DNA from: Nymphaea colorata
Lineage: Eukaryota > Streptophyta > Magnoliopsida > Nymphaeales > Nymphaeaceae
DNA length: 64,000 nt
Assembly: GCF_008831285.2 (NCBI RefSeq)
Contig: NC_045145.1
Span: 21,264,802 to 21,328,801, forward strand
Direction: 5' to 3'
Shown here in pieces: positions 1-64,000 of the stretch. Made by a program: the position numbers and the translations under genes. The notes below the pieces were generated by a model. It saw only the letters and a program-made list of their open reading frames with translations, did not search any database and was not told the DNA's origin. Positions within the stretch are counted from its first letter, which is position 1. Each line of letters starts with the position of its first letter.

Positions 1-414
1 ATGTTGTGGAAATGCAATTCTAGAACTTTCTTATTTGGCTTTGAACAGCATCTACTTTCCCAATGATTTGGTATTAGTAGATATCATGTTTGGAAGTTGA
101 TTACTAACGTGGGAAAGTAGACGCTTTCCCATGATAATGAATAGTGCTTATGCTTTCCAATCAGGCTTTATGCTTTTATGTTTTACAATGTAGAACGTAC
201 CTGTTCACAGTAATTATGCTTCTGTCCTCTTCAATGTAGAACACATACCTCCCTACCTGCCAAGGAAGGAAGCAATAAAAGTATAAAAATTGTGTCTCCT
301 TTTTAATGATTCTTTCCTACGAACTCCTATGCTGCATATCACAAGGCACTCTAATTTGAGCAAACTATTGTGCCAAATCATCTGACTTGTGTTTGTAATT
401 TTACATGATTTTAG

Positions 415-2340
415 GTTCTAGTGGTCCAAGAAAAGGCTGGCTATTTCAAGGGTTCTGGTGTTTGGAAACTTCCTACTGGTGTTGTTGAAGAGGTCTCTAT
501 TTCTTTAGGAGTTTAGGTTTATTTTGTGGAGGATGACACATACTTGGAACCTTTTTATAATGTTATTGTTTGGTAGGGGGAGGATATATCTACTGGGGCT
601 AAAAGAGAAGTGATGGAAGAAACAGGGGTAAACTATTGAAAATTCGCCTAATTTAGTTTTCACATAGGTCAATCTGTTGCAGTAATTTCAATCAGTATGG
701 ACACTCCTGTGTTTTCTTAATTGTTGCAGATTGAGGCTGAGTTTGTGGAAATTCTTGGATTCAGGTATGAAGCATGTTAGATTATAAATGTGCATCTTAG
801 TTGAGCTGTCTTAGTTGAGCTGTTTTATTCCATGTAGCATATCATGCTATTTAAGGTCAAAGATACAGACTGTGCATCGAACTGAGGAATTCCATCACGT
901 TAGAATGTCATCTGTGATGCTTTTCTCACCAGCATAGGCCAGAGTGTGCTGATGTATCAGCCATGATGTCTTCATGCAGATTAAAATACAGATATTGCTA
1001 TGATTTCTCTCATAATCCCTTATATTCCATGTCATAATCTCTTACATGGGTTCTGGTCATCAGACAGTTATCCAGATGATAATTATATGTGTAGTGTTAG
1101 GATTTATCTGGTTCAGAATATAAAATGTGTAACATGAATATGTAACTCAGTGATGACATGGATTGAAGGGGGGCCATGTACTTAAATCAGTTTTGTAATC
1201 CTGTACAGTTTCCTTTTTTTGACACTCCTTTTCAACTTTTAGAGAAAGTCACAAAGCCCATTTCAACAAAAAGTCTGATCTCTTCTTCGTATGTATGTTG
1301 GAGCCCAAGACATATGCTATCGTGAAGCAAGACTCTGAAATTGCAGATGCTCAGGTAAATTCCACCAATTGGTATAGTTACTTTCAAGTATGTGTGAAAA
1401 GCTTATTTTTACTTCTCGTAACAGGGCAATGTTCCTTCGTGACCTTTTAAGCACCTATCAATATTAAGGGTTAGATGACAACACCAATATTGTTAGTCAT
1501 TATGTTTCAAGGCTCTTATAGTTGGCTTTCCAAATGGGGGACCATATGTTTACAGTTTTATCTCAATTAGAATTCAGACTTTAGATGGCATTTAGATTCT
1601 GATGAGTACATGAAATGGCAGAGTTTTCCTGTACTTATCCTAAGGACAGAACTAGATCCTAGTTAGGATAGTGTCGGTGGACCAAGCCAGCCAGTGGTGC
1701 CATTTTGGCTGTAGGCACCTGGTGCCTTCCACTGAATGTGGATGTGGCAACTGATACATATAATTGTTGTGTTACGTTAGTAATTTTTTAACACATTGTT
1801 TAAAATACTAAAATATTATTAGTTGTTCTGTGCTGATGAGAACATCCATCCTGCATTTCAGATAGGAAAATTGCAAGCAGAATTGATGCCAAATGTCATC
1901 TTATCCATATAACATTGCAACAATGACACATTTTCGAATAACATCTATTCTACCTGGGCAGTTTGACCGTTCTCTTCTGAATAAGTTGTACATTTTTCTT
2001 CCCTGTGTAAATCATACTAAGAAGGGCTCTGGCCAATATTTATGTTGCTCTTGGTGTTTGTTGGGTTATCCTGAGACTTTGCTTTCAACTGCAAACATAT
2101 TACCTGATGGGCTGTATGTCTGATGGCTTTGATCTATTTCCGTGCTTTATTCAGTGGATGCCAGTTGAGGAATATGCTTCGCAACCCTATGTCCAGAAGC
2201 ACGAGTCCTTGAACATTGTTGCTAACATGGTCCTGGCAAAGACTAATAGCAGCTACAGAGGATTTGGGGTTACCAGTCCCTCGTCCAGCTCCTCTACCAA
2301 AAAACACAACTTCTACCTCAACAACAGCACAGAAAACTGA
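415..2340 (+). CDS. Nudix hydrolase (plant NUDT2/10-like), 3' part of gene
   Basis: Five exons can be read: 415-492, 577-627, 730-764, 1243-1354 and 2155-2340, ending in TGA, with consistent GT-AG borders and phases. The first two exons join into a complete Nudix box fitting G-x5-E-x7-R-E-U-x-E-E-x-G-U (GVVEEGEDISTGAKREVMEE followed by TG), the Mg2+-binding catalytic loop. After it come an FFVCML strand and a WMPVEEYA segment typical of plant ADP-ribose/NADH pyrophosphatases of the NUDT2/5/6/7/8/10 clade. Known members hydrolyse ADP-ribose or NADH in the cytosol or organelles; the substrate here is inferred from family only. The N-terminal exons lie before the window and no exon is visible in 1-414, so start and targeting cannot be judged. 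The serine- and asparagine-rich tail is poorly conserved in this clade. Confidence 0.88.
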
Positions 2341-3020
2341 TTCATGATCAGTCCTCCCTGTAGTTGACAAATTTTTTCTTCAAGATGATACAGTTTTTAA
2401 ATCAGTCCTTGTGCTCCTTGATGTTGTATGTTGTGGAGCGTAAACGAATGGTGCTTGCATGATGGTATGGTCGTGGCATGCTTTAACATAAAATGCATTC
2501 ATATTTGGGATAAAGGTGGTGCTCAAACAGAAGATACAAGCAAGTCTTGAGAAATGTTGCCGGTTTTATGCTACCTAAAGGGTTTCTTTTGAAACTGCAA
2601 GTGACTGGGATGCTGTCTTCTATTGTCATGTATCCTCATTGTTGTTGCCACTGCGATGAGCTGTTCCATGAGGAACTCGGTTTCTTTTCGTTTTTGCTAC
2701 TGCAGCTGCGTTCAATTTGTCTGCAGAACAGTTGCAATCAAGGGACCTAGCCTCCCATTTCTGGCTCCCCCAATGCTGAGACTAGGTCCCTTGGTTGATC
2801 CACTTATGGCGCTGTTCTCTGCACCAGAAACAAAAACATGGCATGCCGAAGGGGAAGGGAACAAATTGGCCCAAGCGCCACTTGCCATGGACTCTCTTAA
2901 TGTCCATCTCCATTGACCTTTACCACTGATCACGAATATAGAGAAGGATAACGCTCAAAAGTCCCTTTCCCTCACATGGCATTCGCCCATCCCACGCTTC
3001 TCTATCGATTGCTCTTAATG
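2341..3020. repeat. Intergenic, with relic of the small-protein array 5' flank
   Basis: No gene is seen. From about 2795 to 3010 the sequence resembles the 5' flank of the small-protein genes (compare 6345-6560 and 9365-9610). It shares a gene-order of short blocks: CTTTGCACC-like, AACATG, CAAATTGG, CCACTTGCCATGGAC and CTCACATGGCAT. No TATA box or coding part follows, so it is a decayed, truncated unit. Confidence 0.55.
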
Positions 3021-3116
3021 CCCTGCGTTTAATGAAGGTAAAAGTTGGCCAATCTATGCGCATCAAAATCAATCAGCTTCCCGGGCTCAGTTGCACTTTA
3101 AGACCTTTTTTGCCGG

Positions 3117-3145
3117 CTCTCTCTCCCTCTCTCTCTCTCTCTCTC
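3117..3145. repeat. (CT)n microsatellite
   Basis: A nearly pure CT dinucleotide run. The surrounding 3020-3620 holds no gene that I can support. Confidence 0.9.
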
Positions 3146-3625
3146 AAACCCCCATGTAATCTGCATAACTTGTTTACTATTTCTCGAAATATAATATCAA
3201 ATGAGCAATTTATAACACATACACTTTTTTCTTCAACTTTTAATAAAGTAACAGTGACATAACAATTTTGCCTCACAAAAATGTAGTATATATAAGATTC
3301 TATGGTTGATTAGAAGATCATTCTTTGTGCATATGTAACGTGGGGTTTGTCCAAATACAAAAGACAAAATCGTATGACAGTAGGACTTAAAGAGAAATCA
3401 GGTAATTTTCTGTGTGTGAGTGTGCGAACTGCGAGCACTTGTATCCATGCATGCGCTGTTCTGTTCTAGAAGAAACTCTCCCTCAACAATAACCCCCCAC
3501 GCACATAAAAACCGTTTCACACTGATAGACCCATGTGCAAGTAGTACGGGTACGGTGAACAATCAAGATTTGAGCTTAAGTCCCTGTGCAAGTGCGGACT
3601 CGTGAATTGCTTTCCAAGTTCCTAA

Positions 3626-3900
3626 GGGAGCGTTTGATAGCCTGGGATTTAAGATCCTCAAGATTTGAGAACCGTTATTTAAGATTAGACCCTCCCCCTC
3701 TGCAATCTTAAATCCGATCTTCTTTTAATGTAAATAAGTAAAATAAAGATTTCAAATGTTGTTCTTAAGGTCTGGCCTAGAATCTTTAGCTTGATAACCC
3801 ATGGATTTTATCACGAATCTTTTGCTATATCAGCAAAAGCATGCCATGTCAAATATACAATAGATCGTTGATTTCATATCCAGAGTGATCAAACGCTCCC
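3626..3900. mobile_element. Tourist-like (PIF/Harbinger) MITE, 275 bp
   Basis: Terminal inverted repeats GGGAGCGTTTGAT at the left and ATCAAACGCTCCC at the right are perfect over 13 nt. They are flanked on both sides by TAA (3623-3625 and 3901-3903), the three-base target duplication expected of PIF/Harbinger elements. The interior is AT-rich and has no transposase, so it would depend on an autonomous relative. Confidence 0.82.
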
Positions 3901-3903
3901 TAA

Positions 3904-5020
3904 GAATTTTAAGAGATCCCACATGGCAATTAGCTAGTGTTGGATCCAGAAACTTTTGGTTGAAGGGCATCAATTGCCTGATGGCTTTTAATACTGATTT
4001 CCCACCGAGGAGAGTAAAGGTGCACTTGGTTAGCTGAGTCCTGGACTCATATTAGGGGCAAAGGCCCAGGTCCAGTGGAGGCAACGCAGGTGGCTGGACT
4101 TGGATCTGGATTCCACCTAGTTCAAGATCCAAAGGCCCGTGTTGACAACCTCTGCTCCTGCGATTAGCTTAAGTCAAATGGATCTACATGCCTTTGTCAA
4201 AATCATGTTTCTACGACTCTTTTCCAAATCTGTGGATCCAAGGGCGGACCCCATATTCATGGATCTTTAATTCTTTGTGGTTCTCAAGTCACTTCAGATC
4301 TTTGATCAAGACTATCAAATGCATGCCAACATGCTTTCAACACTCAAACCTAGCAGCAACGTTACGGTTTATGTGATACCATAGAAGCCAGGCTCTAAAA
4401 TTAGGTCAGAGTACAATTAAACCCTGAAACTCAATAAAAAAAAACCACCGAATGTAAATCTTTGTGTGACATGGTTTGCTTCATTGCAGATAGGTGCAGG
4501 TAGACTTGGTTCACATTCGGTACCAATACTACCTCAAAGCAAGACCTGCCTTCAATCAAGCCTTGTTTGCGTCCAAGCCCTAGTACCAAGATGGGGTCTA
4601 ATACTTAGACAGAGTAGTTTATTATACATTTAAGTGGCGTCACAACACTTAAGAGTAACATGCAAATTCTTTTGCTGCAATTGAAAAGGAATGCAATCAA
4701 AATGTTTGGTTTGGCCTGTCTTCATAACACTATCCTTCAGGAGAGTAGAAGCTGCTCGAAGAAGGGCTGCAGCCCTTTTCCTTTGCCTCACCCTCGAGTA
4801 GTTTGTGACGGGTTAGGGGTCAAGAGAGTTATGCTTACTATCGTTTGCAGTCTAAAAAAGTAATATCCTGAAAAACCAATGAAAAAGTAATGCGGCTCCC
4901 AATCCAACCAACTATGCGGACCCACTTTGAGTTTGAGGACCCATGTGGGATCTCTCCAGGTTCGTATAATGTGAGCTAAAAAGGCAGCAGTACACGTGAA
5001 AAAGTGAACAATCACGAGGG
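3904..5020. other. Intergenic stretch, no gene seen
   Basis: Only short open frames without coding character occur. Around 4170-4240 there is a weak match to the tail module of the array (compare 10990-11060). Confidence 0.5.
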
Positions 5021-5029
5021 CTCAAGTCC

Positions 5030-5560
5030 GTAACTCAACCAGGCCAGTTGCCAAGGAGATCCATGAATTACTTCGTAAAAGGTCTCCACCTTTGTAAACC
5101 TAAATACAGGGGAGCCCTACTTGACATGTAAATCCACATGCCTTGTCAATGTCATGTCTCTACTAGTCACATCATGTTTTCTCTTTTACAGTCAAAATTT
5201 GTCTGAGATAAGTGAATACATCATTTTCTACTGCACGCTTTTTACGGATTAGTAAAATCTTGAGGTCCCTCCTTAAGTATTGTTTCTTCCTTTGCTGCAT
5301 TTACCTGCATATGAATTGAACTGCATTTGTCTGGATTTTTACCTGGATCCAGCTGTTAGATCTGGCTCCTCTTGTTTAGATGCACACTTTTTTATTGAAA
5401 TCTTGGGACCAAATCAAACAACACATACTTTTTTATTGAAGTCTTGGGTCCAAATCAAACAACAAAAGCAAAGACATCTCTAAACAACATCAAAGTACTT
5501 CAGATCTTTCTATAGCCACTTCTTCGGCTATAAGCGTAGTTTTTGAAATTCATCAATTCT
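5030..5560 (+). repeat. Tail modules of a decayed array unit
   Basis: 5030-5260 resembles 10960-11160, 13160-13390 and the hairpin arms. Shared blocks include CCATGAATT, AAATCCACATGCCTTGTCAA, a CACATCATG block, and an AAGTGAATACATCA-type block. 5270-5560 resembles 11190-11430, with shared blocks GGATCCAGCTGTTAGATCTGG and CGGCTATAAGC. The same modules in the same order mark an old tandem duplication whose coding copy is gone. Confidence 0.6.
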
Positions 5561-5589
5561 TATCGATGAACCTGCTTGGACCTCAATGC

Positions 5590-6300
5590 TTTTGTCAATG
5601 GAGGGTTTGATGCATGTGTTTGTTAAGGCAAGCCCACTGGACAACAACTGGAAGGTGCACATCACATGGTCCTGCATGCCAATTGACCCACTTGTTCTGC
5701 TGTTCTATGCACCTGAAACAAAAATGATAACATGCTCATGATTGGATTTAGCTCCATGGGGACCATAAAGCTAGCCACAAGGGCTTAAGCGAATCAAATT
5801 GGCTTTTTGGGCAGAGGAATTAATGGTGTTCATCGGTTTCCGAATTTCAAGTTATATTGGTGAATGTGATTTTGGGATTTGTGGACTTGCCCACTCTTAG
5901 ATGAAAGGAATCAGGGTTCAAAATCCCATAAATCCCATCGTTTGGTCAGGATTCTTAGAATTACAGCCAGAGAGATCCACCTTGACATGAAGCCTTTGGT
6001 CTGCTGTTTGCCTGGATTGGCGCGAGAAGAAGTGAGGCCAACTTTTTGATGTCCTCAAATGAAAACGGAAAGCATGCGGAGAGGTGAGAGTCGGGAGGTT
6101 CCAGTCTTCATGCCGGTGGCAAGATTTCCATCTTCTGTAACAAAGGATTACGAATCCCTGGATAAGGTTTTGTCTGTAAATGGAAATCAAGAGGTATGCA
6201 GTCACAGATTCGTCTTCAATGCTTTCTTCCAAGTTCTCGGAAGTCGAATTCCATTCATCGATCTGTTTCTTTTTCCTATGTTCATGAACAATTAAGATTA
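5590..6300 (+). pseudogene. Array unit lacking its coding region
   Basis: The start (GGAGGGTTTGATGCATGTGT region) matches the start of the unit at about 9115. It carries a shortened 5' flank to about 5790 and then jumps directly to the 3'-UTR block (GAGGAATTAATGG at about 5815, GGGATTTGTGGACTTGCCC at about 5875, to about 6300). The promoter TATA box and the 84-codon reading frame are absent. This is what an internal deletion of one unit would leave. No product is expected. Confidence 0.6.
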
Positions 6301-6632
6301 GTTTTCTTCCTTCAGAGAGCGGCCACTGGTTTTCAGCAACGCCCTGTGACCCACTTGAGTGCAGTTCTTTGCACCAAAAACAAAATCACTAACATGCCCA
6401 GGGGGGAGAGAACGAAGGCTGATGTAATATTCAAATTGGCTAGAGGGCCACTTGCCATGGACCTTTCACCATTGATATTTGGTTGCACAACTCCACTTGC
6501 CTCACATGGCATCCACCTTTTGGTATTTATTCTTCTTGACTGTTCTTGTCAAGGAACGCACACCCACTTGACGAAATTGTCGAAATCAATGCATCGCAAT
6601 TGGGAAGTCGCCACAATGACCACGATCCTGCC

Positions 6633-6639
6633 TATATAA
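6633..6639 (+). promoter_or_regulatory. TATA box of small-protein copy A
   Basis: TATATAA lies 102 nt before the start codon in the block CCTATATAAACAGAAGAAGC, which recurs almost unchanged before copies B and C. About 65 nt upstream is a TTGACGAAA block with a TGACG half-site, the core bound by TGA-type bZIP factors; its function here is inference. Confidence 0.75.
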
Positions 6640-6734
6640 ACAGAAGAAGCTCCAAAATTCATTCCACAACCTTCTCCGGCCACCGCCTCCCTCCTGAACT
6701 AGCTGGTACCAGCACCTTGTGCCCTCTTAAAGCA

Positions 6735-6992
6735 ATGGAAAGCTTAGCCAGCTTTGAGGGACTCTGCCTGGCGGTTCCCCTTGTCTTCTTTCTCTTCTTC
6801 CTCTTTATGGCGGTGGAGTTCTCTTGGAACAACCGGAGCATTGGCCTGCCCCCAGATGCTTGCTTCCCTTCAAGCCAAAAATGGCTTGATAGGCACCAAG
6901 TTCATCATCCTCCTGTTGCCAGGGGACTCGGATCCCCAATCCCTCCTGACCACGTAATTGGCGGCCAGAAATTCATGTATTCTTTCCAGTGA
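6735..6992 (+). CDS. Small single-pass membrane protein, array copy A (85 aa)
   Basis: I do not recognise this family. The intronless frame encodes 85 residues: a short N-terminus (MESLASFEG), a strongly hydrophobic stretch at about residues 10-28 fit for one membrane span or signal anchor, then a polar tail with motifs EFSW, LPPDACFPS and HVIGG. The frame stays open for 63 codons upstream, but the TATA box at 6633 puts the transcript start at about 6660, so the ATG at 6735 is the start. It aligns along its whole length with copies B (9799) and C (14220) and partly with D (19908). A conserved 3' region runs to an AATAAA at 7462-7467, giving a likely transcript of about 0.8 kb. Only two cysteines are present, so it is not a defensin-like peptide. 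Function is unknown. Confidence 0.72.
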   Translation: MESLASFEGLCLAVPLVFFLFFLFMAVEFSWNNRSIGLPPDACFPSSQKWLDRHQVHHPPVARGLGSPIPPDHVIGGQKFMYSFQ

Positions 6993-6999
6993 AGACCCC

Positions 7000-7490
7000 A
7001 AGAACTGTTGACGTCCTCAAGCTGATGGACTTTTCACGAATCTGACAGTCAAGATAAATCACTCACAGGTTGCGAGACATGTTCTTTCGGGCAATGGAAT
7101 TAATGGCGTCATTTGATCTTTCCAGCAACAGGCTGGTTATCGTGATGTTGGGATTTGTGGACTTGCCCTCTTTTAAGATTGAAAAGAAATCAGGATTTAG
7201 AATCCCATCATTGCTCACAATTCCTAGCAGTCGAGAAAGATCACCCTGGGAGGCGACCTTCATCTGCTGTACGTTGTGATTTGCGAGGCCGACTTTCTTG
7301 CATCTTCAAATCCCCTGCTTCTGATGACGGTGAAAGTCATGCGGAGATGGGATAGTCGGGAGATCCACTCCTCATGTCCTGTGTTTGGCGATGGCGTGAT
7401 ATTTCATCTTCTGCAGAAAGATTACAATTCCACCTGTATAAGGTTTCATATTGTGAACGGAAATAAAGAATTATACAGTTTTGCTCACAC
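7000..7490 (+). other. Conserved 3'-UTR block of copy A with polyA signal
   Basis: The block from TTAATGGCGTCATT (about 7100) to the AATAAA at 7462 is shared with copies B (10140-10540) and C (14570-14940) and more weakly with D (20210-20330). Frames are interrupted or shifted differently in each copy, so I read it as untranslated. Confidence 0.6.
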
Positions 7491-7656
7491 ATCTTCCCTC
7501 CCTCAATTCGTCTTGAACAGTTTCTTGAAACTCGGAATTCATCAACTTGCTTGCTTTTTCTGCTGATGTAGAGTGCCTCAATGCATCGGCCTCTGTGAAT
7601 AGTTAAACCATGGCTGTTCCATATAACAAGCAAGAACCGATGCGGGCTCCCTTGAT

Positions 7657-8081
7657 TCAATGATAAACAAAACTCAGTTATATGAATCAAAACTGTAAAA
7701 CTCAGTCATATGAATCAAAACTAAACAATCAGATGTTGAATTCCATTGAAGATGCTGAGTTTTTCTTTTGATGATGAGGAAAACCACGCGGTTTCTTCCT
7801 TGACGTTTGATGATAATGGTGTCACACGTTACCATGTCCATTTCCAAACGTTGCTCAGCTTTGAGACATGACACAAAGTCTTCAATTTGACACGACTGCC
7901 AAGCGAGACCCATGAAAAGATCTCCAGCTTTCTAAATCTTTAAGCCAAGTAAATCCACATGCCTTGTCAACGCTATTAGTCACATCATGTCCTCACTTTT
8001 TAGAGACAAAATTCGCCTGACATAAGCGAGCGAATACATCAGTTTTTTTACATGACTTGGGTTAGTAAAATCTTTGCCTAC
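7657..8081 (+). repeat. Left arm of a ~430-bp near-perfect inverted repeat
   Basis: The arm is the reverse complement of 8169-8601 with about four substitutions and one 8-nt indel by my reading, roughly 99% identical. The spacer 8082-8168 is 87 nt. The two arms could pair into a long hairpin RNA. The arm content is the array's tail module, with more diverged direct copies at 10785-11160 and partial ones at 15300-15370, 13160-13390 and 5030-5260. Confidence 0.92.
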
Positions 8082-8168
8082 TGTGTGAACAGAAGAAGCT
8101 CCAGAATTCCACAAACCTTATCCAATACCCTCTTCCTCCATAGTTAATTGGTGCAGCAGCTTCGTTAA
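8082..8168 (+). other. Hairpin loop: decayed 5' leader of the small-protein family
   Basis: The loop contains ACAGAAGAAGCTCCAGAATT, then a CCACA...CCTCTTCCTCC...TAGTTAATTGGTGCAGCAGC series. This matches the stretch just downstream of the TATA box in copies B and C (compare 9704-9780). The TATA box and coding region are missing. Confidence 0.7.
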
Positions 8169-8601
8169 GTAGGCAAAGATTTTACTAACCCAAGTCATGT
8201 AAAAAAACTGATGTATTCGCTCGCTTATGACAGGCGAATTTTGTCTCTAAAAAGTGAAGACATGATGTGACTAATAGAGACATGGCGTTGACAAGGCATG
8301 TGGATTTACTTGGCTTAAAGATTTAGAAAGCTGGAGATCTTTTCATGGGTCTCGCTTGGCAATCGTGTCAAATTGAAGACTTTGTGTCATGTCTCAAAGC
8401 TGAGCAACGTTTGGAAATGGACATGGTAACGTGTGACACCATTATCATCAAACGTCAAGGAAGAAACCGCGTGGTTTTCCTCGTCATCAAAAGAAAAACT
8501 CAGCATCTTCAATGGAATTCAACATCTGATTGTTTAGTTTTGATTCATATGACTGAGTTTTACAGTTTTGATTCATATAACTGAGTTTTGTTTATCATTG
8601 A
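8169..8601 (-). repeat. Right arm of the inverted repeat
   Basis: Reverse complement of 7657-8081. It is 8 nt longer because the left arm lacks part of a CATGTCTC-containing block near 8278-8286. Each arm contains a 79-codon open frame reading away from the loop (8345-8584 on + and 7674-7913 on -) that differs at one residue. The frame is not kept in the other tail modules, so I do not call it a gene. Confidence 0.92.
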
Positions 8602-9110
8602 CGAAAGCAGTTTTTGACTCTAAAAGGGATGAGGGAATGGAGAGATGATCACTTGGGTGTTGGATCTCCTTCCATTTATCTACTCGAATTTAATCATACA
8701 AGAAATAGATGACTACTCTGAAACTTCATGCGGCTTTTATTTTTTGAAGTTGGTTTTTTGCATCTGACGTGATCTACCATTTCCGTGATGTACTGCTTAT
8801 ATTGTTTCGCTTGTGGCCTAATATTTAATTGGTTCATTCATATCTGTACTGGATTTCACTTGTGATTGTATATACATATATATATATATATATATATAAC
8901 CTCAGAATTGCCTTTCAGTAAGCATTTCGTTTGAGTTTTGCAGCATTACAGCAAAAATGGCCTCTTTCGACATATTACTAAACGGCTAGTCTCAGTCCTG
9001 ATATTCCTACATCTGTAGAAAACCCATTCAGCCAAACTTTTGTAGTAAATTGGGGATTCATACCCGTGAACCAGAATGGGGCTCAAGGTTTTTTTTTTTT
9101 TTTATAATAT
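8602..9110. other. Intergenic stretch with (TA)n tract
   Basis: No gene is seen. A TA microsatellite lies at about 8869-8898. Confidence 0.6.
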
Positions 9111-9696
9111 AATGGAAGGTTTCATGCATGTATTTGTTAATCAAGCCTAGTTGACCACTAGAAGGTGCAGAACATGGGCCAAGTCAGAAATTTGTGACTA
9201 AAAAGCACTAGTAATAAATTTTGAATTTTTAAAAGACATAAACATGTAAATGAAAAAAGTTACCCTAAAATGTGAACATAAAAATAAACATTTTTTGTGG
9301 CTTTCTGTGGGCAAGTGCCCACACCTGCCTCCACCCCTGGTGCAAAAGCCAGACCATGCCCTGTGACCCACTTGTGGTGCAGCTCTTTGCACCAAAAACT
9401 AAAGCACCAACATGCCCAAGGGGGAGAGAACGAAGGCTGATGTAATATTCAAATTGGCTCAAGGGCCACTTGCCATGGACTGACTCTTCAAGTGCCGCCA
9501 TCTCCATTGTCCTTTCACCATTGATATTCATGACAATAAGCCTCTGTTGCACAACTCCACTTGCCTCACATGGCATCCGCCTTTTGGTATTTATTCTTCT
9601 TGACTGTTCGCGTCAAGGAAGGCACACCCACTTGACGAAATTGTCGAAATCAATGCATCGCAGAAGTCTTGCAGCCAGAATGATCATGATCCTGCC

Positions 9697-9703
9697 TATA
9701 TAA
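9697..9703 (+). promoter_or_regulatory. TATA box of small-protein copy B
   Basis: TATATAA lies 102 nt before the ATG at 9799, the same spacing as copy A. The flanks are almost identical to copy A, including the TTGACGAAA block near 9628. The unit's 5' flank is recognisable from about 9115. Confidence 0.75.
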
Positions 9704-9798
9704 ACAGAAGAAGCTCCAGAATTAATTCCACAGCCTTCTCCGGCCATCTCCTCCCTCCAGAACTAGTTGCAACCAGCATCTTCCGCTGTCTTAAAGAA

Positions 9799-10053
9799 AT
9801 GGAAAGCTTAGCTAGCTTTGAGGGACTCTGCGTAGCGGTTCCCCTCGTCTTCGTTCTCCTCTTCCTCTTCATGGCGGTGGAGTTCTCTTGGAACAACCAG
9901 AGCATTGGCTTGCCCCCAGATGCTTGCTTCCCTTCAAACCAAAAATGGCTCGTCAGGCACCAAGATCATCTTCCTGTTACCAGGGTACTTGGATCCCCAA
10001 TCCCTCTTGAACACATAATTGGTGGCAAGAAATTGATGTTTTCCTTCCAGTGA
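9799..10053 (+). CDS. Small single-pass membrane protein, array copy B (84 aa)
   Basis: Intronless frame of 84 residues of the same unrecognised family as copy A. It differs from copy C at about eight positions, mostly conservative (V/L, F/Y, E/D, K/Q). The hydrophobic span is at about residues 10-28, followed by EFSWNNQSIGLPPDACFPSN and a tail ending MFSFQ. There is no alternative upstream ATG in frame, which supports the start also used for A and C. The conserved 3' block follows, with AATAAA at 10531-10536. The tail is net basic and has His residues but no recognised catalytic or zinc-binding pattern. It is probably a membrane or secretory-route protein; this is inferred from hydrophobicity only. 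Confidence 0.75.
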   Translation: MESLASFEGLCVAVPLVFVLLFLFMAVEFSWNNQSIGLPPDACFPSNQKWLVRHQDHLPVTRVLGSPIPLEHIIGGKKLMFSFQ

Positions 10054-10139
10054 AGCGCCCCACCTCAAGTTGATGGACTTCTGACATTCAGGATCGACGC
10101 CTGTTATTGTAAATCACATGTCAGTTGGAAAAATTTCTC

Positions 10140-11430
10140 TTTGGCAGAGGAATTAATGGCGTCATTCAATCTTTCTTGCAATACTCTGGTTACCTTGGTG
10201 AACGCGATGATGGGATTTGTGGACTTGCCCTCTTTTAAGATGATAAGGAATCAGGATTTAGAGTCCCATCATTTGCTCACAATTCCTAAAAGTCGAGAAA
10301 GATCGTTTTCTGAGGACCTTCATCTGCTGTATGTCAGGATTCGCGAGGCCAACTTTCTGCATCTTCAAATCCCCTGCTTCTGATGAAAATGGAAGTCAAG
10401 CGGACATGTGATAGAGTCGGGAGTCCACTCCTGATGTCCCGTGTTTGCCGATGGCGAGATATTTCATCTTCTGCAGAAAGATTACAAACCAGCAAATCCC
10501 CCTGTACGAATGTTTTATATTGTGAAGGGAAATAAAGAATTATACAGTTTTGCTCGCACATCTTCACTCCCTCAATTCCTCTTCAGCTCTTTCTCGAGAC
10601 TCGGAATTCATGAACTTGTTTTCTTTTTTCTGCAGACAAACATAAATTACTGTCGAGTGCCTCGATGCTTCTGCTTCTGTAAAGAGTTAAACATGGCTGT
10701 CCACATAACGAGCAAGAGCCGATGTGGGCTCCCTTGAGTTCAAAGAAGAATAAAATTCTGTTACATGAATCAAAACTAAAGCAAACAAATGTTGAATTCC
10801 ATTGAAGATGCTGAGTTTTTCTTTTGATGATGAGGAGAAGAACCACGCGGTTTCTTTCTTGACGTTCGATGATAATGTAGCTTCACTTTACCATGTCCTT
10901 TTCCAAATATTCCGCAGCTTTGAGAGATGAACCCAAAGTCTTCAACTTGACACGATCACCAAGCGAGAGCCATGAATTGCTTCCGAAAAGATCTCCAGCT
11001 TTCTAAGTTCAAATCCACATGGCTTGTCAAGGCCATGTCTCTGGTAGTCACATCATCATATTCATGCTTTCTCTTTTAAAGACAAAATTCGTCTGACATA
11101 AGCGAATACATCATTTTTGACTTCACGTTTTTGCATGATTTGGATTAGTGAAATCTTTGGGTTCCTTCTTCCTCAATTATTATTCTTTCTTTCCTGCGTT
11201 TACCGGCATTCGGGATCAACCGCACCTATCTGGATTGGACCTGGATCCGGCTGCTAGATCTGGATCATTTTGTTTAGATGCTTACTTTTGAATGAAATTT
11301 TGGGTACAAATTAAAAAAAATAAACAGAAACCAAAGACAATCTCTAAGCAACATCAAAGAACCTAAGATCTTTTGTACAGCCACCACATCGGCTATAAGC
11401 AAAGGTTTCGACATCATATATTTTAGAAAA
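10140..11430 (+). repeat. 3'-UTR and tail modules of unit B
   Basis: The order is: 3'-UTR block 10140-10600, tail module 10680-11160 (a direct, diverged copy of the hairpin arm), and end module 11190-11430 (match to 5270-5560). This is the most complete unit and serves as the reference for the relics upstream. Confidence 0.65.
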
Positions 11431-12739
11431 ATTTTTTGTCTTATATAAAAAATTTAATTAAAAATTTTATTTTTTAATTTTAAATGGATTGGGCCAGGCC
11501 AGGCCCAGGCCAGGCCCAGGCCGAGACCCGGGCTATCGGGCCGAGCCGGGGCCAGGCCCGATGCGCACCCTACATGCACCTCCTATCCCCAAAAGTGGGT
11601 GGCCCCAAAATGGTAATTTATGCCTAGCTGATACTACACACTTGGAACCGGACATAAGCGTGGGAGTAGGACATAGTAAAGTTATTGTTTCTGTTTTCAT
11701 TTATTCTAATATTTTTTTGTTTAATAATTCATCATTTGAAAAATAAATAATGTAGATAATGAATATGTGTGTTTGTTTGTTCAAAAATTTATTGATCTTA
11801 TGCATGAAGTAGGCTCTTATCGCATTGAACTTTAGCATTGTCCCCACAAAGATTAGCCACACCAGCAATATATATCTCTTGTAGGAAAGCCACAAAAAGA
11901 ACACTCCTCAACTGATCATAAAACTAAAAATATTGGAAAATGTTTAAAATCTCACATGCTGCATGACTTCATCAAGACTGTCCGCTTAGACTTTGTAAGC
12001 AAAAGTGAGTTAAAAAAAACCGACACAGAAAGTAGGACCCCTACCATTCACTCGGAGTTGAGTGAGAACTTTGGCTTTCTACTGGGCAGAGGGTCTTTGC
12101 CATTCAACTGGAGTTGAAGAAAATGAAAATGCCTGACTCTTGTTGTGAATTCAGTCTGCCATTCAAACTGAGTAGTCAAAGTACTAGTTTCTCTCTATAT
12201 GTATAGAACACTATTGTGTATTAATAATTGGGTTTGGTAGCAACTTGTAAAACCTATTGCATATAATTTTACATCAAGATTGACAAATATCGGTTCAAGA
12301 GGAGACCTTTTCTGAGTTCCTTAGAATGGAGAAAGGAATGCTCTCCCAATAAAAGTAAGTTTGGGCATGGCTCGGCCCAACTATTAAAATCGGAGCTCCA
12401 TCCTGGAGCCCATTAAATTAAAAAAATATATTTTTTAATTTAAAATAATATATAAATATGATTAATCATAATAAAATATTATATATATATATTAATAAAA
12501 TAAATATTTTAAAAAAAAATATCGAGGCCAATTGGGCCGGTTCGATAGCCCAGGCCCGAGTCTGGGTACCTACTGGTGGCCACATGGCTTGTCACAATCA
12601 TGTCTCTGTTGCTTATGTACTACACAGTCCACTCATGTAACAATAATGTTATGATGATGATAAAAATGATTGTTAAATAACTTTATTTAAGTTTAAATTT
12701 GAATTTCATTGATGTAAAAAAAGGGAAAAAATAAACGCA

Positions 12740-12771
<32 letters not shown>

Positions 12772-13380
12772 TCATGTTTTCTGGCTTTTTCATTCAACTT
12801 GTGTTATTTTTTTCGTTAATATCACGATATCTGTGGCAATGGGTCGGAGAGAAATTCAATGTAAAAGCACAAGACCAGGGCATGGTTCATTCTAGACAGG
12901 TGAAAGTAGGCTCGGTCCAAACTCGATCTTATTTTGGTCTTCTTTGAGTCCTAACCCTTAGTATCCAGACAGCATCTACTGCTTGCAGAGCACAGTTTAT
13001 CATACATATTAGCTGGGCCTCCATAGCTCCTTGCTGTAATTGAACTCTCCAGCATTTTCATAGTAGAGCCATGTACATGTAACTCTCCACCAGAAAAGGC
13101 CATCATGCACATGGAAAAGGGAAGGGAAGATCAACAATTGAGTTCATGTCAATGAACATAGCGAGCCACTTGCCAAGCAAGATCCATGAATTGCTTAGGA
13201 AAAGGCTTCCATCCCCCAGCATTCTAAAAATTAGAGAGTCCCCACTTAACATGCTCAGGCCACGACAAGTAGAGATCTACATGCCTTGTCTATGTCAAGT
13301 ACATGCTTCCCTACTACCGGTTATATTCATCTCTTCTCTTCTTCTGTTAAATCTTGTCTGGAACAAGTGAAAACATTATT
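11431..13380. other. Intergenic, GGCCC-rich and AT-rich blocks, no gene
   Basis: GC-rich runs built from GGGCC/CCAGG words occur at 11485-11570 and 12520-12560 beside very AT-rich cores (for example 12415-12515). They resemble 18700-19030. A TA microsatellite lies at about 12740-12772. A relic of the array tail module occupies about 13160-13390. Confidence 0.5.
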
Positions 13381-13389
13381 TGCGACCTG

Positions 13390-13540
13390 CGAAGGACTGA
13401 GTCTAAGTGTCATCTACATTGATATTCATGCCCACAGACAGTAAGCGTCGGTTGGACAGCCCCGCTTGCCAGTTGCCTCACATGGCATCCACCTTTTCGT
13501 ATTTATTCTTCTTCACTGTTTCCGTCGACGAAGGTGCAAG
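13390..13540 (+). repeat. 5'-flank relic of unit C
   Basis: It contains CATTGATATTCATG and CCTCACATGGCATCCACCTT, followed by a TATTTATTCTTCTT block matching 9510-9610. It lies some 570 nt before the copy C promoter, separated by AT-rich insertions, an A run (13814-13830) and a 30-nt T run (13918-13947). Confidence 0.6.
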
Positions 13541-13916
13541 TAGTCTTAGCTGAGTGGACCGGACCACTTTGAGCGCTTGATCGATAAGACTCTGAGTGGT
13601 CCATAAGACTATCTTCCGGCTGACATCAGTAAAGGACTTAGTGATCTAATATATATATATATATATAAAGAATAAAGCGGTTTCCGACGTTAGCAGAAGT
13701 CTTTTTTTTTTCACAAAAAAGTTGTTCTTAATTAGAGACTGTATGCAACAGGGGAGGACAAGAAAAGCCCTTTGAATTAAAAGTGTATAACTGAGATATT
13801 AATATATTTCGGCAAAAAAAAAAAAAAAAACTACTAATGGGGCGGCTTCTCATTAAGTCAATTTCTAGCTTGAATGAAAGCAACTGGCGGTAGCCATTCT
13901 ATGCCATTCGTTTTGT

Positions 13917-13949
<33 letters not shown>

Positions 13950-14111
13950 CTTCTTTCTCGTGGCTTTTGACACGATGCTTAAGAGAACAATGTGAATCTT
14001 GAAAAAAAACGAGACGACCGACTTCACGAAATTGTGAAGCTCACTAGATGGCAAGCAATTGGGAAGTCCATATCCACGATTCTTGAGGTCGGAATGATCG
14101 TCATCCTTGCC

Positions 14112-14118
14112 TATATAA
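14112..14118 (+). promoter_or_regulatory. TATA box of small-protein copy C
   Basis: TATATAA lies 108 nt before the ATG at 14220 in the same CTATATAAACAG context as A and B. The TGACG half-site seen upstream in A and B is changed to TTCACGAAA here. Confidence 0.75.
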
Positions 14119-14219
14119 ACAGCAGAAGCTCCGGAATTAATCCCACAGCCTTCTCCGGCCATCGCCTCCACCCACTACTAATTGCAACCACCAGCACCTT
14201 CTGCCTTCTTGTCTTACAA

Positions 14220-14474
14220 ATGGAAAGCTTAGCTAGCTTTGAGGGACTCTGCCTAGCGGTTCCCCTCGTCTTCTTTCTCCTCTTCCTCTTCATGGCCATG
14301 GAGTTCTCTTGGAACAACCAGAGCATTGGCTTGCCCCCAGATGCTTGCTTCCCCTCAAACCAAAAATGGCTCGGTCGGCACCAAGATCATCTTCCTGTTA
14401 CCAGGGTACTCGGTTCCCCAATCCCTCTTGACCACATAATTGGTGGTCAGAAATTGATGTATTCTTTCCAGTGA
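14220..14474 (+). CDS. Small single-pass membrane protein, array copy C (84 aa)
   Basis: Intronless frame of 84 residues, the closest relative of copy B. It has the hydrophobic span at about 10-28, then EFSWNNQSIG, LPPDACFPSN, a basic/His segment, IIGGQK and the C-terminus MYSFQ. The frame continues open for 76 codons upstream through the promoter, but the TATA position and comparison with B place the start at 14220. The 3' block of this copy happens to be open for 144 codons (14506-14940). That frame is broken in A and shorter in B, so I treat it as 3'-UTR. No canonical AATAAA is kept at the expected site (GAAATTAAAG near 14933), so 3' processing may differ. Function is unknown. Confidence 0.74.
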   Translation: MESLASFEGLCLAVPLVFFLLFLFMAMEFSWNNQSIGLPPDACFPSNQKWLGRHQDHLPVTRVLGSPIPLDHIIGGQKLMYSFQ

Positions 14475-14569
14475 AGCACCCCAAGAAGTTGATGGACTTC
14501 GTCGAATGTGGCATTCAAGATCGACACCTGCTATTGTAAATCAGACGGGTTGGAAGAATTTCTTTTTGG

Positions 14570-15610
14570 CAAAGCAATCAATGGCGTCATTCGATCTTTC
14601 CTGCAACAGTCTGGTTATCTTGGTGAATGTGATGTTGGCGTTTGTGGAATTGCCTTCTCGTAAGATGAAATGGAATCAGGATTTAGAATCCCACCATTTG
14701 CTCACAATTTCTAGAAGTCGAGAAAGATCACCCTGTGCTGAAGACCTTCATCTTCTGTATGTCGGGATTCGCGAGGCTAACTTTTCTGTACCTTCAAATC
14801 CCCTTCTTCTGATGAAAATGGAAGTCCTGCGGAGATGTGAAGGAGTCGGCGGGAATCCCCTCCATAGCGAGATCTTTCATCTTCTGGAGAAAGATTATAA
14901 ACCCCCCTGTATAAGTCTTTGTATTGTGAAAGGAAATTAAAGAATTATACAGTTTTGTTCACACATCTTTCCTCCTTCAATTCATCTTCAAGTGTTTCTT
15001 GAAACTCGGAATTCATTAATTTCTTTGTTTTTTCTGCTGATGAACATAGATTGCTTTACATCACTCAACAGTAACTATAAATAAGATGAAACTCTTCTTT
15101 TGATTTATTACACCAATAAACGGCACATGGGTCGCCCGTATAAATGGTCGGAAAAGCCTGTCCCAGTGCCTCGTTCCAAGGCCTACAGATGTTTCGGCCT
15201 CTGTGAAGAGTTGAACCATGGTTGTCCATGTAACGAGCAAGAACCGACGCGGGCTCCCTTGATTCAGAGATAAACTCTGATATATGAATCAAAACTGAGC
15301 AATCAGATGTTGAATTCCATCGAAGATGCTGTGTTTTTCTTTTGACGATGAGGAAAACCACGTGGTTTCCTTCACGTTTGTGATTAAACACACTACCGGA
15401 ATATTGACTCTCGACGTAACACGCTTGGGTGCCCTTCACTTTTTTGTCGATGAAACTTCAGATACTCAAACAAACAACGCCATGAGAAAGCTCGCGCAGC
15501 ATTGGGACATGAGCCAAAGTTTCAACTTACACGATTCACAGAACCACACCTCCCTCTTACTGCCTGATCACGCAGGTAGATGCATCTTACAGGTCAATCG
15601 GCAATAGTAA
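14570..15610 (+). repeat. 3'-UTR and tail modules of unit C
   Basis: 3'-UTR block 14570-14990, then a tail module around 15180-15370 (GAACCGACGCGGGCTCCCTT, TTGAATTCCATCGAAGATGC) matching 7640-7790 and 10700-10860. After about 15380 the similarity fades and the unit is truncated. Confidence 0.6.
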
Positions 15611-15629
15611 GATCGGAAAATGTTTTTTT

Positions 15630-15920
15630 TTTAAGAGATTCATGAAACAGTGTGACATAGCACATAGTTTTATGAATTTGCACCGGCTTTATGTGGCAGA
15701 TTCAAGATTGGGGTAGGTTTTTTGAGTCCGATTTGTTGCTCTAACACAACATATAGTTATATAATTTGGTGTAAGTTCTTCTAGTCAGATTCATGAAACA
15801 CTATGACTCCGCATATAGTTATATAAATTTTAAAATCGGTTTTTTGAGTCAGATTCATTGTAACACGGCACATAATTATATAAATTTACCTCTAATTTAT
15901 GCTGCAAATTCATGAAACAG
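15630..15920. repeat. Imperfect tandem repeats of about 85-90 bp
   Basis: The phrase TTCATGAAACA...CATAGTTATATAA...TTTGAGTC(A/C)GATT recurs about three times. No coding potential is seen. Confidence 0.5.
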
Positions 15921-18900
15921 TAACCCACTTGACCAAGCAAGTGCTAAAATATATATTACTGGTTACCGCTCCCATGAAATTCAACCTTGTGATCCACATG
16001 GTGGGAGTGGATGATCCCTTGAATCTGCACAACAAAAAAGATGCACAAGGGCTGCGAGTCGTTTAAGAATTGGGCAGCCATGAAAATGCCACAATTTTCT
16101 GATCTAAAAAAGGCTATTTCAGTTCAGAGACACAGAAATCCGCCATTAAAATCCACAATTTTTTGATCGATTTCAGATGGACAACATAGAAGTCCAAATA
16201 CATGGTCAAATTTGATGACAACACAGATTATTTCAGGGGTACTGCAAATATTTGTAAGCTTTTATAGATTCCAAAGGACCCCTTTGGAATCTAGAGCATC
16301 AAATATCTGGTGATGGATTGAGTTGTATCTTCAAGCCTGCCAGACTTAAAATTTTGCTGAAACTATCAAACCAGTACTGAACATACGAAGATTGAAATCC
16401 GCCGGCCAATCTCTATCGTCAGATGGTTTTTTTTATATTTTGTGATACTAAAAATTGTTTTAAATGATGCATTCCACGACAGTAGTTGATTGGCCACAGT
16501 TTTTATCCAATGAAACGCACCATTTGCGACGGTTTTTTGCCATCATAAAATTTTAAAAAACATCCTGCTATAAATGTAGACGGCTAATTTTTTTAACATA
16601 CGAATATGTACATCATTGCTTTCGTCATGGGTCCAAACGGTTTGGATTCAGATTGGATATCCGAATGACTCTAAACTTCTTTAGTCCAATCCGAAAAAAT
16701 CATACCTGCTCAATAATTGGAGCCAGTACCACTTTTCTGCTCGACGTCATAATTTTTCCATCAAAAGTATTCCACTATGACTAAATTTCGATTGAGAAAT
16801 TCAAGAGTGCCGCGGATACGGACTGGTTAATTCTGACCTATGCCCATGCTCATGTGTGTGTGTGTGCAGGCACACGCTTACGGATATCGACAGCTTTTTG
16901 CAATGATCAAATATATATATATATGTGTGTGTATCATGATCTCACAAATAACGGGAAAAACATGTTGCTTGCACTATTTTATCTCTGCTCTCAGGGTCTT
17001 AGGCAGATTCGGACCTAGGTGGACACTGGTATACCCATCAACAAGTGTCGTGCATCTACCGTTTGTAGCTTAAAAGAATAGTGTCCACAAGAATCAAATT
17101 AACGACCAATCTTTCACTTGCCCGCCAGTTGTGCTACGCCCCTCGAGCCCTTGATCAGGTTTCAGTGAGTTAACTAGGTGCCTGAGGGGATTTTATGGTT
17201 CAGATACCTTGCCCAGATCAGATCCAGCAAAGTCTGTCACAGGAAAAACCATAACCGGATCACAAGCAGCAACAATATTGTTTTCTAAAACATCTACCTA
17301 GAGATTAAGGTGTGTCGATTTTAGCTGGAACTCATGCTAGAGCCAATTAAGCTTGAGTGAAGTTTGACAGTTCTTTTAATAACCAGTACCAGCAAATGTA
17401 AGCTAAATACTGGATCGGACCACTTTCGTTTCTCCAAACCCAGATCCTGTGGAATCCACCAGTACCATGGATCGTATCATTTTTGACCCATGGGCCTTCA
17501 ATTTTCTCATCCTCTCGCTCACATTATAGAGACCCACTTGTGGTGTCCATTTGCACACCTAAAAGGAACCATGGCACTTGAGCAAGGGAACAGACCCATG
17601 TGCATAACCATGGGAAACGTAGACCCACTTGTCTCCTTTAAGAGTCACCAACTGGGTTCGTTAAAGATAGTAGCCATCGAACCTAGACCAAGTAGCTCAT
17701 GTCTACAACAATCAACCCGATCTTGTCTAGAAAAGTCCCCATGTGATGAGTCCCAATTACATGACCCCACATGTAGTTGTGAACCTCATGAGTCTAGTGA
17801 GCTCGATCACCTTTTGTTATTTATTTCTCTTATCAGTTAAGCAACAAGTGGGTGCGGTTGATGGACTAGGTCAGGCCTACTTTTGGTTTGATTAAAGCCC
17901 AACTCCTTGGTTTAGTGAGCCTTCTTCTTCGTGTTCTTAGATAGTGATATATCAAAGTGGGTTTTAGTAAGACATTTATTGGGCCAAGGTCACTTGCATT
18001 TAAGGCCGCTTTCTTTTCTTTGAGACCTCAGACGATTCCCAGTCCTCCAGATATTTAAAGAAAAGCTTCTTACGTTTGGGCTGTTAGGGCCATGTATAAC
18101 ATGGCATTTTCCCTTCAGAAAAAAATTAATTACTTCACGTTGGACTAGCTTAAGGCATTTCATAAAGAGTTAACTTCATCCATCTTTCCAAGTTTTAATT
18201 TCTGGGTGAGTAGGAGTATTTTATTTTACCATACAAAAGAAAATTAAACCTTCCACTCAATTTTCCATCCTCTAAGATACATGGTCTGCTTTTCGTACCG
18301 CCTTCATCGTGTTTTAATTTGTACATCAATGGTCCCTCCTTTTTTAGCACAAAGAATTGATGTCTTGATATTTTAAAATGAAGACTGACTGCCTACTAGC
18401 CTCCACCCTATTCATTGCACCAACCTCCTTGAGATTATCTTTTTAAGTTTTTTTTTTTTTTCTTTTGTTTGAGGGTGAATGGTTCATATCCATTGCCCCA
18501 AAAAAAAGGAACTGCATCTTCCTTGTGCTCATCACCCTCAAGGTCAAGAGTTTGTGTTGGGACCCTAGAAGATAAGTGCACTTGTAACAGTGATCACGAG
18601 ATTTAAACATTTTTCTAAGTTTCAATTTAAGACAATTAATTGCAGAGAGATTAGACCAGAACCACAACTTATTTGGTCTAATGATATCTAATGTCTTTGA
18701 CTAAGGCTGGGTATCAAGCTGGGCCACCGGCAGGTACCCGGTACCGGGCCCGACTTGAGTCCCGGCCTAGACCCCAAAAAAATACACCAGGTCAACCCGA
18801 TAATTTATTTAGCTGTGGGCCGGGTGGGCTCGATAATTTTTTTAATATTTATGTTATTAATTGTTATATAAAAATATAATATTTTATTACAATTAATTAC

Positions 18901-19600
18901 ATTTACATATTATTTATATTAATATATATATATATATATACATATTAATTTAATCGAACCGAACTTGAGCTTGAGTTTTAATGGTCGGATCAAGCCTAGA
19001 ATTGAACTAGTTTTGGGCAGCGAGCCTGCCCGATGCCCAAGCTTATCTTTAACATTGGCTTGTTGCTTGTTGAATGGGAAGGAATTTCTAAGCGTCAACT
19101 TTTTATTGCTCTCCACATCTTTTTGTTGAGAGCAGTTACTGTAGTTGTTCCACTACCCAGAAAACTGTTTCTCCCCATCCAGATACAGGGATGTGCACGT
19201 GAACCTCACGGGGCACTGTGGCCTGTGGAACTCAACAAATTCATGCGTTTTCTTCTGTTTTCTATGGGCGCAGTAGTCCAAGTTTTCTGCTCAAATGCTG
19301 CCCTCCTTTTCTGCTTGAGAGATGACATAAAGTGTGTATGAGGTGTTTAACGTTAAGCTTATCTTGATTAGGGATTTACATGGTTTGAATTCCATTCGAA
19401 TCCAGCCTTTTATCAAATTTGACTTAATCGGACCCTATACCTAATTGGATTTATATTTGAATTCAGAGTTAATATCTTAAATGTAGTGCAGATCCCACTG
19501 GCATATGATATGGCATTTATGTGTAATTGGGCCATATCTTTATCAGATCTCAGTCTGGTATCAAAGCCTGACGCAGATTCAGTAATAAAACTGCACGCTG
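15921..19600. other. Intergenic stretch, no gene seen
   Basis: Only short frames of low coding character occur. 17515-17600 weakly recalls the array 5' flank (ACCCACTTGTGGTG...TTTGCAC). 18700-19030 is a GGCCC-rich plus AT-rich module like those near 11.5 and 12.5 kb, with a TA tract at about 18920-18940. Confidence 0.5.
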
Positions 19601-19808
19601 CATCTGAACTGATCAGGAAACCAACTCGGGATTCGAAATTGAATTGCTGATCAGAAATATGAGGTCCATTTACGTTCCTACCTCTGATATTGACGCCAGT
19701 CGATGCTTGTCACAAACAAGTGAGTTGTCAAAAATTAATGGTACCAACTTGACCCAATTGTGGAGCAGAGTACATCTCATGAGGACACATTAGAATGACG
19801 TCTTTTCC

Positions 19809-19815
19809 TATATAA
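19809..19815 (+). promoter_or_regulatory. TATA box of small-protein copy D
   Basis: TATATAA lies 99 nt before the ATG at 19908. A TGACGTC sequence lies just upstream at about 19796-19802, a full bZIP-type core. A CT microsatellite (19870-19893) sits in the presumed 5' leader. Confidence 0.7.
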
Positions 19816-19907
19816 ACATAGAACCGCAAGCTTCTTCATTGCCTTCGCAAGATTCAGTGGTGGTAGACCTTCTCTCTCTCTCTCTCTCTCTCCCTGAGAT
19901 AGAAACA

Positions 19908-20156
19908 ATGGAGGTCTTAGCTATCTTTGAGGGACATTGTGGTTTGTACCTTGCAGTTCCTTTTGTGTTGTTTCTCTACTTCCTGTTGATAGCCGTGGAG
20001 TTCTCTTGGAGCAACCAGGTCATTTACCTGCCCCCAGACGTATGCCTTCCTTCAAGCCACAGATGGTTTAGTGGGCATGAAGATGATCTCCTTCTTGGCG
20101 GATTGGGAGGTACAGATTCTTTTGGGTACATCGTTGGTAGCCGGAAAATTGGATGA
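19908..20156 (+). CDS. Small single-pass membrane protein, divergent copy D (82 aa)
   Basis: Intronless 82-residue frame, clearly homologous to copies A-C yet strongly diverged. It keeps LAVPFV before a hydrophobic stretch, then AVEFSW, LPPDVCLPSS, a W and an acidic/His segment, and ends in IVGSRKIG. It has a two-residue insertion near the N-terminus and lacks the SFQ end. The TATA-to-ATG spacing matches the others. The flanks are nearly unalignable apart from a short 3' block near 20230-20320, so the survival of an open, co-linear frame suggests selection on the protein. I chose the ATG at 19908 because the leader before it contains the CT repeat and an AACAATGG start context. Role unknown. 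Confidence 0.7.
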   Translation: MEVLAIFEGHCGLYLAVPFVLFLYFLLIAVEFSWSNQVIYLPPDVCLPSSHRWFSGHEDDLLLGGLGGTDSFGYIVGSRKIG

Positions 20157-20329
20157 GAACTTCAAGTGAAGAAACCCAAAATGCTTTGCTGACATTATCG
20201 AGGAGCAGGAAGTGATGGCTACCATCTTATTTATCATCATCATGCTATACTTTGGTTATCTTGATGAATCTCATGACGTTGGGATCCATGTGGTTTCTGT
20301 TGGATGAATGATCTCAGCGTAAAAAGCCC

Positions 20330-23300
20330 ACCAATTTGGCGGATCTTCGTCCTGTTTAGACGGCATGGGAGAGCAACTGGGGTTATGGTGGAGCTGCTGC
20401 CTCTCTGTTTGGACCTGGAGAAAATTGGGCTGATTTTTCTGGTTGTCACGTAATTCCCTGCTTTGGATGAAAATGGGAGTCATAATGATGGAAATATTCT
20501 ATCATCTGGTTTTGATTCTTCAGTTTTCCTTATGTAAAGATCGATTTCCCTTCTGCAGAGAAGGCTATGAAGAGCCCATTTAGGGGTTTGTACTGTCTTA
20601 ACAAAATCAAGAATGTTTCTTTGAGGACTTTACTGTTGACCTTTCTTACAGAAGCTTAAGATCCTTCTCCTAAAATTTTCCAAGAACTTTTTGCTCATAA
20701 TCATTTAGAAGTTTTTTTTTTTTCTTCCATGTATAACACCGAGCAGTTGCGCGTTTCTCAGATTGGTTACCTTCCCTTGACACATGAACTGTCCGAACGG
20801 GCCCCCAGTAATGAGTGCGCATAATGAAATTGAAGGCAAGATGATGCCTCATCGTTGACAGAATGATGATCTTCAGTAAGAAGATGCTGCGGCTACCATG
20901 AGATCTAGAAGAAAAGAGACCTTTGCTTTGGTTGCAAATGGGATGTGGCCCTACTTGGGTGTGATGTTGACCCTGAAAGAACAGATTCATTGTTCAGCTG
21001 TCCGTTTTTCCACTAAATGATTGTGATGGGGGATTTTATTTTGAGTTCGACAAGAGGAAATGAAGGACCCGAGGAAAGTGGAATCGTCACGATGCATGAA
21101 GGATGTGTGTTGTCATTGTCACTGCCCCTACTAGGCTGAGCAGCACCGCTTCTCTCTACCTTGATAATTCACATAAATAAATAAATAAACAAAGCTTTGT
21201 TTATGCTCAGCCATATGAACTGGCCATTATATATCTGCTAGGCCAAAAGCAAAGCTGGATGTTGATTATGGCCTTAGAACCATATATCTTGAGAACTGGA
21301 AAAAGGAACACCTCTTGGGTTGGCAACACAGATGAGTTTCATATGAGAATCATGAGTTTCATATGAGAATCAAACTGATGACCGGTTTTTCTCTCAAAAT
21401 AAAAAAATTGTGTGTAAATTTTTAAAAAAAATCATTCATTTGATATAAAAGATTTTGAAAAATTATATTCTGGTTGGTTTCTGTTGAAATTTTGAAACTA
21501 TAATTTAACTCTCTTTGTAAAAAATTTCTAACTCTAACCCTGCTCATAGCAGTAACAAGTCTTCAAAAAAATGCTCAGGCTTGTAAGGGCAGAGGACCGC
21601 TTTTCTCTCGATCTCACCATTTCCACTCTGTTTGGGGCCAAATGGAGGCAACCGCCATGACTTGGAGCCGACGTCTTTTCGGGGCCATTGTTTTGCAAGA
21701 AAGACGCCTGCCATAGTTCCAATGGCTTGTAAAGACCGTGTGTTAACGAATGAAAGACTGTCATGGCTTGGCATCTCCCTTCCTAGCTGTTTTTGTTTTT
21801 GTAGACCTGCAAAGGAATCCATCCTTCATCCCTTCGAAGTTGCAAATAGGATTTGAACCTTCACGAATGCTAGAGAATCTACTTTGTCCCAGGGCTTGGA
21901 GAGGTAGTCGCTTAATTGAAGACTTTCGCCTTCAACTAGAGATGGTGACTAAAATTCGGCGAGCGGTTCTTCCAATGGTTTATCTTGATTTTAGGGAGAA
22001 ACTAGAGATTGAGGAATGCCATTTATCGTAGAGGAAAAATTGTCTCGAGGGAAGTAGCGTAACTGATGGTAATATATTGAAAAAGTCATTTTTTTAGTTT
22101 GATTCACCCGTCGCTCCTCTTGGTCCGACCTGCGGACCGTTTGACCTACCCCTGAAAAACATCATGGACTTGACAACAGGAGTTGTCTTCGACTTTCGGA
22201 TTTCGGTGAATCGGTGATTTTTTCATATTTACCATTTTTTTTTTTGTGAGAACTTGGATCCCCGAAGGGGTTGCATCGGAACGATGACTTTGAGAAAAGG
22301 ATGATAGATATAAAACTTAAAAAAGTAGCGCAGCATATCCAAGTTTAGCAATTCCACAAAAACTTTTGACTGGCATGTTCTTGGGGAATCCGTTGTTGAT
22401 CTGTTTAAGACACCAATAAGAATGAAAACATGGTGGATTCCGAAACCAACTTCAAGAAATTGGATCATAAAAGAAGATTCGAATATTGGGTATTTCTTAC
22501 AAAATTTGAATAAGTGTTGGTTTTCTATGAATATCTGAATCAGATTAATATGCGGATTTGAATATGGTTTATTATTTTGTAATATTTGGATCTGAATCCT
22601 ATTTTGAATCAAATTAAGCAACAACTGAGACGTCGAGTATGATAAATATGATCTACCATATTTAAATCTGATCTAGTTGGGCAATATAATGAGTCTGTTC
22701 AGCTATATTCAGCCTGGAGGGATGTAACATAGCCGGTTGGCAAGAGCGACCATCCTCCATTCGATGTGTGGATGCTACTCATTTGAAATGAAAATGAAGG
22801 CATGCGTAATACTCGAATTGAATGGTATAAATACTCGAATTGAATGGTATACCATACGACCAGTCATGTTCCGAAATAGTTATAGACCTTGAGAACATAA
22901 GAAATAAAGGTAACTTTGCCTCTTGCATGTCACCACCTGCCCAGCCCGTTAAAGCTCAGATCTAAAGATTTGGCTCGGGCTATAATTTTAAGTAAACAAT
23001 TTATTCAATATTAAAGTTGAGCTCATCTAATTAAACGATCCGAGCTTGAGTTAGCCAATTCAAGCTCACTTCAGGCCTAGCCGAGGCTTAGGTTTTCTTT
23101 TCTCAAATAACATAAAAATCAAGTGACATTGAAGAAGTTTGAAGTTTAAACCGAGGACTTATTCTCGAGTAGCAAAGGAGGCATTCCGATACAGAGTACT
23201 TCGAAAGGCCTTTTATGAATTGGGACTATGCGGACATGCTCTCCTTTCTTAACCAAACAGGCTCAATTTTTGTCTGTAAGCAGGTCATGTGTTCGGGTTC

Positions 23301-24400
23301 ATGTTTGGCTATTTGAAATGACTCTGATGTGCTCATGCTAAAAAAAGTCGGGGCTTGTCGATGGAACATTAGTTCTAGTGTTGAATGAAAAGGAACATAC
23401 TTGGAGGAAGGGGGTGGACCACATAGGCCATGGCCCTACCCCCAACTATTTGAAAAAAAAATACATTGAAAAATTTTAAAAATTTTAGTTGTGCAATATA
23501 TTTTTTTAGATTCGGGTTTAGTTTGGCCTTACTTGGATCCAAAGTTTAACTGTTGACCCGGTCCTGAAAAAATCCTGGCTCCGCCCCGGGCCCCTGTGAT
23601 CAGTCACGGCATGCATTACCACCTCCTCGACTGCATGGCATAATTGGCAAACCCCACAAATCGGCTGAACACTAGGTTTCGGTTTAGAAAATTGATTCAG
23701 TGACTCGGCTTTCTTTGTTTTTAAATTTTTATAGTGCATTTTTTTTTATAAATAGATGAAAAAGGTAAATTTGTCGGAACTTCTTGTTTCATTTTTTTTA
23801 TCAACTAAGATTGAACAACATGTAATATGAGTATTTATATCTACTTAGTAAAGTTGGTAATATTTCACAATTCAAAAATAAACAAATTTTAGCATCCAGA
23901 AACACACAACAAAAAAGAATACATAATTAATTGATGATCCCAACTAATTCGATGAACCCTGACATATGACCCAGTAAATGAGCGATCCTAGTCGACTCGG
24001 GCGACCTCGGATCATGAGTTTGCCATTTATGGTGGATGGTATGGATGACAGGACTCCATTATAGTCGAGAGACAATAGGTTGCAGCTAACATGAAGCGGC
24101 ATATAAGGCAAAGTGTTACCAAAAGAAGAAGAAGAAGAAGAAGAATGCAAGTATTATACGAGAGTGTTTGGTAATCTTCAAATTTTTTAAATACAAGAGA
24201 TCTGGCATAACTGGTCGGACTCGTGGCTGATAGAAAGTTAGTCCCTAATTCACATTCTTTCATAACAATAGTATCATACATGATGTTTTTGTCTCAAAAT
24301 GTCAAGTGGTTGCTACAAGAGGGTCTTATACACTTTCTTTTACTGAATGTCCATTTCTACTCAGAATGCGTTTATCCTTCTTGCTACATAATAGGCATGT
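20330..24400. other. Intergenic stretch, no supported gene
   Basis: Frames at 21544-21856 on both strands and at 22229-22624 (-) look non-coding: low complexity, overlapping, no family signature. A GAGCTTGAG-rich block (22940-23090) belongs to the dispersed GGCCC/CTCGAG-type repeats. A GAA/AAG triplet run lies at about 24122-24145. Confidence 0.5.
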
Positions 24401-24541
24401 AACTGTCTGAAGGCACCCATGAATTCCGCTATCCAACTCAAAGCATCTATTCTGATGACTGTCTTTCATTGCATAAGTACTGGAGAGGGGGAGGAAAAAT
24501 GCAAACTAAAAAAATCGGCTCAAAAGATCTGCAAGACTTGG

Positions 24542-26227
24542 TTATGTCCTCAAATCTTGTTTCCGCACTCTGGATGCATCCCATGTCGCTTCTATCTCCC
24601 TCGTGAAATGAATTTCTCTACCAACTATCACCGTCCCGTGATTGGCACCTGGTATAGTTCTCACATCTGCAAAAGGAATTGCGGATTTAATATGGAAGCT
24701 GCACTCCAGAGGAACTATCTGATCCTTGCTGCCATGAACCACCAGGATCGGAATCTCAGCGGTTCTGATATCCTGCAGGTAAGAATCGAGATACTCTGCT
24801 CCCTTGCAGATGACGTTATGCATGGTATGCCAAGCTGAATGGTGTGTGTGCCTTGTCAGGTCTCTTATCAAGAAGGGAACCTCCCTACGTACACCAGAAA
24901 GAGATTAAGATTTCCTCTTGCAGAAGAAAAAGCAAAACAGAAACTAGTTGGAGATGCCAAAGAGAAGAAGTTCAATAGCCATAGGCGTCGGTTTTCTAAG
25001 ATCTAGCAAGAAGACAATAGCATTATCAATCTTCCGGCCTACCGACCTTTTTCTTGTGAGAAACTTGAACACCCGTTCCCATGTCCTATGGTTTCTGCAG
25101 ACGATGAAGCAGATGGTTCTGCCAACGTGCTCATACCACGTCATTACAGAAGAACCGAAAGATAGAAACGGCCAAAGTCTCTTTCCGGCTAATCTGTTCA
25201 TCATAATTCGGCTAGCCTTCTCTCCCGATGACGCCGAGAAATATGGCTGGAAAGTCATTTCATTAAGCAGAGCAACTGTTAGGAACAAATTTGAGAGAAG
25301 ATATGTCGTCACAGGACTTGATTTACTTAGCTAGTTAATCGTTTAGCCCGTTACTCACTGGTGCAACTAGCGTGATGGACTTGGTAGAACTCGGGTACTT
25401 CGAAGCCAAGGCTAATGCGATAATGCAACCCATTGAGTGGGCCACTAGATGAAAGGAGTCGAGATTAAACTGCTGGATCACTGAACGCTCGATCATCTCA
25501 ACATGGTCTTCCAATCTATAAAGCGAGTCCCTCGGCTTAGGGCTGTCCCCAAATCCAAGAAGATCCACGGCGAAGAACAAGTAGTTGGCTTTAGCGGATT
25601 CAGAAAGGTTGGGGAACACCGTCTCAGTCCACAGAGACGAAGAAGATTGAAACCCGTGCAAGAAGATGACGGCCTCGGCCTTTTCTGTTACAAAAATTTG
25701 GAAGGTGGCATTATGAAAGGGAAACTAAAAATGAACAAAGAAAGAGAGAGAGAGAGAGTACCCAATGGATGCAATGTTGACTTCTCTGCAACCACATGAA
25801 GTTTTCTCCCATCTTCTCTTTCCCAGGAAACGCAGCTCTCGCAATTGCAGTCCGACCATCGGCCGCCCTTGGCCTTGGAACCACCACCCTGTTTCACAGA
25901 TGCCTCCTTTCCGCCTTCTTTTCCTGTTGATCGATTGTTAAGCCCCAGAAACTCCTCCGCCCCCATCAACAACTTCCTCCACTGGTTCCCCCTGTCATGG
26001 ATCGTCTCGGACGTCCTGCAACTCTTCTCTGTCCTCTCTCGCTTCCCATAGCAGTAGCAGGAAACAGTAGAGCCCGCCTTCCCCTCTAACAGGGCGTCAA
26101 GGAGAGCGTAAATGTAACAGAGCAAGGCGTCCAAAATGTCTAAAAGAGCAAAAACTGCAGTTGTAGCTATGGAGGACACAGCATCTGCAGACTGTCGTGT
26201 CGCCGTGCATATTAACCAACGAATCAT
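24542..26227 (-). CDS. BDG: BODYGUARD-type alpha/beta-fold hydrolase
   Basis: Four exons, read on the minus strand: 26227-25762, 25684-25359, 25246-25047 and 24884-24542, giving 444 residues, close to the usual length of BODYGUARD proteins. The N-terminus has a hydrophobic stretch (about residues 18-50), then a WSDCNCESC segment diagnostic of this family. The hydrolase core begins at VIFLHGFQSSSS. The catalytic triad is visible: Ser239 in AHSMG, Asp385 in HGSKDQIVP and His413 in GANHGT. The motif RHTHHSAWHTMHN is another family hallmark. In Arabidopsis, BODYGUARD proteins are epidermal, extracellular-side hydrolases needed for cutin and cuticle formation; that role here is by homology. A CT repeat sits at the 5' end of intron 1. 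The ATG at 26227 fits the family's N-terminal length. No broken exon was found. Confidence 0.9.
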
Positions 26228-28510
26228 TGTTGGGTACTTTCTCCGGTGACAGCCCCACTACCTCTTCTTCTGAGTTCCGGGGGTGCGGAAGAACGCTTCC
26301 TCTGACAGAGGGGATGTCGTCCTCTTCGTCCAGAATGCTTGCAATTTGCAAGGCAGTGGAACAGAGAGAAGGATAGGACTCTCTTGCTCCAGATCAATCA
26401 GCACCACTCGCAGAGTCCTTCCATGGTTGCTGTATGGCTCTGCTTTTGACCTTCTGCAACGTGGGTCCCGTCTATTAAGAGCGTCATCGTGGACTGTACA
26501 ATAGAAGCATTTGCAGCCACAAGTAAGTGTTCCTCATCTCGAAGTAGTTTACATCGGGGTCCGTCTAAGCTCTTACGGTTCGGTTGTGTTCACTAAATTT
26601 GGTTGGCCTAAGTTGACTCACCTTGTTGGTTTAGGGAGGGTGAGTTTTTTTGTAGTCAAATTTTATATAGGGCGAAATACTCATGCTTTTTTCTTCTTAT
26701 TGTTTCTCTCTCGATCATTTATTACTACGAATAGAAGACCCTCATGAGTAAGACTGGAGTTAGGAATTTTTAATTAAAGGACTGAATTATAATTTTAAAA
26801 TTTAACAAGGACCAAAATATAATTTTTCAATAAATTAAATTAATTTGTATAAATTACATGCACTTTTTTTGTTCGTTTGAGGGTGGCCAGCCCCCAGCCC
26901 CCTCCCCAGGCTACTGTTCAGTGAGCTGTGACTCCGGATATTGTTATAATTCAAATCCAATCTTACCACAAATTGCATCAAAGCGCTCTGCCACTACTCA
27001 TGAATGAGCCAAGTGACTCCAGATATAGTTAATTCAAATCCAATTTTACCGCAACCTGTATCAAATCTACGCATAATCCAAGGGCAATGTTATCCAGTTG
27101 CAGATCCATTTAACCCATCTCATGCATGAATTAGCATAGGTTCAAGGAATTACTAGAATATATCCGTCACTTTACAGATGTGTTCTAATACATACTATCA
27201 AGAAAACGACCACTCAATGGGTGCATTGAATCGATTATATGTAAAGCACCAAGACCGTTGGTTCGAATGAGGCTTCAGCGGCAGGTTTTGATTAGTTACA
27301 AAATTCTGTCAGAAAAGAAAAGTAGGCCACCCGATGTTTTGGTAGTTTAGGGAAAATAGTAACCATATGAAATAAATCGGTAATTGTGAACTTCTAACAT
27401 TATAAGAGGCAATTTTCCTTTTTTCTTCACTAGACTTCCTACCACTATCTCACCGCCATTTTGTATAACGCAATTGACCTACCGTTCGTTAGGCGCGTAA
27501 AAGTATTACAAAATAAACAGTTGATGGTCGTCCTGTCTTGGCTATTCGTGCCGCCCTTTGGTGAATAAACGGAGTGGAGACGAAGTCTTTCTAAGTTGGC
27601 AGAATGCAAATGCTCTCCGTGATCATGTTTTTGTCAGCTGAGTATTTACAGAAGCACCAGTATGTAATAGTAATTCTGAATAGCTGGAACGGGCTCAAAA
27701 GCCTGGTATAGGCTGATTAAGTGGGTCGTAATACATCCTTCGACTTGAGGGAAAAACTCAACAGTTAAATACACAGCGAGGCCGGAGATAAAACTTTTCC
27801 CACGCACAAGACAAAGTACCTGAGAATTTTACAGCGAAAGAAGAAACCAGAATGCCATATAGACACGCACCTTTCAAGTCCATAACTCCAACATATCAAA
27901 AATTCAGCAGTTTCCCTTCGTCATTTAAAGAAAGAAGAAATAAGCGTAAAACCACATGTTATCATCCCTAGGTAGCACAACCAAACGACGAAACTGCAAC
28001 TAATGAAATATATGTGAAAAACCATGCAACAACATTACACTGCAAGCGCCAAGACTGAATAGCAAGAACCAGTATAAAGGTTGCTCGCTCTAGTGTCCAT
28101 CTTCTAAACAGGCATCTCGATATAAGGTCTCTCTTTTGCTTCTCTTTAAGTAGAAGAACCTAGAATCTACACAAAATACTCACTATCAGAAAAAACATGT
28201 CCAAGTTATGGCTATAAAAGGGCCATCACCTCCACTACCCTGGCTTAGACATGTAGACCCACCCCCCCAAGCTTGTGCCTTGTTAGATGACCACACACTG
28301 CCCAACAGGATGCAACTCAACCTCAAGTTAGACCTCAATCCGTCAAACTCACGCAGCAATACAGCTTCAGGCCCACCACACGCACACACACACATGTTCT
28401 ACTTTATAATGGTAGTGATAAATGAATGGAGAAAGCGAGTAATATGGCAGTACTACACCAAACCGGCTTAACCTCTCAGCTGGTGACCGTCCCAATCTTG
28501 GCTGCCGGGG
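26228..28510. other. Intergenic stretch; 5' leader of the hydrolase and 3' flank of the MA3 gene
   Basis: 26228 to about 26500 is probably the leader and promoter of the hydrolase gene. The rest shows no gene; 28200-28517 is likely 3'-UTR of the MA3-domain gene. Confidence 0.5.
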
Positions 28511-28517
28511 TGCCAGG

Positions 28518-31500
28518 TTAGGCCACTGCAGTCACAGCTACACCACTCGCCTCAGCCAAGGCCGGTTTGGGTCCCAAGCCAGACACACCCACCAACCATC
28601 CACTTTTCCTCGCCCGATCAACGTAAGATGCAAACTTCTCACGAGCATCCGGAACATCGAGAGCTAGATCATCGATTCCCTCTGCCACCCTCACAAAACC
28701 TTTTGTCATCTGATTCACGGTGATCAGCCCCTCACTGGAACACTGATCCAATAGGTCCAGCATCCTGTCACCATTTTTGGTTTCCATTGCCATAACCAGC
28801 GCCTTCTTAACCACCTCATGGTGGAAATAGGGCATGCCAAGCTCACGGATGCACTGGCATGCTTCACTGACCACTCCACCTGAGCCATACTCCTCGAGAA
28901 GCTTTATGATTTTATCTTTGGCGTCATCGACAGCCATTCCCGTGGTTCCACCACCAGCACCCCAGCAGCGCAGAATCCTTTCACTTGCATGAGGTGCTGA
29001 TACAAGCGTTCGAGCAGCACGTACGGTCTCAGCCGCTGAAGAAATCGATGCCAGCTTTGACTCCATCTCATCAAGATTAGCAGGGGCCAGAACCTCATCC
29101 ACCACAGCTCGTGCAATGAAGAGAGCTAACTCATTCGATGCATTGAGCACATCCAGTGCTGTATCCTCCGCAGACTCCAGGAGCTTCAGGAAGCCTGCGA
29201 CAACATCTGCAACTGAGAAGACCTCGCTGTAAAGTGCTGACAGCAGAACTGATGCCATCTCTTTCTCATGATTCTTACGATCCATAGCCAGAGTAATCAG
29301 TTTCTTGATAAAGATTGGGTTGAACTCCGGCATATCAAGCTCTTCCAGACTCTCAGCGACTTCAAAAGCATCACCAGAAAGGAAGTACTCACATATGAGA
29401 GCAGATACTTCCACCTTGTACAACTGTTCATCTTTGTCAGGCAGAGCTTCATCCAAAGGCAGCCAACCTTCTTTTGTGGCAACACGAACAAGGGACTGGA
29501 AGATATCTCTTGCAGCAGGCACATCCAGTGTCAAGTCATCTAGACTCTCAGAGACTCGTGCAAAACCCTTTGACATCTGACTTGAACTTATGAGTCCCTC
29601 ATCTGCAGCTTCCCTCAGCAGCTGGAGAACAAGTGATTCAGCCACAGGATTCCTCTCAATAGCCACGATCATTGCCCGCTTCACCACTTCATGGTGGTAA
29701 AATGGCAGCGCAAGCTCTCGCACGCACCGAAGAGCTTCTTGCATATCCCCACTGCGGATATACTCATCAATCAGGACTGTAATCTTTGACTTTGCTGTCT
29801 CAACAGTTGCATGTGTAGATCCACCCCACCGTCGTTCTAACAACTCTGCATGGTGTGGTGTCGATAAATGGAGTTTCTCAGCAGCACGGACGGCTTCCGC
29901 ACCTTTGGAACCCTCAGGAAGTGAGGACTTGGCATGAGATAGGAAAACAGGTGGGAGGATGTCATCCACAACAGCACGAGAAACAAAAAGTGCAAGAACG
30001 TCAACAGCACCTGGAATGTCTAGCGCCAAGTCATCAGCAGACTCAAGCAACTTCATGAACCCAGTAGCTATTTGCTCTGATGAGATGACATCTGAATAGA
30101 GTGAGGACAGCAGAACAGCAGCCATCTCCTTCTCAACATCATGACGGTCCATTGCCATAGAGATTAGCTTCTTCACAAAATAAGCATTATAAACACGGGA
30201 ATTAAGGTCCAGAAGATCTGAAGATGCTGTGGCTATATCCCCATTAGTGAAATATTCCTCAATGATAGTTCTGATGGATTTCCTGTAGCTGTCAAATGGT
30301 GAAGCAACAATAGATGTAGAGCTCACCAGCTGATAGGGTTCCTGCATGATTTTAATTAAGAATTTCAAATTGAAATAATTGGCCAAGAAAATGCTCATGC
30401 ATAACTGTAACAAGTTAGATTAGCCTATGAATCATGATCAGATTGTAGAATTCCGTGGAAGCCCAATTGATCTTCCTGTGTGATTCAATTTGGTCGCTTC
30501 TTCTCCATTAAACACTTAATCTAGCAAAATCAGTCAATAAAAGTGCAAAGTAGATGAACAAGTTTTTGTTATGTCAAAAAGAGCAACTTATTTGATTAAA
30601 CCCAAAATTTATAGCATTCGCTTGACAGAAGAATGATTAAACAAATGGCACAAAATTGAGGTCCAACCTTTGAATCTGACAACCATTATAATTAGTCAAA
30701 AATCATGGTTATTTAATCAAGGATTGTCTGGATGCAAGATTTAGTTTCTGTGAAAGGAAAACATCCACCAGACATGGATTCTTGAGTTCCACCAGAGAAA
30801 AGGAGAACGTGGAATCAAGACAAAGATCAGATGTACAATCAGTTAGAAATTATTAACTATTCCTGCTGTATAGGTGGCAAGAAACAGCTTTTGAACCTTG
30901 ACGCCAAAGGAAACTGAAAATAGGTGTCTAAAACAGAACCCACACTCAGGCATCAATTAGATATGATATTTGATTAACTTTACTTAGACCAGCAAAGGGA
31001 TACAGTGGCACAGACCAGAGAACAGGGAGAGCTTTGGACCTGCCAAATCTACCATTTCAACTTTCTGTGAGAAGATTTTGTTGCAAGCTGCTCAATACAC
31101 CATCACTTTTTCTCATCTTCAAACAAATGCTAAACTTTCATGTAAAAAGACGAAATGAAAGTCCTTCGCTAGGTCTACCACAAGATGAAAAATGACGCAA
31201 TTTTTCTTTTCAGAAAGAGACCAAACAATTTGTCTAGAAATAGCTATACCGTGGCCAAAATTTATCTATGTAAGTTGCTCACAGAGAGAGAGAGAGAGAG
31301 AGAGAACCTCCTCACTGTCATAATTAGGGTCATTGCGGTCCAGCTCTGCAGAACCATCAGTATCAAGTAGCCTCCCCCATGTACCCTTCCCTCCAGCACC
31401 ATCTATAACACACAGAGCAGGAATCAGGAGCCATGTTTCATTTGAAGGTAAGTTAAATTTACGATACCTGCACACTTAAACGAAAACCTTGTACTACACA

Positions 31501-34500
31501 ATTAGAGTAACCCAGGATTGCAAGCAACTCAACTATGTAACGTAATACTGCTTTTAACAAGTGAAAAGTCCTGCAAAGTGCAAAGACTTCACCAAGTTTC
31601 CAGGATACACAGGAACCTTATTCTACCAACATGTAGTTATTTACCAAACTAACATAAGAAATCTAGCAAGTTGCCAGGACCATTAATTGAGAACATAGAA
31701 TCCATGAGCCATTCCATATGACCAAAAAATTTGCTGCACAAGATACTACAATGGAATCACCCAAAAGTTACATTCAAGCTAGTTCAACCTTTCAAGCCCT
31801 TATACTGTAATGCATGACATTAGTATTTAGAGGTAAACAAGGGTCACAATGTACTCCCAGAAAGAAACATCAATACATAGACCACAAAATTAACTAGAAT
31901 ATCTGTGCAAGTTCTCCATTAAAACCCACAGCTTTATAAGCTTCGCAGTGTTACGTCCAGGATGTAACACTTTTCAAAGCTTACAATCACAATTCCCCAT
32001 ATGAGAGACGGTCTCAATTTCGTTCTAAGCTGCTGTAAGCCAATCCATAGAAAAAAATAGCTAACAGAAAAGAATCAGTTTTTCAGCACAAGTGAAGAAC
32101 AAATATCCTAGGCACTCTATCAAGTAACAATGACAATTGCCATGCCAGTTGCATCAGGAAGGTTCCATGAGTCCAAGGACTCTATAGGCCGGACCCTTTT
32201 AGCATCTCTATAATACACAAATGTTTCTCTCAATTTGCAATCAATGTCAACAACTTTGCTTATGATGAAAAAGGAGGAGGAGGTTCTGCACAATTATATA
32301 TCCTAGATTTTCTTCTTTTTTTTCAGCTAAATAAAAGCACCTGTAAACAGTTTCCAGCCTTCATTATCAAATGTCAAACAAAATTTCAAGAAATAAATCT
32401 AGCAAACTAGACAAACAGTAGCAACAGCAGTTCTTTTTCTCATCAATCCAGAATCTATCCTGAATTATTCCAAGAGCTCCAACTTGAGAAGAATCATAGT
32501 CAATGTTTTGGGCCTTTTGGCCTTCAAGTCCCTTCAAATTTTCGGAAGAACACTCCCAATGAAATAAAAGATCACAATAACAGATAGGAAACCTAATATA
32601 TAAAACACAGTGCAGCTTTCAAAACGAACATCAAATTCTGTTAATCCTATGCAGATATGGTAAAAAACGCTTTTTTTTTTACTTTCTGTTATTTATGAAT
32701 CTGGAATAATCTTACAATTTCCAGCAAAAATGGAGAAGTCACCATCTAGGTAAACACCAAGCAACAACTGACTGATAACAGAATGCATAAGGTGGAGCTC
32801 AGCTGCCATGGTAAGGATCGGGATGGACTTAGAACTTTCCGTCCATGATTCACTGAATGTGCAGTCTCTGCAGAGCTCAGCCATGACCTGAACCACCATT
32901 AGCATGGCCTGGCTCTTATTATGTTCAGAAGAGACCCAAATCTGGACCCTCTATCACATGAATCCTTCAAATAGTCAACACACCCTAGTTGGCAGCAGGT
33001 ACAGCTTCCAATTTCTGATATTATACTCTAATTTAGTTACATATACATGTCAACTAAGCAATATCAGGACCGTACAAAATGATTATAGGCCATCCAATCA
33101 GCTAGATCATTCACACGTTGCCTGTTGAAAATGTAGGTTTACATGTGACACTTTGTAAACTACCAATCAAATTAATCGGACTCATAAAAATCATTAATAT
33201 ACATGCATACATACATACATAGGAAAGGAGTTAAACCAGTCCCATTTATAGACTGGTTTTTCAGGTCTCCTCTCTCCCTAGTGTCCTCCAATCCATAGGA
33301 GGGAATCTATGTCACACGGATACGGGTACGGGTATCCTGTGGGTACGGGTACGGGTACGGGGATACGGCAAGTTTCAAAATTTTAGGATACGCGGACACG
33401 GCGAATATTAAATTCAAAAAAAATAAAAATGATAAAAAGATGGAAAAAACGTATAATGAACATAAAATTTATGAAACAGTGAAATAAAACATCGCACATA
33501 AGATGAAAAATATGATTCTAAACCGTCCAATCTTCAAACCAAAACATCCCCAAATCGGCAAGAAATATCCAATATACATTAAACATAAAAAAAAGATGGA
33601 AAAAACGTATAATGAACATAAAATTTATGAAACAGTGAAATAAAACATCGCACATAGCATTGAAGAATATGATTCTAAACCAAAAACATCCCCAAATCGG
33701 CAAGAAATACCCAATCTAAAAAATCCCCAAATAAAAGTTGAAACCCTAACTTCTAATATCGAAAATAATAGACAAAAGAAACACTTACCTGTCTGTCGCC
33801 GGCTGCCGCCGGACGCCACCGGAAGTCGCCGGAGGTCGTCGCCGTCGCCCGCCATTGCCGAACTGTGCTGCCAGCCTGCGGCGGAAGCCGTCGAGGGTAA
33901 AGGAAGGTCGACCGTCGAGGGTAAGTGTTAATGCGTAAAACAAAACGGGTTAAAAAATCGGTTATAAAAGTGGTTTGGATCGGGTCTGACCCAGACCCGA
34001 TCCAAAACGTATCCAGCCGTATCGCCGTGTCGGGATCCCCGTGTCGGCGTGTCGACGCCGGTACTTGAACCATTCTGCCGTATCCGTGTGACATAGGAGG
34101 GAATACAGTAACGGAGATGACAAAAGAAAAAAGAATGACAGGAAAAGAGAAAAGGTCAGTGATATAAAAAAAAAAGTTTCGGTGAATATTATATATATAA
34201 AAGAGAAATTGAAATTTGCCGACTGTTGATTGAGCATTACCAGATGAATGTATTTTATTTTTTGTTGCTAAAAATCCCAAAAACAGCTGCTAAAATCCTT
34301 GAAAAACTGTCACCAATGTATGGAAAACAGAAATCCATCCGGCAACACTCAGCAGCCGACAGATTTCAATTTTACATACATACATATGTGCAATGCAAAA
34401 ATGTTGTGATATTAACCAAATAACAGTAACTACCTGACACAAAATTCAAATGCTACTAACAAAAGTATTATTCAAATCATGGGAATGTCACGCCTTAATG

Positions 34501-37126
34501 TGATCAATTGAGAGAGAAAACTTATTGTTTTATCTCATTTAGGTAATGAATTTTTTGTAATGCATTACGATGTGATGAACCCCCAGCTATAGGACACCTT
34601 CCCTACTTGGTCCAGTCAACCAAGGCCAACCAGCTCGTGTTAGTGTGTTCATACCTAGATCTAAAAACATCAAAATCCAGTCCAAAACCATTAGACCAGA
34701 CCAGCGCACTTTCCTAACGATGTGGAGTTATATTATGGTGAACCAGGCCAAGTACAAAGGAGGGTTTAAGTTGGTCAAAGCATGGCAAGGACTTTTCTCA
34801 CCAAAGACCAGTCCATATGATAGAAGATCATCATGGTGGTCTCCTTGTGCCCATCTATATACATATATCACATGGGTATGAAATCATATCATGGAGGTGA
34901 TGATGAAAGTGGACAGCCCATCCCTAGGATGGCCCACACTGTGCTATGGTGAATTGAAGATACACATTACAATTTACATGTCATGGCCTCCATGGCGTGG
35001 CCTTGCCTATCAACATGACAATGAAAAAGGAACCATAACATTTACTCCCTTTAAAAAGAAAGGAGAAATGCATATGAAGAGGAGCAGCCACACAAAGAAC
35101 AATAAATAAAAGGATAAGGACAAAAATCATGATGATGCCTCCCATAGAAAGACACTCAAGTTTAACTAGATTTCACCAAAGATTTCTCCATTTATTTTTG
35201 AATTTCCTTATTTTAGTTAATTTGGATGAACACTCTAGTTTGGCAGTTCTTTTTGAGGATATGAGCATGCTTTTCTTTTCCATTTGAATTAAGTACCACA
35301 GTCACAAATAATGTCTCAGAGTTTTAAATGGCGAGATTTTTCTCGGGTATAATATAGCGAGCTTGAGAAAAATATGGTAAACTTTTAAAAATTTTAAAAA
35401 ACTAAAAATGGGGGAAAATAAAATAAGTGTGAAATTAATATAAATAGATTTGCAACAAATAAAAAATAGAAAATGAAAAAGAAACTGTTTGGCATTAAAA
35501 AAAACTGAAAAAAATGAAAAAGTGAAAAAAACGCATTTTTTTCAAAAAAAATGTTTTTATTTTAGTTTTAAACAGCCTTTTTTTTTTTTAGTTTTTCCCA
35601 AAAAAAAGCGTTTTCTGTGACTATGGAATTAATTTCCACAACTAGAATAGAAAATTCTATTTAAGCTCCATCCATTTTCAATGTACACATGTCATGAAAA
35701 TGACATAAAATTATTTGAGTCTCTGTCCTTCTTAGCATGTGAACCAGGAAATCTTCTCCTAATATCTCTGCCAATCAACATGACAGGTTAGTCCAGCCAC
35801 CGCTCGAAGTCGTCCTGTAGCAACCTCAGACTAGCACCAAGGCTCTCCTATCAAGTAAGGGCTGAAGGCAAAACATGCTACAACTTGGTCATGGGTCGGG
35901 CTCTCCAGCACTCAAGCCTGAAGCCACCATTTGCATTCCCTAACTCCTTCATCACGAAGGCTTATCTGCACCACCACCATTTCATGGCGTGATCAACTGT
36001 TGCCAAATACATATGCACCTTTATTTGAGGTGGCCCCTATCTGTCGTCCTTGTTAGGGTCCATAGTGATCTTGCAAGTGTGGGTTAGGCAACTAGTTAGG
36101 CTTGCCTCATGATATGGGTATATATACATTACATCTATATGGTATATTTCAAATAGACTGAGATGGGAAGTGGAAGTTTTCATTTTTCCTTTTTATCTTA
36201 TTTATTTACCAACGGAAGCTGATTTCATCAGCAAGTGACACTCATCAATCCTAAATTCCTAATGAATGGAGAATGAAGCAATCAGTACTATTCTCTTTCT
36301 TTTGGGGTTGTCGTTGTAATGAAAAACTCCAGCTGGCTATCATATCTTTCATGTACTGCTAAACAAAACATTGAAGCTAGAAGCCTAGAACATGACCAAG
36401 AGAAGTGGATCTACACAGTACCTAGCATCCTCACAGTATCCCTCCACCCAAGGTTGAAAGAAGTGAATCATCTATTGATGCATACCTGGCCAGCAGCCAG
36501 TATGCGTAACTAAGTAAGAAAAAACAATTCTTTTAGAATGCCCAAACATATCAACTTTGGTTGCCACGCCCAAGGAGATGAAAAAGTCCTCAACGAAAAT
36601 GTGTCAACTTCTGTATTTTAATTTTTACTACTTGCCATATAGTTTTGTCTTTGTTCTTTTTTTTTCTCTCCATAGGGAGGACGACAGAAACCAACTTCTC
36701 AAAGATGTCTGTCGACTGCTGTATCTTATCACTTGCCATAAATTTTACCTTCTTTTTCTTTTTCTCCCTCCTCTCTAGAAGCCGCTATCATCCATAGCCT
36801 ACAAAGAAACATGGAAAATCCGACCTACAAAAGCAGAACATGGAAAGATTGCACAAACGCTAATTTTACCAGGACAAGCATCCAAAAGATCACTTTTTAA
36901 TAAATGTGAAGTCTTATTCACATATATAGGAAATCCCGATCTCACCTTTCTTTACACGGACGAGTTTTCCCGAATGATGTCTACGTGAATTCTTCACTCG
37001 GGAATGACGATCAGAGTTAAAAGAAGACTGGGAGTTAAAAGACAAAGAAGAATGACCATTATTTTGTGATGCTTGTCTCAACAATTCCCTCTGTTCTTCT
37101 GTAAGGAAACCCTCATCAGATGCCAT
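28518..37126 (-). CDS. MRF1: MA3 domain-containing translation regulatory factor (PDCD4-like), 4 MA3 domains
   Basis: Three coding exons on the minus strand, 37126-36946, 31402-31308 and 30341-28518, encode 699 residues, the normal length for plant MRF proteins. The N-terminus MASDEGFLTEEQRELLRQAS and the linker GAGGKGTWGRLLDTDG...NDPNYDSEEEPYQL are family hallmarks. MA3 domains start at about residues 108, 272, 400 and 563, each with the EYF/EY...GD and HHEVVKRA or IKKLI helices. RRWGGSTH follows domain 1 and a diverged RCWGAGGGT follows domain 3. Plant MRFs bind eIF4A, associate with ribosomes and are controlled by TOR/S6K, especially in dark and starvation; this is family knowledge. Domains 2 and 4 match each other, as do 1 and 3, indicating an old duplication of a two-domain block. 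The ATG follows a TTTCAG acceptor, so a 5'-UTR intron is likely. Paralogue number (MRF1-4) is not resolved. Confidence 0.95.
33307..34096. mobile_element. hAT-like non-autonomous element, 790 bp, inside MRF intron 1
   Basis: The ends CTATGTCACACGGATACGG (left) and CCGTATCCGTGTGACATAG (right) are inverted repeats. The 8-bp direct repeat GAGGGAAT flanks both sides (33299-33306 and 34097-34104), the duplication size of hAT elements. A (GTACGG)n stretch lies just inside the left end. The interior has a 156-bp tandem duplication and a GC-rich segment (33788-33960). No transposase is present. Confidence 0.75.
33436..33715. repeat. 156-bp tandem duplication within the hAT-like element
   Basis: The block beginning GATGGAAAAAACGTATAATG at 33439 recurs at 33595. 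It continues through a AAATCGGCAAGAAATA phrase in both copies, with few differences. Confidence 0.85.
34110..36940. other. Remainder of MRF intron 1, no gene seen
   Basis: AT-rich intronic sequence with short frames of no recognisable family. Nothing supports a nested gene here. Confidence 0.5.
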
Positions 37127-37955
37127 CTGAAACCAAAACGTGAAATAAAAGAGATCAGCACATTAGGAGCTTGCAACATTGAATTCATATAGCTTACATG
37201 CAAATCGACTCCCACGATGGATCAATTAATGAAACAGGACAGTGGATCCAGATATAAGCATACAAACATGATACTTTGACTTTCTGTTATCGATCCTTGA
37301 CCTTCAAGTAATTCTTAAATTCAGTTTGGTCTAAATTTCGCATCAGTGAGAACAAACCAAGCAACTGTAACATCTATTTTCTGACTTGGATAATAAAAAT
37401 GGAACTACTTTGTTCCGTGCAACTAATCAATATGAAAAGCCTAAACCACCAAACTAATCAATCAAAATTAAGAATAATTTTGCTTTTTCATATTGACCAA
37501 TATACAGTTCAAATTTGAAGCTATTTCTATCTTCGGTGGAAAGTATCAAAAAAGTGCATTTTTCACACTGTTTCTTCCATCCGCATCCTGACATAGTGTA
37601 CAGTTCCAGTGAGCATGGAATGCACACATATGCTTAACCAACAATATCCGTCCACAAGAAGGCTGAAGTAATAACCCAACAAAAAGAAAAAAAAATAACT
37701 AGCAAAGAGACAAGTGAAACGCAACAATTGAAAAAGTAAGGAAGGAGTCATCTTCATGACTTTCTTCGTAAATCACGTCCCTCGATGCCCATTACTTCTG
37801 TGAAGCAGAAAGACCCAACAAAACCAGGCTCCCCCCTCTGCCTGTATCGTCGGAGCTGATCGGTTGGCATTTCACGATTTCTAGGCAAATAAAAAGCCAC
37901 ACAATTACAACCTTTCCCCCTTCTCCTACTTCATTCGTCGATCTAGTGCTCCTAC

Positions 37956-38370
37956 CAGTGAGATACCCAACCCACAAGATACATCGGAGATATCAACGTC
38001 AAAGAAACACAAAGCACGGAGCAAACAGAGAGAAATGGAGACCAAATCGAATGGACTAACACAGAACAACAAGAAGTATGACCTAAGAAGCCGAAAACTG
38101 GAGTCTTTCCAACAAGCTCCGAGTGCTCCGCGAATTATCCTCAGTCTTGGCCCGAAAGAACTTCGAGCCAAGACCAGAACACAAGGACTCCGAGCTTCCG
38201 CCGGCCGCCGATGCCCTGGGATCACCGGAAAACCGCCCGTACGGACGTGGAGCCGAGATTCTATGGCCTTTCTACTGATCGACGAGGGGAGTGGACGGCC
38301 GGAGAGGAATGAAGGGAGCAAGGGCGCGCGAGAGAACAGAAAATGGGAGAGTGCCAGAAAGAGGTAGAAA
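37956..38370 (-). other. Probable 5'-UTR exon of the MRF gene
   Basis: The stretch lies downstream (minus strand) of a TATA box and ends at a plausible donor, CACTG followed by GTAGGA (37955-37954). The coding start at 37126 is directly preceded by an acceptor (TTTCAG before ATG), so a non-coding first exon is required. Exon limits are inferred. Confidence 0.5.
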
Positions 38371-38400
38371 AAGAGGGAAGAAATCACACACGGCGGGGAA

Positions 38401-38515
38401 TTTATATAGACCCTTGAGGGGTCGTCCTTCTCAGGGTTTTGGATATACACGACCTGCCACGTGTGCTCTCCTCTCGCGGTTAACTAATCCACCACTGCGG
38501 TTAGGGTTAGGGTTA
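38401..38515 (-). promoter_or_regulatory. MRF promoter: TATA box and telomere-like motif
   Basis: Read on the minus strand, TATATAAA lies at 38408-38401. About 95 nt upstream is TAACCCTAACCCTAA (38515-38501), three telomere-type repeats. Telo-box elements of this kind (AAACCCTAA) are common in promoters of plant translation-machinery genes, which fits a translation regulator. Confidence 0.6.
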
Positions 38516-38519
38516 ATGC

Positions 38520-41480
38520 AGTTCCCGGACCCGGTAGACCTTCCAGGGTCCAAATCCCTACTCTGGTCCGAGAGTGTCAAAAGGGTTGGACTTCCGTTGG
38601 AAATTTTGGATCTGGATTCAAACACGAGTCTAAGTCGCTTTATCAAATACTATGAATCGAATACAAATTGGATGCATTATTTGTCCATATCACGATTTTA
38701 TCGGATGCTCAAATACTAGGATTTGAATTTGTATTCGAATGTGATTAAAAAAAAATGAATGCAATGTTTGAATTCGAATTTTAAATTGACAATTTTAATC
38801 CAACTTTTATTTTCATGTTCGGGTTAGAATCCAAACTAAAATACCACCAAATTTGAACAATTGCATTATGATATGAAAGAACCAACTTCCATAATGTGTG
38901 AATATTTGATATAATATATGTATTTGAACCGGAATTTAAATCCAAATCCGATTATATATTTATTTAAAACCAATTTTGGTTCATAATTTGATGGGACTTC
39001 ATTTCTAAATTCATATCTCATGTGCGTCCAATTTTTTTTCCTTCTCTATATCTTTTATTTTAATGGTTTAATTAAATATCTGGTCCAAATCTAATCCTCT
39101 AAGCAATGAAAATTTATGCCATTGTGATCTAATCCTCCGTTAAGATCCACATCTTTTTTGCTTGTGAAACGCAACCTTGTGTAAGACGGGTACGATTGAA
39201 CGTTTGTTATAAAGACAACCGTTTATGATGCAACAACTGTTCTTGATAAATTTAGCAACAGTTCATGGTACTTTTAGCAAGGGATCTTAAACCTTTAACC
39301 ACATAGAACATGACAACATATAATTGTATTATATATATATATATATACACACAAATAACTGTGCCCTTAGATCATATAAATTTATTTATAATATTTTAGT
39401 GTAATGCCAACTCAGGAAAGTAATTACTAATTAATTTAGTAATAACTAAAAGTGCCTATATTATGAGAGCCCTTTTTCTAATTATTTTTCACTTTATATA
39501 AATAACTTTTAGCTATGGTATGTATACTAATTTAATTAGTAATTATACATGCACCACGCACGCATGATTAAAGGTCACCCGATGAATCATGATAATTACT
39601 GAATATTTAATAAATAAAGTCAATCTGATTACGATTTAAAAGTCAAAATGTAATTATTTATGTATGCATAATAAGAAAAAAAAACGTTTGAATTTCATAA
39701 TTATGACGACTTATTTAATATCTTTATGTAAAATGTCGCTTTTTATTAAAATTTATGAAAGAAATCTCCCTTTTCAATTGTAGCAAAAAAAAAAAGGCAC
39801 TGAAATATACATTTTCTGAAATGATTAGTACTTATAAATCGGATACCAAATCCAAACCCGACCCGTTAACTTCCCACTCTGCCCGGCTCCCCCCGATCGT
39901 CGGCCTGTTGGGTCATTTCAGTCAACATATTTTCTCTCTTTCTCTCTCTTACCGAGCGAATCGATCGGCTCGGGAGATCGGCGGCGGCTCCGACCAACAA
40001 CCAACTTCCCTCAAACCCAGCCCTCTCTTAAACTCCCCACAGTCATCCACGAAATTACGACAATAGCACGTCACCCCGCTTCTTCAGTCTCTCCTCCACC
40101 ATTTGCTTAGGACGCTCAGTCATGACAACGACTTCACATGTTAACAATACTTATTAAGTTAATCATAATATCTTAATTAAGATGCATGATTAGTAGTTTG
40201 GCCGCTAGGTCACGACATTTAAGCATGCATTTTATAAAAAAATTTAGGTCTATGATCAAGTTGATTCATCGAAGGTTCTACGTGATACTAGCAATGTTGG
40301 CATCTTGATCTAGATCAATTAAATGCTTGAAAACTCGAATTCGATCGAGCTTAGTACAATTAACAAAACCAAAATCTGGAAACCGTACCATAATCTATAG
40401 GCATGGCTGCTTTATTAACTAGATAAGTTAACAAATTTAAAATTCAAACCTTATCGCGCAATTTTATGTAAATTTGAGTGCAATGGAATTTAACTTGAAG
40501 TTTAAGCGAGTTTATGCATCAAGATTGGTATCATGATGCAATTCAGGGTTCTAGAAAAAGGAGCCGATGTTTAGATGATCATGAAGAGGCATTTGGCAAC
40601 TAGGACTCCATGAATCTACTCCAATTTTTAAAACTCTGTGTCAATGCGGAATCCAGATGCCCGGGAAGATGTTGCATAAAAAGCGGCAACCTGTTTCTTT
40701 GAACAAACTGAATTTAGAATGATATGTGCTTTTCTGAACGATGGCTGTTTTAGAGGAAAGTAAGAGGGGTATTAAAGTGGATACGTTTTACATTGAGTTT
40801 TAATGTTGCCATTATTGTTTGTACTTTTTATATGGCTTTGTCTAATAAGTAAAGTTCTTGTACATGAGTTCACCTTCGTTATTATAAGAAATCGGCTACT
40901 TTTATATATAATATCATGAGAAGAGAAATTCTCTTTGAATTAAGTAAACACCAAGACTACGAAAGTTGGTTTATAGGTTGCTTTATCGACCTCATAATAA
41001 TTAAGCCATTCAAGATTAATTGACACATGTATCTTTTTTATAGCCTATCACATTTAAACTGATAAAATGTTTTGAGGAGTGTAACGTAGTTGATCAGCTG
41101 CATAATGTAATGCTCAACGTAAATGATATATTGTGTGACCACATAAATTTTAAACAGCTTCGAACCTTATGGGTAGAGAAAAATTTAAGATGAAAAAAAA
41201 GAGGGAGTGAAAAAATAAAAATCATTAAACATTTGTAAAAGAAAGATTGGTTAGACTCTTTCGCAATTGTAATACATAAACATAAACACGGATAATTCTC
41301 TGGTGAGGAAGAGCTAATTTGGATACTTTAATGGAAGGGAAGGGTGCTTCTGTAATTTAGGTCGGTTGTATCGTTTCCTAACAGCTGCAAAGAAACAACC
41401 ACCGAACCCATCTCACTGTTAGAAGCAGGCTTCCCTCCCTCCCTTCCTCTCTTTCTTTTATCTTTCCTTTCCCTCTCTTC
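38520..41480. other. AT-rich intergenic stretch, no gene seen
   Basis: Mostly low-complexity AT-rich DNA with a TA tract at about 39330-39347. 39860-40130 is a GC-richer island with a pyrimidine tract, reminiscent of a 5' leader, but no conserved frame follows. Confidence 0.5.
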
Positions 41481-41490
41481 CATTGCAGCC

Positions 41491-44400
41491 ATGGAAGAAG
41501 CAGAGGTAAGAGACGAGACTCTCTCTCACTCTCTAGTCTCGGAAAAGGGCGGTTTTTCATCTTTTCACACGTCTCCCGGCGGCTTTTCTATCCCTTCTTT
41601 GCCTTCTCTTAGGGTTGTCATCGGCTTCTCTCTTATCAGCTTTCTGTCTCTAAGCTTCTGCAGGTGATGGGTCCTCTGCCGGTCGCCATTTCTGCTCCAC
41701 CAGCTGCGGATTCGATTCACATGAGGCTACCTCCAAGATGGGTTTCAGCTGAGGCTGTCCAGAGCGTCGCCAGGGAGGCGGCGGAGAGGATTCTGGCCGC
41801 TGAGCGGAAGGCCTGGAGGTTCCAGAGGGACGTCGATGCTGTGAGGGAGGAGGCGCTGATGATGCTGGTACGCTTGAAGCAGACGATGGACTTGAAGGTG
41901 GGAGGTGGTTGGTCTTCCTAGATTTTTCCTATTTGGGTTTCTCTGCGAGTTCTTTTTCTTTTTGGTGCTTTTTTAGTTGGTAGGCTGCAGTTTTGTATCG
42001 ATGGTTGACGAGGTTTCTTGTTAGCCTTTTTTGTGATGATGGTGCTTCGTGCCCTTTTTTGTGCTTTTGTTGATTTTTGTGGTTGACGGTTTAAAAGTTT
42101 CAGTTTGTCTAATGAACAGAATTGTTGCTTAACTTGCTTGATCGTTGTAGAACATCTTGAGTTGCTTGCTTTGCAAAGTGGGATATTGGGTTTGTTATCG
42201 TCATGATTTGATCTATTGGATTGTTTGTCGGCCTTTTCTTGCCTTGTTCGAGTACAATTATCTCTTCTAATGCTGATCATGTTTCGGCCTTGAATGGTTC
42301 TCTTTCTCTTTGTTGACGACGGCAAAACTCTGGCATTTGGATCGTCCAATTTTGGTTTGCTAGCTAGATAATGATAATAGTTTGCCAAGTGGGTTATTAT
42401 TTTGATTGCTGTAATGTCCTCTGCTTTTTGTGTCACAATTGTTTATGACATTTAGTACCGATGGGGATGTATTACTTGCTGGTTTAGCGAGGGTTCCTTA
42501 ATTGAGCCTGCAAGTAACGTGCCTTGAAACATATGTGGATTTGGTTTCTGAACGCAAGCCAATGGTTGTGAAAGAATGAGCTGCGACAGCATTGATGGTC
42601 CTTACCGGAATGGTTATATTTCCAGCTATAACCGTGATGAAGGAAATGATAGTTTTAGATGGAGAGGGGACGAAAGATGAGAGGATTGCTTTCCCCTTTT
42701 ATATGTGAAATTTGGTAGGTAATGACGTTGGAGAGATCTTTTTAGTTTTTAACGTCTAAGCAAGAGTAAAGCTGTTATAAAAAGGGAGTCAGAATCCTTT
42801 GACATTGCCTTGCATAGCAACAAAATCAAATTCAGGAAATAGCATTGTGCTTTTAGCTGGTTAGAACGGAGTGGCCAGCCTTTTAAGTTTTAAGACCCTG
42901 ATTCATATTATGCGCTGAATGATATGACGAAGATAGAGCTGGAAGAGATATCATCAGAATGTCAGAAATCTTGTAATGATCCTTAATTACCTTCCTGCTA
43001 GGTGCTTTCTACCATATTTTGCAAGCTTTTGATTTCAAATCAAACCCAATATGAAATTGACAAATGACAACCATCTCAGACTGTCTTGGTCTGGTGCATG
43101 AAACTGTCATAAAATTACAGGGCGAACTTGCTTCCTTTTCCAAGTGTGATTGTAAACATGTGCTACATATGTACCCATGATACATTTATCAGGTTGATTT
43201 ACTTATCACCGATCTGGTTATGGTGTCTGGTTGTGTTTGTATACGTAATTTAGTTTATCTTCATTGTGGATATATAATTTTGATTGAAACATTACCTGCT
43301 AAGCTTTCCCTTAGATCCTTTTGTTAACATCTGTTGTTTGGGTAATTGGTCATTAATCTAGTCCAGATTCTTAGTTTGCTTTCTGTCCTAAAGCTTTCTG
43401 ATGGCTAAACTGTGTGAAGTTTTCCTTATTATTTTTTTGCTTCTTCATGTCTATATACTTTTGCTTCTTTTTTGTCATTTAGAGAAAGTGAGATGTTTAT
43501 CTAGAGGTTCACCAAGTATTAGTTTATCCTTCTAATAGTGGAGTGTGAATCTAGTTTATTAGTTTATCCTGCTAATAGTGAGAGTGAAGCTAGTTTATTA
43601 GATTATCCTGCTAATAGTGGAGACTGAAGCTTGCATGTATTGAAGATTGTGAGTTCCGTTCTTATTGGTTGGATAATGTACAATTTAGCAGTCAAAGGTA
43701 AGATTCTGTTTAGCTGATTATTCTGAATCTGTTTAAAGATTGCATGCTATAGCTTGTAAGAGTCCTCCTTCAACTTAGGTACTGTTTTCTTTGAAGATCT
43801 TATGCTGGAAAATTATAAATTTGTGTATCATCTGTATTGTTATCCTTGTTAAGCATATTGCTTTGAAATCTTATCAATTGTTTTGTGGATTTAATATGGA
43901 GTTTTGTTGTGTATTAATTCTCTCTCTCTCTCTCCCCCCTTTTTCATCTTAGAGTGCCTGTTGTAACCATCTATAGAATTTGGTGCTTACTTCTGATGTT
44001 TCTATTTATTTTGATTGCTCTTTGGTTCTTGTATCCATTGCTCCCTGACTTATATTTTCGGTGCAAAACTTACTAGCCATTTTGCAGCTTGTTTTCATGA
44101 ATTTTATGTGCACATGCAGATGTCCTTTTTACTTCTTGTTCTTACTTATGCCAACCTTCCACCTCTATATACATGCACATTGATATAACTGCTATTTTTT
44201 TTTGTCGTTTTTTGAAATTAGTTTCAAGTAGTTTGGTGGCTTGAGTAAATATATGATGACATAGTATGGGTGCTTAAATGTATTTCAGCTTTTAGCATTC
44301 AAAAAGCTTTACTAATGAGCGTCATCATTAAACCAAGCTGCACTGAGAATGGCAGTAGAAAAAGAAAAGCCATAAAAAGTATTGCAGAAACTTATATGAA

Positions 44401-47281
44401 TCTCATTGTGCTTTATTTCCTTCAATGCTATTAATGCCTTATAATTGTCTAACTAACATCATTGCATTCCCAGATTGCTGAAGCAGAAAAGGCATCATTC
44501 ATTCAGAGCAGAAGGATTAAGGAACTTGAGTCTCAGCTAATGGAAGCAGAAGATACAATACAAAATCTTAGAAATGAATTGAATAGATCCTCTGGAGAGT
44601 GTGGGAAGAAAAATGTCATTCGGGAGGCATCAGATCCACATGTTTTAGCAACAAATGCCACTTCTTTTCAATCTGCTTGTAATGGAGACAAATTCAAATC
44701 ATCAGTTTCTGTTTGTTCCCAAAGTGAACCACTCCCACTGTCTGAATACAAGGGCATGGATTTCAGATTGTCAAATGACTCCCAGCAAGAAATGTTTGGA
44801 AATTCAACAGTACAGAGTAGTGCATCCTTAGAAAACTTTAATGCATGCAACCCAGACTTAGCAGCAATTATTTTGAGATGTAAAGAAACAGAATCATATA
44901 GGAATGGATGTACTCAAAGAATTCGTGCATTTGAGAAGAACCTACTTGCTGAACGTTGGCCTCGTTCTGAAAAAAATATTAATGGGTACTCCCTTGGAAA
45001 GAATGGCATTGATGCAACTGGTGCCCTAGAACAATCTTTTGCTCTTTCATCTGCCATGAATAAGGAAAATGAAGCAGGAATTGAGGATGTGAACAACCTG
45101 ACACAAGCTAGGGACATGGTGCACATTGAGGGCCACACTGAGAAGAAAGAAGCTGGTAAGTCAGCACATTGCTCTTCTTTAAGAAATAGTGTCTGTCAGA
45201 ATATCCTTTTGACAAAATTTTACTTGCTCAACTTCACTTCACTAGCCAATTTTCTCGAAGTGTAACGAGTCAGGTGCTAGTGATGCATTAGATGAAAACA
45301 TTTTGACAAAAATTACCAATGAATTTGCTAACGAGTCTAACTTACAACCAACATCCACTGACGGGGATAAAGAAGTCACTGATGAGTCTGACATGTATGT
45401 GTTGTATTGTCAGGTGATGACTGCTATGTGGAGGAAGGCAAAGACCTGGAAGAGCATACTAATTTATCTGCTGATGTTGATTCCCTAAGCAGTGGACATG
45501 ATTGCATTCCCTTGTCCTCAGCTCTAAACATGGCTGACAAAGCAATTCAATGTGAAGACAGCAGTGTGAATGCGTTGGCTGAAAATGGAAATATTCATAG
45601 CAACACAGAAAAACAGGAAATGAATTATGGTCCGGCACTCAGCAAGCCAGATTCTGAAGCTGCAAATGATCTGGATGATTCCACTACAATAGAGACCATC
45701 ATGAAATCCAATTCATTGCAGAACTCTTATGTGAACGAAAGGCATTCTGAACCTCCTAATGCCCCTGCCCGACCTGTGAATGATAAGCTTCTCAAGTACA
45801 CATTTCATAGGAAACGCAAAAGGGAAGTATCATGTAACAAGCCTGAAAATATTGTTGAGGAAAAGAAACCATGTTCAAGGAAGAGGACAGCTAGAAGACC
45901 TCGTAGTATGCACAAGCCATGTGGCTCTAGCACAGTGATGGAGTCATCTCGGGATAGCAGGCGACTGGTGCAGGTTGCTCGTCAGGTTTCTACCTTCTCT
46001 TTGTCCTAAACACTAGTTATTATAATTGCGTCTGTTGTTGTAGTTGATCTCAATTGTCTAGCCAAGTGGTGCATACTAGTGTGCTAGCTTTTAAATGGTT
46101 AGACTGGAATTTGCCTTTGCACTGCCATGGCTTTGTAGGTTGCTGGTTTCTGCAATTTGTTGCTAAAGGGAGAAAAAAAGAAAACTGGGCATTGCTTGTG
46201 AACATGTTGTCTATCCTATCTGGGCTACCTTACAGAAAGACTCTGGGCAACTGGAGGTGGTTTCGGATAGGCAAAAGATAAAATGCAACATAGAATTTAA
46301 AATTTAGCATCTTCAGCTGGTTATGACTTCAAGAACAAAAGTTCAAACAAGGTTGCCTATTAGGATTTACTTTTGTGTGTTATAACAAACCTAATTCTAG
46401 GCCTCAAATTCTGGCCTTGTCCTACTAGCAGTCATCAGTCATGGTCCTGCCACAGGGATAGGACGCATGGATCAAAGTTAGATCTAGAGGGTGAAGAATG
46501 TAAATGCTTAGTTTTAGAAGCTTTTACTTATTTAAGATCTTTGCTATGGGGCATTTATTCTGGAACAACTGGAGTAAATGTTAGGGCTAGAAAGGGTTTG
46601 TAAGTTTATCTGGCAATGGACAAATGACAGTTTCTGAGCAAAGTGGCATCTTCTGATTAATATCAGGCATAAGAGAAGTAAACCAAAAATGATTAAAAAA
46701 GTAATATAATTCTATCTTGGAGGATTTGGTATAGCATGGGATTACAGCTTTCCTTGCTAGAGGGCTAGTGTGGACCACTATTTAAAAATTCCCCCTCTTG
46801 CCCTTCTCTTGGACTAGTATGCGATCAATAATTTATATTTTTGGAGTCTTCAGGTTGGGTTTAGTGCTAAACCTGTTGATTATTTATAATTCTGTGACAA
46901 ATCATCTCTATGTGGGAAAGCTACCTCTTAGGGTTTCCTAGTATGTGTTAAAATTATCAATTCAACGTTAAGCTGCAATTCTAGATAAGAAACGAAAGAA
47001 GAATCCTTCCAAGATCTTTATGTTAAAGGACAGTGTCACTGTGGCAACTTCTGATCTTCCTCCTCTGCATCTGGTCCTTTCTTTGTTCCCACTGCATGAG
47101 TTGAAGAACAACAAAGACACACATTTGCTAACACCCACAAACACATAACCTAGGTTAACCACATTGCAACATTTTTTATCAAGTTTGTCTCATGGACGTC
47201 TTTCTTAGGAAAGTTATTCTTATGCCTGTTTTGGGTTCTGTATACTTGCAGCTCATTTCTTTGTCTGGGAGGCGATGGTGA
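41491..47281 (+). CDS. Uncharacterised plant coiled-coil protein with basic tail (~510 aa)
   Basis: Exons 41491-41505, 41664-41897, 44474-45155, 45414-45985 and 47252-47281 join in phase into 510 residues. The N-terminal part (about residues 30-125) is helical and heptad-like: AREAAERILAAERKAWRF, then AEKASFIQSRRIKELESQLM...DTIQNLRNEL. The middle is hydrophilic, acidic and Ser/Asn-rich. The C-terminal part is strongly basic (FHRKRKREVS, then SRKRTARRPR), resembling a nuclear localisation signal, and it ends in LISLSGRRW. A nuclear or chromatin-associated role is only inferred. The start MEEAE is the first in-frame ATG and precedes a clean donor. Intron 2 is 2.6 kb. Two things are uncertain. 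An open acidic stretch (45262-45410) lies inside intron 3. A downstream open segment (48524-48712) could serve as an alternative last exon in the same phase. I do not recognise the family well enough to name it. Confidence 0.75.
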
Positions 47282-49080
47282 TGAAATATTCCTACATCTG
47301 AAAAATAAGACACTTGTTTATGGGTGCACGAACAAGCCCCAGATCTGGGGGGATTTGTCCCTTGCAGTATCTCCAGTGGCCCAATTGTCTTCCGAAAAGT
47401 CATCTCTGTCCTTATCTGAAGGCTCCATGAGGAATATTGCAGGACGGTTGGAGGTCTCTTTCACTTTTCAAATAAGCTAGTGAACCAATGGTCAGCCTTG
47501 TACATTCTACTTCCATGTTTCTTCTCAAGGTATTGCATTCTTAAATGTCTGTGGTTATTACATTGCTAGAATATTCAACCTGTAACGTGCGTGAATCATA
47601 GCTCTGAGTGACTTAACAGTCATCAATCCTCGATGTATTCCGTCTCTTGTCCATGTGGAACAGAATGGTAGGTTTTGTTAATGGTTCAACAGTCTGTAAG
47701 AATAATTTCTTGTTTATCAAAGCAAACTGATCTACATTCCTGTTGTATAATGAGATGCTGTTAGCGTCAGCTACTTGAGCAGGCTCAGCAACGTGATGTT
47801 AGTTCTCTTCTGCTCGTCTGTTTCAAGTTCGATCTTACTATTATCTAGTTTTGAGTAGGAGGAGAACCACCTAGTTTCTTTTGACATGCTGGAGTTACTG
47901 GTCCTGGAGGTGCATATTTACAGTGGCTGAGGAGACCAGGTTAGGTGCAGCCTGCACTACAATATGTCCCTTGGGTGATAATGCCGCGGGATATAATTGT
48001 TATGAGTTCCTTGCCCACAAATGCATCACAGACTTATTTGGAACGGTAGACTAGTTTCCTTTATGCTCTCTCCTGCAATGCTTCGTTTTGCTCATTTCGT
48101 TGCTGCGGAGGCTAGCTGGTGAGTTGAATGACTTTGAAATATTCCCATCTCATAATGGCATCTCATTCTTTCCTTTCAGTTGGTTAACTTTGCCCAACAC
48201 TTTCCTGTCCGTATATTTACTGCCAAGATGTCAGATAGCAGGCAGTAGGTCGACTCAGTCCTGCCCCATCTAGAGTCTGTTAGCCGAGGCGTTGTTGGTT
48301 GGTTGCTTGGTTGGTTGGGAATGGGCACAGGCTATCAAGCTGACTTTCAGGCGGCTTACGCAAAAGTCTGCGAGGTTGGTATGTTGAGGGTTTGGTCTGC
48401 TCTATCATTAGGCCTACCTATGTCTGCCACGGTGCCACCGACTTGATAATCAAGTTTGCCTGAAATTTAAGGATTCAGTCTGCATACAGGTAAACCTGAA
48501 TGTGAATACCAAGGAATTGTCAGCAAGAAATCAAAGTTGCCCAAGTGGATCAGTCACTCATCACGGGAGATGATGGTCATGGCGCAAACCTTTGGCTTAA
48601 AAATCTAAATTCAGCAGTCTGTTCTTCAGCAGAAGATGGAAGTGAAGGATTTATGTTAACCAAATTTCTATCCAAGAAGAAAATAACCACTCGCCCAAAA
48701 CATTCTTCATAAACTTAGCAGGGAAATTCTCTTGACTATCGAGCTAAGAAGGAGTTTGAGAAAAAAGGAAAAAGCAATACCTGCTTTGATCCTACCAGCC
48801 TCCAGCCTATGGGTCCAAAATTATAAAAACATTCTCAGAACCATATGACATGAATCAGTTGGCATTGCCTCTAAAGAATGTGATGAGAGGCTCATGAAGT
48901 TCTTCTCTAACATTATATAGGCCATAACAAAATCTGTATGTGCGTAGTCAGCAATAAACTGAACTGTGAGCTTGTTCATCTAGTGGTCTTCTACTTCACC
49001 AGCCAGTAGGTTGACGTCCTGAACATCTGAAAATGCAGCCTTCCCACCAAGAAAAAGTAAGATCGGAAATCAGCGGGTAT
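47282..49080. other. Downstream region with a possible alternative 3' exon
   Basis: 48524-48712 (+) follows an acceptor-like TTGTCAG and encodes 62 residues then TAA. Its phase matches the exon ending at 45985. Otherwise no gene is seen. Confidence 0.4.
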
Positions 49081-49567
49081 GCCGGAGAGGTCTTACGCTG
49101 GCGGTTCGGGATGCCCGTATCTCTGAATGTTGTTCATGCGGCTGCCATAGTCATACATGCCCTTTTCCACCGTTAACAGGAACTGTACATGAAATGCCTC
49201 TGGTTGGCTCATTCTCAAACTTGGCATCGACTGATATAACTTTGTGGAACAAAATTTGATATTGCAAGGACAAAGTCACAAAACTTCTGCTCAACCGCAC
49301 CGCACTAAACACCTACAGGAAGTATGAACCCCAGCCAACATCCAAAAGGGAACGTTATTCACTTGGCCGAGAGTCAGTGAAGATGCTTAATTAAACTCGT
49401 TGCAATTACATAGTCTACCTAAATCTATCAGTTCTTGACCCCGCCTGGAGCTTCAATTTTTGTCCAGATACTAAATAAGAAGAAATTGTGGTCCATATAA
49501 AGAAAAATATTAAAGCAGACCCACCATGACTGGGGCGGATGATCCATTGGTCAGCGATATCCAATTG

Positions 49568-49728
49568 GAGCCATTTGGTATTAAGAACAACATGTGAACA
49601 TTCCATGAATCTACCTTAAAATTAGGGTAGATTGGTAGGCCACTTGTTCAAGTATTTTATGAATCTACCCTAATTTTGGGGCACATTTATAGAGCACTTG
49701 CACATTGTTCCTAATACCAAATAGCCTC
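49568..49728. mobile_element. MITE of about 161 bp
   Basis: The left end GAGCCATTTGGTATTAAGAA and the right end, read in reverse complement as GAGGCTATTTGGTATTAGGA, form imperfect inverted repeats. Inside is a second palindrome around AATCTACC...GGTAGATT. No clear target duplication. It lies in an intron of the unrecognised minus-strand gene. Confidence 0.6.
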
Positions 49729-51060
49729 TCAGCGTGCACCTATGTCTACACAGACAGGAATTAGCTAAGTTCAGGCGTATCCCGAATTCTAGAAGCCAGA
49801 ATCTGATCCAAACCATTCAAAGGTTATTTGGAAGTCATATTTTCCATACAGTAATTTATGTGAAAACTCTTACTCAAGTTGAATAGCCGAGCAAATATCT
49901 GAGTTCAAACCCAACCTGCTATCAGATCTGCGCGCAAGTTTAGGGCAGCATTTTTCATAGCTTGTGATCAGATCATTCGTGTGAATTTGGGTTGGGTTGG
50001 ACTAAGTGCCAAAAAGATCTGGTGCCCAATGCAAATATATATAGAAACAATTGCATAAGTGGCCTGGTTGGTTTTCTATAGATCAATAGATCAAGTCCTG
50101 GCCCACGATCCAACTTAAGATGTGAAATTCTTTTCAATGCAAACTCTTCTAAAGGTAATGGTTGAAGCCTAGCAACTGAATTTGGTTCTCACATGCAGAG
50201 ATGAAGGCGGATTTGTTTCTTTCTAATGGTAAGTCTTGGACTTAGATGCGGAACCCAAGTAACATGGATCTGGGTTCAGACTTGGTATGAAAACTAAATT
50301 TCAAAGTCTCATACATTGGTGAAAAGTCCCTTACCAACGTCTATGCAAACTCAAAACACTAATTTTATTTTATACTCATATATAATTGAACCAAAGCTGG
50401 TTATATGCACAGGTCTGTGCACATTTGCACTGTGCATAGGTTTCTGTGCGTGACACGTACTCACAAGAATGGGTCAGAAGCCCAACAGAAGTGGGACAGG
50501 GGTACAATTGTCGTGTCCTCAAAACTGTGCACTTGTGCACGTAACTTCCTCTCGTAATGGAATTGTTTGGATGCTTACCGTTTATCAGTGCCACCAAACA
50601 CTGCAATCTAAGTCTGCAGAGCAGATAGCGTTGACAAGGGACTCTACACCTTCACTGTCAAATTTAAAAGTAGGAATCAGGAATAACAATGATAAAGAGA
50701 TTAAGAAGATTATCTTGAGTTTCAATCTTTTACCTTTCTAGGGAGAACTCAGCACCATCTAGCAAGCCAAGCAGCTGAAATATGAAATGTATTAGCATGC
50801 TAGATCGTATGCATATTCAACCATTGCTAGAAAAATCAAACACCCACTTCACGCAAGTGTGCATGCACATACATGCAGAGGAACAAATTATGTGCGTAAT
50901 TGAAGATATACCTGATCATCATAGACGTTGGCAGCTATTTGGAGCAGTTCAGAGGTGATGTGCTTGAGGTGAGCAGTGGGGCCTAAGAGGGCAACAGCTC
51001 CAACCCTGTCCACCATCCTGTGTTGAGACAAGGCAGCCAACATGAACAGAGATCCCTACG

Positions 51061-51198
51061 AGGTTATTTGGTAGCTGGAACACTTTATGAGTGGAGTAGA
51101 TTCATGAAACACTAGAATTTGGTGTCCATAAATCTGCCTCAATCTTCAGGGCAGATTCATAGAATACTTATAAAATGTCTTATTTACCAAACAATCCC
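51061..51198. mobile_element. Possible MITE of about 138 bp
   Basis: The left end AGGTTATTTGGTAGC and the right end TTTACCAAACAATCCC are imperfect inverted repeats. The interior shares the TTCATGAAACAC...GCAGATTCAT words with 49.6 kb and 15.6-15.9 kb, suggesting one family. Confidence 0.45.
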
Positions 51199-51509
51199 TA
51201 CAGGTCCAACAAAAGAACTTCATAGTTAGGAAAATAATTAAGAGAGCTTAGTAAAGGGAGTTGGACTGCATGTAACCAAAATATAGAGGAAGACAAGAGT
51301 AGTCTCGGATGTGTTCATCAAACTCACCAATGAATAGCCAACAAAAATGGACCCTTTGCCCAGTGATACTGTTTATCATATCGATGGTGGCTGGAAGATC
51401 AAAGTTCGCCAGCTCTACCCTCATCCAATTACAGTAGTTCTGCACAAACAGTTCCATTGCAAGCCATGGAGATGAAATCCTCAAGCTATCTTGAACTGAT
51501 CTGTCCAAT

Positions 51510-53369
51510 CAGTTCAAGATTTAAACAAAATGTGAACCTTTTAATGTGTTTATAAACAATAATTTAATACGAACCATGCTTTAGTTCAAGTCATTTTTTG
51601 TAAAAACATTGATCATTACTACCAAAATTTTGATGTTATCAAGGCCGTTCATTTTTTTACTATTAAAAGAATCTTATTTAAGTAAGAAAACAACCAACTT
51701 AATATATGTTTCTCATCAAATCACTCTTAAGATCATATCTATAAGTTTAGATTTTAAAATAATTAATGTCAACAGGCATTACCCAAGTGGTCTGGTTTTT
51801 ACGAACTTTCATATATATATATATATATATAAACTCTTCCCTTATGCCAAGCCATTGGCTTAAACGGTACATCGAAATTTGTGACGGGGAGAATGTTGTC
51901 GCCTATGCCGTGCCACGCAGGGGAGTCGGATCTAAAATCAGTGCCACGTAAGATCACAAGGGGTCTCAACAGCACAGACCACAGATCAACGCTACATGTA
52001 AATGAACGTAGATTCATGGTTGGGAAGAATTGGTCCATTGATTATGATACCGTTTTAAAATGATCACAATATGAGCAAGCATTCACCAAGATATGCGTAC
52101 CAGTGTTGCCAATATAAGTTTGGATCTGTATCATTGTCGCTGAACAATATGGTGAATAAACATCTTTTCTGTTTTTATGTATACAACCCTGCCCTTCGAC
52201 GGCGTTTTGTTTACATCGGATCTCAGATCCGTAGTAATTTGAATTCATGAGAATCTCACATTTTAAATCCGAAATGATTTGAGATCATTGAAAATCCCAG
52301 ATCCAAGGATTTGATGTCAAATCCCCCTTCCTTTCGACCTTAAGTTTGACGTTTAGTTTTGACCATAAATTAAAGATCTCAAATTCTCTTTTTATACTGG
52401 TGAAATCCAATGTTTGTTTATATTGTGGACCTCACATGAAAAATTTTCAGATCAGACTCGGATCTGAGACACACCCTAAGGTCTTAACCGTTAAAAGAAA
52501 GGGAAATTTTCATTAAGGAGACCGCCTTTTGGCCATCGTCTCAAGTATGGGCCTCCTGTTTCTGATTTTACTTGATTCAAGCATCATCATTCATCTGTGG
52601 CAACACATGCCAAACAATGCCTTACCTTAACCATTGACATTCAAGTTCATTAAAACGAGTTATAATAAAGAAAATGCTACTAATGTCCATTACATAGATT
52701 CTTTTTTGACAGAGAATAACGTTGGAAGCATAAACTATCACTTGTTGCACCATGTAACCATTTAAGGAGCCTTCTCTTTGTGCAAAATAACCAACTCTAC
52801 AACAGAGGCCCATTTGCAACAGGTAGCCATGTATCAGAAAAATTTGAAAGAGAGGCCATATACAGGATTATAGCCAAAAGGCAGACTCGTCGAGAGAAAA
52901 CTTACCAAAGAGAAACTCCATAGTATCTCAAGAACAGACGCACCATTATCCGTGAGGCAAAAAACCAATCTCAGTCAACGCTAGATCACAATTCACATCC
53001 AAGTTATACAGGTGAAATATTTATTTCTAAATGCAATTGGACAAATGTGCATTTTCACGGACCTATTCCAAGAATGAGAAGGAAGATGCCCGAAAGGAAA
53101 TGCAGAAGCACAAAAACGTACAGGAAGAGAACTCCCTAGGATGAGTTCATGGTAAAATTTTAATGCGCACAGCAATAAGCAAAACCGATGAACGTTACAT
53201 TGTGCAAAACAAACAGAAACAGGAAAGCCCAAGAAAAAGATAAGAGCGACAACTGCGAGCCGATGACCATAAACTAGTAATCGAACTGATGCTGGTGCCC
53301 TTAACCTATCGCTGAGTTGCCACCGGCAACCATTCATGAAGAGTGTAATCCTCCACCAAAACTGTACAT
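51510..53369. other. Intergenic stretch; 3' flank of the sugar transporter
   Basis: No gene is seen. A TA tract lies at about 51811-51830. 52200-52480 contains inverted GGATCT/AGATCC words and may be a degraded MITE. Confidence 0.45.
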
Positions 53370-56300
53370 TTATCTGAATGAAGCCTGTATTTCTTCCAGA
53401 GTCCGCCCCTTGGTCTCCGGCACAAAAAATAAAACGAACAGCACAGTGCAGGCATTGATAACTGTGTAGATTGTAAAGGTTCCTGCAGGATGGCAAAAAC
53501 TTCTCAGATGCTTTGAGTGTATTCGTGTGTGCGTGTATAGAGCGATCGACCAGGAGAGGGTGAGTGAGAGAGATAGATAGAAAGAACCTCCAGTGCTCCA
53601 TGTCAAGAGCAAGTTTGCAGTCATTGTAACCACCCAGGACATCAACCAGTTGGCCAAAGTCGCCACACTTCCAGCAAGACTCTTAATGCTGACCGGCATT
53701 ATCTAGCACAGCATGATAGAAATAGCAATTGAATGTGTGCTAAGTAGGAAAAAGAAAAATAGTAGTTCAAAGACTGAAGACCTAAAAGCTGGAGACGCAT
53801 CTACTTTGCAACTATTTCACATAAGGCAAATTAGGCCATTGGAACAGAGTTCAAAGCCACAGCCAGCAAACTGTAGGCCATCTAACTGAAATTCTTGCTG
53901 CTACCAGACCTATGCCAACCTTTAGTTATAGTAGCAGCTAAAATGCTCAGTTGCTCACAGGGTCCTACATAGCCAGGCAAGTGAATCACCTCAACGTTTT
54001 CAAGGTATAAGACTTCATAAATTATGGGTGTAGGTGTCCCATGTCATTTAAGGCCATGTCATTTAAGGCCATAACACCATAAGCTGATACAAGACTTTCT
54101 CAGCAGGATAGGGCAATAACCCATGGAATTGCACATCGCATCCACCAAAAGAGGCAATCCGGCTAGCATGACACATTCTCAGAGGGACAAGCAGTGACTG
54201 TTTCTTGTTTAAAAGGTAAATGCAAGAGCTGCCTCAGATTAACACTAGGTATAAACATTTTCTGCCAAACAAAGATCCCCAAGAGGCCTAGCACGTGCCG
54301 TGAAATCACCTAAAACAAAGAATTCGTTGCAGGTTGTACCTCAGACATTATCAGCCATGGAATAGCTCCCATTCCAAGAGAGAAGGAAATGACAAATGCC
54401 TGCAGTGATGAAAGTTCAAGGCCATAAAAGCTTGTTTCATGGGAAAGTGGGAAACCACAAAAAACATCACGCAAGAAATGTTAAAGCTTGAATGCATACC
54501 ACCAGGCCAACCAAAGATAGAATGCTCATTACACTATAAAGATGAGAACTCTCAGAGATGAAATCCTACATTAAAAGAAACAAACTGATTCAGAAAGAAT
54601 TCAGAAAAAAAAAAAAAACAAAGGATATAGATTTGTAACCAAACACATGCAAGACCTTCACATAGAATGCGACTGAGACAAGGAGAAGGCTTATGGTCAT
54701 TCCAATAGAAGACACCTGCAAGAAAAATGCATGTTTAAAACATCAGCATAAAGAATTCACTAGGATTTGTGGAAAAAGTACAAGTGAATTGCTTTCTCTT
54801 GCTGCTCACAGTCATCAGGATTCTACGGCCTGCTTTGTCCATTAACCATGTAGCGACTCCTGTCATAACAACCTATAAGAAACATACAACCAATCAAATT
54901 TATATGGCAATAATTGGGCGGTAAATTGTTTTGAACATTAGACTAATGCAAAGTTACTCCTAATTAGTAGACAAAGGTAACCTGAACAGCTCCAATCCCG
55001 AGTGTTGCAACATCGCTTGATGAGACTCCTGCATGTAATCAAACATAAATCAATAATGTTGTTTCGCAATGGGAATATATAGGTGCACAGGAATTAGTCT
55101 GACAATCAGCAGACAATGACCTACAAAAGAACAACCAAACAAAGGACGCTCTAATGCTATACTCCTCTATATGCAGATTCTTTGCTCCTTGTAGAGACAA
55201 TCTTAAACAAATTTAGTTCATGCAAATTGACAAATTAGAAATGGCAATGAATCTAAATGAGCAGGGTATGCAAACATCTTACTCAAACCGTTGTATTGTA
55301 TAAAGGAGGACTGTGTGAGCATGCATATACACTTGGTGTCATGCACGATGATGCATGTCTGTAATTCTGTAGGCAATACACCTACCACATGCATTTATAT
55401 GCTTGTCAATTATGTTTTACAAAAACTCAGATCCAAGGTAGGCTAGCCAGAACCACATATTTCAGCAGAGACCGATAGGATATGAGCTATAGGCTTCAAA
55501 ACATGCTTATTTTTCTAGCACAAAAATCCTAGAGTACATAGCTCACCAGCAGTTGAAAATATGGTACTTGAGTAGAAAAGGATCCCATTTATTCCACTTA
55601 ACTGTTGAAGGATCAGAAGCCCAATTCCAATCTGCAACCATAATCATAATATGTCAATCATCAAGGATGCAGTCAGGCACCAGAACAGAAAACAACCCAT
55701 GCACCCGATGTGTTAAGTACCATTAAAGGCATATAGTATTTCCTGCGCTTCAGTTCAGCAAACCTTACAGTGGTACGTTTGCCTGAGGTGGCTACAGTTC
55801 TCTGCACAAAATGATCAACATAAGCCAGAATTCCTAATACATCAAAGACAAATTTAACAACAACAGTAATATCACTTGGAAAGATATGGTCTGAGAACAG
55901 CAGAATAAGGCAATTATACTAGACAATAACAGCACCTTGATATCATTAACTTCAAGGGAAATGTCAGTATCAAAACCACGTAGAACTTGCAAAGAAACCT
56001 CAAAATCCTCCATCATACCCATCTTTGCCTGGAAAGCCACAACGGAGAAACATATGTAGAAGTAGATCAAGAGAGAGAATACCATAGTAACATGGATGAT
56101 AATGAAAACTTACCAACCATCTTGGAGATTCAGGGATGAAGAACAGAGCAGGAATTAATATTGTACAGGGAAAGATTCCTGAAAATCACTTATGAACTTA
56201 GATGGGCTCCAAGCGTTCCAAGCTGTCTTCAAGGAAAATTGATAAGACAGATAGAGGCGAAAGCACATGAAAAATCACATACTCCACATACAAATAACAT

Positions 56301-57714
56301 GGTCCAGTTCATAAGTGTTACCTTTTCCCCTCAAAAGCCAAAAGCTATTCACTTTACTGGACTCTTTTTATGCCAACATCTAAATAAATGTATGCTGAGC
56401 TCTCTCAAATTGGCAAATATAAACAATCCAACCTCCACTCCAAGAGAAACCTTCAACTATTCTACATCAGATAAGTAGGAAGGTGCCACTATCTCACCTA
56501 ATACAGCAAGTATCCGCCAATGTACAAATAGCCCCAAGAGATATGCAAGCATTATGCCGATTGTGACAGACAACTGTGAGACAGTGTAACATAGTAAATT
56601 GACAGATTTCTAAAGGTTTCAGGTAATGGTGGATGGCAATAAAATTTACCTGATTAACAGATCCAAGAGCTCCACGCATATTTTGTGGAGATATTTCTGC
56701 TATATACACAGGCACCTAAATGCAACACAAAGGAAGACGAAAAAAAAATCAGGGACAAAAGGACATGACTACACATCTAAAACAGGAAGATGAGGAAGGC
56801 CATCCTTACCACATATGAGATTATTCCTACACCAAATCCTTCCAGTAACCTACCCATGTATAGAAAAGATGAATCCTATGAAACAAGTACAAATGGAACA
56901 TCATTGTTGCTGAACTATGATAAAAAGGAATGGTATAACAATGATCCCTATGGTAACAACTAACAACAAATAACAATAATAAACAGAAGAAGAAAAACCA
57001 GACGTGGCTCCCTTCAGTAAGACTCACCTTGGCAAAAGATATCACCAGCCACCCAATGATATTTGGAACTGAAGCGATCATTAATGACTGCTTAAGAAGA
57101 AGAGTAGCAATTAATAAATAGCATGATACTGACATATCTGATCAAGCTCCACCCACCAATCCTAATTAGAAAATTAAAAGTAGACACACTTTACCCCTTT
57201 ACGTCCAACATACTCTGCAATCTGACCACTTGTAATAGCCCCAACCATGGCCCCAACATTGCAGAGGGAACCAAACAACGAGAACTGCCTTCCAGAATTT
57301 ATGTCAGATTTCAGTTTAAGAGGAACATGGAGAAGAGGAAATAAAGGGAACCGGATGCGCTTACCTCTGAGGTGGTCAAGCCAAGATCTTTAATGATGGC
57401 AGACTGTGTAGGTGATGAGTATCCTGACTGAAGATCATAGGCATATGAAGAAAGGGGTATTGGTCAGAGGTGATAGAGAGAGACTGGCTAAGGACTTTCT
57501 AAAGGATGCCACTTACAGTGAAACCAAATTGAATAGGGCCCAGGGCAACAATCAAGGTGCACAGGACGACAGAGATTGAGCTATCCCTGATGACAGCGGA
57601 TGAACCCATCATGCTGGACTGCCTTGATCCCATTCTGTACCAGCTGCCAGTGTGGAGGAATGGCTTTTTAAGGTCCCTGCTAGTTCCATCCTCAACCTCA
57701 TCTCTAAAACTCAT
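53370..57714 (-). CDS. ERDL6: ERD6-like sugar transporter (MFS, tonoplast monosaccharide exporter type)
   Basis: Eighteen minus-strand exons join without a frame break into 488 residues: 57714-57517, 57427-57365, 57284-57195, 57087-57028, 56875-56810, 56715-56650, 56573-56498, 56178-56114, 56028-55936, 55801-55721, 55631-55547, 55028-54982, 54872-54810, 54715-54656, 54565-54500, 54399-54340, 53702-53588 and 53482-53370. Sugar-transporter signatures are in order: GRKG after TM2 (about 114), [24 protein letters not shown] (about 161), PESPRWL (about 222), [14 protein letters not shown] (about 295), DKAGRR, and PETKGRT near the end (about 473). The N-terminus ([21 protein letters not shown]) matches Arabidopsis ERD6-like 6, known to export glucose from the vacuole by proton symport. 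Twelve membrane spans are expected. The length equals the family norm. Vacuolar location and substrate are by homology. Confidence 0.95.
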
Positions 57715-57740
57715 GATGAGATGATGGATATAACCACCCT

Positions 57741-59160
57741 AAGATTATTTTATCTGTTCTACAGTGAAGAAACAAAAAATTAATATGTAGCAGGACAGGA
57801 AACTGAATCCTTTTGCGCAGCCAAAACTTAGATAGAATAAAAGAATTCCTCCTATGAGTTTGATTCTTTTCTAAGCTAATGCCTCTTTCCTTTTTATCTC
57901 TTCCAGCAAATAGAATGTACCGGGATCAGACCTGCAGATAATTACGCACCACCAATCAAATTCCTTTACTTATAAAATATAATCATACTGACGCATGATC
58001 ATGAACATAACCATTACACACTTGCAATATAGACAGTAATGAAATGCGAAAAGAAAAAAAAGACTATGCAAGTTAATTCATCTATGTGTTGTTCATCTGA
58101 TATTCCCGAAATATCTTATTTTCTTTCGTAGGTAGAGCAATCTTTCAGTAAGGAAGAGAGAAATGGGGACCAGATGCCACCCAGAATGGGAAAATGACAA
58201 ACAACGAAGTACTAAAATCAAGGTAGAGATCGCGAGACCTCTAGCCACCCAGAATGGGAAAATGACAGATAAGGCAATGAACGAATGGGAAAACGTCAAA
58301 GAAATGACTCAACACATATTCCAAAATAAAAAGCACATACACAGCTAATCCGCATTCGTGCAAGAAATTCAAAAGAAAAGAAAAACCGATATTCCGTAGT
58401 TGATATCATGAAGACATCACAACGAAACCACAAAGTCCCAACAAATGAAAATCACAGCGGATAGCTCTTATACTTATTAAACAAGTTTCGTCTACTTTTT
58501 ATCCGAAATCTTCACTTATATGACATTTAACCAAGTAAACAATCACTCTTGCGTTCTTCTTCCATCTGCGACGGCTGCACATTCTTAATGTTAGGTCCCC
58601 ATCTAACACCAGAATCCTCAAAACAAATGGAGAGAACGACGATAGAAGAACAAGAACAGGATAAGCCGCAGAAATTTGCCTATCACTCCACTGACAAGAT
58701 CAAAGGAGGAAAAATTTTCAAAAGAAAAACCGAGAAGTGAACAAGCAACTCGGACACGACATCGTTTAACTACCTGGCGGTTAAGAGCTGCAGAAGCAGA
58801 AAACTGACCAGAGACAGGAAAGTGGTTTCCCGGGAAAAATTTTCCCAACGATTCCTGTTTTCACTTGAAGCTCAAGAAAAAGGGACTCAAAGCAGAGAAT
58901 TCCGATTGCCAAGATGCAATGAGATCGACGAAATGACAAAGGAAAAGGAAAATAAAAAACAGAAGAACAGGAGAGAAAATCCGATCCATATCCCCGGAAT
59001 CCGTAAACGCCAAACACGAAGCGAAAACAAGAAATAGATAAAAAAAAAAAAAACCTTCACCTCAGTACTAGACTTCCCACTTTTCCCTTATCGCAATGAA
59101 TCCTTGGAATCAGAATTCTAAGTTCCTTCTTCCTCTCCTTATTGTGGGGAGATGGAGAGC
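57741..59160 (-). other. Probable 5'-UTR exon and intron of the sugar transporter
   Basis: Just before the ATG at 57714 there is an acceptor-like ATCTTAG. At 59061 a leader-like stretch ends in ACTGAG followed by GTGAAGG, a good donor, with a poly-T run just inside the intron. This suggests a leader exon of about 59160-59061 and a 1.3-kb intron. No coding frame in this interval is convincing. Confidence 0.4.
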
Positions 59161-59169
59161 AAGCAAGAG

Positions 59170-60900
59170 AAAACAGTGAACATGGCGGAAAGAGAACGGC
59201 CGTTCGATTGCGGGGAAAACCTTGACGGGCCGGTCGGCGGAACTGAAATTCCGAAATTACCCCTGAATGATTTGGTCGACTGACAGCTGGGAGCAGTCCG
59301 ATGGTTTCGCGCCAGCTGACCGCAGCCCTCCATCTGCCGAGTGGAAGGTGGAGGTTGCGCGCTTGAGGCGGGAACGCACCGGGATGTCGTTGGCGGGTTT
59401 TGACCGGGTTCGGGTCAGACGTTTGGATCTGGATGTGATACATTTCCTTGGATTGGGGGATCCGTTTGGCTTCTTTATTCGTTTGACAATATTCGTGCTT
59501 TTATGGATAATTAATAGCCGCAATGTTTTCCCAAAAACTGGCAGGAAAAAGAATTTCACCAAAACTCCCAACTCTTTCACCAATTTCTGATAACGCCCAC
59601 TTTTACTTCCTTGAAATATCTTTTAACAGGAAAAGGTTCTTAAGCAGCGACGAAGGAGGTGGTAACCATAGCGGAGTGTTTTCTTTTCTGGTTTCGCGTT
59701 CTCCAAGTTTCCAAGTCATACAAAAAAAAAATGGTGACTCAATTTCAATCTAATGAGAAGCATTATGTATGATGCAAACTATGACTACTTGTTTACCAAT
59801 CAAATAAATCCCATTTTTTTTTGTTTTTATAGACTGTGAGTTTTTAAAATACTGGAAGGAAAGCGAACTTTATAAAAAACAAGCAGACAAATTGTTTTCT
59901 CAACCAAGTTCGTTAGATGTTCATTCGACAGTTGAGTAGAAACTTAGTTCTTAAAATGTTTTATGCGAAAGAAAAGAAAAGACGTTGGAGTTTTCTAAAA
60001 TTCTCAAGCTCTAGTGTGACTGTAAGTGAAAAAGTTCCTCAATCAATGCATTTGTGTACATGGGGGGGCTGGTGGGGCCTTTTTTTAAGTTCAAAAGTTA
60101 GTTACTTAAACCTGCTTGGGAACTTCAATGATGCCAAGTGTACAAAGACCCAATGAATCACTGTAATGTTTGGAAACAATAATTCTGTGTTATTGTTTAT
60201 GTATTTGCCTTAATTATTAAGGTAAGTGACCTAAAGCTTACGGTAAATACATGAAACAGTAACATCTTATTACTAATCGCAAACGACCCCCAAGCAAAGG
60301 GGAGTAACAAATTTCTCCCACATTGCATTATTGTTCTCATTGTCAGGTAGTCCCAAACCCAGTTATGGCTTGAGATTTGAAAGAGTTGTTGAGATTTGCC
60401 ATTGGGTTGGATCTTTATATCAGTTACCACCATAGACCCCACTAGTTCCAACATGCCAAGTTTCATACATAAATAAAAATATTTGCATGTTTTACATGTA
60501 CACTTGACTCTAGGTTCACAGCTGTCTAGTGGACAGCCCATCAGGGGCTGTCCATTTTTGTACCTTTTTTTTTTCTCCCCATTCTCTCTCTTGATTTTTT
60601 GTTCTCCCTCATCTACTTCCCATTTTCTCTCCCATTGCTGCCTTTCTCCCTCCCTTGATTCGGCCTAGGGAGGGAGGCACAGGGGTGGAGCTAGATTTTT
60701 TTTTTTTATGAGGTACTAAGCATAGTTAATAAATTTTCAATTGGTCATGGAGCATCATCGGGTCGTCTTATATAATTGAACCTAAATCTACCCAAATTCA
60801 ATTACTAATTTAAGCTTTTACAAAATGGGCTTCGTGGGACCCACCTATCTCCGCCCTTGGCAGAGTGTCTCTCCCCTTTTTCCCAAGAGTGTTGGCAATG
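59170..60900. other. Intergenic stretch, no gene seen
   Basis: The GC-richer 59200-59460 segment is probably the transporter promoter. The rest is AT-rich. A small palindrome GTATTTGCC...GGTAAATAC lies near 60198-60250. Confidence 0.45.
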
Positions 60901-60929
60901 GGAGAAGCGTAGGGGTGAACATGAGCCGA

Positions 60930-61440
60930 GTTGAGCCCGAGTTCAGTCAGCTCGAGCTCGGCTCGACTAATGAAACCTTGACCTCGACTCTTGCTCGGGC
61001 TCGAGAATAGCTCGACCGAAGCTGCTCGAGCTCGACTCGGTAGTTACATGTTGATTTCGAGCTCAACTCGATTAAGGCTCGACAAACTCGTTTGAACAAA
61101 ATTGATGCTCATCGTTACGTGTTGAGCTCGAGTTTGACTCGATTAAGGCTCGACAAACTTGTTTGAATAGAATTGACATTCATTGTTACCTGTTGAGTTC
61201 GATCTCGACTTGGTAAGGCTCGACGAACTCGTAAACTCGTTTGAAAATATCGACTTGATGAAGGCTCGACGAGTTCGATTAAGGCTCGACGAACTCGATT
61301 AAGGCTTAAGCTCGACTCGACAGTTACGTATTGAGCTCGAACTCAACTCGATTATTTGAACAAGTTGACTCATGAACTCGGGCTCGACTTGAATTCATTC
61401 ACAAGCCGAGCTTTAACGAGTCAAGCTCGACTCATTGTTC
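60930..61440. repeat. Degenerate CTCGA-rich minisatellite
   Basis: Variants of GAGCTCGACTCGATTAAGG and GGCTCGACAAACTCG recur about ten times over 500 bp with irregular spacing. Many TCGA sites allow local inverted pairing. No coding frame. Confidence 0.8.
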
Positions 61441-62073
61441 ACCCCTAAAGAAGGGGAGGCAGAGAGATTCCTTCTTTCTCTCTCATGTCTTCCATATAAG
61501 AGATGACTCTGGTGGACAGTTCCTATGACAGGCATGAACCAAGAGACAAGGTAAACACACACACACACTACGCGTTCATCTCTCGTGTCAATCAAGAGGG
61601 AAGTGATGTATAAGAGGAAGCGCTTCGCATGCTTCAACCCAAGCACCAAAGCAGCTCCGAACTAAGTAAGGGAAGGAGGCTTCATCTCCCCTCTTGGTAT
61701 GATCAAATATTTCTCTTACTCACCCAATTGGTATCCATTAAAGTATTAACAACACACTCCTTTTCCAGTACTTTCAATATAATAGTGAACTGATTTTCTT
61801 TATTTTGCTTTCAAAAACTAATGACTTTTGAAGCTGTAGAATCCTGCTTAAGGAATCTCTTTATCGTCTGATTATCCAAGAACAACCTTATTATGACATA
61901 ATTTTCCAGAAATTGTGGCCCCGGTCGTTTATAAAGTTGTGCCATTGAAAAATTCAGATTACATAAAACCATGTACTTCATTTTAACATGATTTGACACA
62001 TAAATACAAAAAGAGTAAAAAAATAACTCCTAGTTGATAGTTCAGTGGTTTCATTTATACCTCTCTCAACAAC

Positions 62074-62104
<31 letters not shown>

Positions 62105-62458
62105 CCCCACCTGACTGCTTCCTAGGGGTCATGTCTAGAGGCCGTGGCTCATTTCAGCTTGGTGGCGCATTTAGGAGGAGCGCAACAACAGAGTCTTCAG
62201 GGACACCTTCTCTTCGTCAGATTCTGTGGCTCGTCTTGGGTAAAGGGATGTCCAGTTTGCCATTCGGTTGAAGCGCCGCTGTCCGTCTGCGGCTGGGTGA
62301 CTGTGCCGCTCCATCTTTCCTCTCTCTTTTATTTTTCTGTGCATTGTATTGTATATTTCTTTTTCCTACTTTTGTTTTTGCGGTTTATTTTTTGTATATT
62401 GTTTTTGTACCCAAGGGACCTCTTGTCCCTAAATTTTGTTATATATATATATATATAT

Positions 62459-62490
<32 letters not shown>

Positions 62491-64000
62491 CTTCTGCGAG
62501 TATCAAATTATCAAGACAATTAAAGACCAAAAGAAGTCTTTGGATCCCCCGTGATCTGAATGAGGCCAACTACGGAAAGTTGTCTGTTGTTTTTGCTCTG
62601 TCCTATTAGTTATTCATTTGAAAATATATATAATCTGCTATGCATGCTGAAAGGAAAAGGATACCAATTTGACCTCTTCTTTGCCTAGCCGTATGGTTCC
62701 TTCTCTCTTTATGATACATCTTTTGTCAGTATCGTTCATTTACTGTTTTCTATTCAGCTTCTTTTTCTAACTAAAAGAGGTCCAGTCGATCTATAGTTTA
62801 AATAATAATGTCTTGTACTTTGGGAAATCTGAGCCAGCTTCAAACATTTTGAAAATATATTTCAGAACCCAACAAATTTTTATAATTTGGATCATTAAGG
62901 AGATCTTAACAACTCTTAGTTTGAGATAATTTAAAATAACTCCATCTACCTTTCTCCTCATAAACACTCACTAATTCAGCATTTAATGAGATGAAAAGTA
63001 GAACCAAAATGCCCTAAAAAAAGTTATTTTGTTAATGTTGATTGTTCTTCCATCAACCTCTTTTAGCTCTGTACAATACAATATTAGTGCATGACCAAAA
63101 TAATTGCATTGTTATAGACATAGTTAGTTATGCACGTTTTTTTTTTCTTGACAAGGTTGGAAAATTAGGTGCATTTTGTTGCTACCAACCAAAGAATCGA
63201 GGTGCACCGTTGAGAATAAAGTTAGGTGTATTTTTACTTATTTATGGCGGGCAATGGGCAATCTTGTCATTCGCTTAACTAAAAGTAAATTTCAGAAAGT
63301 ATAGTTGGACCTTAGGATCGGGTAAAAAATGTCTGACTACTTTTTTACCGGGTTCAAAGCTGCATCTTCGAAAAGAATGGCTTCGGTTTCCGATAGAATT
63401 ATTTGGACGATCAAACACGTTGCAAACATCCAATCAGTTGGCCTTTTGAAAACAAACTTAAATCACTTGCGAGGAAAGGTCATTTAGCAATATAATATAT
63501 AAAATGCCGTTTTTTCAAACTAAAGCACATAGCTTCAAAATATCACACTCCTCACCATCTTTTCATGTAATTACGATTGAATTTATATGTTTTTTTATTA
63601 TCATATCAGGTAGCAGGGCGTCTCTGTTCAGTAGACGCAGCCTTCAGTGTTCGACCCATCACACGTGAGTGTGTGAAGATGGTTTTTGCCTTTCAGAAAG
63701 GATGTTTTTCACCATGCGTTTCTGTCCTTGTAGAAAAGGGTTCTAGCTTATCAAAATTATTTTGAGGACTCCCCATCAGTTGTCAAAGAACACCTGATCA
63801 GTCCAACAGCTAAAGCACAGCGGCCGGCCATGCCGATGTAGCCGAGGGTGGCGCTGGGTGTGGATGTCCCTGGCTGGCACTCTCTCGGCAGCTGGCCTGT
63901 CGTCCTGTCAACTTGTGTCTCCTACCCAAGCGTCTTTATGGCTGGGACTGAGGTCTTGTAGGCCTTGGGCCCTTACAGTCTGGTTGCCGTCCGGTGTTTG
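61441..64000. other. Right end of the window, no supported gene
   Basis: CT microsatellites at 62077-62104 and about 62462-62491, the latter directly after a TA tract. Short frames at 62144-62554 and 63577-63765 have no recognisable domain. The last 200 nt are GC-richer and unassigned. Confidence 0.5.

Follow-up and report, generated by a model that had tools for sequence, protein, structure and literature searches.

The gene array and its inverted repeat

The window analyzed here, a stretch of 64,000 nucleotides of the Nymphaea colorata genome (NC_045145.1, positions 21,264,802 to 21,328,801), harbors a tandem array of small-protein genes. The array open reading frames at 6735-6992 (copy A), 9799-10053 (copy B), 14220-14474 (copy C) and 19908-20156 (copy D) encode proteins of 82-85 aa, which contain a hydrophobic segment as well as a conserved EFSW-N core. 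The proteins of copies A, B and C, 84-85 aa in length and each with a strongly hydrophobic stretch, are 81-92% alike, with dN/dS values of 0.22-0.41, and the protein of copy D is more distant (51-52% alike, dN/dS 0.40-0.50). In copy A (+ strand, 85 aa), the strongest hydrophobic 19-residue stretch starts from residue 9. A Pfam search of the four array proteins returned no family over the cut-off; a weak match to Psg1 was seen for three of them (E 0.02-0.19) and none for D. A protein search of the genome yielded 11 matches to the array proteins at E up to 10, four of them in the window. Distant relatives form a three-gene row on C3 near 17.61-17.62 Mb, with weaker matches elsewhere. Neither tRNA nor tmRNA genes were found in the window by ARAGORN, and Rfam returned nothing at gathering thresholds for the whole window. 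On these data, the array looks like a set of working small-protein genes.

Copy A carries TATATAA at 6633-6639 (+ strand), which we take to be its TATA box and which recurs at 9697 in copy B; this is the position at which the preliminary description had placed a promoter. AATAAA at 7462-7467 (+ strand) is presumably a poly(A)-like signal of copy A, in agreement with the ~190 nt that had been given as its distance to the repeat. When the + strand was scanned for AATAAA and ATTAAA from 6990 to 9212, the motif at 7462 was the only one, the next following at 9213, past the repeat. Thus, a transcript that misses the signal at 7462 could traverse the whole hairpin.

A repeat search of the window located a near-perfect inverted repeat behind copy A, with a left arm at 7657-8082 (+ strand) and a right arm at 8168-8601 (− strand) of ~430 bp each. 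The outer blocks (7657-7976 and 8282-8601) pair over 320 nt at 99% and the inner blocks (7973-8082 and 8168-8277) over 110 nt at 98%, leaving 85 nt between the inner arms. In a global alignment the arms differ by four substitutions (7775/8483, 7896/8362, 7992/8258 and 8020/8230) and one 8-nt indel, missing after 7972 and present as 8278-8285. The preliminary description had reported a near-perfect ~430-bp inverted repeat in the gene array with about four differences and one 8-nt indel, and both arm coordinates and alignment agree with it; the loop it described is present as well, at ~85 nt instead of 87 nt. The left arm includes a 28-nt tandem duplication (7669-7722, + strand), which is mirrored at 8536-8589. 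Taken as RNA, the + strand of 7657-8601 folds with −770.4 kcal/mol, compared to a mean of −217 (sd 7.7) for 20 shuffles of the same stretch. This z value of −72 places the fold far outside chance and supports the very long hairpin that had been proposed to form on transcription.

The loop (8083-8167, + strand) is what remains of a lost gene copy, namely its TATA box and 5' leader, with homology spanning 8081-8163. It aligns with copy A (6632-6718) in 62 of 88 columns (score 63, shuffled maximum 28), with copy B (9696-9783) in 64 of 91 columns (score 65, shuffled maximum 27) and with copy C (14111-14201) in 60 of 94 columns (score 46, shuffled maximum 30); no match was obtained with copy D (score 15 versus 29 for shuffled sequence). 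The TATA box is decayed, as TATATAAA in copies A and B corresponds to TGTGTGAA in the loop. Among the intact leaders, A and B agree in 86 of 100 columns and A and C in 78 of 99. Since the loop is less alike to these leaders than they are among themselves, drift in the relic has lasted longer or gone faster than in the intact copies.

Parentage and relative age of the arms

Using arm and loop as a query against the whole 407.8-Mb genome, we obtained five matches, all inside the gene array in the window: the two arms, the flanks of copies B and C, and a remnant unit termed unit 0. This DNA search leaves out very common words and is limited to scoring the best candidates, so that short matches elsewhere could be missed. 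Tandem unit A (6341-8076, + strand), made up of a distal promoter, the gene and a 3' flank, is colinear with its sister unit B (9358-11159, + strand) and aligns with it in one piece at 78% over 1875 columns. As the last 420 bases of unit A are the left arm, this alignment identifies the left arm as the normal 3' flank of a ~1.8-kb tandem unit, still in place. The homology of flanks B and C is continuous over the outer left-arm edge at 7657. The right arm has no colinear counterpart in the sister units, and unit B is without an inverted copy of its own flank. Judged by these alignments, the right arm was added after the split of the units, by copying the left arm backwards. Overall identity of flank B to the arms is only ~75-76%, and the 3' flank of copy C (15188-15536, + strand) is a partial homologue of them.

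Remnant unit 0 (5125-5549, + strand) is homologous to the inner arm (over 5125-5261) and to 11011-11414. Over 5125-6202 it has kept the spacer (5130-5549) together with pieces of the 3' part of the gene (5807-6202), and a protein search found no array-protein relative in it. A further stretch at 2796-2930 is ~70% like 9364-9525 in the distal promoter region of unit B, and by this likeness parts of the array may extend further upstream. In units 0 and B the arm homologue is followed by another segment than in unit A (5130-5549 aligning with 11011-11414), which makes the join to the leader relic an older event that concerns the A-B interval only.

Downstream of the right arm, a genome search with 8590-9420, in which the best 40 of 666 candidates were scored, returned no other match for ~8602-9171 except a TA repeat near 8865-8899. 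Relatives of 8602-9110 in units 0 and B were not significant (scores of 34 versus a shuffled maximum of 41, and 22 versus 39). By sensitive alignment, 9056-9180 matches unit 0 at 5556-5672 (87/131, score 90 versus 37 shuffled). Just upstream of unit B, at 9172-9346, lies a dispersed repeat of ~160 bases, for which at least 39 other full-length-like places at 74-81% and at least two partial ones were seen among the best 40 of 666 candidates.

The differences between arms and flanks order these events. The 28-nt duplication is common to both arms and absent from flanks B and C; it thus predates the inverted duplication and places the copying of the right arm from the A flank later than the split of the units. 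The 8-nt segment is present in the right arm and in flank B, and unit 0 has 7 of 8 letters alike, so that it was deleted later from the left arm. The left arm has furthermore changed at 7896 and 7992 (T to C each), and the right arm at 7775 (T to C) and 8020 (A to T), given in the reading direction of the left arm. References for polarity were B and C at 7775, B at 7896, and B together with unit 0 at 7992, 8020 and the indel. Polarity is not unanimous, as the unit 0 row shows C at 7775 and 7896, as opposed to T in copies B and C. In the MAFFT alignment, the unit 0 row near 7775 and 7896 and the copy C row past about column 165 look misplaced, and the unit 0 letters at 7775 and 7896 were set aside as part of an isolated or badly aligned stretch. 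Three changes in the left arm and two in the right arm fit independent drift after one duplication.

Divergence between the arms amounts to ~0.9% (4 substitutions over ~426 sites), and synonymous divergence of the genes to 0.21 (A-B), 0.26 (A-C) and 0.16 (B-C). By this crude ratio, which provides a relative age only, the inverted duplication would be roughly 15-30 times younger than the gene copies. Gene conversion between older arms could also have produced their near-identity. Observed/expected CpG is 0.76 and 0.81 in the arms, compared to 0.56 in the window, 0.73 in flank B and 1.08 in flank C. The CpG content of the arms gives no sign of methylation decay, although the event appears too young for this to carry much weight.

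Origin of the repeat and alternative readings

We regard the repeat as probably the product of a single recent event, in which intergenic DNA inside the small-protein gene array was duplicated in inverted orientation, and as most likely without a selected function. An older rearrangement would have put a decayed TATA box and 5' leader directly behind the flank of unit A, and ~430 bp of this flank would later have been copied backwards beyond the relic, probably by template switching in replication or repair. If copy A is read through past its poly(A) signal, the RNA could fold into a ~425-bp duplex, a possible substrate for Dicer-like enzymes. Small RNAs cut from it would act mostly on the repeat itself, by methylation in cis, and would reach at most the non-coding flanks of the sister units B, C and 0. 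The locus is an ordinary local rearrangement of a known kind, for which structure, parentage, order of events and, at the sensitivity of the search, confinement to the array are established. It shows a long inverted repeat at an early stage, when parent, event order and arm-specific mutations can still be read. If small RNAs are made, the locus would allow one to ask if silencing sets in immediately at a newly formed intergenic hairpin and if marks spread from it to sister copies.

A source of hairpin siRNAs is possible on structure, the repeat being long and near-perfect with a short spacer. That it is an active siRNA locus, at which read-through of copy A yields dsRNA and siRNAs methylate the repeat and flanks B and C, thereby tuning the array, we consider unlikely. 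A TATA promoter lies on the same strand, and the + strand is free of AATAAA and ATTAAA between 7462 and 9213. The host has Dicer-like enzymes at the level of domain matches: among 17 candidates scored in the genome, 13 matched the Dicer dimerisation domain (PF03368), all over the cut-off and one with an internal stop. These matches were found piecewise and at domain level, with four equal-scoring places on C4 and C683, and do not represent a gene count. The identical scores, three on C4 and one on C683, suggest that a Dicer-like gene was copied recently or that the assembly contains duplicates.

Within the window, the potential targets of such siRNAs lie in the array. Exact matches elsewhere in the window exist for 33 of 406 left-arm 21-mers, and 138 arm positions have a 21-mer match with up to two mismatches, all in array flanks. 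In the window outside the repeat, 184 matches with up to two mismatches were counted, all on the + strand, in flank B (10750-11249), flank C (15250-15499) and unit 0 (5000-5249), with none in an open reading frame of copies A-D. Such targets are spacer past the predicted gene ends, and the low overall identity to flank B speaks against the reading as well. With target flanks beyond the predicted gene ends, cleavage of array mRNA is not expected, and any effect would be one on chromatin, chiefly of the repeat.

At PAI1-PAI4 in Arabidopsis, a precedent, transcription reads through into the palindrome and gives fold-back dsRNA (PMC3203196), and the VIM4-VIM2 inverted repeat is described as giving siRNAs from its stem and few from its loop (PMC13213937). 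In hairpin transgenes, methylation is found on the inverted repeat as well as on the promoter next to it (PMC9263138). Against the reading, S-locus hairpins directed at non-coding parts of a gene, promoter or intron sequence, repress the gene while DNA methylation is unchanged, and for proto-miRNA hairpins generally the same source sees little evidence of substantial effects (PMC13128112).

Very improbable, in our assessment, is a newborn self-regulator of the array, in which leaky termination of copy A would yield the spacer hairpin and small RNAs would mark the sister spacers. If it held, expression of the array would be sensed by read-through and damped through flanking chromatin.

The model in which a MIRNA gene is born when its target gene is duplicated in inverted orientation reportedly goes back to Allen et al. 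2004. PMC3237417 describes a model that begins with such a duplication of the target gene, and also assigns many miRNA genes to transposons and pseudogenes. The preliminary description had viewed the repeat as raw material of this kind; on that model it would be a proto-MIRNA locus heading to a gene-targeting microRNA. A long, near-perfect and young hairpin that arose by inverted duplication is indeed present, and proto-miRNA loci are presented in PMC13128112 as inverted repeats that acquired transcription; the additional sources named in PMC3237417 would widen the range of possible parents. The duplicated DNA, however, is spacer past the predicted poly(A) signal, the stem does not derive from transcribed gene sequence by the predicted gene ends, and the leader relic is located in the loop. 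The genome DNA search, insensitive to short matches, found no arm match outside the array, and Rfam at gathering thresholds contributed nothing in favor of a microRNA. Since the arms lie past the predicted poly(A) signal and have their matches in non-coding array flanks only, the case is weak: a microRNA origin of the repeat is unlikely, and an ongoing path toward a gene-targeting microRNA exceedingly so. A non-genic hairpin serving as a MIRNA source would lack a ready-made gene target.

An equally slim chance is given to an artefact of assembly or library, that is, a fold-back read built into the contig. Fold-back artefacts in assemblies and libraries give inverted repeats. In the assembled sequence, however, the arms are not identical apart from random error: their differences are arm-specific and of both polarities, including the 8-nt deletion in the left arm, at which the right arm has retained bases shared with B and unit 0. 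Both arms have thus diverged independently, which argues against an assembly fold-back, an unlikely source of the repeat on this evidence. Beyond the inverted stretch, from 8602 on, the DNA has no other genome matches and continues to unit B; past 8601 there is no mirror of the left flank, unlike in a fold-back read.

Insertion of a foldback transposon or MITE between A and B, which the long terminal inverted repeats and short spacer resemble, is the least probable origin and was rejected. It is contradicted by the genome search, in which five of five matches lie in the array and no dispersed copy was found at the sensitivity of that search, and by the homology to other units that runs continuously over the left edge at 7657, instead of a clean insertion relative to empty sister sites; by eye, no target-site duplication was seen at the outer junctions.

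Related systems and inverted repeats elsewhere in the genome

Among described systems, PAI1-PAI4 of Arabidopsis resembles the Nymphaea locus in being a local inverted duplication within a duplicated gene family, with transcription entering the palindrome from outside (PMC3203196), as read-through of copy A would. By the same account the PAI arms are genes, whereas the Nymphaea arms are intergenic spacer, and the PAI sequence is shared by unlinked PAI genes, whereas matches to the Nymphaea repeat were found in the local array only. The VIM4-VIM2 locus of Arabidopsis Cvi is likewise a rearrangement of a gene cluster that gave a stem and a loop. Its arms are identical and include the first exon and intron, in contrast to the leader homology confined to the loop in Nymphaea, and siRNAs were sequenced there (PMC13213937). 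The S-locus small RNA precursors and proto-miRNAs are inverted repeats too, whose small RNAs can match gene-near non-coding parts; they are expressed and were tested in transgenic plants (PMC13128112). The birth of MIRNA genes from target genes shares with our locus the sourcing of a hairpin by inverted duplication (PMC3237417), and differs from it in that the duplicated Nymphaea DNA is not transcribed target-gene sequence by the predicted gene ends.

As a baseline, we compared 20 stretches of 10 kb each (200 kb) at fixed, non-random coordinates with themselves, counting inverted self-matches of at least 80 nt and at least 80% with no maximum spacing imposed; the sample is small and gives no genome-wide rate. 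Any inverted self-match was present in 4 of the 20 stretches, and arms of at least 400 nt in none (0/20). Self-comparison of two stretches covering the sister array on C3 (18 kb), with the low-complexity filter on, yielded no inverted self-match of at least 40 nt. Within the baseline, stretch L013 contains one self-overlapping palindrome of 150 columns at 83%, and L008 and L020 contain self-overlapping palindromes of 80-134 nt. Stretch L017 (C5:14000001-14010000) holds a complex array of repeats; its inverted copies reach 315 columns at 95-97%, and neighboring copies are spaced ~0.5-0.7 kb apart.
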